Source: Stutzerimonas kunmingensis (GTDB taxonomy: Bacteria > Pseudomonadota > Gammaproteobacteria > Pseudomonadales > Pseudomonadaceae). From it: a stretch of DNA of 64,000 nt. Shown piece by piece: positions 1 to 64,000 of this stretch. Within the stretch, counting starts at the first letter, position 1; every line of letters begins with the position of its first letter. The DNA lies in NCBI RefSeq assembly GCF_021432085.1, contig NZ_CP090366.1:3534001-3598000 (forward strand). Direction: 5' to 3'. The notes below the pieces were generated by a model that saw only the letters and a list, made by a program, of their open reading frames with translations, made no database searches and was not told where the DNA came from. The translations under genes were made by a program, and so were the position numbers.

Positions 1-24
1 CGATACGAAACGGCGGCCCTCAGT

Positions 25-312
25 TCAGCCGCGCATGGCCTCGATCAGTTCGATATAAGGTCTGGCCTGACGCTGGTTGGCGACCAGATCGATAAAGCTC
101 TGCCCTTTGCTGTCCCGGGCATCGAGGTCGTAGCCGGCGGCCACGAAGAAGCCGAGAAAGCGCTCGAAATCATCAATGCGCAGGCCGCGATAGGCCTTGA
201 TCAGCTTGTGCAGCGAAGGGGGGGTATCGTCAGCCGGTTCAGGCTGAAGAAACAGCTTGATCGACTCATCCGCGATCTCGTCGCCAATCACCTGCTTCTT
301 GTCTTTACGCAT
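25..312 (-). CDS. PA4642-family conserved hypothetical protein
   Basis: A 95-residue cytoplasmic protein of unknown function. It matches from memory the small Pseudomonas family typified by PA4642, with an N-terminal basic stretch (MRKDKKQVIGDE) and a conserved centre (LHKLIKAYRGLRIDDFERF). The ATG at 312 is chosen over an in-frame start 60 bases upstream because a GGAGG ribosome-binding site lies about five bases before it and family members begin at this methionine. There is no signal peptide or membrane segment. It reads divergently from the SulP transporter gene. The family name is recall; no function is claimed. Confidence 0.8.
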   Translation of the reverse strand: MRKDKKQVIGDEIADESIKLFLQPEPADDTPPSLHKLIKAYRGLRIDDFERFLGFFVAAGYDLDARDSKGQSFIDLVANQRQARPYIELIEAMRG

Positions 313-467
313 GCCGCCTCCGGTCCACGGGGTCTCACGGGGGCGGCAGTTTACTCCTCGCAGGCGACGCACTCAACGCGCCAGGCCGGCTTGCGACCAA
401 GGTCGTACATCGCCGCCTCGGTATACCGGGCGATCTTTCAGCACAAAGAACAAGAGCTGCCCGCGCC

Positions 468-473
468 TATAAT
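468..473 (+). promoter_or_regulatory. Putative -10 box of the SulP transporter gene
   Basis: A perfect TATAAT lies 32 bases before the ATG at 505. No convincing -35 hexamer is seen at 16-18 bp. Its position argues that the coding region begins at 505 and not at the long upstream in-frame extension. Confidence 0.45.
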
Positions 474-504
474 GGCGCCTTCGCCTACAAGGAGCGTCCC
501 AGGC

Positions 505-2235
505 ATGAAGCTTCCCCCACTGTTTGCTGCCTGGCACCAGGTCCTGCGTCTGGGCTACGGTGCCCGCGCGCTGCGCGGCGATATCAGCGCCGGCCTGACG
601 GTCGGCATCATCGCCATCCCGCTGGCCATGGCTCTGGCGATCGCCGTTGGCGTGGCGCCACAGCACGGCCTCTACACCGTACTGGTCGCCGCGCCACTGA
701 TCGCGCTGACCGGGGGATCGCGCTTCAACGTCTCCGGGCCGACAGCGGCTTTCGTGGTGATCCTGTTGCCGATCACCCAGCAGTTCGGCCTTGGCGGCCT
801 GCTGCTGTGCACCATGCTCGCCGGTCTGATCCTGATCGCACTGGGCCTGCTGCGCGCTGGACGCCTGATCGCATTCATCCCCTACCCTGTCACCCTCGGA
901 TTCACCGCGGGCATCGGCATCGTCATCGCCACTCTGCAGATCAAGGACCTGTTCGGCCTGACGCTGACCGAACAGCCACAGCACTACGTCGAGCAGGTCG
1001 GCCTGCTGCTGCGCTCGCTGCCGGGCGCCCGGCTCGGCGACGCGCTGGTAGCGGCGATCTGTCTCGCGGTGCTGATCATCTGGCCGCGCTGGGTACCGAA
1101 AGTACCCGGGCACCTGGTGGCACTGACCGTCGGTGCGCTGGCAGGTTTGCTGCTGGAATCGTCCGGATTGTCCGTGGCGACCCTTGGCGAGCGGTTCAGC
1201 TACACCGTGGACGGGATCACCCATCCGGGTATTCCACCGTTTCTCCCAGATTTCGCCTGGCCCTGGCTGCTACCCGGTCCGGATGGCCAGCCGCTGCAGC
1301 TGAGTTACGAGCTGTTCCGCGAATTGCTCGCGCCGGCGTTTGCCATCGCCATGCTCGGCGCCATCGAGTCGCTGCTTTGCGCCGTGGTCGCCGACGGCAT
1401 GACCGGCAGCAACCACGAGCCCAACGGCGAGCTGATCGGCCAGGGGCTGGGCAATCTGGTCGCCCCGCTGTTCGGCGGCATCACCGCGACCGCAGCGATC
1501 GCCCGCAGCGCCACGAATGTCCGGGCCGGGGCGTTCTCGCCGCTGGCAGCAATGATTCATGCGGGTGTGGTGCTGGTCGCAGTGCTCTGGCTGGCGCCGC
1601 TATTCAGTTACCTGCCCATGGCGGCACTGGCGGCGTTGCTGGTGATGGTGGCGTGGAACATGAGCGAAGCGCCGCACGTGCTGCACGTATTGCGCATTGC
1701 ACCGCGCAGCGATGTGCTGGTGCTGCTGACCTGCCTGACACTCACCGTGCTGTTCGACATGGTGCTGGCCGTCGGGGTCGGGCTGCTGCTGGCAGCCGGG
1801 CTGTTCATAAAGCGCATGAGCGAGCTGACCGACACCACCGCTCTCTCGCGCGAGCAACGGCACATCCTCCAGGACATGCCTGAGCACGTGGCGACCTACG
1901 CGATCCGTGGGCCGCTGTTCTTCGGCGCGGCGGAAAAGGCGCTGGGCGCCCTGCGGCGCTTCAATCCCGAGGTGAAGGTGGTGATCGTCGACATCAGCGC
2001 GGTGCCGATGCTGGACATGACCGCGCTGGCATCGCTGGAAAACGTGCTGGTGGATTACCGCCGACTGGGGGTCACGCTGATCCTGAGCGGCAGCAATGCG
2101 CGCGTCCGCCTGAAATTGCGCCGCGCCGGCATTCACCGCCTGCAGGGGCATCTGCTGTATGTGCGCAACCTGAGTCAGGCCCGCGAGAAAGCACTGCGCC
2201 TGTTGCGCCCGGAGCCGGGCGAGGCCCCCGCCTGA
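505..2235 (+). CDS. SulP family inorganic anion / dicarboxylate transporter (DauA-like)
   Basis: A 576-residue inner-membrane secondary transporter of the SLC26/SulP family. Members move sulfate, bicarbonate or C4-dicarboxylates. The N-terminal two thirds is a run of hydrophobic helices beginning near residue 30 (AGLTVGIIAIPLAMALA, GVAPQHGLYT), as in SulP proteins. A cytoplasmic STAS domain occupies roughly residues 430-565 and includes VVIVDISAVPMLDMTALASL near residue 492. The start at ATG 505 is supported by AAGGAG at 488-493 and a TATAAT at 468; the frame is open to 208, but that extension lacks family likeness. Substrate cannot be read from the sequence. There is no adjacent carbonic anhydrase gene, so bicarbonate transport is not favoured by context. 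Confidence 0.85.
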   Translation: MKLPPLFAAWHQVLRLGYGARALRGDISAGLTVGIIAIPLAMALAIAVGVAPQHGLYTVLVAAPLIALTGGSRFNVSGPTAAFVVILLPITQQFGLGGLLLCTMLAGLILIALGLLRAGRLIAFIPYPVTLGFTAGIGIVIATLQIKDLFGLTLTEQPQHYVEQVGLLLRSLPGARLGDALVAAICLAVLIIWPRWVPKVPGHLVALTVGALAGLLLESSGLSVATLGERFSYTVDGITHPGIPPFLPDFAWPWLLPGPDGQPLQLSYELFRELLAPAFAIAMLGAIESLLCAVVADGMTGSNHEPNGELIGQGLGNLVAPLFGGITATAAIARSATNVRAGAFSPLAAMIHAGVVLVAVLWLAPLFSYLPMAALAALLVMVAWNMSEAPHVLHVLRIAPRSDVLVLLTCLTLTVLFDMVLAVGVGLLLAAGLFIKRMSELTDTTALSREQRHILQDMPEHVATYAIRGPLFFGAAEKALGALRRFNPEVKVVIVDISAVPMLDMTALASLENVLVDYRRLGVTLILSGSNARVRLKLRRAGIHRLQGHLLYVRNLSQAREKALRLLRPEPGEAPA

Positions 2236-2237
2236 AT

Positions 2238-2262
2238 GCGCTGCCGGATTGCCCGGCAGCGC
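2238..2262. terminator. Hairpin between convergent genes
   Basis: A perfect 10-bp stem GCGCTGCCGG/CCGGCAGCGC with a 5-base loop sits three bases after the SulP stop and 10 bases before the stop of the convergent dehydrogenase gene. There is no strong U-run on either side, so it is a plausible bidirectional terminator or barrier only. Confidence 0.6.
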
Positions 2263-2272
2263 AAGTCATAGG

Positions 2273-3184
2273 TCAGCCTGCGTATTTTTGCAGGTTGGCC
2301 ATCATCTCCTTCAACGCTTCCATGTTGTCGGCCGGGTGCGCGGCATTCTCGAAATTGCAGATCTGCTGCCACTGAGCCGCGACGTCCTCGGCATCGAAGC
2401 CGGCCTGCGGGTCGAAGCCGACGCCAAGGCTGCGTTCCCAGCGCACCTTGCCCATCCAGCCGCCCCCCACCTCGAACAGGCCGGAGGTTTCCTGGCACTG
2501 CTCGCTAGCCAGATACACCACCAACGGACTCACCAGTTCGGGTTTGAGCTGCTCGAACACCTGCGGCGGAATCAGCCCCTCGGTCATCCGCGTGCCGCCG
2601 GTGGGCGCGATGGCGTTGACCAGCACATTGTTCTTGCGCCCTTCCAGCGCCAGCGTACGGGTCAGGCCGTACAGACCGAGCTTGGCCATGCCGTAGTTCG
2701 ACTGCCCGAAGTTGCCATAGATGCCGGAGGTCGAAGCGGTGAAGATCACCCGCCCGTAGTTCTGTTCGCGCATGTGTGGCCAGGCGGCACGGGTGACCTT
2801 GTAGGCACCCTCTACATGCACCCGATAGACCAGATCCCAGTCGGCGTCTTCCATCTTGTGGAAGGTCTTGTCGCGCAGGATGCCGGCGTTGTTCACCACC
2901 ACATCGATGCGGCCGAAGGAATCGAGGGCCTGCTGCACGATGCGATCGCCATCGGTTACTGAATCATGATTGGCGACAGCGGTACCGCCCGCCTGGCGAA
3001 TTTCCTCCACCACCCGGTCGGCGGCGGAGCTGTTGGCTCCATCGCCCTGAGTGCTGCCGCCCAGATCGTTAACCACGACCTTCGCACCGTGGCGGGCGAA
3101 CAGCAGCGCGTGCGCCCGCCCGAGCCCGCCGCCGGCTCCGGTCACGATCACTACCTTGTCTTCGAAGCGGATGGCATCAGTCAT
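2273..3184 (-). CDS. Short-chain dehydrogenase resembling the 3-hydroxyacyl-CoA dehydrogenase domain of peroxisomal MFE-2
   Basis: A 303-residue NAD(P)-dependent SDR. Visible motifs are the Rossmann glycine motif TGAGGGLG (residues 15-22), NNAG (98-101), catalytic serine region TASTSG (149-154) and YGMAK with Tyr164/Lys168. The N-terminal lay-out (VVNDLGGSTQGDGANSSAAD) and C-terminal tail (GKVRWERSLG) are typical of the dehydrogenase unit of 17-beta-HSD type 4 / multifunctional enzyme type 2. In eukaryotes that unit is fused to a hydratase; here it stands alone. It probably oxidises a 3-hydroxyacyl-CoA or a steroid-like alcohol, but substrate is not shown. No beta-oxidation partner lies next to it. 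Confidence 0.85.
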   Translation of the reverse strand: MTDAIRFEDKVVIVTGAGGGLGRAHALLFARHGAKVVVNDLGGSTQGDGANSSAADRVVEEIRQAGGTAVANHDSVTDGDRIVQQALDSFGRIDVVVNNAGILRDKTFHKMEDADWDLVYRVHVEGAYKVTRAAWPHMREQNYGRVIFTASTSGIYGNFGQSNYGMAKLGLYGLTRTLALEGRKNNVLVNAIAPTGGTRMTEGLIPPQVFEQLKPELVSPLVVYLASEQCQETSGLFEVGGGWMGKVRWERSLGVGFDPQAGFDAEDVAAQWQQICNFENAAHPADNMEALKEMMANLQKYAG

Positions 3185-3398
3185 GCGTACTCCCTCAGCG
3201 GTCTTGGATGAATTCAGGAGCGCCGAGTGTCGATCAGGCGCCGGGACCCGACAACCAACCGCCCGGAAATGAATGCCAGTGCATAAGAGTCGAGGATGGG
3301 CTGCTCCGACGCCAATGTTCTGGACGTTTTTTATTCATACCGCCGACAGCCGTGCCATCACTGGCCCGGCGGCGTATTTGCCCAAACAACTCACAGCG

Positions 3399-3422
3399 TT
3401 ATCCACAGCCATCGTGGATAAC
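3399..3422. other. DnaA-box pair, short spacing
   Basis: TTATCCACA at 3399-3407 is the exact DnaA consensus. It is followed by CGTGGATAA at 3414-3422 in inverted orientation, one mismatch from TGTGGATAA. The gap is 6 bases, unlike the three other pairs in this region. Confidence 0.55.
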
Positions 3423-3585
3423 TGATGCGATCACTACCATCGTGAAACGGCACCGCACACATTGCCTATTAACGTGCGAGGCCTTCTGTTATGCGGCCTG
3501 TGGTCGCATCAAGCGGGACTGAGCAAAAAACGCACATACTGCTGGAAGTCCCGCACCGCTTCGCCTAGAGCAGACCTTCCCAAGG

Positions 3586-3620
3586 TTATCCACAGAACCG
3601 CACACACATATCGGGGATAA
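3586..3620. other. DnaA-box pair, 17-base gap (copy 1)
   Basis: TTATCCACA at 3586-3594 is followed after exactly 17 bases by the degenerate inverted box CGGGGATAA at 3612-3620. The geometry is identical to the pairs at 4549 and 4721. Confidence 0.55.
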
Positions 3621-3666
3621 ATGAAGCGGCAAATAGCGCAAGTGCTATCACGGCAATGTCGAGAAT

Positions 3667-3696
3667 CTAAGAGCGCTGGGAGCGCCCTGTTCTTAG
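3667..3696. other. Stem-loop before the small ORF
   Basis: CTAAGA and TCTTAG flank an inner GCGCT-GGG-AGCGC hairpin, with extra unpaired bases (CCTGT) on the 3' side. There is no U-run. It may be a leader structure or an operator; role unknown. Confidence 0.35.
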
Positions 3697-3728
3697 CATG
3701 AGTGCATCAACCGACGGAGAGATCGTCC

Positions 3729-3806
3729 ATGTCCAGTCGCAATCTGCTCGAGAGCCTGTTTGCCAATTACGCGTGCGCCAGTGGAGGTGCATTGAACGGC
3801 CGCTGA
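3729..3806 (+). CDS. Possible 25-residue small ORF upstream of the LOG gene
   Basis: An ATG at 3729 with GGAG at 3716-3719 (nine-base spacing) opens a frame of 25 codons reading MSSRNLLESLFANYACASGG and a few more residues, ending with TGA at 3804-3806. It lies 72 bases before the LOG-family gene on the same strand. The composition resembles a real peptide, but length alone gives no statistical support. It could be a small protein, a leader peptide or chance. Confidence 0.3.
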   Translation: MSSRNLLESLFANYACASGGALNGR

Positions 3807-3878
3807 CATCGCCGAGCACGCTTGGCCGTTCGTCCATGCCCGCGTACCCTTCCGCCAGCCCTAAGAGCGGAGTAAACG

Positions 3879-4466
3879 ATGACCTTGCGTTCCATTTGCG
3901 TTTTCTGCGGCGCCAGCCGTGGTTCGAATCCCATCTATGAACAAGCAGCCCAGGATCTCGGCCGCACCCTTGCGGCCAACGGCATCCGGCTGATCTACGG
4001 CGGCGGCGCCGTCGGCCTGATGGGGGTGGTGGCAGACGCCACCATGGCTGCCGGCGGCGAGGTGATCGGCATCATTCCGCAGAGCCTGAAAGATGCCGAG
4101 GTCGGCCACACCGGCCTCACTCGGTTGGAAGTGGTCGACGGCATGCACGCCCGCAAGGCGCGGATGGCAGAGCTCGCGGATGCCTTCATCGCTTTACCTG
4201 GCGGGCTGGGTACGCTGGAGGAGCTTTTCGAGGTCTGGACCTGGGGTCAGCTTGGCTATCACCCCAAACCGCTCGGGTTGCTGGACGTCAACCACTTCTA
4301 CAGCAAGCTCAGTCATTTCCTCGATCACCTCGTCGAAGAGGGATTCGTCCGCTCCCAGCACCGCGAGATGTTGCAACGTAGTGACGAGTCGCAGGCGCTC
4401 ATAGAGTTGCTGGATGCCTGGCAACCGCCTACTCATAGTCGCTGGGCCAAAAATTCGCCGCTGTGA
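3879..4466 (+). CDS. LOG family protein, cytokinin riboside 5'-monophosphate phosphoribohydrolase (TIGR00730)
   Basis: A 195-residue cytoplasmic enzyme of the LOG/lysine-decarboxylase-like fold. Family members hydrolyse nucleoside 5'-monophosphates, including cytokinin ribotides and AMP, to free base and ribose 5-phosphate. Diagnostic motifs are GGGAVGLMG (residues 41-49), the MHARKARM helix (89-96) and the catalytic PGGLGTLEE (107-115). GGAG lies seven bases before the ATG. The gene is flanked on both sides by DnaA-box pairs, which is a feature of the locus and not of the protein family. The natural substrate in bacteria is not settled. Confidence 0.9.
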
Positions 4467-4548
4467 TCTGGCTGAATCCAGCTGATCAAATTTCACCCTC
4501 CGAGCTGTAGCCCACGCATCAAGCGGGCCGCAGCTCTGCCTCCCCATG

Positions 4549-4583
4549 TTATCCACATGCGCATCCACAGCAAAAGTGGATAA
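4549..4583. other. DnaA-box pair, 17-base gap (copy 2)
   Basis: TTATCCACA at 4549-4557 and AGTGGATAA at 4575-4583 in inverted orientation. Within the gap the heptamer CCACAGC begins 16 bases after the first base of the left box, the same place as in the copy at 4721. Confidence 0.6.
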
Positions 4584-4720
4584 GCGCTCGCTTCGACCTG
4601 TTGTGTTACGCATGTGCGGGCAATACGACGTTTTAGAAGCCTTGAACCTGCGAACGTACAATTTTCGATCAATAGGCTCGATCGCTAGTGCCGCTAGGGC
4701 TGTAGCAAGCAGCTAAATGG

Positions 4721-4755
4721 TTATCCACAACTCGGCCCACAGCTGTAGTGGATAA
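4721..4755. other. DnaA-box pair, 17-base gap (copy 3)
   Basis: TTATCCACA at 4721-4729 and AGTGGATAA at 4747-4755. The layout is left box, 7 bases, CCACAGC, 3 bases, inverted right box, matching the copy at 4549 position for position. Confidence 0.6.
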
Positions 4756-4871
4756 GGTAGCCGAACGAATCGAACGCGCTGGACTCAACAAAAGCATCGC
4801 TCGTCTAATTCCTAGGCTTACACCATGGGTGCATCAACAAGGCTTCAATCGCTGCATCAGGGCAGACGTCC

Positions 4872-5348
4872 ATGAGCGGGCTGGCCCTGACAATGGTGGC
4901 GTTCGTCATCTTCGTGCTGGTTTTCTTCGTCAAGAACCGGCAGCTCAACCATCCCGCGCTGCAATATCCCTATCGCCTCAAGGCGTCACTGTTCTCGCCA
5001 GCGGAACGCGAGCTGCTGGAAATGCTGCAACGCACGGTCGGCGAGCGCTATCTGATCTTCCCCAAGGTAAGCGTCGCCGACGTTGTGGAAGTCACCGCCA
5101 TCGCTCGACGGGCGTACTGGTACCGCGCCACCAACCGCATCGCGGCCACGCGCTTCGATTTCGTGCTGTGCGACAGGGCCGATCTGCAGCCGGTCTGCGT
5201 CATGAACCTGCACGACCCTGACACCGATGAGGAATTCATGGATCGACTGTGCGAGACGGTCGGGTTGCCGCAGGTCCGCCTGCCAGCGGATGCAGCGCGC
5301 TCCTATAGCGATGTCCGGGAAGCCATCGAGTCGGCGCTGCAGCCCTGA
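4872..5348 (+). CDS. DUF2726 domain membrane-anchored protein
   Basis: A 158-residue protein with one N-terminal hydrophobic helix (about residues 3-20, ending VFFVKNRQ) and a soluble domain. The domain resembles DUF2726: it starts SLFSPAERELLEMLQ, continues with FPKVSVADVVEV, and has a FDFVLCDRADLQPVCVMNL core like a restriction-endonuclease-type fold. I recall that fold relation for the family but cannot show it here. The ATG at 4872 fits the membrane anchor. Function is unknown. Confidence 0.75.
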   Translation: MSGLALTMVAFVIFVLVFFVKNRQLNHPALQYPYRLKASLFSPAERELLEMLQRTVGERYLIFPKVSVADVVEVTAIARRAYWYRATNRIAATRFDFVLCDRADLQPVCVMNLHDPDTDEEFMDRLCETVGLPQVRLPADAARSYSDVREAIESALQP

Positions 5349-5466
5349 TCGACCGCTGGCGGGAATGAGCGCAGCAGCGGACGGTCACAAGTCTGCATGA
5401 CGTACCCATGCTGCGCAGTACCGCTGCGGAGACATCCGCAATCGACCACCGGCTACGAGTGACACT

Positions 5467-5952
5467 ATGAAATACGCCCTCCCCCTGCTGCTTTCCCTCG
5501 CCCCGCAGGCTGCGCTGGCGGACGACCCGACCTGTCATGGCACCAACGAAGCGCAGGTCGCCGCGCTTTTCGATCGCTGGAACGAAGATGTGCAATCAGG
5601 CGATCCAAAACGCGTGGTGGAAAACTACGCACCTGACTCGATGCTGCTGCCTACCGTGTCCAACACGCCGCGGCAGACGGCGGAAGCCAAGCTCGACTAC
5701 TTCGAGCACTTTCTGGCGCTGAAACCGAAGGGCGAAGTTGTCTCGCGAATGATCATGATCGACTGCAACAGCGCGCTCGATACCGGGCTCTACAGCTTCA
5801 AGCTGGGCGACGGCAAGACGGTGCCGGCGCGTTATACCTTTACCTACAAGTGGTTCGCCGACGCCGGACAGTGGCTGATCACCAGTCACCACTCATCGGC
5901 GATGCCAGAGCAGCCCGAGGCGGTACAGCAGGTGATCGAAGAGAGCGACTGA
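5467..5952 (+). CDS. SgcJ/EcaC-type (DUF4440, SnoaL-like) periplasmic protein
   Basis: A 161-residue protein with a clear signal peptide: MKYALPLLLSLAPQAALA, cleavage expected around residue 18 before DDPTC. The mature part has the cone-shaped NTF2/SnoaL pattern: VAALFDRWNEDVQSGDPKRV, then YAPDSMLLPT, and a strand-rich end GQWLITSHHSSAMP. These match the SgcJ/EcaC and CaMKII-association-like family, in which HHSS near the end is common. Catalysis is not established for such stand-alone proteins. A GC-rich hairpin follows the gene. Confidence 0.75.
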   Translation: MKYALPLLLSLAPQAALADDPTCHGTNEAQVAALFDRWNEDVQSGDPKRVVENYAPDSMLLPTVSNTPRQTAEAKLDYFEHFLALKPKGEVVSRMIMIDCNSALDTGLYSFKLGDGKTVPARYTFTYKWFADAGQWLITSHHSSAMPEQPEAVQQVIEESD

Positions 5953-5993
5953 TCGTCCTGCGAAATACGCCAAACAGGGGCGCCTTGCCACAC

Positions 5994-6012
5994 CAGCGGG
6001 GCGCGCCCGCTG
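5994..6012 (+). terminator. GC-rich hairpin after the SnoaL-like gene
   Basis: CAGCGGG and CCCGCTG pair around a GCGCG loop, 41 bases after the stop codon. There is no U-run, so it is at best a Rho-assisted or 3'-end-protecting structure. Confidence 0.35.
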
Positions 6013-6116
6013 TACCATCCGCCCTCGACAAGCGAAGGGTCTCGACCGCGGGCTTGCACCAGCCCGCCTGTGCTCGATACTTCTGATAAGCACGCCGTAT
6101 CCGGACCCGAACCATC

Positions 6117-7139
6117 ATGCAACTCAAGCCGCTGTTATCACGCCTGTTCGACCTGGCCAGCCGCCTGATTCGGCGCTATCCAGGTACGGTTGCGCTGTTC
6201 GGATTCGTTTCCGGGGTGGCGAGTTTCGTTCTGGTGGAACGCCACGCCGGCCTGGCCAAGGTGGTCGCCCTGGTGATGCTGGTGAGCTGGCTCTGGCTGG
6301 TGCTGGAGTCGAGCCTACGGCGCAGCCTGCAGCGCTGGTTCGGCTGGCAGGTGCCACGACCGCTGCTGCGCTATGCCACCCAGATGGTGCATCAGGAAAG
6401 CCTGTTCTTCATCATTCCGTTCTTTGCCATCACCACCACCTGGAACAGCGGACAAGCCCTGTTCACCGGCCTGCTTGGCGCCGCCGCGCTCGTTTCGCTG
6501 ATCGATCCGCTGTACTACAAATGGCTGGCACCGCGGCGCTGGGTCTACCTGGGGTTTCACGCGCTGACGCTGTTCGCCGTCCTGCTGACCGCGTTGCCGA
6601 TCATCCTTCATCTGTCCACCCCGCAGAGTTATCAACTGGCGCTGGGCGTCGCAGTAATGCTGGCCCTGCCGAGCCTCAGCGGACTGTTTCCCCGCTCGAA
6701 CTGGCGCACGTGGCCCGGCATCCTGTTGCTGGCGGTGGCGCTGGGTGCCGCAGGTTGGCTGGGACGGACCTGGGTACCGCCGGCAACCCTGTGGCTGACC
6801 GATGTCGCCGTGACCATGAGCCTCGATGATCGGCAACGCAAACCCGGTAAGGGGCTGCGCGAAATCACCAGCGCAGAACTGCACGCAAATGGCCTCTACG
6901 CCTATACCGCCATCAACGCACCGCGCGGCCTGAAGGAGCGCATCTTCCACGAGTGGACCCACAACGGCCGGCGCGTCGACCGTATCGCCCTGGAGATCAG
7001 CGGCGGCCGCGAAGCCGGTTACCGCGCCTGGACCCACAAGCGCAACTTCCCGGAGAAATCATCGGGCCGCTGGCGAGTACGTGTCGTTACCGAAGCAGGC
7101 CAGATGATCGGCATGCTGCGTTTCCAGGTCACCGATTAG
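6117..7139 (+). CDS. DUF5924/DUF2914 integral membrane protein
   Basis: A 340-residue protein. Residues 1 to about 235 contain six to eight hydrophobic helices (for example ALFGFVSGVASFVLVERHAG and ESLFFIIPFFAITTTW). The C-terminal third, about 245-340, is a soluble DUF2914-type domain with ELHANGLYAYTAINAPRGLKE, HEWTHNGRRVD and SGRWRVRVVTEAGQMIGMLRF. The domain names are recalled from the family. This arrangement is common as a single hypothetical protein in Pseudomonas. Its role is unknown; the extracytoplasmic C-terminal domain suggests ligand binding at the membrane surface. Confidence 0.8.
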   Translation: MQLKPLLSRLFDLASRLIRRYPGTVALFGFVSGVASFVLVERHAGLAKVVALVMLVSWLWLVLESSLRRSLQRWFGWQVPRPLLRYATQMVHQESLFFIIPFFAITTTWNSGQALFTGLLGAAALVSLIDPLYYKWLAPRRWVYLGFHALTLFAVLLTALPIILHLSTPQSYQLALGVAVMLALPSLSGLFPRSNWRTWPGILLLAVALGAAGWLGRTWVPPATLWLTDVAVTMSLDDRQRKPGKGLREITSAELHANGLYAYTAINAPRGLKERIFHEWTHNGRRVDRIALEISGGREAGYRAWTHKRNFPEKSSGRWRVRVVTEAGQMIGMLRFQVTD

Positions 7140-7196
7140 CGAACCCCCCGCCGCCTCGCGTATCCAAATCAGAACCAGCCTGGCTTGGAGAAGGAC

Positions 7197-7715
7197 ATGG
7201 AGTGGTGGGCGAGCATCTCCTACACCATCGCGTCGGAGTTCTCCGACATCACCGACCTGGAGGACGCGACCCGCGTCAGTAGCCGTCTGCTGATCGCGTC
7301 GATTCTCGGCGGCCTGCTCGGCTATGAACGCGAGCGCCGACGCAAGGCCGCCGGCTTGCGCACCCATATGCTGGTTGCGCTTGGGGCAGCGTTGTTCGTA
7401 CTGGTGCCGGTGCAGGCGGGCATGAGCCTCGAGGACATTTCCCGAGTGATTCAGGGCCTGGTTACCGGTATTGGCTTTCTCGGAGCCGGGACTATCCTCA
7501 AGGGCGACTCCGCGGAAGACGTCAAGGGCTTGACCACCGCCGCGGGCATCTGGCTTACGGCCGCGATCGGTGTCGCCGTCGGCCTCGGGCATGAAGCAAC
7601 GGCCGTAATGAGCACGCTGTTGGCGCTGGCGATCTTTGCTTTGATGCCACGGCTGGAGCGGCATACTGCCCTGCGTGCCGCGCGCAAGCGTCGCCACCCG
7701 GACCAGCCGCGCTAA
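7197..7715 (+). CDS. MgtC/SapB family protein
   Basis: A 172-residue inner-membrane protein of the MgtC family. It shows the conserved [28 protein letters not shown] segment near residue 40 and the [17 protein letters not shown] segment near residue 90. MgtC proteins are linked to growth under low magnesium and to survival in hosts. The ATG at 7197 is preferred to an in-frame TTG at 7185 because GGAG precedes it by six bases. There is no mgtB ATPase next to it and no long regulatory leader like the Salmonella mgtCBR leader, so Mg2+-responsive attenuation is not supported here. Confidence 0.9.
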
Positions 7716-7747
7716 CAAACGCCACTCCACTGCCCAAGGATTTCGCC

Positions 7748-9061
7748 ATGTCCAACTTCCGTATTCTTCTGACCGGCGCCGTTCTAGCTGCTCTGGCAGG
7801 TTGCAGCGAAACGGCCAAGCTTCCGGTGGAATCCGGATACGGCCCGACACCGGCGCTGCCGGAGCCAAACAAGACAGTCCTGCCCACGGTGCACATCGCC
7901 CCCGCCAAAGGCTGGCCGCAAGATGGCAAACCGCAGGCGGCGGCCGGTCTGCGCGTGGCGGCGTTCGCCCGTGACCTGGACCATCCCCGCTGGCTCCATG
8001 TGCTGCCCAATGGCGATGTGCTGGTGGCGGAATCGGACGCACCGCCGAAGCAACAGAGCCAGGGACTGCGCGGCTGGATTGCCAGCAAGATCATGGCCCG
8101 CGCTGGCTCCGGAGGCCCCAGCGCCAACCGCATCACCCTGCTGCGCGATCGTGACGGCGATGGCGTGGCGGAACAGCGCACGGTGTTTCTGGAAAACCTT
8201 AACTCCCCGTTCGGTATGGCGTTGGTAGGCAACCACTTCTACGTCGCCAACACGGACGCGCTGCTGCGCTTTCCCTATACGCCCGGCACCACCCGTATCA
8301 CTGCGAACGGCGAGAAGGTCGTGGACCTACCCGCTGGGCCGATCAATCACCACTGGACCAAGAACGTCATTGCCAGCCAGGACGGCAGCCGCCTCTATGT
8401 CACCAGCGGCTCCAACAGCAACGTGGCGGAGAACGGCATGCAGGCCGAAGAGAACCGCGCAGCGATTCTCGAGGTGGATCCGCAAGCCAGGAGCATGCGT
8501 CTGTTCGCTTCAGGCCTGCGCAACCCCAATGGCCTAGCCTGGCAACCGAACAGCGGAGCGCTATGGACCACCGTCAACGAGCGCGACGAGATCGGCAGCG
8601 ACCTGGTGCCGGACTACATGACCTCGGTGAAGGACGGCGGATTCTACGGGTGGCCCTACAGCTACTTCGGCCAGCACATCGACGAGCGCGTGCAGCCCCA
8701 GCGCCCGGATCTGGTCGAGCGTGCCATTGTCCCGGACTATGCACTGGGCGCGCATACTGCCTCGCTCGGCCTGGCCTTCTACGAAGGCACGCTGCTGCCG
8801 CAGCACTACCGCCACGGCGCGTTCGTTGGTCAGCACGGCTCCTGGAACCGCAAGCCGCGCAGTGGCTATAAGGTGGTTTTCATCCCCTTCCGCGACGGCA
8901 TGCCGGCTGGGCAGGCAGAGGATGTGCTGACCGGCTTCGTCAACGAGGCAGGAGAGGCAATGGGTCGCCCGGTAGGCGTCGCCGTGGACAAGACCGGGGC
9001 CGTGCTGGTGGCCGACGATGTCGGCAACGTGGTCTGGCGCGTCACCCCTGATGACCGTTGA
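7748..9061 (+). CDS. PQQ-dependent sugar dehydrogenase-like lipoprotein (sorbosone dehydrogenase family)
   Basis: A 437-residue predicted lipoprotein with signal sequence and lipobox ending at Cys19 (AALAGC). The mature part is a six-bladed beta-propeller of the soluble glucose / L-sorbosone dehydrogenase family. Recognisable pieces are [81 protein letters not shown] and [20 protein letters not shown]. These enzymes use pyrroloquinoline quinone to oxidise sugars or aldehydes in the periplasm. The natural substrate is unknown. It directly follows mgtC by 32 bases, possibly co-transcribed. Confidence 0.88.
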
Positions 9062-9143
9062 TACCGTCGCCCGCTGATCCGTTGAACCTTGCCGGACGCC
9101 GTATGGCCATAAAGGTAACGTCCATACGCAACGAGGCACTCCC

Positions 9144-9485
9144 ATGATCAAGCGCGCCATCTACATCTTCGCCCCTGTCGTGCTGCTCGCCGGCTGTTCC
9201 GGCAATGTGCAGAACCCGGTAGACCGCATCACCTTCCGTGACGAGCCACTGGTACGCGATGTGGAGACCGGCATGTCTCAGGAGCAGGTACTGGCCATCG
9301 GTGGGGAGCCCTCGAAGGCCGCAGCTCGCACTGTAGTGCCAGGCGTCTGCCACGATTACATCCTCAATCGCGATGGCCATCAGCAACCTTATTACGTCAG
9401 TTTCGATGGCTCCGGCCGCGTGGACGGCCAGGGCTTCCTGACCTGCGATCAGCTTGAGGAAAACCAGCGCAAACTGCATCGCTGA
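9144..9485 (+). CDS. osmE: Osmotically inducible lipoprotein OsmE
   Basis: A 113-residue lipoprotein. The signal peptide ends at Cys18 (LLAGC), and the mature domain has the BamE/SmpA-like fold pattern VRDVETGMSQEQVLAIGGEPS, followed by NRDGHQQPYYVSFDGSGRV and a C-terminal FLTCDQ. This matches OsmE of Pseudomonas and enterics closely from memory. Expression of the family is osmotic and stationary-phase dependent. The next genes are the Rho_N-domain protein and the ferritin-like protein, the same order as around P. aeruginosa PA4876-PA4880, which suggests a stress-gene neighbourhood. Confidence 0.88.
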   Translation: MIKRAIYIFAPVVLLAGCSGNVQNPVDRITFRDEPLVRDVETGMSQEQVLAIGGEPSKAAARTVVPGVCHDYILNRDGHQQPYYVSFDGSGRVDGQGFLTCDQLEENQRKLHR

Positions 9486-9492
9486 CAGCCGG

Positions 9493-9523
9493 GCACAGGC
9501 GCGAGCACGCTTCGGGCCTGTGC
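9493..9523 (+). terminator. Hairpin after osmE
   Basis: GCACAGGC and GCCTGTGC form an 8-bp stem with a 15-base loop, eight bases after the osmE stop. Only weak U content follows. It may be a terminator or 3'-end stabiliser, placed before the ribosome-binding site of the next gene. Confidence 0.45.
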
Positions 9524-9552
9524 ATTCAACGCTCCCCTTGAAGGAGACCAGC

Positions 9553-9951
9553 ATGCCTCGTGGAGAAAAAACCAAGTACACCGACAAGCAGCAACGCAAG
9601 GCCGAACACATTGAGGAAGGCTACGAGAAGCGTGGCGTCCCCGAGGACGAGGCCGAAGCGCGCGCATGGGCGACGGTCAACAAGCAATCCGGCGGCGGAG
9701 AACGCAAAGGGGGCTCGGGCAGGAGCAAGGGCGAGACCGCCAAGCGGGCTGAGCGCAAGGACTCGGCCCACCGCGCAGCCGATGCCCGCCAGGGCAAATC
9801 ACCAAACAAGGGTTCGGCACGAAGCTCGACATCGACCAGCACGGCGCTTGCCGACATGACCCGCGACCAGCTCATGGAAAAGGCCCGCGAGCGGGACATT
9901 CGTGGCCGCTCGAAGATGCGCAAGAACGAACTGCTACGGGCGCTGAGCTGA
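9553..9951 (+). CDS. Rho_N-domain, low-complexity basic protein ('plasmid stabilization protein' family)
   Basis: A 132-residue, strongly charged protein. Residues 1-45 match the family often labelled plasmid stabilization protein (RGEKTKYTDKQQRKAEHIEEGYE, with RAWATVNKQSGGG). The middle, about 46-97, is Lys/Ser/Arg/Gly-rich and disordered. Residues about 98-130 are a SAP/Rho_N-like helix-extended-helix motif (LADMTRDQLMEKARE, then GRSKMRKNELLRAL), which binds nucleic acids in other proteins. AAGGAG at 9541-9546 fixes the ATG. The family label is historical and no plasmid role is implied; a DNA- or RNA-binding stress protein is a fair inference. Confidence 0.75.
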   Translation: MPRGEKTKYTDKQQRKAEHIEEGYEKRGVPEDEAEARAWATVNKQSGGGERKGGSGRSKGETAKRAERKDSAHRAADARQGKSPNKGSARSSTSTSTALADMTRDQLMEKARERDIRGRSKMRKNELLRALS

Positions 9952-9962
9952 GGACTGAGGGC

Positions 9963-10094
9963 ATGCCGATGATTGACCAAACCGCTCCGAAAGAGGGCAA
10001 TCCCAAGCGCGAGGACCCAGGCGATCCTGTGCCGATTGATGAGCCGGGTGAGCCTGAGCCGGCGCCCTCACCGCCGGACGAGCCCCACCGCTAA
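9963..10094 (+). CDS. Small acidic proline-rich ORF
   Basis: A 43-codon frame starting MPMIDQTAPKEGNP and continuing as repeated Pro-Glu/Asp units (DPGDPVPIDEPGEPEPAP) to DEPHR and TAA. It begins 11 bases after the Rho_N-domain gene and ends 78 bases before the ferritin-like gene. A weak purine-rich stretch (GAGGACTGAGGG) precedes the start. An in-frame second ATG at 9969 would give 41 residues. It is low-complexity and probably disordered. I do not recognise a characterised family. The acidic character may complement the basic protein encoded just upstream, which is speculation. Confidence 0.45.
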   Translation: MPMIDQTAPKEGNPKREDPGDPVPIDEPGEPEPAPSPPDEPHR

Positions 10095-10172
10095 ACTTTT
10101 CGCCAGCATCCTGTTCTCAAACTGGGAACCGTGAATCACCGCGTCCGCGGTGAACCAGACCAGGAGATGGCG

Positions 10173-10706
10173 ATGAGCTACGTACAATTGAGCGATAAAC
10201 AGAGCCTGCGCGAGCGGGCTCGTCAACATGTCGAGAATGGCGCCGTCACCGAGAGTTACTCGGCCGATCGAGAAGTCGTGATCAATCTGCTGAACGAAGC
10301 GCTGGCGACCGAACTGGTTTGCTATCTGCGCTACAAGCGCCACTACTACATGGCCACAGGGCTGAAATCCAGCGCCGCCGCGGACGAGTTCCTCGAGCAC
10401 GCTAATGAGGAGCAGGAGCACGCAGATCGGCTGGCCGAGCGCATCGTCCAACTGGGTGGCGCGCCGGACTTCAACCCCGACGGCCTGACGGAGCGCGCCC
10501 ACGCGCAGTACGCCGAAGGCAACGGCCTGCGCGACATGGTTTTCGAGAACCTGGTGGCCGAACGCATCGCCATCGACAGCTACCGCGAGATCGTGCAGTA
10601 CATCGGTGACAAGGATCCGACCACCCGCCGCATCTTCGAGGACATCCTCGCTCAGGAAGAAGAGCACGCCGATGATCTGGCTGGCCTGCTGGACGGCATG
10701 AACTAG
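10173..10706 (+). CDS. Ferritin-like / bacterioferritin-family protein (PA4880-like)
   Basis: A 177-residue four-helix-bundle protein. The di-iron ferroxidase ligand pattern is complete: Glu47, Glu80-x2-His83, Glu130 and Glu162-x2-His165. It therefore probably oxidises and stores iron, or protects against peroxide. There is no clear haem-binding methionine equivalent to Met52 of classic bacterioferritin. The ATG at 10173 is chosen because CAGGAG lies directly before the alternative ATG at 10167, giving correct spacing only for 10173. It is the last gene before the convergent dcw cluster, and a bidirectional terminator separates them. Confidence 0.88.
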   Translation: MSYVQLSDKQSLRERARQHVENGAVTESYSADREVVINLLNEALATELVCYLRYKRHYYMATGLKSSAAADEFLEHANEEQEHADRLAERIVQLGGAPDFNPDGLTERAHAQYAEGNGLRDMVFENLVAERIAIDSYREIVQYIGDKDPTTRRIFEDILAQEEEHADDLAGLLDGMN

Positions 10707-10779
10707 CCCAGGACCTGCCGGCGCCTCGCTGAAGCAGGCGGCACGCCATTCCCGTCAGCTTTTCAGCGAAACATAAAAA

Positions 10780-10801
10780 AAGGCCACCCTAGGGTGGCCT
10801 T
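10780..10801. terminator. Bidirectional intrinsic terminator, ferritin-like gene / lpxC
   Basis: A perfect palindrome with arms AAGGCCACCCT and AGGGTGGCCTT. On the minus strand it is followed by a run of seven Ts, making a strong intrinsic terminator for the dcw-lpxC transcript. On the plus strand it is followed by TAAATTTT, a weaker U-tract for the ferritin-like gene. Confidence 0.9.
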
Positions 10802-10825
10802 AAATTTTAGGAAGAGAGGTACAGC

Positions 10826-11776
<951 letters not shown>

Positions 11777-11792
11777 TCAACAATTGGCGGCG

Positions 11793-11801
11793 ATAATAGC
11801 A
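11793..11801 (-). promoter_or_regulatory. Putative extended -10 promoter of lpxC
   Basis: Read on the minus strand, TGCTATTAT is an extended -10 element 55 bases before the lpxC ATG. No good -35 lies at 16-18 bp, which fits the TGn type. It would let lpxC be transcribed apart from the upstream division genes. Confidence 0.45.
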
Positions 11802-11852
11802 GAAGCCAACTTTGCTGAACACCAATCACAACGATACCCCTGATAAATTCAA

Positions 11853-13040
11853 TCAATCGGCCTGACGACGCAGAAACGCGGGAATGTCCAGATAATCCAG
11901 ATCTTCCTGCGGATTCAGCTTGGCTGCGGTGGCAGCTGCATGCGCCTGATTACGCATCACGGTCGGACGCTCGAGGTCACGATAATTGACCGCGGCCTGC
12001 TCATGCTGACGCGGTGCCGGAGCGGCGGAAGCGGCAACAGAGGTCTGCACGGTGTTGTCGACGACCTTGACCGGCTTTTCATTGCGCGGACCGAGCCCGG
12101 TAGCGACCACGGTGACATGCAGCTCATCTGCCATATCCGGATCGATCACGGCGCCAACCTTGACGGTGGCCTCATCGGACGCGAAGGCCTCGATGATTTC
12201 GCCCACGGCAGCGTACTCGCCGAGCGAAAGGTCCAGGCCAGCAGTGATGTTGACCAGAATGCCACGTGCGCCTTGCAGGTTGACGTCTTCCAGCAGCGGG
12301 TTGCGAATGGCAGCCTCGGTGGCTTCGCGAGCACGGTTCGGACCGGTGGCGCAACCAGTGCCCATCATCGCCATACCCATCTCGCCCATAACGGTCTTGA
12401 CGTCGGCGAAGTCGACGTTCATCAGGCCCGGACGCTGCATGATGTCGGAGATGCCACGGACCGCACCGGCCAGTACGTCATCAGCCTTGGCGAAAGCGGC
12501 CAGCAGGCTGGCGTCCTTGCCGAGGATGGTCAGCAACTTCTCGTTGGGGATAGTGATCAGCGAATCGACGCAATCGGACAGCGCACGGATACCTTCGTCG
12601 GCCACCTGCATGCGACGACGACCCTCGAAGGGGAACGGACGGGTGACCACGGCGACGGTAAGGATGCCCATTTCCTTGGCTACCGAAGCGATGATCGGCG
12701 CAGCGCCGGTACCGGTGCCGCCGCCCATGCCGGTGGTGATGAACACCATGTCCGCACCTTCCAGTACTTCGGCGATGCGCTCACGATCTTCCATCGCCGC
12801 CTGGCGACCGATGTCCGGATTGGTACCGGCACCCAGACCTTTGGTGATGGCCGAGCCGAGCTGCAGCACGGTGCGTGCTTCAACTTTCTTCAGCGCCTGG
12901 GCGTCAGTGTTGGCGCAGATGAATTCGACGCCTTCGACGTTATTGCGAACCATGTGGTTCACGGCATTGCCGCCACCGCCACCGACACCGATGACCTTGA
13001 TGACTGCACTTTGCGGGGTATGATCTACGAGTTCGAACAT
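11853..13040 (-). CDS. ftsZ: Cell division protein FtsZ
   Basis: A 395-residue tubulin-like GTPase that forms the cytokinetic ring. The nucleotide loop GVGGGGGNAVNHM (residues 18-30) and the tubulin signature GMGGGTGTGAAP (about 107-118) are intact. A proline/alanine/glutamine-rich linker begins near residue 320. The conserved C-terminal peptide DYLDIPAFLRRQAD, which binds FtsA and ZipA, is complete. The gene follows ftsA after a 49-base gap with a purine-rich Shine-Dalgarno (GGAGAGAGGGAA). ATG at 13040 begins MFELVDHT as in other pseudomonads. Confidence 0.98.
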   Translation of the reverse strand: MFELVDHTPQSAVIKVIGVGGGGGNAVNHMVRNNVEGVEFICANTDAQALKKVEARTVLQLGSAITKGLGAGTNPDIGRQAAMEDRERIAEVLEGADMVFITTGMGGGTGTGAAPIIASVAKEMGILTVAVVTRPFPFEGRRRMQVADEGIRALSDCVDSLITIPNEKLLTILGKDASLLAAFAKADDVLAGAVRGISDIMQRPGLMNVDFADVKTVMGEMGMAMMGTGCATGPNRAREATEAAIRNPLLEDVNLQGARGILVNITAGLDLSLGEYAAVGEIIEAFASDEATVKVGAVIDPDMADELHVTVVATGLGPRNEKPVKVVDNTVQTSVAASAAPAPRQHEQAAVNYRDLERPTVMRNQAHAAATAAKLNPQEDLDYLDIPAFLRRQAD

Positions 13041-13089
13041 TTCCCTCTCTCCTTCCAGCTTTCTAGTTTTGGTTGTTACAGCGCACTGC

Positions 13090-14346
13090 TTAAAAATTGC
13101 CCTGGATCCAGCCCTTGAGCCGGTCCAGAACAGACGTCTTTGGTTCGTCGGCGAAACTGCCGATGCCAGACACGGGAATGCCGTCGGCCTGCTTTTGCAG
13201 TCCGTACAGCAACAGGCCCACGCCCGTTGAATAGATGGGGTTACGTACTACGTCGCTCAGTCCCTTGACGCTGTGCGGCACGCCCAGGCGCACCGGCATG
13301 TGAAAGATTTCCTCGGCCAGGTCGACGGCTCCTTCCATCTTCGCTGTACCGCCTGTGAGAACGATCCCGGCCGGGACCAGATCCTCGTATCCGCTACGAC
13401 GCAGCTCGGCCTGGATCAGAGTGAACAGCTCGTCATAGCGCGGCTCGACCACCTCTGCCAGAGCCTGCCGCGAGAGTTCGCGCGGTGGGCGATCGCCGAC
13501 GCTGGGAACCTTGATGGTCTCGCCTGCACCGGCCAGCTTGGCCAACGCGCAAGCATAACGAATCTTGATCTCTTCGGCATACTGGGTCGGCGTGCGCAAT
13601 GCCATGGCGATGTCGTTGGTGACCTGATCGCCGGCGATCGGGATGACCGCGGTATGACGAATCGCGCCTTCGGTGAAAATGCAGATGTCGGTAGTGCCGC
13701 CGCCGATGTCCACCAGGCAGACGCCCAGCTCTTTTTCATCGTCGGTCAGTACCGCGTGTGCAGAGGCCAGTTGCTCCAGGATGATGTCATCCACTTCCAG
13801 GCCGCAGCGACGCACGCACTTCTCGACATTCTGCGCCGCATTCACCGCGCAGGTGACCACATGGACCTTGGCCTCGAGGCGCACGCCGGACATGCCCAGC
13901 GGTTCGCGCACACCTTCCTGGTTGTCGATCACGTAATCCTGCGGCAGCGTATGCAGCACGCGCTGGTCCGCTGGAATGGCCACAGCCTGGGCGGCGTCAA
14001 GTACCCGCTCCAGGTCCGCGGCGCTGACTTCACGGTCGCGGATCGCGACGATGCCATGGGAGTTCAGGCTGCGAATGTGGTTGCCCGCCAGGCCGACGAA
14101 GGCCGAATGGATGCGGCAGCCAGCCATCAGCTGAGCTTCTTCGATAGCGCGCTGAACCGACTGCACGGTGGATTCGATATTGACCACCACGCCCTTCTTC
14201 AACCCGCGCGAAGGATGGGTACCGATTCCCACGATTTCCAGCTCACCATCGGCAGTCACCTCACCCACCAGCGCCACCACCTTGGAGGTGCCGATGTCCA
14301 GGCCGACGATCATCTTGCCGCTTTGCACGCTCGACATGTGTTTCAT
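13090..14346 (-). CDS. ftsA: Cell division protein FtsA
   Basis: A 418-residue actin-fold ATPase that tethers FtsZ to the inner membrane. The first phosphate loop GLDIGTSKVVALVGE is near residue 15, and the second, VCLVDIGGGTTDICIF, is near residue 205. The C-terminal amphipathic membrane-targeting helix is visible as VLDRLKGWIQGNF. Length is normal. It lies three bases after ftsQ and 49 bases before ftsZ in the same transcript order. Confidence 0.97.
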   Translation of the reverse strand: MKHMSSVQSGKMIVGLDIGTSKVVALVGEVTADGELEIVGIGTHPSRGLKKGVVVNIESTVQSVQRAIEEAQLMAGCRIHSAFVGLAGNHIRSLNSHGIVAIRDREVSAADLERVLDAAQAVAIPADQRVLHTLPQDYVIDNQEGVREPLGMSGVRLEAKVHVVTCAVNAAQNVEKCVRRCGLEVDDIILEQLASAHAVLTDDEKELGVCLVDIGGGTTDICIFTEGAIRHTAVIPIAGDQVTNDIAMALRTPTQYAEEIKIRYACALAKLAGAGETIKVPSVGDRPPRELSRQALAEVVEPRYDELFTLIQAELRRSGYEDLVPAGIVLTGGTAKMEGAVDLAEEIFHMPVRLGVPHSVKGLSDVVRNPIYSTGVGLLLYGLQKQADGIPVSGIGSFADEPKTSVLDRLKGWIQGNF

Positions 14347-14349
14347 TCC

Positions 14350-15207
14350 TCAATTCTTCGCAGCGACGGTCGTATCCGTCACAGTCGGGACCGGCTCATG
14401 CCAGGCGACGGCCAGGCCGTTCGCATAGCGCAGATCGATCCGTGCGATCTTCTCGCTTTCCTGCTCCAGCGCCTTTTGATAGATGGCGGTGAAGCGACGC
14501 ATTTTTTCTACAACCTGGTCCCGCCCCAGCAGCAACTCGACGCCCTGGTTGGTGGTCAGGAACCAGCTTCCACGCTCGCGCAGCTCCAGACGGGAAATGG
14601 AGAATCCCAGTGGGCGCAGCATCTGGCTGAGCATCTGGTATTGCTGCATGACACGCTGTTGGGCCCGCTTCGGACCATATAAATGTGGCAAGTGTTCATA
14701 TCGGGTCAGGTCATCCGGCGAGAAAGCCTGCCCTTTATTGTTAAGCAATGCTTCGCCCCCCCAGCGGGCAATCGGCAATTGCTCATCCAGCCGCACCATC
14801 ACCTGGTCCGGCCAGACGCGGCGGACTTCGACATGAGCGATCCACGGCATCTGTTCCAGTTGGTGGCGCATGCCGTTCAGATCAACCTTGAAGAAGCTCT
14901 GCTCGACGAAAGGCGCTATGCGCTGCTGGACCGCCTCGCGACTCACATAGCCCAGTTCGCCCTGCACACTGACCTTGGCGATCGGCCGATCGGCATAGGG
15001 CAGCAGCCGCTCGCCCAGCTCGTAAAGCCCGACCGCCAACCCGACCAGTAGCACCGGCCAGACGAAACGCTTCAGCCCGACGAGGCTCGGCTTCGGCAGG
15101 CGCTGCGACAGCGGCTGCGGTTGCACCAGGCGGCTCGCACCCCGTTGCGCGGGCTTGCGCGAGGCGCGGCCGCTTCCGGGTTGCGAATGGCGCAGCGTGG
15201 CGATCAT
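14350..15207 (-). CDS. ftsQ: Cell division protein FtsQ
   Basis: A 285-residue bitopic divisome protein that bridges early (FtsK) and late (FtsL, FtsB, FtsI) components. It has a basic cytoplasmic N-terminus (to about residue 45), one transmembrane helix ([19 protein letters not shown]), then a periplasmic POTRA domain starting [20 protein letters not shown] and a beta-domain ending near [12 protein letters not shown]. It begins two bases after the ddlB stop, so the two genes are translationally adjacent. Confidence 0.95.
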
Positions 15208-15209
15208 GG

Positions 15210-17600
<2,391 letters not shown>

Positions 17601-17608
<8 letters not shown>

Positions 17609-18671
17609 GGGCCACCTCCAGACAGATATCGACCACGCTGCGGGTGGCGTCGGGCCGGGCCAGACGGCGCGCGATAGCGCCCATGGCCTTGAGTTTTTCC
17701 GGCTGCATCATTACCTCGGTCAGCTGAGCGGCAAGCACGGCCGCATCAGTCTTGGCTTGCGGCAGAAGGACGGCAGCGCCCTCCTTCGCCAGATATTCGG
17801 CATTGCGTGTCTGGTGGTCGTCGATCGCATGGGGCAGCGGCACCAGAAAAGATGGCAACCCAGCGGCGGCAAGCTCGCAAACGGTGAGCGCTCCGGCACG
17901 ACAGATGACCAGATCGGCCCAGGCGTAGGCCCGCGCCATGTCCTTGATGAAGGGCGCGACTTCCGCCTCGACGCCGACCTCGGCATAACGCTGCGTGGTG
18001 ATATCGGCGTGCTGCTTGCCGGCCTGATGAAACACCTGCGGCCGCGCATCCGCCGGTACCTGGGCGAGCGCGGCGGGCAGCAGTTTGTTCAGCGGTTCGG
18101 CACCGAGACTGCCGCCCAGTACCAGGAGGCGCGGGCGACGATGCGCAAGGGCATCGCGGGGCGTCTCGAGGAACAGCTCCTCACGCACCGGATTGCCGGT
18201 GGTGCGGCGCTTGGCGCTGGCCTTGAAGGTTTCCGGGAAGGCTTCGCAGACGCGACTGGAAAGCGGCGCGAGGCAACGATTGGCGGTCCCAGCGACGGCG
18301 TTCTGTTCGTGAATCACCAGGGGTACCCCGGCCAGCTTGGCAGCCAGTCCGCCCGGACCGGTAACGTAGCCGCCCATCCCCAGCACGCAGACCGGTTGCA
18401 GCTCGCGCACGATGCGACGCGCCTGGAACAGCGAGCGAATCAACTGCAGCGGTGCCTTGATCAGCGAAACGATGCCCTTGCCGCGCAATCCGCTGACCTG
18501 AATCAGATGCAGCGGCAGGCCAGCGGCGGGTACCAGTTCGTTCTCGATGCCGCGCGGCGTGCCGAGCCAGTGCACGGAGTAGCCGCGGGCCTGGAACTCA
18601 CGAGCACAGGCGAGCGCCGGGAAAACGTGGCCACCGGTGCCGCCGGCCATGATCAGTACATTAGCGGCCAT
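17601..18671 (-). CDS. murG: UDP-GlcNAc:undecaprenyl-pyrophosphoryl-MurNAc-pentapeptide GlcNAc transferase
   Basis: A 356-residue GT-B glycosyltransferase that converts lipid I to lipid II at the inner face of the cytoplasmic membrane. The N-terminal glycine-rich loop [13 protein letters not shown] spans residues 8-20. Further family motifs are [40 protein letters not shown] and the UDP-binding [18 protein letters not shown]. It overlaps ftsW by 11 bases and murC by eight. Confidence 0.97.
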
Positions 18672-19884
18672 GGGCGACCTCCTTGGCCGGCGGCTCGGCG
18701 AAATCGGCCTCGTCGAACTCGGTGTCCTCGCTGCCCAGCACGGTGCGGCTTTCCCATTCGATGCGCAGCAGCAGCGCCATGCTTGCGCAGGTCACCACCA
18801 GCGAGCTGCCGCCATAACTGAGGAACGGCAGCGTCAGGCCCTTGGTTGGCAGCAGACCTACGTTTACTCCCACGTTGATCAGGAACTGTCCCAGCCAGAG
18901 GAACGCCATCCCCCAGGCCACATACGCCGCGAAGAACTGCCGGGCCTTCTCTGCCCACAGACCGATATACAGTGCGCGAACGCCGACGAAGGCGAACAGC
19001 GCGATGGTCGCCAGTGCGCCGACCATGCCCAGCTCTTCGGCCAGTACGGAGAATACGAAGTCGGTATGCGCCTCGGGCAGGTAGAACTGCTTTTGCACGC
19101 TATTACCCAGGCCGACGCCGAACCATTCCCCGCGGCCGAAGGCGATGAGCGCCTGGGTCAGCTGGTAGCCGGCGCCGTACTGATCAGCCCAGGGGTCGGT
19201 GAAAGTGATCAGGCGCTGCAGACGGTATTCCTGGGTCTGCACCAACACCACCACGGCACCCACCGCGGCGATCACCAGCAGACTGAAGCGGATCATGCCA
19301 ACACCACCGAGGAACAACATCGCCACTGCGGCGCCCATCATGACCACGGTCGCACCGAAATCGGGCTCCAGCAGCAACAGGAATGCCATGGGCAGCAGGA
19401 CCAGGAAGGGTTTGGCAAAGCCCCACATGCTTTCGCGAACTTCCTCTTGCCGGCGCACCAGATAGCCGGCCAGGTAGATCACCACGAAGACTTTCGCCAG
19501 CTCGGACGGCTGCACGTTGAAGGCGCCGAAACCGATCCAGCGCATCGAACCGTTCACTTCCCGGCCGATTCCCGGCAGCAGGACCAGGATCAGCAGGCCG
19601 AACGCCGCCAGCAGCAGCATCCAGTCCAGGCGTTGCCAGACCGACAGCGGTACCAGCAGCATCGCAATTCCCGCGCCGAGGCCCAGCGCCACATAAACCA
19701 GATGGCGACTCATGTGATACAGCGGATTGCCGGCATTGACCGCCGCGACTTCGGACGACGCCGAAGTGATCATCACCAGACCCAGGCCAAGCAAAGCCAG
19801 ACAGCCGGCGAGCATGGGGAAGTCAAGATCCAGACCGCGGCGGCCGAACAAGGGCGAAGGAGCATGGCGCAGGAAGGCGAGCAT
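18661..19884 (-). CDS. ftsW: Peptidoglycan glycosyltransferase FtsW
   Basis: A 407-residue SEDS-family polytopic membrane protein that polymerises septal glycan together with FtsI. About ten hydrophobic helices are visible. Family marks are the periplasmic segment WADQYGAGYQLTQALIAFGRGEWFGVGLG and the late motif LPTKGLTLPFLSYGGSSLV. The ATG at 19884 overlaps the murD stop by one base (TGATG) and gives the usual N-terminus. The frame stays open another 39 codons upstream inside murD, but that part has no likeness to FtsW. Confidence 0.95.
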   Translation of the reverse strand: MLAFLRHAPSPLFGRRGLDLDFPMLAGCLALLGLGLVMITSASSEVAAVNAGNPLYHMSRHLVYVALGLGAGIAMLLVPLSVWQRLDWMLLLAAFGLLILVLLPGIGREVNGSMRWIGFGAFNVQPSELAKVFVVIYLAGYLVRRQEEVRESMWGFAKPFLVLLPMAFLLLLEPDFGATVVMMGAAVAMLFLGGVGMIRFSLLVIAAVGAVVVLVQTQEYRLQRLITFTDPWADQYGAGYQLTQALIAFGRGEWFGVGLGNSVQKQFYLPEAHTDFVFSVLAEELGMVGALATIALFAFVGVRALYIGLWAEKARQFFAAYVAWGMAFLWLGQFLINVGVNVGLLPTKGLTLPFLSYGGSSLVVTCASMALLLRIEWESRTVLGSEDTEFDEADFAEPPAKEVAHGR

Positions 19885-21227
19885 CAGTCGAGCGCCTCCA
19901 CCGCAGCGGCGAACAGGCGACCGCGCTCTTCGAAATTCTTGAACATGTCCAGACTGGCACAGGCCGGCGACAGCAATACCGCATCGCCTGCTTCGGCACA
20001 CTCGGCGGCGCGCTGCACGGCTTCGCCCAGTGTTGCAACATGAACCAGGGTGGTGGCATCGGCCAGCGCGGCCGCAAGACGTTGCGCATCACGACCGAGC
20101 AGCACCACGGCACGGCAATAGCGTGCAATCGGCGCGCGCAGCGCGGAGAAGTCTGCGCCCTTGCCATCGCCACCGGCGATCAGTACCAGCTTGCCGTCGA
20201 TATCCGCACCCAGGCCTTCGATCGCAGCCAGCGCGGCACCGACATTGGTGGCCTTGGAATCGTCGTAATAGCTGACGTCGCCACGCTGGCCAACCCACTG
20301 GCAGCGATGCGGCAAACCTACGAACTGGCGCAACGCCTCCAGCATCGGCTCGAACGGCAGACCCACCGCGTGCCCCAGCGCCAGCGCTGCCAGAGCATTG
20401 GACTGATTGTGCGCACCACGCATCTTCAGCTCGCGAACCGGCATCAGCGCATCGAACTGGAACGCCAGGTACTTCTCGCCTTTTTCCTCGAACAGCCCAA
20501 AGCCCTTGAAGTCCGGCTTGCCGAGGCCAAAGGTCCAGGTCGGCAGGTCATCCGCGACCAGCGGACGGCTGAGCCGGTCATCGCGATTGACCACCACCTG
20601 ACGCGCGCCGCGGAAAATTCGGTGTTTGGCCTGATGATAGGCTGGCAGGCCGCTGTAGCGGTCCATATGGTCTTCGCTGATGTTCAGGCAGGTCGCCACT
20701 TCGGCATTTAGCTGCTCGGTGGTCTCCAGCTGAAAGCTGGACAGCTCCAACACATAAAGCTCGACGTCGTCTGCCAACAGATCGAGCGCCGGCGTGCCCA
20801 GGTTGCCACCAACCGCCACGGTGCGCCCTGCCGCCACGGCCATCTCGCCGACCAGCGTGGTCACAGTGCTCTTGGCGTTGGAGCCGGTGATCGCAATGAT
20901 CGGCGCCTTGGCTTCGCGGGCGAACAGCTCGATATCACCGGACAGCTTGACCCCACGCGCCGCGGCTTCCTGCAGCGCTGGCGTACTGACCGCCAGGCCC
21001 GGGCTCACCAGCAGCTCGCTGGCGGTGCAGAGAAACTCGACGTCCAGCTCGCCACAGCGCACTTGCACGTCTGGATACTCGGCCTTGAGCGTCGCCAGCT
21101 CCGGCGGGTTCACACGGGTATCAGCGACGGCAAACGGCAGGCCCCGGCGCGCCAGATGGCGAACCAGGGACATGCCGCTCTTGCCGAGGCCGACAACGAT
21201 GCGGAACTGGTCGGAAGCGATGAGCAC
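19884..21227 (-). CDS. murD: UDP-N-acetylmuramoyl-L-alanine--D-glutamate ligase
   Basis: A 447-residue Mur ligase that adds D-Glu to UDP-MurNAc-L-Ala. The N-terminal RIVVGLGKSGMSLVRHLARRG and the ATP loop ITGSNAKSTV (112-122) are intact, as are NISEDHMDRY and the domain-3 motif YYDDSKATNVGAALAA. Length is as expected. It lies six bases after mraY and shares one base with ftsW. Confidence 0.97.
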   Translation of the reverse strand: MLIASDQFRIVVGLGKSGMSLVRHLARRGLPFAVADTRVNPPELATLKAEYPDVQVRCGELDVEFLCTASELLVSPGLAVSTPALQEAAARGVKLSGDIELFAREAKAPIIAITGSNAKSTVTTLVGEMAVAAGRTVAVGGNLGTPALDLLADDVELYVLELSSFQLETTEQLNAEVATCLNISEDHMDRYSGLPAYHQAKHRIFRGARQVVVNRDDRLSRPLVADDLPTWTFGLGKPDFKGFGLFEEKGEKYLAFQFDALMPVRELKMRGAHNQSNALAALALGHAVGLPFEPMLEALRQFVGLPHRCQWVGQRGDVSYYDDSKATNVGAALAAIEGLGADIDGKLVLIAGGDGKGADFSALRAPIARYCRAVVLLGRDAQRLAAALADATTLVHVATLGEAVQRAAECAEAGDAVLLSPACASLDMFKNFEERGRLFAAAVEALD

Positions 21228-21233
21228 TCTTGA

Positions 21234-22316
21234 TTACCTCAGTTTCAGGGTGGCAAGGCCGACGAGCACCAGGATCACAGTGATGATCCAGAAGCGCACG
21301 ATCACCCGGGGTTCGGGCCAGCCCTTGAGTTCGAAATGGTGATGGATCGGCGCCATGCGAAACACGCGCTTGCCAGTCAGCTTGAAGCTCGCCACCTGGA
21401 TCATCACCGAGAGGGTTTCCATCACGAACACGCCGCCCATGATGAACAGCACCACTTCCTGGCGAACGATCACGGCGATGGTGCCCAGCGCCGCGCCGAG
21501 CGCCAGCGCACCGACATCGCCCATGAAGACCTGGGCCGGGTAGGTGTTGAACCAGAGAAAGCCGAGGCCGGCCCCGATCAGCGCGCCGCAGAAGACGATC
21601 AGCTCACCTGCACCCGGCACATAAGGAATGAGCAGGTACTCGGCAAAGTTCACGTTGCCCGAGAGGTAGCAGAAGATGCCCAGGCCGCCGCCGACCATGA
21701 CCGTTGGCATGATCGCCAGACCGTCGAGGCCGTCGGTCAGGTTGACCGCGTTGCTCGAGCCGACGATGACGAAGTAGCTCAACACGACAAAACCAATCCC
21801 GAGTGGAATCTCGATGTTCTTCAGGAGCGGCAGAATCAGCGTGGTTTCGACCGGTGTCTGCGCAGTCATATAAAGGAAGACCGCGGCGCCGAGGCCAAAG
21901 ACCGATTGCCAGAAATACTTCCAGCGGCTTGGCAAGCCCCGCGAGTTCTTCTCGATCACCTTGCGGTAGTCATCGACCCAACCGATCGCGCCGAACAGCA
22001 AGGTCACCGCCAGCACCACCCAGACGTAGCGATTGGACAGATCGGCCCAGAGCAAGGTGCTGATGCTGATGGCGCTGAGGATCAGCGCACCACCCATGGT
22101 CGGCGTGCCGGATTTGGACAGGTGCGACTGCGGACCGTCGGTACGCACGGACTGGCCAATCTGGCGCATCTGCAACGTACGGATCAGCCAAGGCCCCATC
22201 CACAGCGACAACACCAGCGCGGTGAGGACGCCGAGAATTCCACGCAGCGACAGGTACTGAAAGACCGCGAAGCCTTTGTGGAACTGTTGCAGATACTCGG
22301 CGAGCAGCAGCAGCAT
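21234..22316 (-). CDS. mraY: Phospho-N-acetylmuramoyl-pentapeptide transferase
   Basis: A 360-residue integral membrane enzyme that forms lipid I from UDP-MurNAc-pentapeptide and undecaprenyl phosphate. Motifs are GTPTMGG near residue 70, the catalytic-site [32 protein letters not shown], and the C-terminal loop [19 protein letters not shown]. The ATG at 22316 overlaps the murF stop by one base and gives the canonical start MLLLLAEYL. The open frame reaches 22577, but the extra residues are murF in another frame. Confidence 0.97.
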
Positions 22317-23692
22317 CAGTGTTTCTCCATGGATGGCCCAGCGAGCGCATCGACGACTTTGTCCATCGCCGCGCTGCGTGAGCCCTTGATCAGAATGGTG
22401 GTACCGCTGCCCTGTTCGGCTCGCAGGCTGTCGATAAGGCTGGCCTGGTCGGCGAAGTGCCGAGCGCCTGAACCGAATGCCTGAATTGCGTGGGCCATCA
22501 GAGGCCCGACGGCATAAAGCGTGTCGATCTTGCCAGCGGCATAGGCGCCGACGTCGCGATGGCCCTGCGCGGCCCACTCGCCCAGCTCGCCCATATCGCC
22601 AAGCACAAGGATGGTGCGACCGGCAAAGCTGGCCAGCACGTCGATGGCGGCACAGATCGATGCCGGATTGGCGTTGTAGCTGTCGTCGATCAGGCGCACA
22701 CCGTTGGCCAGCATTTGCGCCACGGCTCGGCCTTTGACCGGTTGCAGGCTCTCGAGCCCCGCCACTACGGCCTCGGCCTCGATACCCAGCGCATAGGCTG
22801 CCGCGGCTGCCGCCAAGGCGTTGGCCACGTTATGCCGGCCCAGCAGATTGAGCTGGGTGCGAAGATTGCCCAGCGGGCCAGTCAGCACGAAATTCGGGCA
22901 GCCACGCTGGTCGTAGGCGATCGACCCGGCGGAGAAATCCACGAGGGGGTCGTCCAGGCCGAACGATACGATGCGCTTGCCCGCAGCGCGCTCAGCCCAG
23001 ATCGAATAGGCTTTGTCGTCACGGTTGAGCACGGCAGTGCCGGATGCGTCCAGGCCATCGAGAATCTCGCCCTTGGCCTCGACGATCTTGTCTGGGCCAC
23101 CGAACTCGCCGACGTGGGCGGTGCCCGCATTGGTAATTACGCTGACATCCGGGCGCACCAGATCGACGGTGTAGGCAATATCGCCGGGCCGCGAAGCGCC
23201 GAGTTCGATGACGGCGCTGCGATGACTGGTGCTCAACTCCAACAGCGTCAGTGGCGCTCCCAAGTCATTGTTGAGGTTGCCGCGAGTGGCCAGTACGGCG
23301 TCCTGGCCATGAGCGCTGCGTAGAATGCTGGCGAGCATTTCCTTCACGCTGGTCTTGCCGCTGGAGCCGGTGATCGCTGCGACCGGACCGTTGAATGCGG
23401 CGCGATTGAGCGCGCCGAGCTGCCCAAGCGCCAACCGGGTATCGGCAACGACAAGCTGCGGCAGGCCTGCATCTGCAATTTCACGCTCGACCAGTGCTGC
23501 AACGGCGCCTTTGGCGGCGACGTCCGCCAGATAGGCATGACCATCGAAGCGTGGCCCGGTCAGCGCAATGAACAGCTGGCCAGGTTCGATGGCCCGGCTG
23601 TCTGTGCTGACGGCAGTGAAGCTGGCATCCGCTCCGACCAGGCGGCCAGACAGCGGTAGCTGCAATTCGCTCAGGCGCATCGACTCAAGCAT
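22316..23692 (-). CDS. murF: UDP-N-acetylmuramoyl-tripeptide--D-alanyl-D-alanine ligase
   Basis: A 458-residue Mur ligase that adds D-Ala-D-Ala to complete the UDP-MurNAc pentapeptide. The ATP loop [16 protein letters not shown] spans about 105-120. The central [12 protein letters not shown] and late [12 protein letters not shown]-type motif (here [16 protein letters not shown]) are present. The start [10 protein letters not shown] at 23692 matches pseudomonad MurF and overlaps murE by eight bases; MRLSEL at 23680 is an alternative. The frame runs open to 23809 inside murE without likeness to MurF. Confidence 0.96.
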
Positions 23693-25147
23693 TGGCCTTC
23701 TCCCAGACGGACAGCGCCCTGCAGGCTTCCTCGAGATCGGAGAACGGCAAGCGTTCGCCGCGAACTTCCTGATAGTCCTCGTGACCTTTGCCGGCCAGCA
23801 CGACCACATCTTCCGCTCGCGCGGCCGCGATCAGACTGGCGATTGCCTGCGCGCGGCCATGGCTGAAAGTGACCGCCGCAGGATTGCTGAACCCCGAACG
23901 GATACCCTCGAGAATCTGTTCCGGGGCCTCATTGCGCGGATTGTCATCGGTGACCACGACGCCGTCGGCCAGCCGCTCCGCGACTTCAGCCATCAGCGGG
24001 CGCTTGCCGGTATCACGATCACCGCCGCAACCGAACAGACAAAGCAGCCTGCCGCGCGCGTGTGGACGCAGCGCGGTGAGGACTTTCTCCAGCGCATCAG
24101 GGGTGTGTGCGTAGTCGACCACGATCAGCGGATGGTCGCCGCCACCCAGCCGCTGCATGCGGCCGGCGGGGCCTTGCAGTTCAGGCAGCACGGCCAGGAT
24201 TTCGTCCAGCGGATAGTCCATGCCAAGCAGGGCCCCGACGGCGGCCAATACATTGCTGACGTTGAAACGCCCGAGCAGCGGACTGCGCAACGAGCGCTCG
24301 CCCTGCGGCGTGATCAGCCGAGCATGAATGCCGTCGTCGTCGAGACGCGCTTCAGCGCAGAACAGGTAGGCCGTGGGGTCTTCCAGGCTGTAGGTGATCA
24401 GGCGCGATTCGTGCTCCTCGCCGGCCAGCACGCGGCCAAAGGCATCGTCGAGGTTGATTACCCGACAGTTCAGCCCGGGCACCTCGAACAGGCGCGCCTT
24501 GGCAGCACCATAAGCATCCATGCTGCCGTGATAATCGAGGTGGTCACGCGACAGATTGGTGAACACGGCGACATCGAAATCCAGGGCCGCGACGCGCCCC
24601 TGATCGAGACCATGCGAGGACACTTCCATCGCTACCGCGCGAGCGCCCTCTTGTTTGAGGTTCGCCAGTGTCGCCTGCACGCCGATGGCGTCCGGCGTGG
24701 TATGGCGTCCCAGTTCCAGCTGTCCGTGGAATCCGGTGCCAAGCGTGCCGATGATTCCGCAGGGTTCGCCGAGCCGATCGAGCGCCTGGGCAATCAGCTG
24801 GCTGACACTGGTCTTGCCGTTGGTTCCGGTCACACCGACCACACGCAGGCTGCGGCTGGGCTCGCCGTAGAAGCGGCCGGCAATCGCCGACAGCTGTTCT
24901 GCCAGATGCAGCACCGGAACCATGACTGCGTTGCCGGTCAGTGACTGGTCGAGGCCTTCTGCCTCATAAGCGACCGCGGCCGCGCCACGGGCGACGGCAT
25001 CCTGTATGTGATCGCGACCATCGAACTGCAGACCCGGTACAGCGAGGAACAGGTCTCCGCCGCGAACCTTGCGACTGTCGAGTGTCAGCTCACGGATCAG
25101 CACGTCGCTGCCGGCCTGAGGCAGCAGGTGATTCAATGGCATCGGCA

Positions 25148-25148
<1 letters not shown>
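23685..25148 (-). CDS. murE: UDP-N-acetylmuramoyl-L-alanyl-D-glutamate--2,6-diaminopimelate ligase
   Basis: A 487-residue Mur ligase. The ATP loop GVTGTNGKTSVSQ lies at about 105-117. The DNPR motif (in VVVTDDNPRNEAPEQI, near residue 410) marks a ligase specific for meso-diaminopimelate and not lysine, as expected in a Gram-negative. Also seen are EVSSHGLDQGR and the LSRDHLDYHGSMDAYG region. It shares one base with the ftsI stop and overlaps murF by eight bases. Confidence 0.97.
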
Positions 25149-27158
<2,010 letters not shown>

Positions 27159-27162
<4 letters not shown>

Positions 27163-28106
27163 CGCAGCTTCTCCGCCACGCGCATTACCGCACTGCGCGA
27201 ACGCGGGTTGCCCTTGACCTCGGCATCGGAAGCGTACTGCGGCTTGCCGAGCAGCTTAAGGCGCGGCTCGAATGCCTTCGGAATGATGGGCAGGTCGCGT
27301 GGCAGCTTGTCCGCCTCGCCCTTGGCGTGGCGGCGCATGAACTGTTTGACGATGCGGTCTTCCAGCGAATGAAAGCTGATGACCACCAGCCGGCCGCCCA
27401 CTTCCAGTGCCTCCAGGGCTGCATCAAGGCCATGCTCCAGGTCGCCAAGCTCATTGTTGATGTAGATGCGCAGTCCCTGAAACGCACGAGTCGCCGGATT
27501 CTTGCCCTTCTCCCAAGCGGGGTTGGCCTCAGTCAGGACCTTGGCGAGGTCGGCGGTACGTTCGAAAGGCGCCGCTTCGCGGCGCTGCACCACCGCACGA
27601 GCCATGCGCTTGGCGAAGCGCTCTTCGCCATAATCCTTGAACACCCGTGCGATCTCATCTTCGTCGGCGTGCGCTATCCAATCGGCCGCACTGACGCCTC
27701 GGCTAGGATCCATGCGCATGTCCAGAGGACCGTCGTTAAGAAAACTGAAGCCGCGCTCGGGGTCGTCCAGCTGCGGTGACGAAACGCCCAGATCCAGCAA
27801 AACGCCACTGACGGTTCCGCTCCAGCCGCGCTGCGCCACTTCTTCGCCAAGTTCGGCAAAACTTCTCTGCACAACGACAAAGCGGCCGTCCTCGGCCGCC
27901 AGTGCTTGCCCCGTAGCGATGGCTAACGGATCCTTGTCGAATCCCAGCAATAGGCCATCAGGCCCAAGCTGCTGAAGCAGTAGCCGGCTGTGACCACCCC
28001 GCCCAAAGGTGCCATCCAGATAGCGTCCGTCGGGGCGCACGCTCAGCGCCGCGACGGCTTCGTCGAGCAACACGGTGATATGTCGCAAGCTGCTGATCTG
28101 GTTCAC
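27159..28106 (-). CDS. rsmH: 16S rRNA (cytosine(1402)-N(4))-methyltransferase
   Basis: A 315-residue SAM-dependent methyltransferase (MraW) that modifies C1402 in the ribosomal P site. Motifs are [13 protein letters not shown] at the start, [14 protein letters not shown] (SAM binding), [20 protein letters not shown], and the C-terminal [19 protein letters not shown]. It overlaps mraZ and ftsL by four bases each. It is the second gene of the dcw operon. Confidence 0.97.
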
Positions 28107-28558
28107 AGGATTAGGTCACGTAGTTCTTCCGGCAGACCGCCGGGTTGCTTGATGGCCGCCAGGTCCGCGTCAGAAACCGCGTTCCAGTCGTCCTCGTTCC
28201 ATAGTTGAAACTTGTTCAGTTGCCCTACCAACATCGCGCGCTTGTCCAGCCGAGCGTACTCACGAAGACGCGGCGGCACCACGACGCGCCCACTGCCATC
28301 CATCTCCAGATCGACAGCATTACCAATCAGCAGGCGTTGCAGGCGACGGGCCTCTTCACGCAAGGAGGGCAATTCGCGGAGCTTGGCTTCGATCAGCTCC
28401 CACTCGGGCAAGGGGTAAATGCACAAACAACGGTCCACGGCGTCGATCGTGATGATCAGCTGGCCATCGCCACGGGAATTCAGCTCGTCGCGATACCGGC
28501 TGGGCATGGCTAGCCGGCCTTTGGCGTCGAGACTGATGGCGTTAGCTCCGCGAAACAC
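28103..28558 (-). CDS. mraZ: Transcriptional regulator MraZ
   Basis: A 151-residue protein with two AbrB/SpoVT-like swapped-hairpin domains; the DxxxR signature appears as [17 protein letters not shown] near residue 9 and again as [17 protein letters not shown] near residue 86. MraZ forms a ring that binds repeated boxes upstream of its own gene and represses the dcw operon. Here the four boxes are visible 30-65 bases before the start codon (28589-28623). First gene of the operon. Confidence 0.96.
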
Positions 28559-28588
28559 GGCTGCGCTTCCCCTGAATTAGCTATCCAT

Positions 28589-28623
28589 GCCCATATTTAC
28601 CCACTTTCTGCCACTTCCTACCA
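28589..28623 (-). promoter_or_regulatory. MraZ operator: four boxes at 10-bp spacing
   Basis: On the minus strand the boxes are TGGTA, TGGCA, TGGGT and TGGGC, each separated by exactly five bases (plus-strand boxes 28619-28623, 28609-28613, 28599-28603 and 28589-28593). This is the TGGGN-N5 direct-repeat layout known for MraZ. It lies downstream of the -10 box, so binding would block initiation or early elongation. The two promoter-proximal boxes are the more degenerate. Confidence 0.8.
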
Positions 28624-28632
28624 CTTGTGCGC

Positions 28633-28662
28633 ACTATAGAAACGCAGCCGCCCCACCGTCAA
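28633..28662 (-). promoter_or_regulatory. Main dcw promoter (Pmra)
   Basis: Minus-strand TTGACG (28657-28662), an 18-base spacer, then TATAGT (28633-28638). Transcription would start near 28626, just upstream of or within the first MraZ box, leaving a leader of about 68 bases. Confidence 0.75.
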
Positions 28663-28779
28663 GGCGAGCCAGACGGGAAAAAGCCTTACGGAGCGGCAAT
28701 TTAGCGACGTTGAGAGATAATTCGAGCGGAGAATGCGAAGAGGACTGGAAGCATCTTCAGAGACAACAGCGAGTTGCTC

Positions 28780-28801
28780 AACAAAGTTAAAGTACTTTGT
28801 T
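28780..28801. other. AT-rich hairpin between rnpB and the dcw promoter
   Basis: AACAAAGT and ACTTTGTT form a perfect 8-bp stem with a 6-base loop. It lies about 54 bases beyond the rnpB 3' end on the minus strand. It is not followed by a clear U-run, so it is at best a weak terminator. The rest of 28663-28854 shows no gene. Confidence 0.4.
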
Positions 28802-28854
28802 AAGAGCAAGAATGTTTCGGAATTAAAAATGGGGTATTGCTAAGGAAGAAAGGA

Positions 28855-29213
28855 GGAGAGTCGATCTGTAAGCCGGGTTCTGTCGAGGACAGCCATTCCT
28901 CTCCGACAGCCATCGCTGACTGCCTCTAGCAACCTACCCGGATCCAGCGCGGGCCACGCCGATGGATCCCTATTTGGTCTTGCTCCAAGTGGGGTTTACC
29001 TAGCCACGGACTGTTGCCAGCCGCGCGGTGCGCTCTTACCGCACCTTTTCACCCTTACCGGCACCGAAGTGCTTAGGCGGTTATTTTCTGTGGCACTTTC
29101 CGTAGGCTCGCGCCTCCCAGGCGTTACCTGGCACTTCGCCCTATGGAGCCCGGACTTTCCTCCCTCCCTTTTTGCGGAACAAAAAGAGACAGCGACTGTC
29201 CGATCGACTCTCC
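28855..29213 (-). ncRNA. rnpB: RNase P RNA, bacterial type A
   Basis: The catalytic RNA of RNase P. Recognised on the minus strand by the conserved GGAAAGTCCGGGCTCCATAG region near the 5' side, the GAGGAAAG-type core, GGTAAACCCC, and the 3' ACAGAACCCGGCTTA. The ends were set by the P1 helix: GGAGAGTCGATC at the 5' end pairs with GATCGACTCTCC at the 3' end over 12 bp. The result, 359 bases, is normal for pseudomonads. It lies between rsmI and mraZ, the same place as in P. aeruginosa. Confidence 0.95.
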
Positions 29214-29220
29214 AGGCGCC

Positions 29221-29249
29221 AGAGTATCGCCGCAACGCTCTGCCTGCAA
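29221..29249 (-). promoter_or_regulatory. Putative rnpB promoter
   Basis: Minus-strand TTGCAG (29244-29249), 17-base spacer, TACTCT (29221-29226), with the predicted RNA 5' end eight bases downstream. An overlapping GATACT is an alternative -10 with a short spacer. Confidence 0.5.
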
Positions 29250-29283
29250 GCTCACCAGGCGGCACGAGGCCCAGGCCCACCTC

Positions 29284-30147
29284 CTATTTGCGTTCCAGCG
29301 CCGCCTGGTACAACAGATTCTTGCGCACACCGGTAATATCGGCTGCGATTGCGGCCGCCCGCTTGAGCGGCATTTCTGCCAACAGCAGATCGAGCACCCG
29401 GAGCGCCTCTGCGCTCACCGCGCTCTCGTCTAGCGGAGCATGCCAACCCTCTACAAGCACCACGCACTCGCCGCGCTGCTGATTGCTGTCGGCCTCGACC
29501 CACGCGTGCAACTCGCTCAGCGGCAGCCCTTTCAGCGTTTCGAACGTCTTGGTCAACTCTCGGCCGAGCACGGCAATTCGATCGCCACCGAACACATCTC
29601 GAAAGTCGCCAAGCGATTCCAGTATGCGGTGCGGAGCTTCGTAGAAGATCAGCGTGCGCGGCTCTTCTTTCAGCGCTTCGAGTCGTGCACATCGTGCAGC
29701 AGCCTTGGCAGGCAGAAAGCCTTCGAAGATGAATCGATCCGAGGGCAACCCAGCCGCCGACAGTGCGGCGATCAGCGCACAAGCACCCGGCACCGGCACC
29801 ACTGCAACCCCAGCGGCACGCGCCTGGCGCACCAGGTGATATCCCGGATCGGAAATCAATGGCGTACCCGCATCGGAGATCAGCGCGACATCCTCTCCAC
29901 CTTGCAACCGCCCGATGAATCGCCCCCCCTCTTCACGCTCGTTATGCTCGTGGCAAGCTGCCAGCGGCGTCTGAATACCGAAGTGCGCGAGCAACCGAGA
30001 CGAGTGACGGGTATCCTCCGCGGCTATCAGCGACACCTCTCGCAGCACCCGCAGCGCTCGGGCACTGATGTCCTCCAGATTGCCGATCGGCGTGGCGACG
30101 ACATAAAGCGTCCCCATTCCGGAATTCGCACCACCACTGGCAGTCAC
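29284..30147 (-). CDS. rsmI: 16S rRNA (cytidine(1402)-2'-O)-methyltransferase
   Basis: A 287-residue tetrapyrrole-methylase-fold enzyme that methylates the ribose of C1402, the same nucleotide modified by RsmH encoded nearby. Motifs are GTLYVVATPIGNLEDIS, AEDTRHSSRLL, LISDAGTPLISDPGY and the VPGACALIAALSAAGLP loop. A start at 30117 (MGTLYVV) would give 277 residues and is possible. It is divergent from lpoA, matching the conserved rsmI/lpoA arrangement. Confidence 0.95.
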   Translation of the reverse strand: MTASGGANSGMGTLYVVATPIGNLEDISARALRVLREVSLIAAEDTRHSSRLLAHFGIQTPLAACHEHNEREEGGRFIGRLQGGEDVALISDAGTPLISDPGYHLVRQARAAGVAVVPVPGACALIAALSAAGLPSDRFIFEGFLPAKAAARCARLEALKEEPRTLIFYEAPHRILESLGDFRDVFGGDRIAVLGRELTKTFETLKGLPLSELHAWVEADSNQQRGECVVLVEGWHAPLDESAVSAEALRVLDLLLAEMPLKRAAAIAADITGVRKNLLYQAALERK

Positions 30148-30176
30148 AAGGGCTTACCTCTGTCACGGAAATGCGC

Positions 30177-30232
30177 ATTGTAGCCCGATTCACCGCCGCA
30201 ACATCGCCGCCACTCCAGCGCTTGGGTACAAT
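30177..30232. promoter_or_regulatory. Divergent -10 boxes for rsmI and lpoA
   Basis: TACAAT read on the minus strand at 30177-30182 would serve rsmI; TACAAT on the plus strand at 30227-30232 would serve lpoA. No strong -35 hexamers are seen for either, so this is weak evidence. Confidence 0.35.
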
Positions 30233-30271
30233 CCGCCAACACTCGCCAGTGCTTTCAGGAACGATCAAACA

Positions 30272-32074
30272 ATGGCTTGCTTACGCCCCCTTCTACTCCT
30301 GTGCGTCGCAATCATGCTCGCAGCTTGCGCCAGCTCTCCCTCTTCGACATTGGGCGAACTGCCTCGCACACCACAGGCCTCCACCCAGCAACTGCTGGAG
30401 AAAGCCGACCAAAGCGACCCCGAACAAGCCGTACAGCTGCGCCTGGCCGCCGCCGACCAGAGCATCCAACAGGGTAACCATGCCCAGGCTCGCAGCATTC
30501 TGGAAAAGGTTCAGCTGGATACACTGAAACCAGCGCAGCAGATCTTCGCATTGACACTGCAGGCCGAAATCGCACTAGCCGATGGCAAACCGGAACAAGC
30601 CGAGCAAGCACTGCAGCACCCTGCGTTTGAACGCCTGGGCGAGCTACCAGTGGCGCAGCAGGTTCGTAGCCAGCTGGCGCGGGCGGAAGCGCTGGAGGCG
30701 ACCGACAAGCCCCTCGCCGCTGCGCGCGAACGGGTTTTCACTGCTCCACTCCTGAGCGGCGAGCAAGCCAGAACCAACCACGAAGCCATCTGGAAACTCA
30801 TATCCGCACTTCCCGAGCAGCAACTGCAAGGCGCGGCAGATGACGATCTCGCCGGCTGGCAGTCGCTGGCGCTGTCACTGAAACGCGCCGGCACCGTTGC
30901 CCAGCAACAGCGCGCCATTGACGACTGGATTGCACAAAACCCCCAGCACCCTGCCGCAGAACAGCTCCCTGAGCCGCTGCAGAAACTTCGTGAGCTGGCC
31001 GATCAGCCCCTGAACAACATTGCACTGCTGCTCCCCATGGACGGCCAGCTGGCAAGCGTCGCTCGCGCCCTGCGTGACGGCTTCCTCGCGGCACACCTGC
31101 ACGCGCAGCAATCCGGCCAGGCGCTGCGCATCGAGCTTTATGACAGCACCCGCATGACCTCCATCGACGAGTTCTACCGACAAGCCCAGGCTGCCGGCGT
31201 ACAGCTGGTCGTGGGCCCGCTGGAAAAGGATCTGGTGCGCCAACTGGCCGAGAGGGATCAGCTGCCGATCACGACACTCGCCCTGAACTACAGTGACGCC
31301 GGTCAGAGCACCCCACCCCAGCTGTTCCAGTTCGGCCTGGCTGCCGAGGACGAAGCCCGCGAGGTCGCGCGCCGCGCATGGGCGGACGGCCATCGCCGCG
31401 CCATCGCACTGGCTCCTCGCGGAGACTGGGGCGGGCGGATTCTGGATGCCTTCCGCCAGAGCTGGGAAGAAGCCGGCGGAACACTGGTTGCAGCCGAGCC
31501 ATTGGCCGAGCCCGTGCAACTCGCCAACCAGATCGCCGATCTGCTGCAACTGCGCAATAGCGAGAGTCGTGGCGGACGGGTCAGCAGCATCACTGACGCC
31601 TCGACGAGCAACCAGCCCACTCGCCGGCAGGACGTCGACTTCCTGTTCCTGGCAGCCACTCCGCAGCAGGCCCAGCAAGTCCGACCCACCCTGATCTTCC
31701 AATATGCGGGCGACCTTCCGGTATACGCCACCTCTCACCTGCATGCAGCCAGCCATGATCGCACCCAATACCTCGACCTCGAAGGCATTCGTTTCGCAGA
31801 AACCCCTTGGCTATTGAACGACCAACTCCCATTGCGCCAGGAAGTCGAGCAGAAATGGCCGCAGGCGGGCGGCAGTCTGGGTCGACTGTACGCAATGGGT
31901 GCGGACGCCTACCTTCTCGCGCCGCGGCTGAATCAACTGCTGGCACTTCCGGATACTCAACTCGACGGCCTCTCCGGCACGCTCAGCTTGAACCCGCAGC
32001 AGCGCATCGAGCGTCAGCTTCCATGGGCCGAGTTCCGCGACGGCGAGGTCCAGCGCCTGGACAACATGCAGTAA
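30272..32074 (+). CDS. lpoA: Outer-membrane lipoprotein activator of PBP1a (LpoA)
   Basis: A 600-residue lipoprotein; signal peptide with lipobox LAAC ending at Cys19. The N-terminal half (to about 250) is helical TPR-like, rich in Gln/Ala/Glu. The C-terminal half is a periplasmic-binding-protein-like domain (NIALLLPMDGQLASVARALRDG, VVGPLEKDLVRQLAE, DFLFLAATPQQAQQV). LpoA reaches through peptidoglycan and activates the transpeptidase of PBP1a in enterics. In pseudomonads the main partner of PBP1b is LpoP, and the role of the LpoA homologue is less settled. It shares one base with yraN. Confidence 0.9.
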   Translation: MACLRPLLLLCVAIMLAACASSPSSTLGELPRTPQASTQQLLEKADQSDPEQAVQLRLAAADQSIQQGNHAQARSILEKVQLDTLKPAQQIFALTLQAEIALADGKPEQAEQALQHPAFERLGELPVAQQVRSQLARAEALEATDKPLAAARERVFTAPLLSGEQARTNHEAIWKLISALPEQQLQGAADDDLAGWQSLALSLKRAGTVAQQQRAIDDWIAQNPQHPAAEQLPEPLQKLRELADQPLNNIALLLPMDGQLASVARALRDGFLAAHLHAQQSGQALRIELYDSTRMTSIDEFYRQAQAAGVQLVVGPLEKDLVRQLAERDQLPITTLALNYSDAGQSTPPQLFQFGLAAEDEAREVARRAWADGHRRAIALAPRGDWGGRILDAFRQSWEEAGGTLVAAEPLAEPVQLANQIADLLQLRNSESRGGRVSSITDASTSNQPTRRQDVDFLFLAATPQQAQQVRPTLIFQYAGDLPVYATSHLHAASHDRTQYLDLEGIRFAETPWLLNDQLPLRQEVEQKWPQAGGSLGRLYAMGADAYLLAPRLNQLLALPDTQLDGLSGTLSLNPQQRIERQLPWAEFRDGEVQRLDNMQ

Positions 32075-32436
32075 TGAGCGACAGCCAGAGCAGCGGACGC
32101 TCTGCCGAAGCACTCGCGCTGCGTCACCTGTGCGATCAGGGCCTGCGCCTGCTGACGCGCAACTGGTCCTGTCGCAGCGGCGAGCTTGATCTGGTCATGC
32201 TCGACGGCGATACAGTAGTATTCGTCGAGGTCCGCTACAGGCGCTACGCCGCCTGGGGTGGCGCCCTTGAAAGCATCGATGCGCGCAAGCAGCAGAAGCT
32301 GATCAAGGCTGCCCAGCTCTTCCTGCAGAAGGAAAGCCGATGGGCCCGGAGCCCTTGTCGCTTCGACGTCGTTGCGATCACATCAGCCGGGCAGACCGAG
32401 AATCTGAACTGGATCCGCAACGCATTTGATAGCTGA
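32074..32436 (+). CDS. yraN: UPF0102 family nuclease-like protein YraN
   Basis: A 120-residue protein of the UPF0102 family with a restriction-endonuclease-like core: GRSAEALALRHLCDQGLRLL, NWSCRSGELDLVML (E-L-D), VFVEVRYRR (E-V-R in place of the common E-V-K). The family is thought to be a Holliday-junction-resolvase-like nuclease, with no firm biochemical role. The ATG at 32074 overlaps the lpoA stop by one base (TAATG); the frame continues open upstream inside lpoA. Confidence 0.9.
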   Translation: MSDSQSSGRSAEALALRHLCDQGLRLLTRNWSCRSGELDLVMLDGDTVVFVEVRYRRYAAWGGALESIDARKQQKLIKAAQLFLQKESRWARSPCRFDVVAITSAGQTENLNWIRNAFDS

Positions 32437-32482
32437 ACGATTCATTACGCAGCGACTGCTGCACGATGCCGCCCAGCCCTAG

Positions 32483-33714
<1,232 letters not shown>

Positions 33715-33722
33715 CCGACTTT

Positions 33723-33745
33723 GGCGCCCGATAGGCCCGGGCGCC
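33723..33745. terminator. Hairpin between dolP and sspB
   Basis: GGCGCCCG pairs with CGGGCGCC around a 7-base loop, eight bases after the dolP stop and just before the stop of convergent sspB. A bidirectional 3' structure without a marked U-run. Confidence 0.6.
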
Positions 33746-33753
33746 GCGCTCGT

Positions 33754-34152
33754 CTACTTGACCACCTTCAAACTCGGACGTCCGCCCGGCCGCGGCGCGT
33801 CGTCACCACCGCTCTCGCTTGGCGCATCGTCGTCCGGCGGCGTCGGCTCGATCTCGAACACCATGCCCTGCCCATTTTCCCTGGCATAGATGGCCATCAC
33901 AGCAGCGGACGGCACGTTCAACGAGTGAGCAACGCCACCGAAACGCCCCTCGAAGCTGATCGCCTCATTATCCATGTGCAGGTGGCGTATGGCGCTTGGC
34001 GCAACGTTCAGCACGATCTGCCCGTCACTGGCGAACCCGGCAGGGACCTGCACGCCGGGATAATCGACGTTGACCAGCAAGTGCGGCGTGCAATCATTGT
34101 CCACGATCCACTCGTAGAGCGCCCTGACTAGATAGGGGCGACTTGAATTCAT
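33754..34152 (-). CDS. sspB: ClpXP protease specificity-enhancing factor SspB
   Basis: A 132-residue adaptor that delivers ssrA-tagged proteins to ClpXP. The Sm-like substrate-binding domain covers about residues 1-100 (RPYLVRALYEWIVDNDCTPH, VNVDYPGVQVP, ISFEGRFGGVAHSLNVP). A flexible acidic linker follows, and the ClpX-binding tail is intact: RPSLKVVK at the C-terminus. It lies 12 bases after sspA, in the same order as in E. coli. Confidence 0.95.
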   Translation of the reverse strand: MNSSRPYLVRALYEWIVDNDCTPHLLVNVDYPGVQVPAGFASDGQIVLNVAPSAIRHLHMDNEAISFEGRFGGVAHSLNVPSAAVMAIYARENGQGMVFEIEPTPPDDDAPSESGGDDAPRPGGRPSLKVVK

Positions 34153-34164
34153 GGGAACCCTCTC

Positions 34165-34782
34165 TCAGCGCATGTTGCGCTCGACGGCGGAAAGACTGGC
34201 CTGAAAGGCCTCGCGGGCGAAACTGCGCTCCATATAGTCAAGCAACGGCTTGGCAGCTCGAGGCAACTCGATACCGAGTCTGGGCAAACGCCAGAGGATA
34301 GGCAACAGGCAGCAGTCGACGAGACTGATCTCGTCACTCATGAAGTACGGCTTTTCCGCGAATATCGGCGACACGCCGGTCAAGCTTTCACGAAGCTCTT
34401 TGCGCGCCTGCGCGCGTTGCGGCTCAGCGGTACGCTGGTCAAGGATACGGTCGGCCAGCGAACACCAATCTCGCTGAATGCGATGAACCAGCAGGCGAGT
34501 ATTCGCCCGCGCAACCGGATAGACCGGCAATAAAGGGGGATGGGGGTAACGCTCTTCCAGATATTCCAGAATCACACCCGGCTCATACAGTGCCAGATCG
34601 CGATCCACCAGCGTCGGAACACTGGCATACGGGTTCACCTCGGCCAGCTTGGCCGGACACTGCCCCGCCTCGACGTCAAGTATGTCCACACTGACGCCTT
34701 TCTCTGCGAGCACGAGACGAACGCGATGGGAATAGTGGTCGGCGGGATCGGAGTAGCAGCCCAACCGATTGGTTGCAGCCAT
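34165..34782 (-). CDS. sspA: Stringent starvation protein A
   Basis: A 205-residue glutathione-S-transferase-fold protein that binds RNA polymerase and alters transcription in stationary phase. Family features are [21 protein letters not shown] near the N-terminus and [35 protein letters not shown], including the conserved Pro/His patch (PHPPLLP). Upstream of it, 34783-34870 holds the petABC terminator. It is followed by sspB. Confidence 0.95.
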
Positions 34783-34813
34783 AGGTCCTTCCTCACTCTT
34801 TTATCTTGAAGCA

Positions 34814-34843
34814 GAAAAAACACGCGCGCCCAGAGGGCGCGCG
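34814..34843 (-). terminator. Intrinsic terminator of the petABC transcript
   Basis: On the minus strand GCGCGCCC and GGGCGCGC pair around a 3-base loop, followed by GTGTTTTTT. Strong intrinsic terminator 28 bases after the petC stop. Confidence 0.85.
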
Positions 34844-34870
34844 CAGGGTACAGCAGTTGCGGCTTGCAGC

Positions 34871-35650
34871 TTAGTGAACGTCTTTCCAGTACTCACGCTT
34901 GAGCAGGTAAGCGAACACGAAGAACACCGCCAGGAACAGCAACACATAGGTACCGATACGCTGGCTCTCCAGCTTGACCGGGTTTGCCGAATAGGCAAGG
35001 AAGGTCACCAGGTTCTTGATCTTCTCGTCGTACTCGGCCTCGGAGAGTGTGCCGGTACCAGGCTCGACGACCATCTGATCGCATGCCTCCTCGGTGATCG
35101 GTGTGCCGGTCAGAGGATCGAACTGCTTGCGACCGTCTTCGACCACCTGCACCTGCTTGCAGCCCACGACGCGACGCCCCTGAAGCGGAGCCAGCACGTG
35201 CGGCATACCCACGTTCGGGAAGACCGTGTTGTTGACGCCATAAGGGCGGGCCGGATCTTCGTAGAAACTGCGCATGTAGGTGTACAGCCAGTCGTTGCCG
35301 CGAACGCGAGCAACCAGGGTCAGGTCCGGCGGAGCGGCACCAAACCAGACTTTGGCGTCATCAGCCTTCATGCCGATCTTCATGTGATCGCCAAACTTGG
35401 CATCAGCAAAGACGATGTTGTCCATCATGACCTCTTCGGGAATACCGAGGTCAGTGGCAACACGCTCATAACGCTGGTACTGCGCGCTATGACAACCCAT
35501 GCAGTAGTTGGCGAAAGTCTTCAGACCGTCCTGCATGGCCGCTTTGTCAGTCAGGTCGATATCGACCTTATCCAAGTGCACCTCGGTCCCTGCAGCGGAG
35601 GCAAAGACCGGCAGGATTGCAAGAATCAATGCAGCAAATTGCTTTTTCAT
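34871..35650 (-). CDS. petC: Ubiquinol-cytochrome c reductase, cytochrome c1 subunit
   Basis: A 259-residue subunit of the cytochrome bc1 complex, exported by an N-terminal signal peptide (MKKQFAALILAILPVFASA) and held by a C-terminal transmembrane helix (about 232-250, TYVLLFLAVFFVFAYLLK). The haem c site CMGCH is at residues 50-54. The sixth ligand is expected in the GMP region (NVGMPHVLAPL). The start at 35650 shares one base with the petB stop; the longer open frame upstream lies in petB. Confidence 0.95.
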   Translation of the reverse strand: MKKQFAALILAILPVFASAAGTEVHLDKVDIDLTDKAAMQDGLKTFANYCMGCHSAQYQRYERVATDLGIPEEVMMDNIVFADAKFGDHMKIGMKADDAKVWFGAAPPDLTLVARVRGNDWLYTYMRSFYEDPARPYGVNNTVFPNVGMPHVLAPLQGRRVVGCKQVQVVEDGRKQFDPLTGTPITEEACDQMVVEPGTGTLSEAEYDEKIKNLVTFLAYSANPVKLESQRIGTYVLLFLAVFFVFAYLLKREYWKDVH

Positions 35651-36861
35651 CAGCCAGCCACCCTTTGCGGAACCACTTTGGTCTTCTCGAGCTTGGTATA
35701 GAACGGCATCAGGATGAAGTAGCCGAAGTAGATAGCAGTACATATCCGCGCGAGCAGAGTGCGCTCGGGAGTCGGTGCAAGTACGCCAAGCACGCCGAGA
35801 ATGATGAAGGATACACAGAACGCCAACAGCGTTACTTTGCTCATCCAACCCTTGTACTTCATGGATTTGACCGGGCTTCGATCCAACCAGGGCAACACGA
35901 AGAGCACTGCGATCGCCGCCCCCATGGCAATAACGCCAAGCAGCTTATCCGGCACCGCGCGCAGAATCGCGTAGAACGGAGTGAAGTACCAAACAGGAGC
36001 AATGTGTGCCGGAGTCTTGAACGCGTTCGCCACTTCGAAGTTCGGCTTCTCAAGGAAATAGCCGCCCATCTCAGGGAAGAAGAACACGACCGCACAGAAG
36101 ACGAAGAGGAATACTACGACACCGACAATGTCTTTAACGGTGTAGTAAGGGTGGAACGGGATGCCATCGAGCGGCACGCCATTCTCATCCTTGGTCTTCT
36201 TGATATCGACACCCATCGGGTTGTTCGAGCCAACCTCGTGCAGCGCCAGGATGTGCAGAACGACCAGGCCAAGAATGACGATTGGCAGCGCGATCACGTG
36301 CAGCGCGAAGAAGCGGTTCAGCGTGATGCCTGAGATGAGGTAGTCACCGCGAATCCACTGGGTCAGGTCACCACCGATGACCGGAATGGCACCAAACAGC
36401 GAGATGATTACCTGGGCACCCCAGTAGGACATCTGTCCCCAAGGCAGCAGATAGCCCATGAAGGCCTCAGCCATGAGCGCCAGATAGATCATCATGCCGA
36501 AGATCCACACCAGCTCGCGCGGCTTCTGATAGGAGCCGTAGAGGATCCCACGAAACATATGCAGATAGACCACCACGAAGAACGCAGACGCGCCCGTGGA
36601 GTGCAGGTAACGGATGATCCAGCCGTACTCAACGTCGCGCATGATGTATTCGACGGAGGCGAAGGCGCCCTCAGCCGAAGGCTCGAAGCTCATGGTCAGC
36701 CAGATACCGGTAAGTATCTGATTGACCAGTACGAGCAGCGCCAGCGAACCGAAGAAATACAAGAAGTTGAAGTTCTTGGGGGCGTAGTACTTCGAAAGAT
36801 GGTCTTCCCACATCTTGGTCGCGGGGAAGCGGGCGTCGACCCATTCCATGAACTTGCTCAT
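35650..36861 (-). CDS. petB: Ubiquinol-cytochrome c reductase, cytochrome b subunit
   Basis: A 403-residue integral membrane subunit of the bc1 complex carrying both b haems and the two quinone sites. Eight helices are expected and visible. Marks are WRVTLPWGQMSYW-like sequence (here GYLLPWGQMSYWGAQVI), paired histidines in HSTGASAFFVVVYLHMFRG and HVIALPIVILGLVVLHILALHEVG, and the PEW motif region (PVWYFTPFYAILRA replaces PEWYF). It shares one base with petA and petC. Confidence 0.95.
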   Translation of the reverse strand: MSKFMEWVDARFPATKMWEDHLSKYYAPKNFNFLYFFGSLALLVLVNQILTGIWLTMSFEPSAEGAFASVEYIMRDVEYGWIIRYLHSTGASAFFVVVYLHMFRGILYGSYQKPRELVWIFGMMIYLALMAEAFMGYLLPWGQMSYWGAQVIISLFGAIPVIGGDLTQWIRGDYLISGITLNRFFALHVIALPIVILGLVVLHILALHEVGSNNPMGVDIKKTKDENGVPLDGIPFHPYYTVKDIVGVVVFLFVFCAVVFFFPEMGGYFLEKPNFEVANAFKTPAHIAPVWYFTPFYAILRAVPDKLLGVIAMGAAIAVLFVLPWLDRSPVKSMKYKGWMSKVTLLAFCVSFIILGVLGVLAPTPERTLLARICTAIYFGYFILMPFYTKLEKTKVVPQRVAG

Positions 36862-37454
36862 CAGGCGTTCTCCTGGTCCACACCGATGATGATTACATTA
36901 TCGGTCTCGTACGAGTGCGGGGGCACCGGCAGGTTCAAGGGAGCTGGCTGCGACTTATAGACGCGACCGGCCATATCGTATTTGGAACCATGGCAAGGAC
37001 AGAAATACCCACCAAGCCAATCGGCACCGAGATCGGCCGCAGCCACCTCAGGACGGAAGGACGGCGCACAGCCGAGGTGAGTACACAGACCGACCACCAC
37101 GAGCAACTCGGGCTTGATCGACCGGTTCTTCGGATCGACATAAGCAGGCTGCTCGGAAGCCTTGGACTCAGGATCGGCTACCTGGCCGGCAACCTTCTCC
37201 AGATTTCCGAGGACCTCGTCGGTCCGACGCACGATAAATACCGGCTGACCGCGCCACTCGGCGACCATCTGCTGCCCCGGCTCGATCTTGCTGATATTTA
37301 CCCTTACCGGCGCACCGGCCGCCTTGGCCTTGGCACTCGGGAACCACGATCCCACAAACGGGACCGCAGCACCCACCGCTCCTGCAGCGCCCACCACCGA
37401 AGTGGCGGCCACAAGGAAGCGACGCCGGCCTGCATTCACGCCGTCATTGCTCAT
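36861..37454 (-). CDS. petA: Ubiquinol-cytochrome c reductase, Rieske iron-sulfur subunit
   Basis: A 197-residue Rieske protein. The N-terminus carries a Tat-type signal/anchor (GRRRFLVAATSVVGAAGAV). The 2Fe-2S ligands are complete: Cys124-Thr-His126-Leu-Gly-Cys129 and Cys152-Pro-Cys154-His155. It overlaps petB by one base and is the first gene of petABC. The 256-base region upstream contains the rpsI terminator and presumably the pet promoter, which I could not pin down. Confidence 0.95.
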   Translation of the reverse strand: MSNDGVNAGRRRFLVAATSVVGAAGAVGAAVPFVGSWFPSAKAKAAGAPVRVNISKIEPGQQMVAEWRGQPVFIVRRTDEVLGNLEKVAGQVADPESKASEQPAYVDPKNRSIKPELLVVVGLCTHLGCAPSFRPEVAAADLGADWLGGYFCPCHGSKYDMAGRVYKSQPAPLNLPVPPHSYETDNVIIIGVDQENA

Positions 37455-37654
37455 TCAGTCGTCTCCCATCAGCTTCTTATGGCCTGCTTGACGCAGGCAT
37501 GTACCACGTAAAATTGGGCCGCGAAAAATTCGCCAAATGGTAAAGAAAAGGCCTTCTTCTGACAAGGTAATAGCCTGTCACATAAGCCCTAATGCCCGGC
37601 CTTCAGGCTTTCCAGCGCGCGACACACTGTCGCACCGCCATATAAAAACGCACC

Positions 37655-37694
37655 CCCAAAAAAAACGCCCAGCTCCGAACGAAACTGGGCGTTT
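37655..37694 (-). terminator. Intrinsic terminator after rpsI
   Basis: On the minus strand AAACGCCCAG and CTGGGCGTTT form a 10-bp stem with a 12-base loop, followed by eight or more Ts. It lies 17 bases after the rpsI stop. Confidence 0.9.
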
Positions 37695-37710
37695 CTTTTG
37701 AAAGCGCGAA

Positions 37711-38103
37711 TTAGCGCTTGGAGTACTGCGGACGCTTGCGCGCTTTGCGCAGACCGACCTTCTTACGTTCCACTTCACGAGCGTCGCGAGTGACGAAGCC
37801 AGCCTTACGCAGCGGGCTGCGCAGAGTTTCGTCATACGAGATCAGAGCACGAGTGATACCGTGACGAATGGCACCGGCTTGACCGCTGACACCACCACCG
37901 AGAACGGTGACGTAGATATCGAACTTCTCGACAGTCTCAGTCAGCTCCAGCGGCTGACGAACGACCATGCGGGCAGTTTCGCGACCGAAGAAGTTATCCA
38001 GCTCACGGTTGTTGATGGAGATCTTGCCAGTACCCGGGCGCAGAAAGACGCGCGCGGTTGCAGTCTTGCGACGGCCAGTGCCGTAATTTTGAGTCGCCGA
38101 CAT
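37711..38103 (-). CDS. rpsI: 30S ribosomal protein S9
   Basis: A 130-residue ribosomal protein uS9. It starts with [21 protein letters not shown] and ends with the basic tail [18 protein letters not shown], whose terminal Lys-Arg reaches the P-site tRNA. It lies 14 bases after rplM, the universal L13-S9 pair. Confidence 0.98.
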
Positions 38104-38117
38104 AATGAACTATTCCG

Positions 38118-38546
38118 TTAAATCTTCAGTTCTTGGGGCTGCTGAGCGGTGTGCGGGTGGCTGGCACCCTTGTACACCTTCAGCTTACGATACATGTCGC
38201 GACCCAGCGGGTTCTTCGGCAGCATGCCTTTGACCGCGGTCTCGATCACACGCTCGGGCGCCTTGGCGATCAGCTTCTCGAAGCTGATCGACTTGATGCC
38301 ACCCGGGAAACCGGAGTGAGAGTAGTACACCTTGTCTGTGGTCTTGGCACCAGTCACACGCACTTGCTCAGCGTTGATCACGACGATGTAATCGCCAGTA
38401 TCCACGTGAGGGGTGTATTCCGGCTTGTGCTTGCCACGCAGGCGGCTAGCGATTTCGGTTGCCAGACGACCCAGGGTCTGGCCGGCAGCGTCGACGACGA
38501 ACCAGTCGCGCTTGACGGTTTCCGGTTTAGCAGTAAATGTCTTCAT
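38118..38546 (-). CDS. rplM: 50S ribosomal protein L13
   Basis: A 142-residue ribosomal protein uL13 with [20 protein letters not shown] at the start, [27 protein letters not shown] and [19 protein letters not shown]. Normal length. It is the first gene of the rplM-rpsI operon, with a promoter at 38588-38616; the 41-base leader might be the autoregulatory site known for L13 in enterics. Confidence 0.98.
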
Positions 38547-38587
38547 TCGTTATAGCCTCAGGGGCCGCCCTGAAAATAAGACGGCGA

Positions 38588-38616
38588 ATCTTACTGAATG
38601 GTGCTCGCCCTGGCAA
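38588..38616 (-). promoter_or_regulatory. rplM-rpsI promoter
   Basis: Minus-strand TTGCCA (38611-38616), 17-base spacer, TAAGAT (38588-38593), about 40 bases before the rplM ATG. A GCCCTGGC/GCCAGGGC inverted repeat overlaps the -35 region (about 38607-38626). Confidence 0.65.
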
Positions 38617-38977
38617 GGCCAGGGCAGCCGGAAACAGACGCTATCGGGGGCTCGGGTCAGCGCGTCCGCCACGGCAGTGGTTCGGTAGGCTAGACATCCC
38701 CTACCTTTGGCTTGCGTCGACAGGCTAGGCATCCCCGGCGACAGGCTGCGGAATTATCCTGATTACCAGCAAAATAGCAACCGACATTTATATTTATCGA
38801 ATTCCGCTACACCCGCTCTCAAGCAGGCACAGCCCACCAAACAGGGAGCCTCACTCCCTAGATCTGCCAGCGTGACATCCAGGGCACTTCGGATACGTCG
38901 AACGCTCTCATGAGCACAAGCCGTCCCGTCTTCGTTAAGCTCTTCGGCACTCAGTCTCAGATCACGCGAGGTATTGC
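38617..38977. other. Intergenic region between rplM promoter and aldo/keto reductase gene
   Basis: No gene is supported here. It holds a 15-base direct repeat (38687 and 38722) and an AT-rich stretch around 38750-38810 (AAAATAGCAACC, TTTATATTTATCG) that may contain promoter elements for the downstream gene. A minus-strand frame through 38763-39005 has no likeness to a known protein and overlaps the reductase start. Confidence 0.4.
38687..38736. repeat. Short direct repeat
   Basis: AGGCTAGACATCCCC at 38687-38701 and AGGCTAGGCATCCCC at 38722-38736 match at 14 of 15 positions, 35 bases apart. Possible operator half-sites or a small duplication. Confidence 0.5.
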
Positions 38978-40015
38978 ATGGAATATCGCTCACTCGGCCG
39001 CACAAATCTGAAAGTCAGTTCACTTTGCCTCGGCACCATGACATGGGGAGAACAGAACGACCAGGCCCAGGCATTCGCCCAGATCGACCGGGCGAAGACT
39101 GCCGGCATCAACTTCATAGATACGGCCGAGATGTACCCGGTGCCGCCGCGCCCGGAAACCTACGCAACCACTGAGCAATACATAGGAAATTACTTCCAGA
39201 GCCGGGGCGACAGAGCCGACTGGATCATAGCCACGAAGATCGCGGGACCCGGCAACGGCATTACCCACATTCGCGACGGTCAACCCAAATTCAATCGCGA
39301 ACAGATCCGCACCGCGCTCGATAACAGCCTTCGGCGCCTGCAAACCGACTGGATCGACCTGTACCAGCTACATTGGCCGGAACGCAGCACCAACTTTTTC
39401 GGGCAGCTGGGCTACCGACATCAAGATGGCGACTTCACTCCACTGGAAGAAACTCTCGAAGCGCTCGATGCCGAAGTCAAAGCGGGCAAAATCCGCCACA
39501 TCGGCCTGTCCAACGAAACACCTTGGGGCGCGATGAAATACCTGCAATTAGCCGAAGCTCGCGGCTTGCCGCGTTCGGTTTCGATACAGAACCCTTATAA
39601 CCTGCTCAATCGCAGTTTCGAGGTTGGCCTGGCGGAAATCAGCATCCGCGAACAATGCGGCCTACTCGCGTACTCGCCACTGGCATTCGGCATGCTCAGC
39701 GGCAAATACGAGAACGGTGCTCGCCCTGCCAGCGCGCGCCTCACGCTCTTTGAACGCTTCGCACGTTATAACAACCCCCAGGCCAAAGCCGCATGCTCTC
39801 GGTACGTTAAACTGGCTCGCGAGCATGGACTGGATCCAGCACAGATGGCGCTTGCGTATGTCACAGCGCAACCCTTCGTCACCAGCAATATCATCGGCGC
39901 GACATCACTAGAGCAACTTGAGTCGAATATCCGTAGCGCCGAAATTACGCTCTCGAGTGAAGTGCTAGCCGCAATTGAAGCGATCCACACAGAACAGCCG
40001 AATCCAGCCCCCTAA
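38978..40015 (+). CDS. tas: NADP(H)-dependent aldo/keto reductase, Tas family
   Basis: A 345-residue TIM-barrel oxidoreductase. N-terminal MEYRSLGRTNLKVSSLCLGTMTWG is diagnostic of Tas-type AKRs. Catalytic residues are recognisable: Asp in FIDTAEMYPVPPRPETY (with Tyr), Lys in IIATKIAGPG, His in DLYQLHWPERSTNFFG. It ends with the cofactor loop TSNIIGATSLEQLESNI. Physiological substrate is unknown; E. coli Tas can suppress a tyrosine auxotrophy. It stands at the same place relative to rplM as PA4434 in P. aeruginosa. Confidence 0.92.
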   Translation: MEYRSLGRTNLKVSSLCLGTMTWGEQNDQAQAFAQIDRAKTAGINFIDTAEMYPVPPRPETYATTEQYIGNYFQSRGDRADWIIATKIAGPGNGITHIRDGQPKFNREQIRTALDNSLRRLQTDWIDLYQLHWPERSTNFFGQLGYRHQDGDFTPLEETLEALDAEVKAGKIRHIGLSNETPWGAMKYLQLAEARGLPRSVSIQNPYNLLNRSFEVGLAEISIREQCGLLAYSPLAFGMLSGKYENGARPASARLTLFERFARYNNPQAKAACSRYVKLAREHGLDPAQMALAYVTAQPFVTSNIIGATSLEQLESNIRSAEITLSSEVLAAIEAIHTEQPNPAP

Positions 40016-40077
40016 GCCCCTTCACGAAGCACCGACTACTGCGCACCGGCAACAACGAGCACAAAGGAATCACTAGC

Positions 40078-40758
40078 ATGATCGCCGCCCACCTGCTTGC
40101 TCCATCCAGCCTGCTGGCAGGCTGGATAATCTATGTGATCGCACTGTTATGGGCGACCTGGCGAGCTCCCTGGGTCGAGCTCTTCAGTGATACTCGCCGT
40201 CAGCACTTGCTGTTCGGCGCAATGCTTTCGATCTTTCTGCTCTGGCTGGTGCGAAGGGACTTCGATTCGGGCCTTTCATTCCACTTCATCGGGCTGACAG
40301 CCGTCACCTTGCTACTGGACTGGCCACTGGCAATCATCGCCGCCCTCATCGCCCAGGTCGGCCTGACACTGACAGGTCATCAACAAGTTGCAGCCCTGGG
40401 CATGAACGGCATCCTGCTGGTACTGATCCCAGTGCTGGTCACGGTTGTATGCGCGCGACTCGTAGAACGCGCCCAACCCCGCAACCTGTTCGTCTTCATT
40501 TTCTTCGCTGGATTCTTTCCAGCGGCGCTCGCAGCATTGGCGTGCATCCTGGCATCGCTCGGCGTACTGCTACTAGATGGTCGCTACCCGATGCCGCCTT
40601 GGCTGGCGGATTTTGCCGGCTACCTATGGCTGGTCATGTTCCCCGAAGCCTTCATCAACGGCACAGCGATTACCGCCCTGGTGGTTTTCTACCCGGACTG
40701 GATGGAAAGTTTCAATCAAAGCCGCTATCTGCAGGCGCCATGGAAAGAAGACAAGTAG
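40078..40758 (+). CDS. CbiM-like energy-coupling factor permease-family membrane protein
   Basis: A 226-residue polytopic membrane protein with six to seven hydrophobic helices. It resembles the S-component/permease family annotated as energy-coupling factor ABC transporter permease (CbiM-like): an early HLLAPSSLLAGWIIY, LSFHFIGLTAVTLLLDWPLAII and LVMFPEAFINGTAITALVVFYPDWM near the end. No ECF ATPase or T-component lies near it, so transport activity by the classic route is not shown. Homologues sit beside yacG-coaE in pseudomonads. Confidence 0.75.
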   Translation: MIAAHLLAPSSLLAGWIIYVIALLWATWRAPWVELFSDTRRQHLLFGAMLSIFLLWLVRRDFDSGLSFHFIGLTAVTLLLDWPLAIIAALIAQVGLTLTGHQQVAALGMNGILLVLIPVLVTVVCARLVERAQPRNLFVFIFFAGFFPAALAALACILASLGVLLLDGRYPMPPWLADFAGYLWLVMFPEAFINGTAITALVVFYPDWMESFNQSRYLQAPWKEDK

Positions 40759-40768
40759 CGTCAAAGCG

Positions 40769-40966
40769 CTAGTGCTCGCGCGGAGGCATGTCACCGGAGA
40801 ACAGATCATCCTCGAGCTCATTGCCAGGAATCGCGTGCGCTTCCGACGCCCAGGCACCAAGATCGATAAGCTTGCAACGATCGGAACAGAACGGCCGGCT
40901 TGGGCTTTGCGGCCCCCACTCTACCGGCGCTCCACACGTCGGACACTCAACTATCGCAGCGGTCAT
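40769..40966 (-). CDS. yacG: DNA gyrase inhibitor YacG
   Basis: A 65-residue zinc-binding protein with a treble-clef-like site: C-P-T-C-G near residue 7 and C-S-D-R-C near residue 27. YacG binds GyrB and blocks DNA binding by gyrase in E. coli. The ATG at 40966 overlaps the coaE stop (ATGA). The longer open frame upstream belongs to coaE sequence. Confidence 0.92.
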
Positions 40967-41571
40967 ACCTGCCCTCCTCGTAACTTCAAATAAAAGCGGT
41001 GCAATCGCTCGACCTCCGACCCTAGCCACGACAGATCTCGATCATTTACCAGCACATCATCGGCATGTTGCAGGCGCGCTTCACGACTGGCCTGCGCCTT
41101 GAGAATCGCCCGCACCTGCTCCTCACTGACTTGATCACGTGCCATCGTGCGCGCAACCTGGAGTGACACAGGGACGTCTACAACCAGCACACGATTGACC
41201 TGACGGTACTGCCCTGACTCGATCAGCAGCGGAGAAGCCATGATGGCGTAAGGCGACTCAGCCAAGGCGAGATGCCTGGCGATCTCAGCTCGAATCAGAG
41301 GATGCAGCAGCTGTTCCAGCCACTGCCTGTCGGCCGGGTTATCGAATATACGCTCACGCAGCCCTTTTCGATCCAGAGCGCCGTCCGCGAGCAAGATGCC
41401 TGAGCCGAAGCGCTCGGCAATCTGCAGCAACGCTGGCCGCCCGGGCTCGACCACCCAGCGCGCCGCCTGATCGGCATCGACGACATGTACACCCAGACTG
41501 GCGAAGCGATCCAGCACCGCGGTCTTGCCACTACCAATGCCGCCAGTCAACCCGAGAATCCAGGGCTCCAT
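40963..41571 (-). CDS. coaE: Dephospho-CoA kinase
   Basis: A 202-residue P-loop kinase for the last step of coenzyme A synthesis. The Walker A motif [15 protein letters not shown] starts at residue 6; [15 protein letters not shown] and the lid region with [13 protein letters not shown] follow. ATG at 41571 (MEPWILGL) is preferred; a GTG at 41580 would add three residues. It forms the conserved pilBCD-coaE-yacG order, separated from pilD by 131 bases. Confidence 0.93.
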
Positions 41572-41702
41572 CGCAACCACACCCAGACTAAAAACAGGAC
41601 GCGCAGTAGTAACTACTCAGCCTGCGAAGCGCAAGCCCAGAACGTCTTTCGTTAAGAGTACAAGTCGGCGGAACGACTTTCGGCTCAGCAATGGTGTCCG
41701 AC

Positions 41703-42572
41703 TTAGAAGCGCGCGAACTGGAGATAGCTCTCGGTAATCCGGTCACCCCAAAGCAACGCGATCCAGCCGGCGATTGCCAAGTAGGGACCGAAAGGGATGG
41801 GCGTGCTGCTCTCGGCGCGCTGCACCCGCAACAGGATTGTGCCAAGAACAGCCCCAACCACCGACGACAAGAGAATGGTAAGTGGTAACACCTGCCAACC
41901 ACCCCAAGCTCCTAACATCGCAAGCAGTTTGAAATCGCCATAGCCCATACCTTCTTTGCCGGTGACCAGCTTGAACAGCCAATAAACCGACCACAGGCTC
42001 AGATATCCCGCTACCGCTCCCCACAGTGCACTTTCAAGCGATACGAACAAACCGAAGTTGTTCAGGATGAGGCCAAGCCACAACAGCGGCAGAACCAGCG
42101 AATCGGGCAGCAACTGATGATCGATATCGATCATGCTCATCGCCACCAATCCCCAGGTCAGCAACAGCATTGCTCCTGCCTCCCAGGTGAAACCGAAATG
42201 CCAAGCGACATAGCCAGAAAGCAGCCCGCACACCAACTCCACAAGGGGATAGCGACTGCTGATCGGCGCCCGGCAGGACGAGCACTTGCCACGCAGGGCC
42301 AGCCAGCTGACCAAGGGGATATTTTCCCATGAGCGAATCTGGTGGTCACAGTGCGGACACCGTGAGTTTGGTAGCAGCAGATTGAAGCGCTCACCAACCG
42401 GCTCCGGTGGGCACTCGAGATACTCAAGCGCCTGCGCACGCCATTCACGTTGCATCATGATCGGCAAGCGATAGATCACGACGTTGAGAAAGCTGCCGAC
42501 CAGCAAGCCGAGCAGAGCAGCAGATAAAACAAAGGCCAGCACGTGGCTGGCCAGATAATCGATCAGGATCAT
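41703..42572 (-). CDS. pilD: Type IV prepilin peptidase / N-methyltransferase
   Basis: A 289-residue bifunctional inner-membrane aspartyl protease that cleaves prepilins and pseudopilins and methylates the new N-terminal Phe. The cytoplasmic zinc loop has Cys72-x2-Cys75 and Cys97-x2-Cys100. The catalytic aspartates fall at Asp149 (SMIDIDHQ) and Asp213 (GYGDFK), exactly as in P. aeruginosa PilD. Two bases separate it from pilC. Confidence 0.96.
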   Translation of the reverse strand: MILIDYLASHVLAFVLSAALLGLLVGSFLNVVIYRLPIMMQREWRAQALEYLECPPEPVGERFNLLLPNSRCPHCDHQIRSWENIPLVSWLALRGKCSSCRAPISSRYPLVELVCGLLSGYVAWHFGFTWEAGAMLLLTWGLVAMSMIDIDHQLLPDSLVLPLLWLGLILNNFGLFVSLESALWGAVAGYLSLWSVYWLFKLVTGKEGMGYGDFKLLAMLGAWGGWQVLPLTILLSSVVGAVLGTILLRVQRAESSTPIPFGPYLAIAGWIALLWGDRITESYLQFARF

Positions 42573-42574
42573 AT

Positions 42575-43792
42575 TTAAACGACGGCACCCAACTGGAAAA
42601 TCGGGAGATACATGGCAATGATCAAACCGCCGACCAGCACGCCCAGCACCGCCATGATCATTGGTTCCATCAGGGCAGTCAGCCCGTCAACCATGTTGTC
42701 GACTTCGTCTTCATAGAATGTCGCCACCTTCGCCAGCATTTCATCAAGGGCGCCGGACTCCTCGCCGATGGCGGTCATTTGGATCGCCATACTGGGAAAG
42801 GTGTCGGTCGTACGCATGGAGAAGTTGAGCTGCATACCACTCGAAACATCGCTCTTCACTTTCATCGTCGCATTGCGGAACACCACATTGCCCGTTGCTC
42901 CAGCGACCGAATCCAACGCATCTACCAATGGCACACCCGCAGCAAACGTAGTTGACAGGGTGCGAGCGAAACGCGCCACGGCGGATTTATAAAGAATGTC
43001 GCCGACCACAGGAACCTTGAGCAGAAAACGGTCAAATCCATTGCGAAAACGCTCCGATCTGCTATGGGCTGTTTTGAAGGCGTAAGCCGCCCCGAACATG
43101 ACGAGCAGCACCATATGCCACCAGGCCTGAAGCGCTTCGGATAAACCAATCACCATCAATGTAAACGCCGGGAGCTCCGCTCCGAAGTTTGCGAAAACAT
43201 CCTGAAACTGCGGAACCACCTTGATCAGCAAGATCGCCGAAACGATGATCGCAACCAGCACCACGGCAATAGGATAATTCATCGCCTTCTTGATCTTGGC
43301 TTTCAAGGCTTCGGTCTTTTCCTTATAGGTCGCCACCCGGTCCAGCAGAGTTTCCAGCGAGCCGGATTGCTCACCGGAATCTACCAAGTTGCAATAGAGA
43401 TCATCGAAGTACTGAGGCTTCTGGCGCAGTGCGGTTGCGAAACTATTACCCGCTGCGACCTCCTGCTTCAGATCATCCACCAGCTTTCGCATATTTGGGT
43501 TGTCAAAGCCTTCCCCGATAATATCGAAGGACTGCAGAAGCGGCACGCCCGCCTTCATCATGGTTGCCATCTGGCGAGTGAACAAGGCGATGTCCATCGG
43601 CTTGATCTTCTTGCCAGCACTGAACAATGAAACCGACTTCTTGCGCACCTTCTGCGGATTGACACCCTGCTTACGCAGCTGCGCCTTGACCAGCGCGGGG
43701 CTGACGCCGCTCAGCTCGCCCTTTATCTTCGCGCCCTGCTTGTTGGTGCCTTCCCAGGTGAACACACTGGTTTTAATCGCTTTCTGCGCCAT
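42575..43792 (-). CDS. pilC: Type IV pilus inner-membrane platform protein PilC
   Basis: A 405-residue GspF/PilC-family protein that couples the PilB and PilT motors to pilus assembly. Two GspF domains (about 70-195 and 275-397) each contain a cytoplasmic helical bundle; three transmembrane segments are visible (for example PIAVVLVAIIVSAILLIKVV and the C-terminal MIMAVLGVLVGGLIIAMYLPIF). Family motifs are FTRQMATMMKAGVPLLQSFD and FARTLSTTFAAGVPLVDALD. It follows pilB by one base. Confidence 0.96.
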   Translation of the reverse strand: MAQKAIKTSVFTWEGTNKQGAKIKGELSGVSPALVKAQLRKQGVNPQKVRKKSVSLFSAGKKIKPMDIALFTRQMATMMKAGVPLLQSFDIIGEGFDNPNMRKLVDDLKQEVAAGNSFATALRQKPQYFDDLYCNLVDSGEQSGSLETLLDRVATYKEKTEALKAKIKKAMNYPIAVVLVAIIVSAILLIKVVPQFQDVFANFGAELPAFTLMVIGLSEALQAWWHMVLLVMFGAAYAFKTAHSRSERFRNGFDRFLLKVPVVGDILYKSAVARFARTLSTTFAAGVPLVDALDSVAGATGNVVFRNATMKVKSDVSSGMQLNFSMRTTDTFPSMAIQMTAIGEESGALDEMLAKVATFYEDEVDNMVDGLTALMEPMIMAVLGVLVGGLIIAMYLPIFQLGAVV

Positions 43793-43793
43793 G

Positions 43794-45497
43794 TTAGTCC
43801 TTGGTCACCCGGTTCACTTCTTCCAGGCTTGTCACGCCCTGCATGGCCTTCACTAGGGCCGATGTACGCAGGTCGTTGAAGCCGTCTTTACGCATCTGGG
43901 TGGAAATGTCGATGGAGTTGCCGTCTTCCATGATAATCCTGGCCAGTGCCGGCGTGTTTTTAACCACTTCATAAATACCGACACGACCTTTGTAACCGCC
44001 TTTGCAATTATCGCAGCCGACCGGGCCGTAGATCTTGAACGTCCCAATTTTATCGGCAGGGAAACCTTCGCCCAGCAGCGCCTCGCGCGGCAGCTCCACC
44101 TCTTTCTTGCAACTGTTGCAAAGCTTGCGTGCCAGTCGCTGCGCGATGATCAGATTGACCGATGTCGCGATATTGAACGCGGCCACCCCCATATTGCGAA
44201 GACGGGTCAGGGTTTCCGCGGCGCTGTTGGTGTGTAGCGTCGACATGACCATGTGCCCCGTCTGCGCCGCCTTGATGGCGATCTCGGCGGTTTCCAGATC
44301 GCGAATCTCACCTACCATGATGATGTCCGGATCCTGACGCAGAAACGCGCGCAGCGCCTGGGAGAAATCCATCCCCTGGCGTGGATTGACGTTGACCTGG
44401 TTGATGCCTTCCAGGTTGATCTCTACAGGATCTTCTGCGGTCGAAATATTCACATCGACCGTATTCAGGATGTTCAGCCCGGTGTAGAGGGACACAGTCT
44501 TACCAGAGCCGGTCGGGCCGGTGACCAAGATCATGCCCTGCGGTTGCTTCAGGGCATTCATATAGAGCTCTTTCTGGTCTTCTTCATAGCCCAATGCATC
44601 GATACCCATTTGTGCACTGGACGGATCAAGGATTCGCATCACGATCTTCTCGCCCCAAAGCGTGGGCAGCGTATTGACGCGAAAATCAATTGCCTTGCTC
44701 TTGGACAGTTTCATCTTGATACGGCCGTCCTGAGGCTTGCGACGCTCGGAAATATCCAGCCCCGCCATCACCTTTAGGCGCGCAGAAATGCGCGGCGCCA
44801 GTTGAATCGGCGGCCGCGCGACCTCATGCAGAATGCCATCGGTACGGAGCCGTACGCGAAACGCCTTTTCATAAGGCTCGAAATGCAAGTCAGAAGAGCC
44901 GCCGCGAATAGCGTCAAGCAACATCTTATTGACAAAGCGAACAACCGGGGCATCGTCTGCCGCCTCACCTGCCTCATCATTTTTTACATCGTCCGACACG
45001 GTCTCGACGTCAACACCGTCCAGATCGACGTCGCCCAAGCCCTCCAGCCCCGTCGAACCGCCCTCGAAGAACTTGTCGATTGCATCACCAAGCTTGTCGT
45101 CCTCCACCAGGATCGCTTCTGTGTTTAGCCCCGTGCTGAACTGTATGTCAGTAACCGCCTGATGGTTAGCCGGATCAGAAACAGCCACATAAAGCTTATT
45201 GCCTCGCTTTGCAAGCGGTAGCGCTCGATGCTGGCGCGCCAACTTTTCGCTGACCAGATCCTTAGGCAGCGAGTCCTTGTCCAACGCAGATAGATCCAGC
45301 AGCGCTAAACCAAACTGCTCGGAAGCAAGCTCGGCAACTACCCCCCCCTTCGCAAGCCTGTTCTGCACCAGATAGGTAACTAGCGGCAGCTTGCTGCGCA
45401 ACGCTTGCACCTGCGCCTGCTGAGCGGCCTTCTCATCCAGCACGCCTGCCAACACCATCTGCCGGGCCAAGCCGGATAGGGGAATAGTTTCGCTCAT
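43794..45497 (-). CDS. pilB: Type IV pilus extension ATPase PilB
   Basis: A 567-residue hexameric ATPase that drives pilin polymerisation. An N-terminal N1/MshEN-like domain covers residues 1 to about 150. The ATPase core has Walker A GPTGSGKTVSLYTGL near residue 330, Asp box and Walker B IIMVGEIRDLETAEIA, and His box TGHMVMSTLHTNSA. A tetracysteine zinc motif is present: C-N-S-C near 455 and C-D-N-C near 495. First gene of pilB-pilC-pilD and divergent from pilA. Confidence 0.96.
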   Translation of the reverse strand: MSETIPLSGLARQMVLAGVLDEKAAQQAQVQALRSKLPLVTYLVQNRLAKGGVVAELASEQFGLALLDLSALDKDSLPKDLVSEKLARQHRALPLAKRGNKLYVAVSDPANHQAVTDIQFSTGLNTEAILVEDDKLGDAIDKFFEGGSTGLEGLGDVDLDGVDVETVSDDVKNDEAGEAADDAPVVRFVNKMLLDAIRGGSSDLHFEPYEKAFRVRLRTDGILHEVARPPIQLAPRISARLKVMAGLDISERRKPQDGRIKMKLSKSKAIDFRVNTLPTLWGEKIVMRILDPSSAQMGIDALGYEEDQKELYMNALKQPQGMILVTGPTGSGKTVSLYTGLNILNTVDVNISTAEDPVEINLEGINQVNVNPRQGMDFSQALRAFLRQDPDIIMVGEIRDLETAEIAIKAAQTGHMVMSTLHTNSAAETLTRLRNMGVAAFNIATSVNLIIAQRLARKLCNSCKKEVELPREALLGEGFPADKIGTFKIYGPVGCDNCKGGYKGRVGIYEVVKNTPALARIIMEDGNSIDISTQMRKDGFNDLRTSALVKAMQGVTSLEEVNRVTKD

Positions 45498-45769
45498 GAC
45501 GGTCTCGTTCCAATCTGTGCCCGCCTTATAGCGCAGTTGTCAACGACTGGAAACAACGCCGGCAACAAGTGACGCTACTGGTCACATATTGACGCGCGGA
45601 TAGCGAATCGGCCCCCTCTAATAACGTGGGTGATAACCAGCAGCTACCTTAACGACCCAAAGCCATGAACCGGGCACACGGCAGCTCGTGCTCGCTCCGA
45701 CGAGAGTTCCGGCATAAATAGTTGCGGTGCTTCACATTAGCAACCGCGCCATTCGTCCCTTCCGAAAAC
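45498..45769. other. pilB/pilA divergent regulatory region
   Basis: No gene is supported between pilB and the pilA promoter. A minus-strand TATAAG at 45525-45530, 28 bases before the pilB ATG, is a possible -10; its -35 is weak. This stretch should also hold the PilR enhancer for pilA, but I could not identify its half-sites with confidence. Confidence 0.35.
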
Positions 45770-45784
45770 TGGCACGCCAGATGC
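45770..45784 (+). promoter_or_regulatory. Sigma54 (RpoN) promoter of pilA
   Basis: TGGCACG-CCAG-ATGC: the -24 GG and -12 GC dinucleotides are separated by ten bases, and the first heptamer is a perfect consensus match. Transcription would start near 45796, about 34 bases before the pilA ATG. It implies control by RpoN and, by analogy with P. aeruginosa, PilS-PilR. Confidence 0.8.
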
Positions 45785-45829
45785 TTTGCCATTTCCAGGC
45801 ACACAGCCTCAACACCCAAGGAGATTCAA

Positions 45830-46297
45830 ATGAAAGCTCAAATGCAGAAAGGCTTCACCCTGATTGAATTAATGATCGTCGTTGCGATCATCGGGATTTT
45901 GGCTGCAGTAGCATTGCCGGCCTACCAAGACTACACAGTGCGTGCCAAGGTCTCGGAAGGCATGATCGCCGCTAGCTCACTTAAAATCGGCGTAACTGAT
46001 GTGTTTGCCGACAACGGAATCGCTGGTGTTACCGCCTACTCTGCAGTAGTTGCTGCAGATCAACCCAACCTCGTCACCGATCTAATTACCGCCGTTGCTG
46101 TTGATGCTGGCAATGGCACCATCTCAATTACCATGGGTGGGATTCCGCAACTTGGCGGAACCAACGTCCTAGCCTTCGTACCGGAGATCAACGGCGCCGC
46201 AATTGCAGATAACAACTCGACCGGTTCGATTACTTGGGATTGTGGTAGCGCCACAACCACCATCATTGATAAGTTCCTGCCAGCCAACTGCCGCTAA
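45830..46297 (+). CDS. pilA: Type IV major pilin PilA
   Basis: A 155-residue prepilin. The leader ends MQKG, and the PilD cleavage site [23 protein letters not shown] is complete, with the conserved Glu5 of the mature protein. The C-terminal disulfide loop spans the two cysteines in [25 protein letters not shown] at 45818 sets the ATG. The globular part is Thr/Ala/Val-rich with lower GC than flanking genes, as usual for a variable surface antigen. An RpoN promoter precedes it and a terminator follows. Confidence 0.95.
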
Positions 46298-46361
46298 TCA
46301 AAGAAGCGTAGTCCTGCCGGTTCGACTAGAACTTCAGGGCCCACTTCCGCTTCCGCCAGCA

Positions 46362-46390
46362 AACCCCGCCCTCATCGGTGGGGTTTTTTT
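46362..46390 (+). terminator. Intrinsic terminator after pilA
   Basis: AACCCCGCC and the G-rich arm GGTGGGGTT pair around a short loop and run into seven to eight Ts. It ends the abundant pilA mRNA before the accessory gene. Confidence 0.85.
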
Positions 46391-46509
46391 ACCATACCAG
46401 TAATACCCAATGCTCGCTGCGCGCAGTTTGCAACAGTCCCCGCCTCGTCATAACGCACTCAGATTGCGACCCGCAATCCTACAACACGATTATGTCACTG
46501 GAGTTCAGC

Positions 46510-47244
46510 ATGCCCACGCGCATTGTGGCTTTCTTGATTCATCTGACCGTCTCGGCCGTTATCGCGCTGATAGCCGCACTGCTCGTATACCGACTCTGGT
46601 ATCCAGCCCCACTACATGAAGCACTAGGCGTCACCCGTATATTCCTATTATTGCTGCTGGTCGATATAACCCTCGGCCCAATTTTTACATTAGTGATATT
46701 TAAAGTCGGCAAGAAGACTCTCGTGACGGACATATTAGCAATCGGGTGCCTGCAATTGAGCGCGCTAGGCTATGGCCTCTGGACCGTCGCGGAAGGACGC
46801 CCAGTTTGGATTGTTTACAACTCCGATCGCTTCGATGTGGTAACGGTGGTGGATATCGACATCCGTCAACTGGACAAAGCACTCGCTCAATATCGAAGTA
46901 TTCCCTGGTCCGGCCCCAAATGGGTCGGAGCAGTAAAGCCTGATGATCCCGAACAACGGAACCATATCCTCTTCGAAGCCCTACAGGGCGGTAGCGACAT
47001 AGCACAACGCCCCCACCTCTACCGACCGCTGACCGAAATGGCCGAAGCCATACGAAAGCGCGCACTACCGCTGGAGAAACTCATCGATGTAAACGACAGA
47101 ACAACAGTTCGCAGTGCACTTCAAAACTGGCCAAGAGCTTCATCCTGGGTACCGCTGATGGCACGTGACAAACCAATGGTGGTGTTGCTCGGCGAAGATA
47201 AGAATGAGGTGATAGCCATCATCGATCTAAAACCGTGGAGATAA
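46510..47244 (+). CDS. TfpX/TfpZ-family type IV pilin accessory protein
   Basis: A 244-residue inner-membrane protein. Features of the TfpX/TfpZ family are an N-terminal RIVAFLIHLTVSAVIALIAA helix, VYRLWYPAPLHEALGV, a FLLLLLVDITLGPIFTLVIF helix, and DILAIGCLQLSALGYGLWTV followed by a soluble C-terminal domain with GRPVWIVYNSDRFDVV. Such genes sit immediately after particular pilin alleles in Pseudomonas and modulate pilus assembly for that pilin. GGAG at 46500-46503 supports the ATG at 46510; an in-frame ATG at 46492 is an alternative. Which of TfpX or TfpZ it is cannot be decided here. Confidence 0.85.
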   Translation: MPTRIVAFLIHLTVSAVIALIAALLVYRLWYPAPLHEALGVTRIFLLLLLVDITLGPIFTLVIFKVGKKTLVTDILAIGCLQLSALGYGLWTVAEGRPVWIVYNSDRFDVVTVVDIDIRQLDKALAQYRSIPWSGPKWVGAVKPDDPEQRNHILFEALQGGSDIAQRPHLYRPLTEMAEAIRKRALPLEKLIDVNDRTTVRSALQNWPRASSWVPLMARDKPMVVLLGEDKNEVIAIIDLKPWR

Positions 47245-47276
47245 CCCTCCAACATGGTTTTGAGAACTGGCTAGTG

Positions 47277-47286
47277 CCCCCCCCCC
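47277..47286 (+). repeat. Ten-base C homopolymer
   Basis: A run of ten Cs lies 32 bases after the pilin accessory gene. It is outside any coding region I support. It is prone to slippage and to length errors in sequencing. Confidence 0.8.
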
Positions 47287-47332
47287 GCACGAGCATTTTG
47301 GCTGAGCTTTGCGGTTAAGAAAGTCCCAGCAG

Positions 47333-47358
47333 GTTTCAATCCGCTGGCAGATTGAAAC
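47333..47358 (-). terminator. Hairpin after cysNC
   Basis: GTTTCAATC and GATTGAAAC form a perfect 9-bp stem with an 8-base loop, eight bases after the cysNC stop on the minus strand. A CTTTCTT follows only after a further ten bases, so intrinsic termination is uncertain. Confidence 0.5.
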
Positions 47359-47366
47359 TCGCCACT

Positions 47367-49265
47367 TCAGATCAACCCACGCTCACGCAGCAGCTGGATC
47401 ACCTGCCTAACCCCCTCTTCAAGGCTCGACATCTCGCTATCCACGATGATATCCGCTCCCAGCGGCACATCGTACGGGAAAGACTCTCCCGGAATGTTAT
47501 CCCCGCCCGCCGCATACAACCCCTGCGGATCGCGCTGGCGGCAGGCTTGCGGGGATGCCTGGACGTAGACGGTGATCAGGCGCTCAGCGCCGATCAGTGC
47601 CTTGGCCTGTTCGCGCCCTTCGGCATCAGGGGCTACGAATGCGGCCAGGGTGATCAGGCCCGCTTCGTTGAATTGACGTGCGACGTGGGCGGCGCGGCGC
47701 CAGTTCTCGGTACGGCCGGCGCGATCCTGCGGTAGGCCTTTGTTGAGGTCGTGGCGCAGGTTCTGGCCATCGAGCACGTAAACCGCGCGGCCCATATCGA
47801 ACAGCTTGCGCTCCACCGCATAAGCCAGCGTGCTCTTGCCGGCGCCGGAAAGGCCGGTAAACAGCACGGTCGCCGGTTGTTGGCCGAAGCGAGTGGCGCG
47901 TTCCTCGGTAGACACGTGCGCCAGCGCACCGTGATGACCGCCCGATCCATGGGCAACCGGTTCGGCGATGATCATGCCGGCGCCGACGGTGCCATTGGTG
48001 AGACGATCAATGACGATGAAAGCGCCGGTCGTGCGGTTCTGCGCGTAACCATCGAGCGCGATAGGCGCATCCAGGCTGATTTTGACCTTGCCGATCTCGT
48101 TGAGCTGCAGGCTGCTCGCGGCACCCTGCTCCAAGGTGTTCACATCAATCTTGTGGGCGATGCTGGCAATCGAGCCCGGCACGTAGCTGGTGGCACGCTT
48201 GATGTCGTACTTTTTGCCCGGCAGCATCGGCTCTTCGCCCATCCACACCAGCATGGCCTCGAAGCTGTCGGCGATACGTGGGCGACTGTCCGCATGTACC
48301 AGCATGTCGCCGCGCGAGACATCGATTTCGTCTTCCAGCGTCAGGGTGACGGCTTCACCCGGCGTCGCCTGCTCGAGCTCGCCATCGAAGGTGACGATGG
48401 ACTTCACCCGGCTGGTCTTGCCGGACGGTAGCACAGCAATTTCGTCACCCTTGCGCACGATACCGCTGGCCAGGGTGCCGGCGAAGCCACGGAAGTTCAG
48501 ATTCGGGCGGTTGACGTACTGCACCGGGAAGCGCAGGTCATCGAAGTTACGGTCACCGGCGATCTCGACACTCTCCAGAATCTCCATCAGCGACTGCCCC
48601 TCGTACCAAGGCGCACGCTCGCTGCGATTGACCACATTGTCGCCCTTCAGCGCCGACATCGGCACGAAGTGCAGGGACGATGGCTTGAGCTCGATGCGAT
48701 CGGCGAATGCCAGGTAGTCGGCCTTGATCTTCTCGAACACGTCCTGATCGAAGTTCATCAGGTCCATCTTGTTGATGGCGACGACGATATGCTTGATGCC
48801 CAACAACGAGGTAATGAAGCTGTGACGCTTGGTCTGGGTCTGCACGCCGTAGCGGGCATCGACCAGAATGATCGCCAGGTCGCAGGTCGACGCACCGGTC
48901 GCCATGTTGCGCGTGTACTGCTCATGGCCAGGAGTATCGGCAATGATGAACTTGCGCTTGGCGGTACTGAAATAACGGTAGGCAACGTCGATGGTGATGC
49001 CTTGCTCGCGCTCGGCCTGCAGACCGTCAACCAGAAGCGCCAGATCGACGTCTTCGCCGGTGGTACCGACCTTCTTGGAGTCGCGGGTGATCGCTTCGAG
49101 ATGGTCCTCGTAGATCATCTTCGAATCATGCAGCAGACGGCCGATCAGCGTGCTCTTGCCGTCATCGACGTTGCCGCAGGTCAGGAAACGCAGGAGTTCC
49201 TTGCGCTCGTGTTGCGCCAGGTAGGCGAGGATGTCCTCGCTGATCAGTTCGGATTGATGACTCAT
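47367..49265 (-). CDS. cysNC: Bifunctional sulfate adenylyltransferase large subunit / adenylylsulfate kinase
   Basis: A 632-residue fusion. Residues 1 to about 440 are CysN, an EF-Tu-like GTPase regulating ATP sulfurylase (P-loop GNVDDGKS at 31-38, [16 protein letters not shown]). Residues about 445-632 are CysC, APS kinase ([17 protein letters not shown] near 460, [32 protein letters not shown]). Together with CysD it makes PAPS from sulfate. The fused form is usual in pseudomonads. It follows cysD by 11 bases. Confidence 0.97.
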
Positions 49266-49276
49266 GATGCGCTTCC

Positions 49277-50194
49277 TTAGAAATAACCCTGGCGTTTCTT
49301 TTCTTCCATCGAGCCGGTGGCGTCATGGTCGATGACGCGCCCCTGGCGCTCGGAAGTGCGGGTCAGGAGCATCTCCTGGATGATTTCCGGCAGGCTGGTC
49401 GCGGTCGACTCGACCGCACCGGTGAGCGGGTAGCAGCCGAGGGTGCGGAAGCGGACCATGCGTTTTTCGATGCGCCCTTTTTCCTCATCGGTGAGGTGCT
49501 CGAGAATCCGCTCATCGTCGATCATGATCAGCGTGCCGTTCTTCTCGATGACTTCCCGCTCGGCAGCGAAGTACAGCGGCACGATCGGGATCTGCTCAAG
49601 GTAGATGTATTGCCAGATGTCCAATTCAGTCCAGTTGGAGAGCGGGAACACGCGGATCGACTCGCCCTTCTTGACCTTGCCGTTGTAGAGATTCCACAGC
49701 TCAGGGCGCTGGTTCTTCGGATCCCAGCGGTGCTTGCTGTCACGGAAGGAGTAGACACGCTCCTTGGCGCGGGATTTTTCCTCGTCGCGACGGGCACCAC
49801 CGAAGGCAGCGTCGAAGCCGTACTTGTCCAGCGCCTGCTTGAGTCCTTCGGTCTTCATGACGTCGGTGTGCTTGGCACTGCCATACGTGAAGGGATTCAT
49901 GTCCTGCGCCACACCCTCGGGGTTGATGTGGGTGATCAGCTCAAGGCCCATCTCCTCGACCATCTTGGTGCGGAAGCTGTACATCTCCTGGAACTTCCAG
50001 CGGGTGTCGACATGCAGCACCGGGAACGGCAGCTTGCCAGGGAAGAAGGCCTTGCGCGCCAGGTGCAGCATTACGGCCGAATCTTTGCCGATGGAATACA
50101 GCATCACCGGGTTGCCGAACTCTGCAGCGACCTCACGAATGATATGGATGCTTTCCGCCTCCAGCTGTTTCAGATGCGTCAGTTTGTCGACCAT
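49277..50194 (-). CDS. cysD: Sulfate adenylyltransferase small subunit
   Basis: A 305-residue PP-loop ATP pyrophosphatase family enzyme that adenylates sulfate in complex with CysN. The modified P-loop [12 protein letters not shown] begins at residue 34. Also present are [18 protein letters not shown], the [20 protein letters not shown] segment and [15 protein letters not shown]. Length is standard. The leader upstream (50195-50379) has a palindrome at 50281; CysB control is expected but no defined CysB site could be named. Confidence 0.97.
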
Positions 50195-50280
50195 GGCTAC
50201 TCACGATTTGGCAGATGGACGGCCGGCCGGCCGTGGAATGGTCGCAACTCTAACACGACCTTCAATTCTAATCAGGCCGC

Positions 50281-50296
50281 CTTTTAGACCTAAAAG
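50281..50296. promoter_or_regulatory. Perfect palindrome upstream of cysD
   Basis: CTTTTAG-AC-CTAAAAG, two 7-base arms around a 2-base centre, 87 bases before the cysD ATG and next to the AT-rich AGCTATAGATTTATATC. It has the form of an operator for a dimeric repressor or activator. The regulator is unknown. Confidence 0.45.
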
Positions 50297-50379
50297 CTAT
50301 AGATTTATATCGACTCTCCGCCGTGCCACGGGACCGTGAGATGAGGGCTCCACGACTCACTGCGCTTGTAGAACAAGCT

Positions 50380-51138
50380 TTACGCGGGGTTTGGGCAATC
50401 AATGAATTGGTGCTCGATGCCGAAGCGTCTTGCTAGGTACTCACCCAGCGCGCGGACCCCATAGCGCTCTGTCGCGTGATGGCCGGCAGCGAAGAAGCTC
50501 AGGCCATTTTCACGAGCGATATGTGCCGTGGGTTCGGAGATTTCACCGGTGATATAGGCGTCTACTCCGGCCGCCACAGCCTGATCGATATAGCCTTGGG
50601 CACCACCGGTACACCAGGCGACACGTCGAATCGGGCGGTCGCCGGCGACCATCAGCGGCTCCCGACCAAGCACGTCATGGATCCGACGCATGAACTCAGC
50701 CGGCGCCAGCGGTTTCTCAAGGGAGCCCACCAGCCCCACCGAGCGCGGATTGCCCGGCTCCAGCGGACCGTCGGAGCGAAGACCGAGCAGTACGCCCAAT
50801 CGGGCGTTGTTGCCAACCTCGGGGTGGACATCGAGTGGCAGGTGGTACGCCAGCAGGCTGATATCGTTGCTCAGCAAGGTTTTCAGGCGGCGCTGCTTCA
50901 TGCCGACGACGCGGGCATCTTCGTTTTTCCAGAAATACCCATGGTGGACCAGGACCACATCGGCGCCCGCCTCGACTGCCGCATCCAGTAATGCCTGGCT
51001 GGCCGTCACACCGCTGACGATCCGCGCCACCTGAGGACGCCCTTCGACCTGCAGACCATTGGGGCAGTAATCGGCAATCCTCGCGGCATCCAGATACCGG
51101 TCTGCTTCCTGAACCAGGGCAGTGAGCGCAACAGTCAT
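50380..51138 (-). CDS. Nif3-like dinuclear metal centre protein (YbgI family)
   Basis: A 252-residue protein of the NIF3/DUF34 family, which forms a hexameric toroid with two metals per subunit. Conserved histidines and acids appear in ADVVLVHHGYFWKNEDARVVG, LLAYHLPLDVHPEVGNN and the C-terminal GHHATERYGVRALGEYL. Function remains uncertain; hydrolase or metal-chaperone roles have been proposed for relatives, including GTP cyclohydrolase-like annotation. ATG 51138 (MTVALTALVQEAD) is used because the extension upstream lacks family likeness. Divergent from algW, as in P. aeruginosa. Confidence 0.9.
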   Translation of the reverse strand: MTVALTALVQEADRYLDAARIADYCPNGLQVEGRPQVARIVSGVTASQALLDAAVEAGADVVLVHHGYFWKNEDARVVGMKQRRLKTLLSNDISLLAYHLPLDVHPEVGNNARLGVLLGLRSDGPLEPGNPRSVGLVGSLEKPLAPAEFMRRIHDVLGREPLMVAGDRPIRRVAWCTGGAQGYIDQAVAAGVDAYITGEISEPTAHIARENGLSFFAAGHHATERYGVRALGEYLARRFGIEHQFIDCPNPA

Positions 51139-51237
51139 GGCAACCTCTTGGTAGATGAGACACGGCTCGATAGATTTCTCGTCGAACCGCCGCGGCAAAT
51201 CATGCACACATGAAGCTGCATTTCAGTTAGAGCTTCG

Positions 51238-51243
51238 TATAAT
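51238..51243 (+). promoter_or_regulatory. Putative algW -10 box
   Basis: TATAAT 56 bases before the algW ATG. The -35 at normal spacing is poor. Confidence 0.4.
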
Positions 51244-51299
51244 GCCGCCACCTTAAGGGGCGCTCCACGCGCCCGCAACTCTGTCCGGACCCCTGCGCG

Positions 51300-52454
<1,155 letters not shown>

Positions 52455-52559
52455 CGATGACGCTCCTGCCAAAAGAGGGAAATGCCGCAACATGCTGCGC
52501 CCCTTCCACCGCCAGGTCGGCAAGGGCATGCAGTAAGCCTGCCCGAACCAGACTCAGCG

Positions 52560-53606
52560 TCAGCCGAGCGCAGCCAACAGCGCGTGATTCTGCTCCGGCG
52601 TACCGATGGTGATACGCAAGAACTGCTCGATACGTGGCTGCTTGAAATGCCGCACGATCACGCCCTGCTCGCGCAGGCTCGCGGCTACCGCGGCCGCATC
52701 GCGCTGCGGATGGCGTGCGAAAATGAAGTTCGCCGCCGATGGCAGAACCTCGAACCCCAGCCCCTGCATCGCCGTGACTACCGCCTCGCGACTGTCGATG
52801 ACCTGCTGACAGGTCTGCTGGAAATGGGCGCGATCCTCGAACGCCGCCGCGGCGCCGGCGATGGCGATACGGTCCAGCGGGTAGGAATTGAAGCTGTTCT
52901 TGATCCGCTCCAGCGCCTCGATCAGATCCGGATGGCCGACCGCCAGCCCCACCCGAAGACCGGCCAGCGAACGCGACTTGGACAGCGTCTGCGTCACCAG
53001 CAGATTCGGATAACGGTCCACCAATGCGATGGCAGACTCACCGCCGAAATCCACATAGGCCTCATCGATCAGCACCACGGATTCAGTGTTCGCCTGCAAT
53101 AGCTGCTCGATCGCCTGAAGTGGAAGCAGGCAGCCAGTCGGCGCATTCGGGTTAGGGAAGATGATGCCGCCGTTCGGCCGGTTGTAATCGGCCACATCGA
53201 TCTGGAACTGTTCATCGAGCGCGACGGTTTCGTAGGCGATGCCATACAGCCCACAGTACACCGGGTAGAAGCTGTAGCTGATATCAGGAAACAGCAGCGG
53301 GCGGTCATGCTGGAACAAACCATGAAAGGCATGGGCTAGCACTTCGTCCGAGCCATTGCCGACGAAGACCTGAGCTGGGCACACACCGTAATATTCGGCC
53401 ACGGCGTGCTTCAGCCGCTCGCCGTTCGGGTCCGGATACAGCCGCAGACCGTCGTTGAGCTCGGCCTGCATCGCGGTGATCGCACGTGGCGATGGGCCAT
53501 AGGGGTTCTCGTTGGTGTTGAGCTTGACCAGCTTGCTCAGCTTGGGCTGCTCACCCGGCACATAGGGCACCAGGTCCTTGACGAAGGGGCTCCAGAATTT
53601 GCTCAT
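52560..53606 (-). CDS. hisC: Histidinol-phosphate aminotransferase
   Basis: A 348-residue fold-type I PLP aminotransferase converting imidazole acetol phosphate to histidinol phosphate. The PLP lysine is Lys210 in [23 protein letters not shown] (152-158) and DEAYVDFGG are also present. The ATG at 53606 ([19 protein letters not shown]) is preceded by GAGGAGAGAAGGG on the minus strand. It is the last gene of murA-hisG-hisD-hisC and lies 112 bases after hisD. Confidence 0.96.
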
Positions 53607-53718
53607 CTGCCCTTCTCTCCTCGAAAGTGATCGGTTGGTCGTGAGGCGATAGTTCAAAACGCGTTGCCGAGTGGCGACGGCGAACGGGCATGAGCCAGTC
53701 CGTGCCGGCCGCCCAGCG

Positions 53719-55029
53719 TCAGCTCTTGATGCGGTACTCGGCGCTGCGCGCATGCGCCGTCAGCGATTCGCCGCGCGCCAGCACCGACGCCACCTTGCCC
53801 AACGTCGAGGCACCCTCGGCCGAGCAATTGATGATCGACGAGCGCTTCTGGAAGTCATACACACCCAGCGGCGAGGAGAAGCGCGCCGTGCCCGAGGTCG
53901 GCAGCACATGGTTCGGGCCAGCGCAGTAATCGCCCAGCGCCTCGGCGGTGTAACGCCCCATGAAGATCGCGCCGGCATGCCGAATCTGCGGCAGCCATTG
54001 CTCCGGCTCGGCGACCGAAAGCTCCAGGTGCTCAGGCGCGATACGGTTGGCGACATCGATCGCCTCCTGCATGTCGGCCACCTGAATCAGCGCACCACGG
54101 CCTTCGATGGAGGTACGGGCAATATCGGCACGCTCCAGCGTCGGCAGCAGGCGGGCGATGCTTTCGGCGACGCGATCAAGGAAAGCGGCATCCGGGCTGA
54201 CCAGAATCGACTGGGCATCCTCGTCATGCTCGGCCTGGGAGAACAGGTCCATGGCGATCCAGTCCGGGTCGGTCTGGCCGTCGCAGACCACCAGGATTTC
54301 CGACGGGCCTGCAATCATGTCGATACCAACCTTGCCGAATACGTGACGCTTAGCAGTAGCAACATAGATGTTGCCCGGGCCGACGATCTTGTCCACCGGC
54401 GGCACGCTCTCGGTACCGTAGGCCAGCGCCGCGACCGCCTGCGCACCACCGATGGTAAAGACCCGATCCACGCCGGCAATGCAGGCCGCCGCGAGCACCA
54501 ACTCATTGAGCTCGCCACGCGGGGTAGGCACGACCATGACCACTTCCGGCACACCAGCAACCTTGGCCGGAATGGCGTTCATCAGCACCGACGATGGATA
54601 GGATGCCTTGCCGCCCGGCACGTAGAGACCGGCGCGGTCCAGCGGGGTGACTTTCTGCCCCAGCACCGTGCCGTCGGCTTCGGTATAGGTCCAGGAGTCC
54701 TGTTTCTGCCGCTCGTGATAGCTGCGCACCCGCTCGGCAGCAATTTCGAGGGCCTCGCGCTGTTCTGGGGTAATCCGCTCGAGGGCCTGCTCCAGACGTG
54801 CGCGCGGCAGGATCAGATCAGCCATGGAGGCGACCTGTAATCCATCGAAGCGCTGGGTCAGCTCTACCAGCGCAGCATCGCCGCGCTCGCGCACAGCCTT
54901 GATGATCTCCAGCACTCGCTCGTTTACGCCATCGTCGGAAACGCTTTCCCAGCTCAACAGATGATCCAGATGACGTGCGAAGTCGGCATCGGCAGCGTTG
55001 AGTCGACGAATGGCGGAGGGAGCGGTCAT
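53719..55029 (-). CDS. hisD: Histidinol dehydrogenase
   Basis: A 436-residue zinc- and NAD-dependent enzyme for the last two steps of histidine synthesis. Motifs are [53 protein letters not shown] and [23 protein letters not shown] 55029 ([17 protein letters not shown]) fits relatives; an ATG at 55041 would add four residues. It follows hisG after a 169-base gap that may hold a secondary promoter or processing site. Confidence 0.96.
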
Positions 55030-55198
55030 AGCGGGCCTCATGGTTGGCTAGGCATCGGAAGCGGCCTGCTTCATTGCAATGGCACGAAGCGCAGGCCGGG
55101 CTCTCAGGCGCCGCTAGAATATCAAGCCCACCGTGCGGGCACCTGAGAATTTCAGCTATGGCACGGATAGGCAGGCGCGGTGGCGACCGCGAAACGCA

Positions 55199-55831
55199 TC
55201 AATGCTGATGCTGCTGAACCGCCGTATGCAGGGTATCGATCAGCGCTTGGATACGCGCGTGCTGCATCTTCATCGAAGCCTTGTTCACCACCAGCCGCGA
55301 ACTGATGTGTGCGATCAGTTCCTGGGGCTCCAGGCCATTGGCACGCAGGGTGTTGCCGGTGTCGACGACGTCGATGATCTTATCCGCCAGCCCCACCAGC
55401 GGCGCCAGCTCCATCGAGCCGTACAGCTTGATGATGTCGACCTGGCGGCCCTGCTCGGCGTAGTAGCGCTTGGCGACATTGACGAACTTGGTCGCCACGC
55501 GCAGGCGGCCCTTGGGCTCCGGCGCACCGACCTTGCCGGCGGTCATCAACTTGCAGTTGGCGATGCGCAGATCGAGTGGCTCGTAAAGCCCCTGGCCGCC
55601 GTACTCCATCAGCACATCCTTGCCGGCGACGCCGAGATCGGCCGCACCATGCTCGACGTAGGTGGGCACGTCGGTAGCGCGGACGATCAGCAGACGCACA
55701 TCATCCTGAGTGGTCGGGATGATCAGCTTGCGGCTCTTGTCCGGGTTCTCGGTGGGCACGATGCCGGCTGCGGCGAGCAGCGGCAGGGTATCGTCGAGGA
55801 TGCGGCCTTTGGACAGGGCGATGGTAAGCAT
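55199..55831 (-). CDS. hisG: ATP phosphoribosyltransferase catalytic subunit (short form)
   Basis: A 210-residue HisG of the short type, lacking the C-terminal regulatory domain. Such forms need HisZ for activity and feedback control; hisZ is not in this window. Motifs: [42 protein letters not shown] and the phosphate loop [14 protein letters not shown] followed by [17 protein letters not shown] 55831 is used. It is first in pathway order and follows murA by 75 bases. Confidence 0.96.
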
Positions 55832-55906
55832 GGAGCATATTTCCTTTGGAACCTCGGGTGGGCCCTCGCTAGTCAAGGGCCCGCTAGCCATCCGTCTTGC
55901 GAAAAC

Positions 55907-57515
<1,609 letters not shown>

Positions 57516-57554
57516 GTTCAACCTCGATCGGCGCAGGACGCGCACGGGCCGATC

Positions 57555-57583
57555 ATCATACAAAAAAGCCCGAAGGCTGCGAA
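57555..57583 (-). promoter_or_regulatory. Possible ibaG promoter overlapping the psiE terminator
   Basis: Minus-strand TTCGCA (57578-57583), 17-base spacer, TATGAT (57555-57560). The spacer contains the UUCG hairpin and T-run of the upstream terminator. Moderate -10, weak -35. Confidence 0.4.
57562..57578 (-). terminator. UUCG-loop terminator after psiE
   Basis: On the minus strand AGCC-TTCG-GGCT followed by five more Ts. The stem is only four base pairs but closed by a C(UUCG)G tetraloop. It lies 36 bases after the psiE stop and separates the mla-psiE unit from ibaG. Note that the position is downstream of psiE in transcription order. Confidence 0.55.
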
Positions 57584-57614
57584 CCCCGAACCTCGCCGAA
57601 CCAACGGAGATGTC

Positions 57615-58106
57615 TCAATCGAGCGTCTCGGCGCCCTGGTCACGGCTACGCGAATGGCGTGGCCGACCGCTATCGCTTTGCACGGCGGGAAAGCGTGAGG
57701 AGGCGAAGCGCACCACCAGAATCGCCAACGCCAGAAGCAGGATCGCACCGGATACGTAGACCACGCCCATGTCAGGACGATGGTGGTGGGAAACATCGGA
57801 GATCAACAGGCGGGTCAGCGCGGTAATCGCCACGTAGATCAGGAATCGCACCGGCATGTGGTTGGTCTTGAAATAGATCCCGACCATCGCACCCAGCTCT
57901 AGGTAGATGAACAGCAGCAGGATGTCATCGACCGTGATATGGCCCTTCTCGACCATGCCGAGAAAGGCCATGACCGCCGCCCAGGCCGTCACCGCGCCGA
58001 TCGCAAACAGCGCCAGGTAGTGGAACGTCTCGACCAGCAGATTGCCCAGCGATTCGGCCAGCTCATGCACGCTATCGCGCAGCCCTTCCGCCCAGCGCAG
58101 TTTCAT
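57615..58106 (-). CDS. psiE: Phosphate-starvation-inducible protein PsiE
   Basis: A 163-residue membrane protein with four hydrophobic helices (LVETFHYLALFAIGAVTAWA, ILLLFIYLELGAMVGIYF, RFLIYVAITALTRLLI, VVYVSGAILLLALAILVVRF). The MPVRFLIYVAITALTRL segment, with HHH close after it, is typical of PsiE. The C-terminal 25 residues are Arg/Ser-rich and variable. It starts 13 bases after mlaB on the same strand, so it is likely co-transcribed with the mla genes. I see no Pho box directly before it. Its function is unknown. Confidence 0.88.
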   Translation of the reverse strand: MKLRWAEGLRDSVHELAESLGNLLVETFHYLALFAIGAVTAWAAVMAFLGMVEKGHITVDDILLLFIYLELGAMVGIYFKTNHMPVRFLIYVAITALTRLLISDVSHHHRPDMGVVYVSGAILLLALAILVVRFASSRFPAVQSDSGRPRHSRSRDQGAETLD

Positions 58107-58119
58107 ACGGCTATTCCTT

Positions 58120-58434
58120 TCAGACCCGGGATGCTTCCAGCGGCAGGATATCCAGCAAGCCGGACACCTTGGCAATCTTTTCCATATCGTCAGGTAACGC
58201 AGTGACGCGCAGTTCGACGCCGGCGGCCTTGGCATCGCGCATGAACGCCAGCAGGAGAGAAAGCCCGACACTGCTGGACCGCTCGATCGCCGAGCAATCC
58301 AGCATCAGTGCCGAGCGGCTGTCCGCGATCAGCGCTCGCCCGGCCTCGCGCAGCGCAGGCCCGCTGCTATAGTCAAGCACGCCGATCATGCGCAGTTCGC
58401 CTTCGGCACCACGCTCGATACGCGCCTCACTCAT
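58120..58434 (-). CDS. mlaB: STAS-domain protein MlaB
   Basis: A 104-residue cytoplasmic STAS-domain subunit of the MlaFEDB phospholipid transporter; it binds and stabilises the ATPase MlaF. The STAS core LMLDCSAIERSSSVGLSLLLAF is near residues 43-64 with a serine-rich loop at the phosphosite position. The ATG at 58434 overlaps the mlaC stop by eight bases. The longer open frame lies inside mlaC. Confidence 0.9.
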   Translation of the reverse strand: MSEARIERGAEGELRMIGVLDYSSGPALREAGRALIADSRSALMLDCSAIERSSSVGLSLLLAFMRDAKAAGVELRVTALPDDMEKIAKVSGLLDILPLEASRV

Positions 58435-59074
58435 CGCCTGCGGCCTGCTGACCGGCCTCGGTGTCCTTGGTTCGCGCCACCACCTCGGCCCAACCATCGA
58501 TGGTCTTGTCCAGATCGCCGCCGTTACGCTGCATGGAATCGGCGAACTGATCGCGGAACAGCTTGCCAATGTTAATGCCATTGATGATCACATTGCGCAC
58601 CCGCCACTCGCCAGCGTTGACCATGGTGTAGGACACTGGATAGATCTCGCCCTGGCGCCCTACCACCTCCATGCCGACGCTGGTGCGCTTGTCATCAGCC
58701 TTGCCGCTCGACGGCAGCACGCGGATCTGCTGGTTGTTGTATTCCAGCAGGGCGTTGCCATAGAACTGCATCAGGCTGCGCTTGAAATTCTCCTGGAAGC
58801 GCGTCATCTGCTCAGGCGAGGCGTTGCGCGAATATTTGACGGTCATGATGCTGCGCGAGATGCCTTCGGCATCGACGACCGGGCCAAGAATCTCGTTCAG
58901 CGAGTCATAGAAAGCCGCCGGATCGTTGCGGTACTGCTCCTTGTTGGCCTTCAGATCGGCCAGCAACTCATCGGTGGTCTGCTGAATGACCTGGTGGGCT
59001 GTCAGCGCAGCGTGGGAGAACATGGGCAGAACGGCCAACAGAATCAGCAGGCCGCGGCGCAAGGCAGTCATCAT
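58427..59074 (-). CDS. mlaC: Periplasmic phospholipid-binding protein MlaC
   Basis: A 215-residue exported protein (signal peptide MMTALRRGLLILLAVLPMFSHA) that shuttles phospholipid between MlaA at the outer membrane and MlaD. The Tol-Tol-Ttg2 family pattern is visible in AHQVIQQTTDELLADLKANK, ILGPVVDAEGISRSIM and VNAGEWRVRNVIINGINIGKLFRDQF. The ATG at 59074 is chosen because AGGAG lies six bases before it; the frame is open to 59089. Confidence 0.93.
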   Translation of the reverse strand: MMTALRRGLLILLAVLPMFSHAALTAHQVIQQTTDELLADLKANKEQYRNDPAAFYDSLNEILGPVVDAEGISRSIMTVKYSRNASPEQMTRFQENFKRSLMQFYGNALLEYNNQQIRVLPSSGKADDKRTSVGMEVVGRQGEIYPVSYTMVNAGEWRVRNVIINGINIGKLFRDQFADSMQRNGGDLDKTIDGWAEVVARTKDTEAGQQAAGDE

Positions 59075-59085
59075 GTGCATCTCCT

Positions 59086-59544
59086 TCAATCTTTGTTAAC
59101 CGAGTTGAGCAGGAATTTGCCGATCAGATCCTCGAGCACCAGCGAGGACTGGGTGTCCTGAATGGTGTCGCCATCCGCGAGCAACTCCTCCTCACCGCCG
59201 ACGCTGATGCCGATGTACTTCTCACCCAGCAGCCCTGCGGTAAGGATCGAAGCCGTCGAGTCGGCCGGCAGGATGTCGACATCCTGCTGGATTTCCAGCG
59301 TGACTCGTCCGGTGTAGCTGTCACGATCCAGGTCGATCGCGGTGACCTTGCCGATGGTCACGCCAGCCATGGTCACCTTGGATCGGACAGTCAATCCGGC
59401 AATATTGTCGAAATAGGCATACAGCTTGTAAGTGTCGGCATCAGTAACGCTCAGCCCGCTGACACGCAGTGACAGCAGCAGCAAGGCCAGCAGCCCGGCA
59501 AGCAGGAACAGCCCGACACCCATTTCCAGTGTGCGGATACGCAT
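59086..59544 (-). CDS. mlaD: MCE-domain protein MlaD
   Basis: A 152-residue inner-membrane-anchored MCE protein that forms a hexameric ring for phospholipid passage. An N-terminal helix (MGVGLFLLAGLLALLLLSLRV) precedes the MCE domain (about 37-115: YKLYAYFDNIAGLTVRSKVTMAGVTIGKV in two pieces around residues 40-68). The C-terminal helix includes LVLEDLIGKFLLN. The ATG at 59544 shares one base with the mlaE stop. Confidence 0.95.
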   Translation of the reverse strand: MRIRTLEMGVGLFLLAGLLALLLLSLRVSGLSVTDADTYKLYAYFDNIAGLTVRSKVTMAGVTIGKVTAIDLDRDSYTGRVTLEIQQDVDILPADSTASILTAGLLGEKYIGISVGGEEELLADGDTIQDTQSSLVLEDLIGKFLLNSVNKD

Positions 59545-60341
59545 CAGAAATCTCCAAACATCAACGCGGTCAAAATGAAATCGAGGCCGAGCACTGCCAG
59601 CGAGGCGTAAACCACAGTCCGGGTGGTGGCACGGCTGATACCTTCGGAGGTCGGGTCGCAATCGTAGCCCTGGAACACGGCGATCCAGGTCACTACCAGC
59701 GCAAAGACGACGCTCTTGATAACGCCGTTGAGCACATCGGAACTGAAGTCGACGCTGTTCTGCATGTTGGCCCAAAACGAGCCTTCGTAGACACCGAGCC
59801 ACTCCACCGCCACCATCGCTCCGCCCCAGATTCCGACCACGTTGAAGATCAGCGTCAGCAGCGGCAGCGAGATGAAACCGGCCCAGAGGCGCGGCGCGAT
59901 GATGTACTTGAGCGGATCGACTCCGATCATTTCCAGGCTCGAGAGCTGCTCGGTCGACTTCATGTTGCCGATCTCGGCCGCCAGAGCCGAGCCGGCACGC
60001 CCGGCGAACAGCAGCGCAGTAACCACCGGACCGAGCTCGCGCAACAGGGTCAGTGCGACCATCTGCCCAACCGCCTGCTCGGAGCCGTAGCTGCTGAGAA
60101 TGTTGTAGCCCTGCAGCGCCAACACCATGCCGATGAAGATGCCGGAGACAACTACAATGGCCAGTGACAGCACACCAACCGAATAGAGCTGCTTGACCAA
60201 CAGCGAAAAACCGTTACGCAGCCCGCTTCGCCCGAACAGCGCATGCACGAGAAATATCGTCGAGCGCCCCAGGGCTGCCAGCACATCCAGTCCGGCGCGA
60301 CCGAGCAGGGCAATCCGATCCAACAACGAACGCTTACGCAT
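59544..60341 (-). CDS. mlaE: Phospholipid ABC transporter permease MlaE
   Basis: A 265-residue permease of the MlaE/TrbK-like family with five to six helices. Family motifs are [21 protein letters not shown]-like sequence (here [20 protein letters not shown]), [20 protein letters not shown] and VPRLWAG-like [14 protein letters not shown]. It overlaps mlaF by eight bases. Confidence 0.96.
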
Positions 60342-61149
60342 CGGTGCCTCTCAGTAGATCGTCGGCATAGGCCGGTGCAGGAAAATGGAATGGCACCGGC
60401 CCGTCGGCTGCGCCCGTCATGAATTGCCTGATGCGCGGATTGTTCGACTCCATCAGCTCCGCCGGCGTGCCCTGGCCAAGCACCTGGGCATCGCCAACCA
60501 CGTAGATGTAGTCGGCAATGGACGCGGTTTCGGCCAGATCGTGGGAGACCACGATACTGGTGATGCCCAGCGCGTCGTTGAGCAGGCGAATCAGCCGCAC
60601 GAGAACGCCCATCGCAATCGGATCCTGTCCGGCGAAGGGTTCGTCATACATCAGAATCTGCGGATCCAGGGCAATCGCCCGCGCCAGCGCGACACGCCGC
60701 TTCATGCCACCGGACAGCTCGTCGGGCATCAGCTCGATGGCGCCACGTAGCCCTACCGCTTCGAGCTTCATCAGCACGATGTCGCGGATCATCTCGTCTG
60801 GGAGCTTGGTATGCACCCGCAGCGGAAACGCAACGTTCTCGAACACGTCGAGATCGGTGAACAGTGCCCCGCTCTGGAACAGCACACCCATCTGCTTGCG
60901 CATGTCGAACAGCTCGCTGCGCGAGAGGCTCGGCAGATTGTTGCCCGCCACCCAGACTTCACCACGCGACGGCATCAGCTGCGCAGCGATCAGGCGCAGC
61001 AGCGTCGTCTTGCCACAACCGGACGGCCCCATGATGGCCGTAACCTTCCCTCGCGGTATGGCGATATCGACATCGTTGAAAATACTGCGCTCGCCTCGCT
61101 TGAAGGTCACTCCCTTCAGCTCGACGGCGAAGTCATTGCAGGCGCTCAT
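60334..61149 (-). CDS. mlaF: Phospholipid ABC transporter ATP-binding protein MlaF
   Basis: A 271-residue ABC ATPase. Walker [14 protein letters not shown] is near residue 41, Q-loop [21 protein letters not shown] near 90, signature [19 protein letters not shown] near 145 and Walker [14 protein letters not shown] near 166. The ATG at 61149 has AGGAG five bases upstream; a methionine 15 bases further upstream is ignored. First gene of the mlaFEDCB-psiE unit; a sigma70-like promoter lies at 61234-61262. Confidence 0.96.
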
Positions 61150-61233
61150 CTGGTCTCCTTGCATGCAGTCTGCGAAACAGACGGCTCCCGATGACGCTGG
61201 GATACTTTCTGCCCTGACCGTTTTCGGCGGCGC

Positions 61234-61262
61234 ACTATAGCATCGCGCCAGAGGCCGCCCAA
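61234..61262 (-). promoter_or_regulatory. mla operon promoter
   Basis: Minus-strand TTGGGC (61257-61262), 17-base spacer, TATAGT (61234-61239), about 85 bases before the mlaF ATG. Confidence 0.65.
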
Positions 61263-61392
61263 CCGATGAGCGTTTCGGCAGATGACGAGCGACGCCCCGT
61301 TCAGCTTCGGTTCAGCTCAGGCTGATCAAATTGATTGTGCCGACCCACAGTGATGGGCCGACATTTTCCATGAGTCCGCAACGGATTCTCGC

Positions 61393-61398
61393 TATAAT
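61393..61398 (+). promoter_or_regulatory. Putative kdsD -10 box
   Basis: A perfect TATAAT 33 bases before the kdsD ATG. No good -35 at 16-18 bp; TTTCCA at 61365 is too far. Divergent from the mla promoter. Confidence 0.5.
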
Positions 61399-61430
61399 CC
61401 CCGCCTTTTAATCGGACGACCTCGCCAGCC

Positions 61431-62405
61431 ATGAGCCAGAGCAGCCAATTGATCGAAACCGCGCAACGCACCATCCGCCTGGAAATAGAAGCGGTTGAGC
61501 AGTTGAACGCACGTATCGATGCCGATTTCGTGCAGGCTTGCGAGCTGATCCTTGGCTGCAAGGGCCGAGTGGTCGTGGTTGGCATGGGCAAATCCGGGCA
61601 CGTCGGCCGCAAGATCGCCGCCACATTGGCCAGCACCGGCACCGCTGCCTTCTTCGTGCACCCCGCCGAGGCCAGCCATGGCGACATGGGCATGATCACT
61701 CAGGACGACGTGGTCCTCGCCCTTTCCAACTCCGGCACCACCAGCGAGATCGTCACCCTGTTACCGCTGATCAAGCGGCTCGGCATCACCCTGATCAGCA
61801 TGACCGGCAACCCCAACTCGGTACTGGCCAAGGCCGCTGCGGTGAATCTGGACGCTAGCGTCGCCATCGAAGCCTGCCCGCTGAACCTCGCGCCGACCTC
61901 CTCCACCACTGCCAGCCTGGTGCTCGGCGATGCCCTGGCTATCGCGCTGCTCGAGGCTCGTGGGTTCACTGCTGAAGATTTCGCCTTCTCTCACCCGGGC
62001 GGCGCGCTGGGCCGCCGCCTGCTGTTGAAAGTCGAGCACGTCATGCATACCGGCGAGCGCTTGCCGAGGGTTCCGCGCGGCACATCGCTGCGCGACGCCC
62101 TGCTGGAAATGACGCAAAAGGGCCTGGGCATGACCGTCATCGTCGAAGCGGACGGACGACTCGCCGGCATCTTCACCGACGGCGATCTGCGCCGTGCGCT
62201 GGACAAGGGAGTCGACGTTCGCCAGACGCGCATCGACGAGATCATGACCGTGCACGGCAAGACCGCCCATGCTGAGATGCTCGCCGCCGAGGCTCTGAAG
62301 ATCATGGAAGACCACAAGATCAGTTCGCTGGTAGTCGTCGATGACCAGGAGTTGCCGATTGGTGCGCTGAACATGCACGACCTCCTGCGCGCGGGGGTGA
62401 TGTAA
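61431..62405 (+). CDS. kdsD: D-arabinose 5-phosphate isomerase
   Basis: A 324-residue cytoplasmic enzyme that converts ribulose 5-phosphate to arabinose 5-phosphate, the first step of Kdo synthesis. An N-terminal SIS domain (GRVVVVGMGKSGHVGRKIAATLASTG in pieces near residues 45-70; FVHPAEASHGDMGMI; LALSNSGTTSEIV) is followed by two CBS domains from about 205 to 320 (HVMHTGERLPRVP, TVIVEADGRLAGIFTDGDLRRAL). It shares one base with kdsC. Confidence 0.96.
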   Translation: MSQSSQLIETAQRTIRLEIEAVEQLNARIDADFVQACELILGCKGRVVVVGMGKSGHVGRKIAATLASTGTAAFFVHPAEASHGDMGMITQDDVVLALSNSGTTSEIVTLLPLIKRLGITLISMTGNPNSVLAKAAAVNLDASVAIEACPLNLAPTSSTTASLVLGDALAIALLEARGFTAEDFAFSHPGGALGRRLLLKVEHVMHTGERLPRVPRGTSLRDALLEMTQKGLGMTVIVEADGRLAGIFTDGDLRRALDKGVDVRQTRIDEIMTVHGKTAHAEMLAAEALKIMEDHKISSLVVVDDQELPIGALNMHDLLRAGVM

Positions 62406-62929
62406 TGCACGAACACCTGCTGCAACGCGCCCGCGACATTCGCCTGGCGATCTTCGACGTCGATGGTGTGCTCACCGATGGCCGCCTTTATTTCCTGACC
62501 GACGGCAGCGAGTTCAAGACGTTCAACACACTGGACGGCCACGGCATCAAGATGCTGATCAACTCCGGCGTGCGCACCGCGATCATCAGCGGGCGCAAGA
62601 CGCCCGTGGTAGAGCGTCGAGCGCAGAACCTCGGTATCCAGCACCTTTATCAGGGGCGCGAGGACAAGCTGGTCGTGCTCGACGAACTGCTGACCGAACT
62701 TGGCCTGAGCTACTCTGAAGTAGCCTATCTCGGTGACGACCTGCCTGATCTGCCGGTGATACGCCGCGTAGGCCTCGGCATGGCCGTGGCCAGCGCCGAC
62801 ACCTTCGTTCGTGAACATGCCCACGGCGTTACCCTGGCCCGCGGTGGCGAGGGTGCGGCACGCGAGTTCTGCGAACTGATCATGCGCGCGCAGGGCACCC
62901 TCGCCGCCGCGCAAAACGCATATCTGTAG
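62405..62929 (+). CDS. kdsC: 3-deoxy-D-manno-octulosonate 8-phosphate phosphatase
   Basis: A 174-residue C0-type HAD phosphatase that releases Kdo from Kdo 8-phosphate. HAD motif I is IFDVDGVLTDG near residue 18; motif II region AIISGRKTPVVERRAQNLGI; motif IV YLGDDLPDLPVIRRVGL. It starts on the kdsD stop (TAATG) and precedes lptC by eight bases. Confidence 0.97.
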   Translation: MHEHLLQRARDIRLAIFDVDGVLTDGRLYFLTDGSEFKTFNTLDGHGIKMLINSGVRTAIISGRKTPVVERRAQNLGIQHLYQGREDKLVVLDELLTELGLSYSEVAYLGDDLPDLPVIRRVGLGMAVASADTFVREHAHGVTLARGGEGAAREFCELIMRAQGTLAAAQNAYL

Positions 62930-62937
62930 GGGTCTGC

Positions 62938-63510
62938 ATGCTTCGCAAAATGCGCTTCGCTGTCCTGCTTACGCTGATCGCCGCCCTGCTGGTGGCGGTC
63001 GGCTACTGGAACATCCGCCCGGAAAGTTTCATGCAGGAGCCATCCGTCGCCAGCGGCGCAACGCCTGATGTCGACTTCTACGTGATCAATTCCCGCACGG
63101 TGCAATATCAGCCCGACGGCAAGCGTAACTACGAACTGACCGCAGACAAGCTCGAGCACATCAGGGCGAGCGACATCAGTCTGCTGACCAAGCCGGATCT
63201 GCTGTCCTATCGCGGCACAGAACTGCCGTGGCACGTGCGTAGTGAGCGCGGCGAAGTATCGGCCGAAGGCGACGAAGTGCTGCTGATCGATCAGGTCAAG
63301 GTCGAGCGCACCGACGCCAAGGGCCGCCCGACGATCCTTACCACCAGCCGCCTGACGGTGTGGCCGGAGAAGGATTATGCCGAGACAAAGCAAGCCGTTA
63401 GAATCGAGGCCGCCAATGGCGTGACCACGGCAACCGGCATGAAAGCGTACATGGATGACGGCAGGATGCTCCTGCTGTCCAACGTAAGAGGCCAGCATGA
63501 GCTGCGTTAA
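62938..63510 (+). CDS. lptC: LPS export protein LptC
   Basis: A 190-residue bitopic protein linking the LptBFG transporter to the periplasmic bridge. One N-terminal helix (about 6-24, FAVLLTLIAALLVAVGYW) precedes a beta-jellyroll OstA-like domain (YVINSRTVQYQPDGKRNYEL, LTKPDLLSYRG, PWHVRSERGEVSAEGDEVLL). It overlaps lptA by 14 bases. Confidence 0.94.
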   Translation: MLRKMRFAVLLTLIAALLVAVGYWNIRPESFMQEPSVASGATPDVDFYVINSRTVQYQPDGKRNYELTADKLEHIRASDISLLTKPDLLSYRGTELPWHVRSERGEVSAEGDEVLLIDQVKVERTDAKGRPTILTTSRLTVWPEKDYAETKQAVRIEAANGVTTATGMKAYMDDGRMLLLSNVRGQHELR

Positions 63511-64000
63511 GACTCTCCCCCTCCTGCTCGGTTTGAGCGCATTCTGGCTTGGCGCCAGCGCGTGGGCGCTTCCCGAGGACCGTGAACAGCCAATCCGCGT
63601 TCAAGCCGACACCGCCGAGCTGGACGACCGACAGGGCGTGGCGGTCTACCGCGGCGACGTGGTCATCACCCAGGGCACGATGAAGATCACCGGCGACACG
63701 GTGACCATCACTCAGGACGAGAACGGCGACGTCGAAGTCTTCACCTCCATCGGCAAACCGGCCTACTACGAGCAGAAGCCTGCGGCGGACAAGGAAATCG
63801 TCAAAGCCTACGGCCTGACCATCCAGTACTTCGCCGCCAACGAGCGGATCGTGCTCATCGATCAGGCCAAGGTCGTTCAGGAAGGCAACACCTTCGAAGG
63901 CGAGAAGATCGTCTATGACACCCGTCGCCAGATCGTCAATGCTGGCCGCGCCACCAACGCCGATGTGACCACGCCGCGCCCACGTGTGGACATGGTCATC
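63497..64000 (+). CDS. lptA: LPS transport periplasmic protein LptA (3' end cut by window)
   Basis: The first 168 codons of LptA; the frame runs off the right edge without a stop, and family members end near 170-180 residues, so little is missing. A signal peptide ends near ASAWA (residue about 24). The mature jellyroll begins EDREQPIRVQADTAELDDRQ and contains YRGDVVITQGTMKITGD, typical of OstA/LptA, which polymerises into the bridge carrying LPS to LptD. The start at 63497 lies inside lptC. Confidence 0.94.
   Translation, partial: MSCVKTLPLLLGLSAFWLGASAWALPEDREQPIRVQADTAELDDRQGVAVYRGDVVITQGTMKITGDTVTITQDENGDVEVFTSIGKPAYYEQKPAADKEIVKAYGLTIQYFAANERIVLIDQAKVVQEGNTFEGEKIVYDTRRQIVNAGRATNADVTTPRPRVDMVI

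Follow-up and report, generated by a model that had tools for sequence, protein, structure and literature searches.

Four DARS-like DnaA-box cores, each with a Fis-like site, form a probable replication-timing control locus in a Stutzerimonas chromosome

The closest described counterparts of the locus reported here are the DARS sites of Escherichia coli, DARS1 and DARS2, of which DARS2 requires IHF, and datA, which is likewise a DnaA-box cluster away from oriC. Passages of PMC5742627 state that DARS1 and DARS2 share their spacing, with box I running opposite to boxes II and III, and that DARS1 is active in vitro with no added factors. According to the part of PMC10380432 drawn on here, the head-to-head pair of boxes I and II is characteristic of DARSs and essential, and box III stimulates. 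The same source states that many proteobacteria conserve DARS-like sequences, so the wide occurrence of such sequences is not new as such. In the passage of PMC4245941 that we cite, conservation of Fis, and likewise of the DARS2 core, is described as specific to gamma species related to E. coli.

The window analyzed here is the whole stretch of 64,000 nucleotides that spans bases 3,534,001-3,598,000 of a 4,775,870-bp chromosome. It contains four exact copies of the 9-mer TTATCCACA and no others, all on the plus strand, at the positions that the first-pass annotation had reported (3399, 3586, 4549, and 4721); shuffles lead to an expectation of 0.13 copies, and four or more were reached in 0 of 100 shuffles. 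The genome as a whole has 24 exact copies, and the four perfect boxes within 1.35 kb at this locus are the densest cluster among them. Around these 24 boxes, inverted partners (at least 6/8 positions) peak at start offsets of +26 (5 of 24) and +14 (4 of 24), and direct partners peak at -12 (5) and +12 (2), against a mean background of 0.13 to 0.16 partners per offset.

The annotation had also described three of the boxes as having an inverted partner after exactly 17 bases, which holds for 3586, 4549, and 4721, and had set the box at 3399 apart because its partner follows after 6 bases. The box at 3399 does have an inverted partner, although that 9-mer, CGTGGATAA, actually begins after 5 bases, and the pair is not an exception. 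Since boxes III and I of a single 12/14 layout make up the 17-base pairs, and boxes II and I of that layout make up the 3399 pair, all four boxes belong to one kind of element. In this element, box III is followed 12 bp on by box II in the same orientation, and 14 bp further by box I, which is inverted. The four copies are as follows.

3387..3421, plus strand: DARS-like core 1, with box III at 3387-3395 (CAACTCACA, weak), box II at 3399-3407 (TTATCCACA), and inverted box I at 3413-3421 (TTATCCACG)
3586..3620, plus strand: DARS-like core 2, with box III at 3586-3594 (TTATCCACA), box II at 3598-3606 (CCGCACACA, weak), and inverted box I at 3612-3620 (TTATCCCCG)
4549..4583, plus strand: DARS-like core 3, with box III at 4549-4557 (TTATCCACA), box II at 4561-4569 (GCATCCACA), and inverted box I at 4575-4583 (TTATCCACT)
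4721..4755, plus strand: DARS-like core 4, with box III at 4721-4729 (TTATCCACA), box II at 4733-4741 (CGGCCCACA, weak), and inverted box I at 4747-4755 (TTATCCACT)

A scan with the 12/14 offsets, requiring a score of at least 18/24 and at least 4/8 in every box, returned these four cores from the window and nothing else. In core 1, box III (CAACTCACA at 3387) agrees at 5/8 informative positions, box II at 8/8, and box I at 7/8; boxes II and I score 4/8 and 6/8 (TTATCCCCG) in core 2, 6/8 and 7/8 in core 3, and 4/8 and 7/8 in core 4. A perfect box II is therefore found in core 1 only, box II being moderate in core 3 and weak in cores 2 and 4, and three of the four cores combine a perfect box III with a weaker box II. 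All four nevertheless follow the DARS rule, with boxes II and III pointing the same way, box I opposite, and the spacing of DARS1 and DARS2. The locus is mostly noncoding, and the cores lie in intergenic gaps, two upstream of a LOG-family gene and two upstream of a DUF2726 gene. Read from the sequence in this way, the anatomy of the locus is almost certainly secure.

To compare this anatomy with that of E. coli K-12, we used the core between bioD and uvrB, which we take to be DARS1, and the core between rppH and mutH, which is DARS2 and was located by the primer sequence printed in PMC4585315. The boxes in the two E. coli stretches begin at 1608 (+), 1622 (-), and 1634 (-) in L010 and at 2636 (+), 2650 (-), and 2662 (-) in L009, and so in both there is a 14-bp inverted step and a 12-bp direct step, the same core geometry as in the window. 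The resemblance to DARS1 extends to its box I, TTATCCACT, which is also box I of cores 3 and 4. DARS1 differs in having one core, a perfect box II, and other neighbors, whereas the window array has four cores. DARS2, in which Fis is involved, likewise has one core, together with IHF sites and extra boxes as described in passages of PMC8682772 and PMC5742627. The window locus is not syntenic with either site, and its neighbors do not include mutH.

Chance is a poor account of this arrangement. Simulating the window 300 times with a first-order Markov model gave a mean of 0.007 cores and a maximum of 1 (score of at least 18/24), compared with the 4 observed; spaced pairs at random density, which the annotation had named as an outcome that would tell against its own reading, were thus not what we found. 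Among 484 box geometries, 12/14 was the richest both in the window (4 cores, next best 3) and in 20 loci from the genus (75 cores, next 54 for 11/26). When 59 family genomes were searched for TTATCCACA followed by 0-30 free bases and GGATAA, 103 of the 114 places recovered had DARS spacing (67 as II-I and 36 as III-I), palindromic duplicates having been taken out of the count. A whole-genome pattern with the gap one base short (at most 1 mismatch) gave no match, and it serves as an unplanned 1-bp control.

We then considered how far the pattern extends among relatives, reading genus, family, and class as Stutzerimonas, Pseudomonadaceae, and Gammaproteobacteria, an assignment drawn from named LOG-protein loci, the nearest of which belong to Stutzerimonas kunmingensis, S. 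chloritidismutans, and relatives. The three-box pattern with at most 3 mismatches was found in 99 of 99 own-family genomes, where a reversed-pattern control gave one match each in two genomes, and a slightly looser pattern with at most 2 mismatches was found in 25 of 25 genus genomes. A stricter pattern (at most 2 mismatches) occurred in 106 of 185 class genomes, a draw that takes in the own genome and one genus relative; the reversed control had 0 matches in the rows listed, and one extra base between boxes II and I lowered the count to 1 of 185. In a phylum draw, 93 of 200 genomes had the pattern, with some matches outside the class. Since these matches were counted irrespective of distance from dnaA, some of those outside the own family may be origin-linked, and single DARS-like cores may be widespread in the phylum. 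Genomes of one family outside the class (f183) had many matches of the form TNATCCACNNAGTTATCCACAGNNNCTGTGGATAR.

Within the genus, the array as a whole is conserved in place. It adjoins the same genes across the genus, namely SulP, SDR, LOG, and DUF2726 genes, while the spacers diverge, and each of the 20 loci analyzed retains at least one of the neighbors SulP, SDR, and DUF2726 beside it. The loci come from 25 genus genomes, including the own genome; four were omitted, of which G114 has an array nearly identical to that of the window, G101 has one core on a short contig, and G105 and G106 (2 of the 25) have, among the matches listed, no cluster of the array type and only cores elsewhere. At a score of 17, four cores are found in the window and in 17 of the 20 loci, and three cores in L088, L098, and L104. 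Cores within pairs are 151-204 bp apart, and the middle gap of the array measures 945-1005 bp where LOG is present and 255-329 bp where it is not detected. Loss of spacing in related strains was the other finding that the annotation had expected to count against it; the spacing is instead kept in genus and family.

The position of the strong box varies. In the window and many relatives, core 1 has TTATCCACA or TTTTCCACA as box II and a weak box III, and in other relatives (e.g., L092, L103, and L105) its box III is perfect and its box II is the weaker of the two. Given that the strong box of the same core varies between III and II among relatives, we read these as alternative forms that a single element appears to take.

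The genes that lie between and beside the cores raise the question of whether they belong to the element. Two features occupy the middle of the array.

3729..3806, plus strand: 25-codon micro-ORF (MSSRNLLESLFANYACASGGALNGR), located after core 2 and before LOG and containing a conserved LFANYA block
3879..4466, plus strand: LOG-family gene (TIGR00730 / Lysine_decarbox) between cores 2 and 3

The annotation had treated the LOG gene as the setting of the boxes. However, LOG was not detected in 6 of the 20 genus loci (L088, L097, L098, L101, L104, and L105), all of which keep the array, and two of the genomes lacking it (G015 and G031) have no close LOG relative elsewhere either. Since the array persists in these loci, the setting is incidental, and LOG is a passenger and not part of the element. 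Conversely, among 80 named LOG loci scanned up to 3 kb on each side, at least one core was found in 28 and none in 52, which indicates that LOG does not depend on the array. Other neighbors change as well: the SDR, LOG, and DUF2726 orthologues all went undetected in L101, SDR and SulP went undetected in L092, L096, and L105, and the DUF2726 match of L093 lies about 3 kb beyond the array. The micro-ORF has GGAGA 8 bases upstream and gave no match in a Pfam search; of 30 array loci scanned, 16 have short ORFs containing an [AG]NYA block (LFANYA in most cases) on the downstream side of a core, and loci that lack LOG are among them.

These observations bear on the idea that DnaA and Fis regulate transcription of LOG, the micro-ORF, the DUF2726 gene, or the SDR gene from this locus. 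The placement of the cores in gene gaps, upstream of LOG and of the DUF2726 gene, would agree with such regulation. Yet the array is kept where LOG is absent, and in L101 without detected SDR, LOG, or DUF2726; LOG loci mostly do without a core; and the other cores of the own genome stand beside unrelated genes. Regulation of LOG by the array was accordingly rejected, and because the neighbors change while the array stays, we judge transcriptional control of neighbors in general to be improbable.

Within stretches around exact boxes, the own genome has nine 12/14 cores, the four of the window and five others at 716206, 716419, 1679613, 3302322, and 3690451, those outside the window adjoining unrelated genes. 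The cores at 716206 and 716419 (L011, 4207 and 4420) form a second array, whose two cores lie 213 bp apart and have an adenosine deaminase gene on one side and an IMPACT/YigZ-like gene on the other; core pairs with a distance of 210-214 bp are seen in many genomes of the genus. The single core at 1679613 (L018, 1114), with the form CTGTTCACA..TTATCCACA..GGTGGATAA, lies between ComEA-like and DUF1232 genes, and near-identical sequences are found in at least two other genera (g15 and g19).

We next looked for conserved sequence outside the boxes by anchoring on box III 65 de-duplicated genus cores (79 before the removal of cores sharing more than 75% identity across the flanked stretch). A second conserved block, TGntCAAAAttcganCA, runs from -66 to -50 of box III, and apart from it the flank holds mainly a weak dyad centered at -30. 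The block resembles the Fis consensus, given as GnnYAnnnnnTRnnC in passages of PMC8682772 and PMC10380432. With at most one mismatch, this consensus fits at -65 in 52 of 62 genus cores, 22 of them perfectly (53 of 65 before removal of three reverse-strand readings of the same boxes); the runner-up offset, which overlaps the box region, reaches 22 of 65, and at the median offset the count is 0. The commonest mismatch falls at position 11, where the consensus has T and the 62 cores have C in 30 and T in 27. Wider family sets fit less well at -65 (13 of 21 and 5 of 12). Each core of the window has such a site, starting 65 bp upstream of box III.

3322..3336, plus strand: Fis-like 15-mer of core 1, GGACGTTTTTTATTC, with 1 mismatch to GnnYAnnnnnTRnnC
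3521..3535, plus strand: Fis-like 15-mer of core 2, GAGCAAAAAACGCAC, with 1 mismatch
4484..4498, plus strand: Fis-like 15-mer of core 3, GATCAAATTTCACCC, with 1 mismatch
4656..4670, plus strand: Fis-like 15-mer of core 4, GTACAATTTTCGATC, with 1 mismatch

At the five other cores of the own genome, the fit is perfect in one (716419), has one mismatch in two, and has three mismatches in two (3302322 and 1679613). The genome encodes homologues of both Fis and Hda, the former with 58% identity over residues 16-96 and the latter with 51% identity, and Fis itself may occupy the -65 site, as the fit to its consensus suggests. DARS2 has matches on the same side, that of box III, with a perfect one at -125 and a one-mismatch one at -43 (located by the consensus, independently of the published Fis sites), and DARS1 has no match with at most one mismatch closer to its core than -125. 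By its sequence, then, the flank carries a Fis-like site of the DARS2 type, often with C at position 11, and what appears to be new here is a conserved dyad that fits the Fis consensus and has its start 65 bp ahead of box III.

The weak dyad precedes each box III by about 30 bp, with arms at about -46..-36 and -24..-14 (e.g., CTGCAAGCC/GGCTTGCAG in L093). It is the best pairing centre in the genus set (0.41 versus a mean of 0.25) and reaches 0.37 in the family set with a perfect box III; in the 12-core set with a perfect box II, another centre is better. A covarying hairpin between the Fis-like site and the core was rejected, as the pairs do not rise above column shuffles. Since it pairs no better than those shuffles, the dyad is at most a palindromic protein site, possibly one for a dimeric protein between the Fis-like site and the core.

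What the copies share also bears on whether they are a dispersed REP/MITE-like repeat in which words resembling DnaA boxes occur by accident. The presence of several similar 35-mers in a genome would agree with this. However, the copies have in common the boxes, the -65 motif, the weak dyad, and little else, and the array is found next to the same genes throughout the genus, and so we regard a repeat as very improbable.

An IHF-like site, in contrast to the Fis-like one, has no conserved position. Searching for TAAnnnnTTGATW and a looser form at every offset on both strands, we found that the best offset, at most two mismatches allowed, accounts for 17 of 62 cores and overlaps box III, and there is no match with at most one mismatch in window positions 3250-4800. 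The array thus differs from DARS2 in its four cores, in the Fis-like site at -65 of each, and in the lack of a conserved IHF-like position. It differs also from E. coli datA, which is IHF-dependent and has another box arrangement, with one marginal 12/14 match (score 18, box I 4/8). Of the datA/DARS-like control locus proposed in the annotation, the DARS side gains from orientation, spacing, conservation, and the Fis-like site, and the datA side is weaker, owing to the marginal match and the IHF result.

A datA-like sink, in which the array would titrate DnaA or promote ATP hydrolysis so that free ATP-DnaA drops after the locus is replicated, is nonetheless the most probable of the alternatives. 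Four perfect boxes in 1.35 kb, the densest among the genome's 24, would suit a sink, strong boxes III with weak boxes II could retain DnaA without ADP release, and a passage of PMC5742627 describes datA-like clusters outside oriC in Bacillus subtilis and Streptomyces. Yet the geometry is that of DARS and is marginal in datA, titration does not demand the exact 12/14 spacing seen across the class, and datA needs IHF, as stated in the part of PMC10380432 cited here, whereas the array has no conserved IHF-like position. We therefore consider a sink unlikely.

Dense DnaA boxes with no dnaA nearby might also suggest a second or cryptic replication origin. The 9-mer box of the array is also that of oriC, in this genome and in E. 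coli. However, the array contains no AT-rich unwinding stretch, its lowest 60-mer having 43% GC compared with 20% in the own origin-side stretch, and no 12/14 core at score 18 is present in the E. coli oriC stretch or in the own contig-end stretches L013 and L014, which flank the presumed dnaA. Because the AT-rich element is missing, an origin is very unlikely. The second match of the Hda search, in a 481-codon frame at 430-1134, is taken here as dnaA, and the array lies about 1.24 Mb from it, or 26% of the chromosome.

Given that four copies of the DARS pattern each have a probable Fis site at a fixed distance, the locus is probably a control site for replication timing. We think it rather likely, by analogy with E. 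coli, that it is a four-core DARS-type site with the putative activity of reactivating ADP-DnaA with the help of Fis. DnaA would occupy the inverted boxes II and I, which are spaced by 14 bp, in a head-to-head manner, with box III, 12 bp from box II and in the same direction, aiding the loading of DnaA, and Fis, bound some 60 bp upstream beyond box III, would shape or stimulate the complex. The head-to-head ADP-DnaA would then release ADP, depart as apo-DnaA, and rebind ATP. We propose that the array, by returning ADP-DnaA to the ATP form, would increase the level of ATP-DnaA ahead of the following initiation at oriC. The four cores of the window, and at least five elsewhere on the chromosome, could provide high or graded capacity, and Fis could couple the activity of the array to growth phase. 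Occupancy by DnaA and Fis, ADP release, and an effect on initiation timing are all expectations carried over from work on DARS in E. coli. The main doubt concerns box II, which has to pair head to head with box I. In three of the four cores it is weaker than the perfect box III, whereas in DARS1 box II is the perfect one, and cores of this kind might take up DnaA, release ADP inefficiently, and so act as a sink.

To our knowledge, the recharging of DnaA outside the enteric model is a largely open matter. Literature searches for DARS with Pseudomonas and for DnaA boxes with P. putida, covering mainly papers outside subscription journals, returned no title or abstract describing a pseudomonad DARS among the matches listed. 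What seems to be new, as far as sequence comparison goes, is the multicore array and the Fis-like site that accompanies each core. The exact geometry can be searched for in one line, one added base serving as the control (106 versus 1 of 185 genomes), and the Fis-like unit, together with the fact that either III or II can be the strong box at a given array position, predicts a role for each box. We suggest, tentatively, that the Pseudomonadaceae may carry a distinct class of DnaA-recycling locus, in which tandem DARS cores each have their own Fis site at a fixed 65 bp and the strong box has often moved from II to III. Such an array might work as a high-capacity switch gated by Fis, and hence by growth phase, and the weak box II would possibly make head-to-head pairing dependent on the level of DnaA, giving a cooperative or graded response, unlike the single-core sites of E. 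coli.
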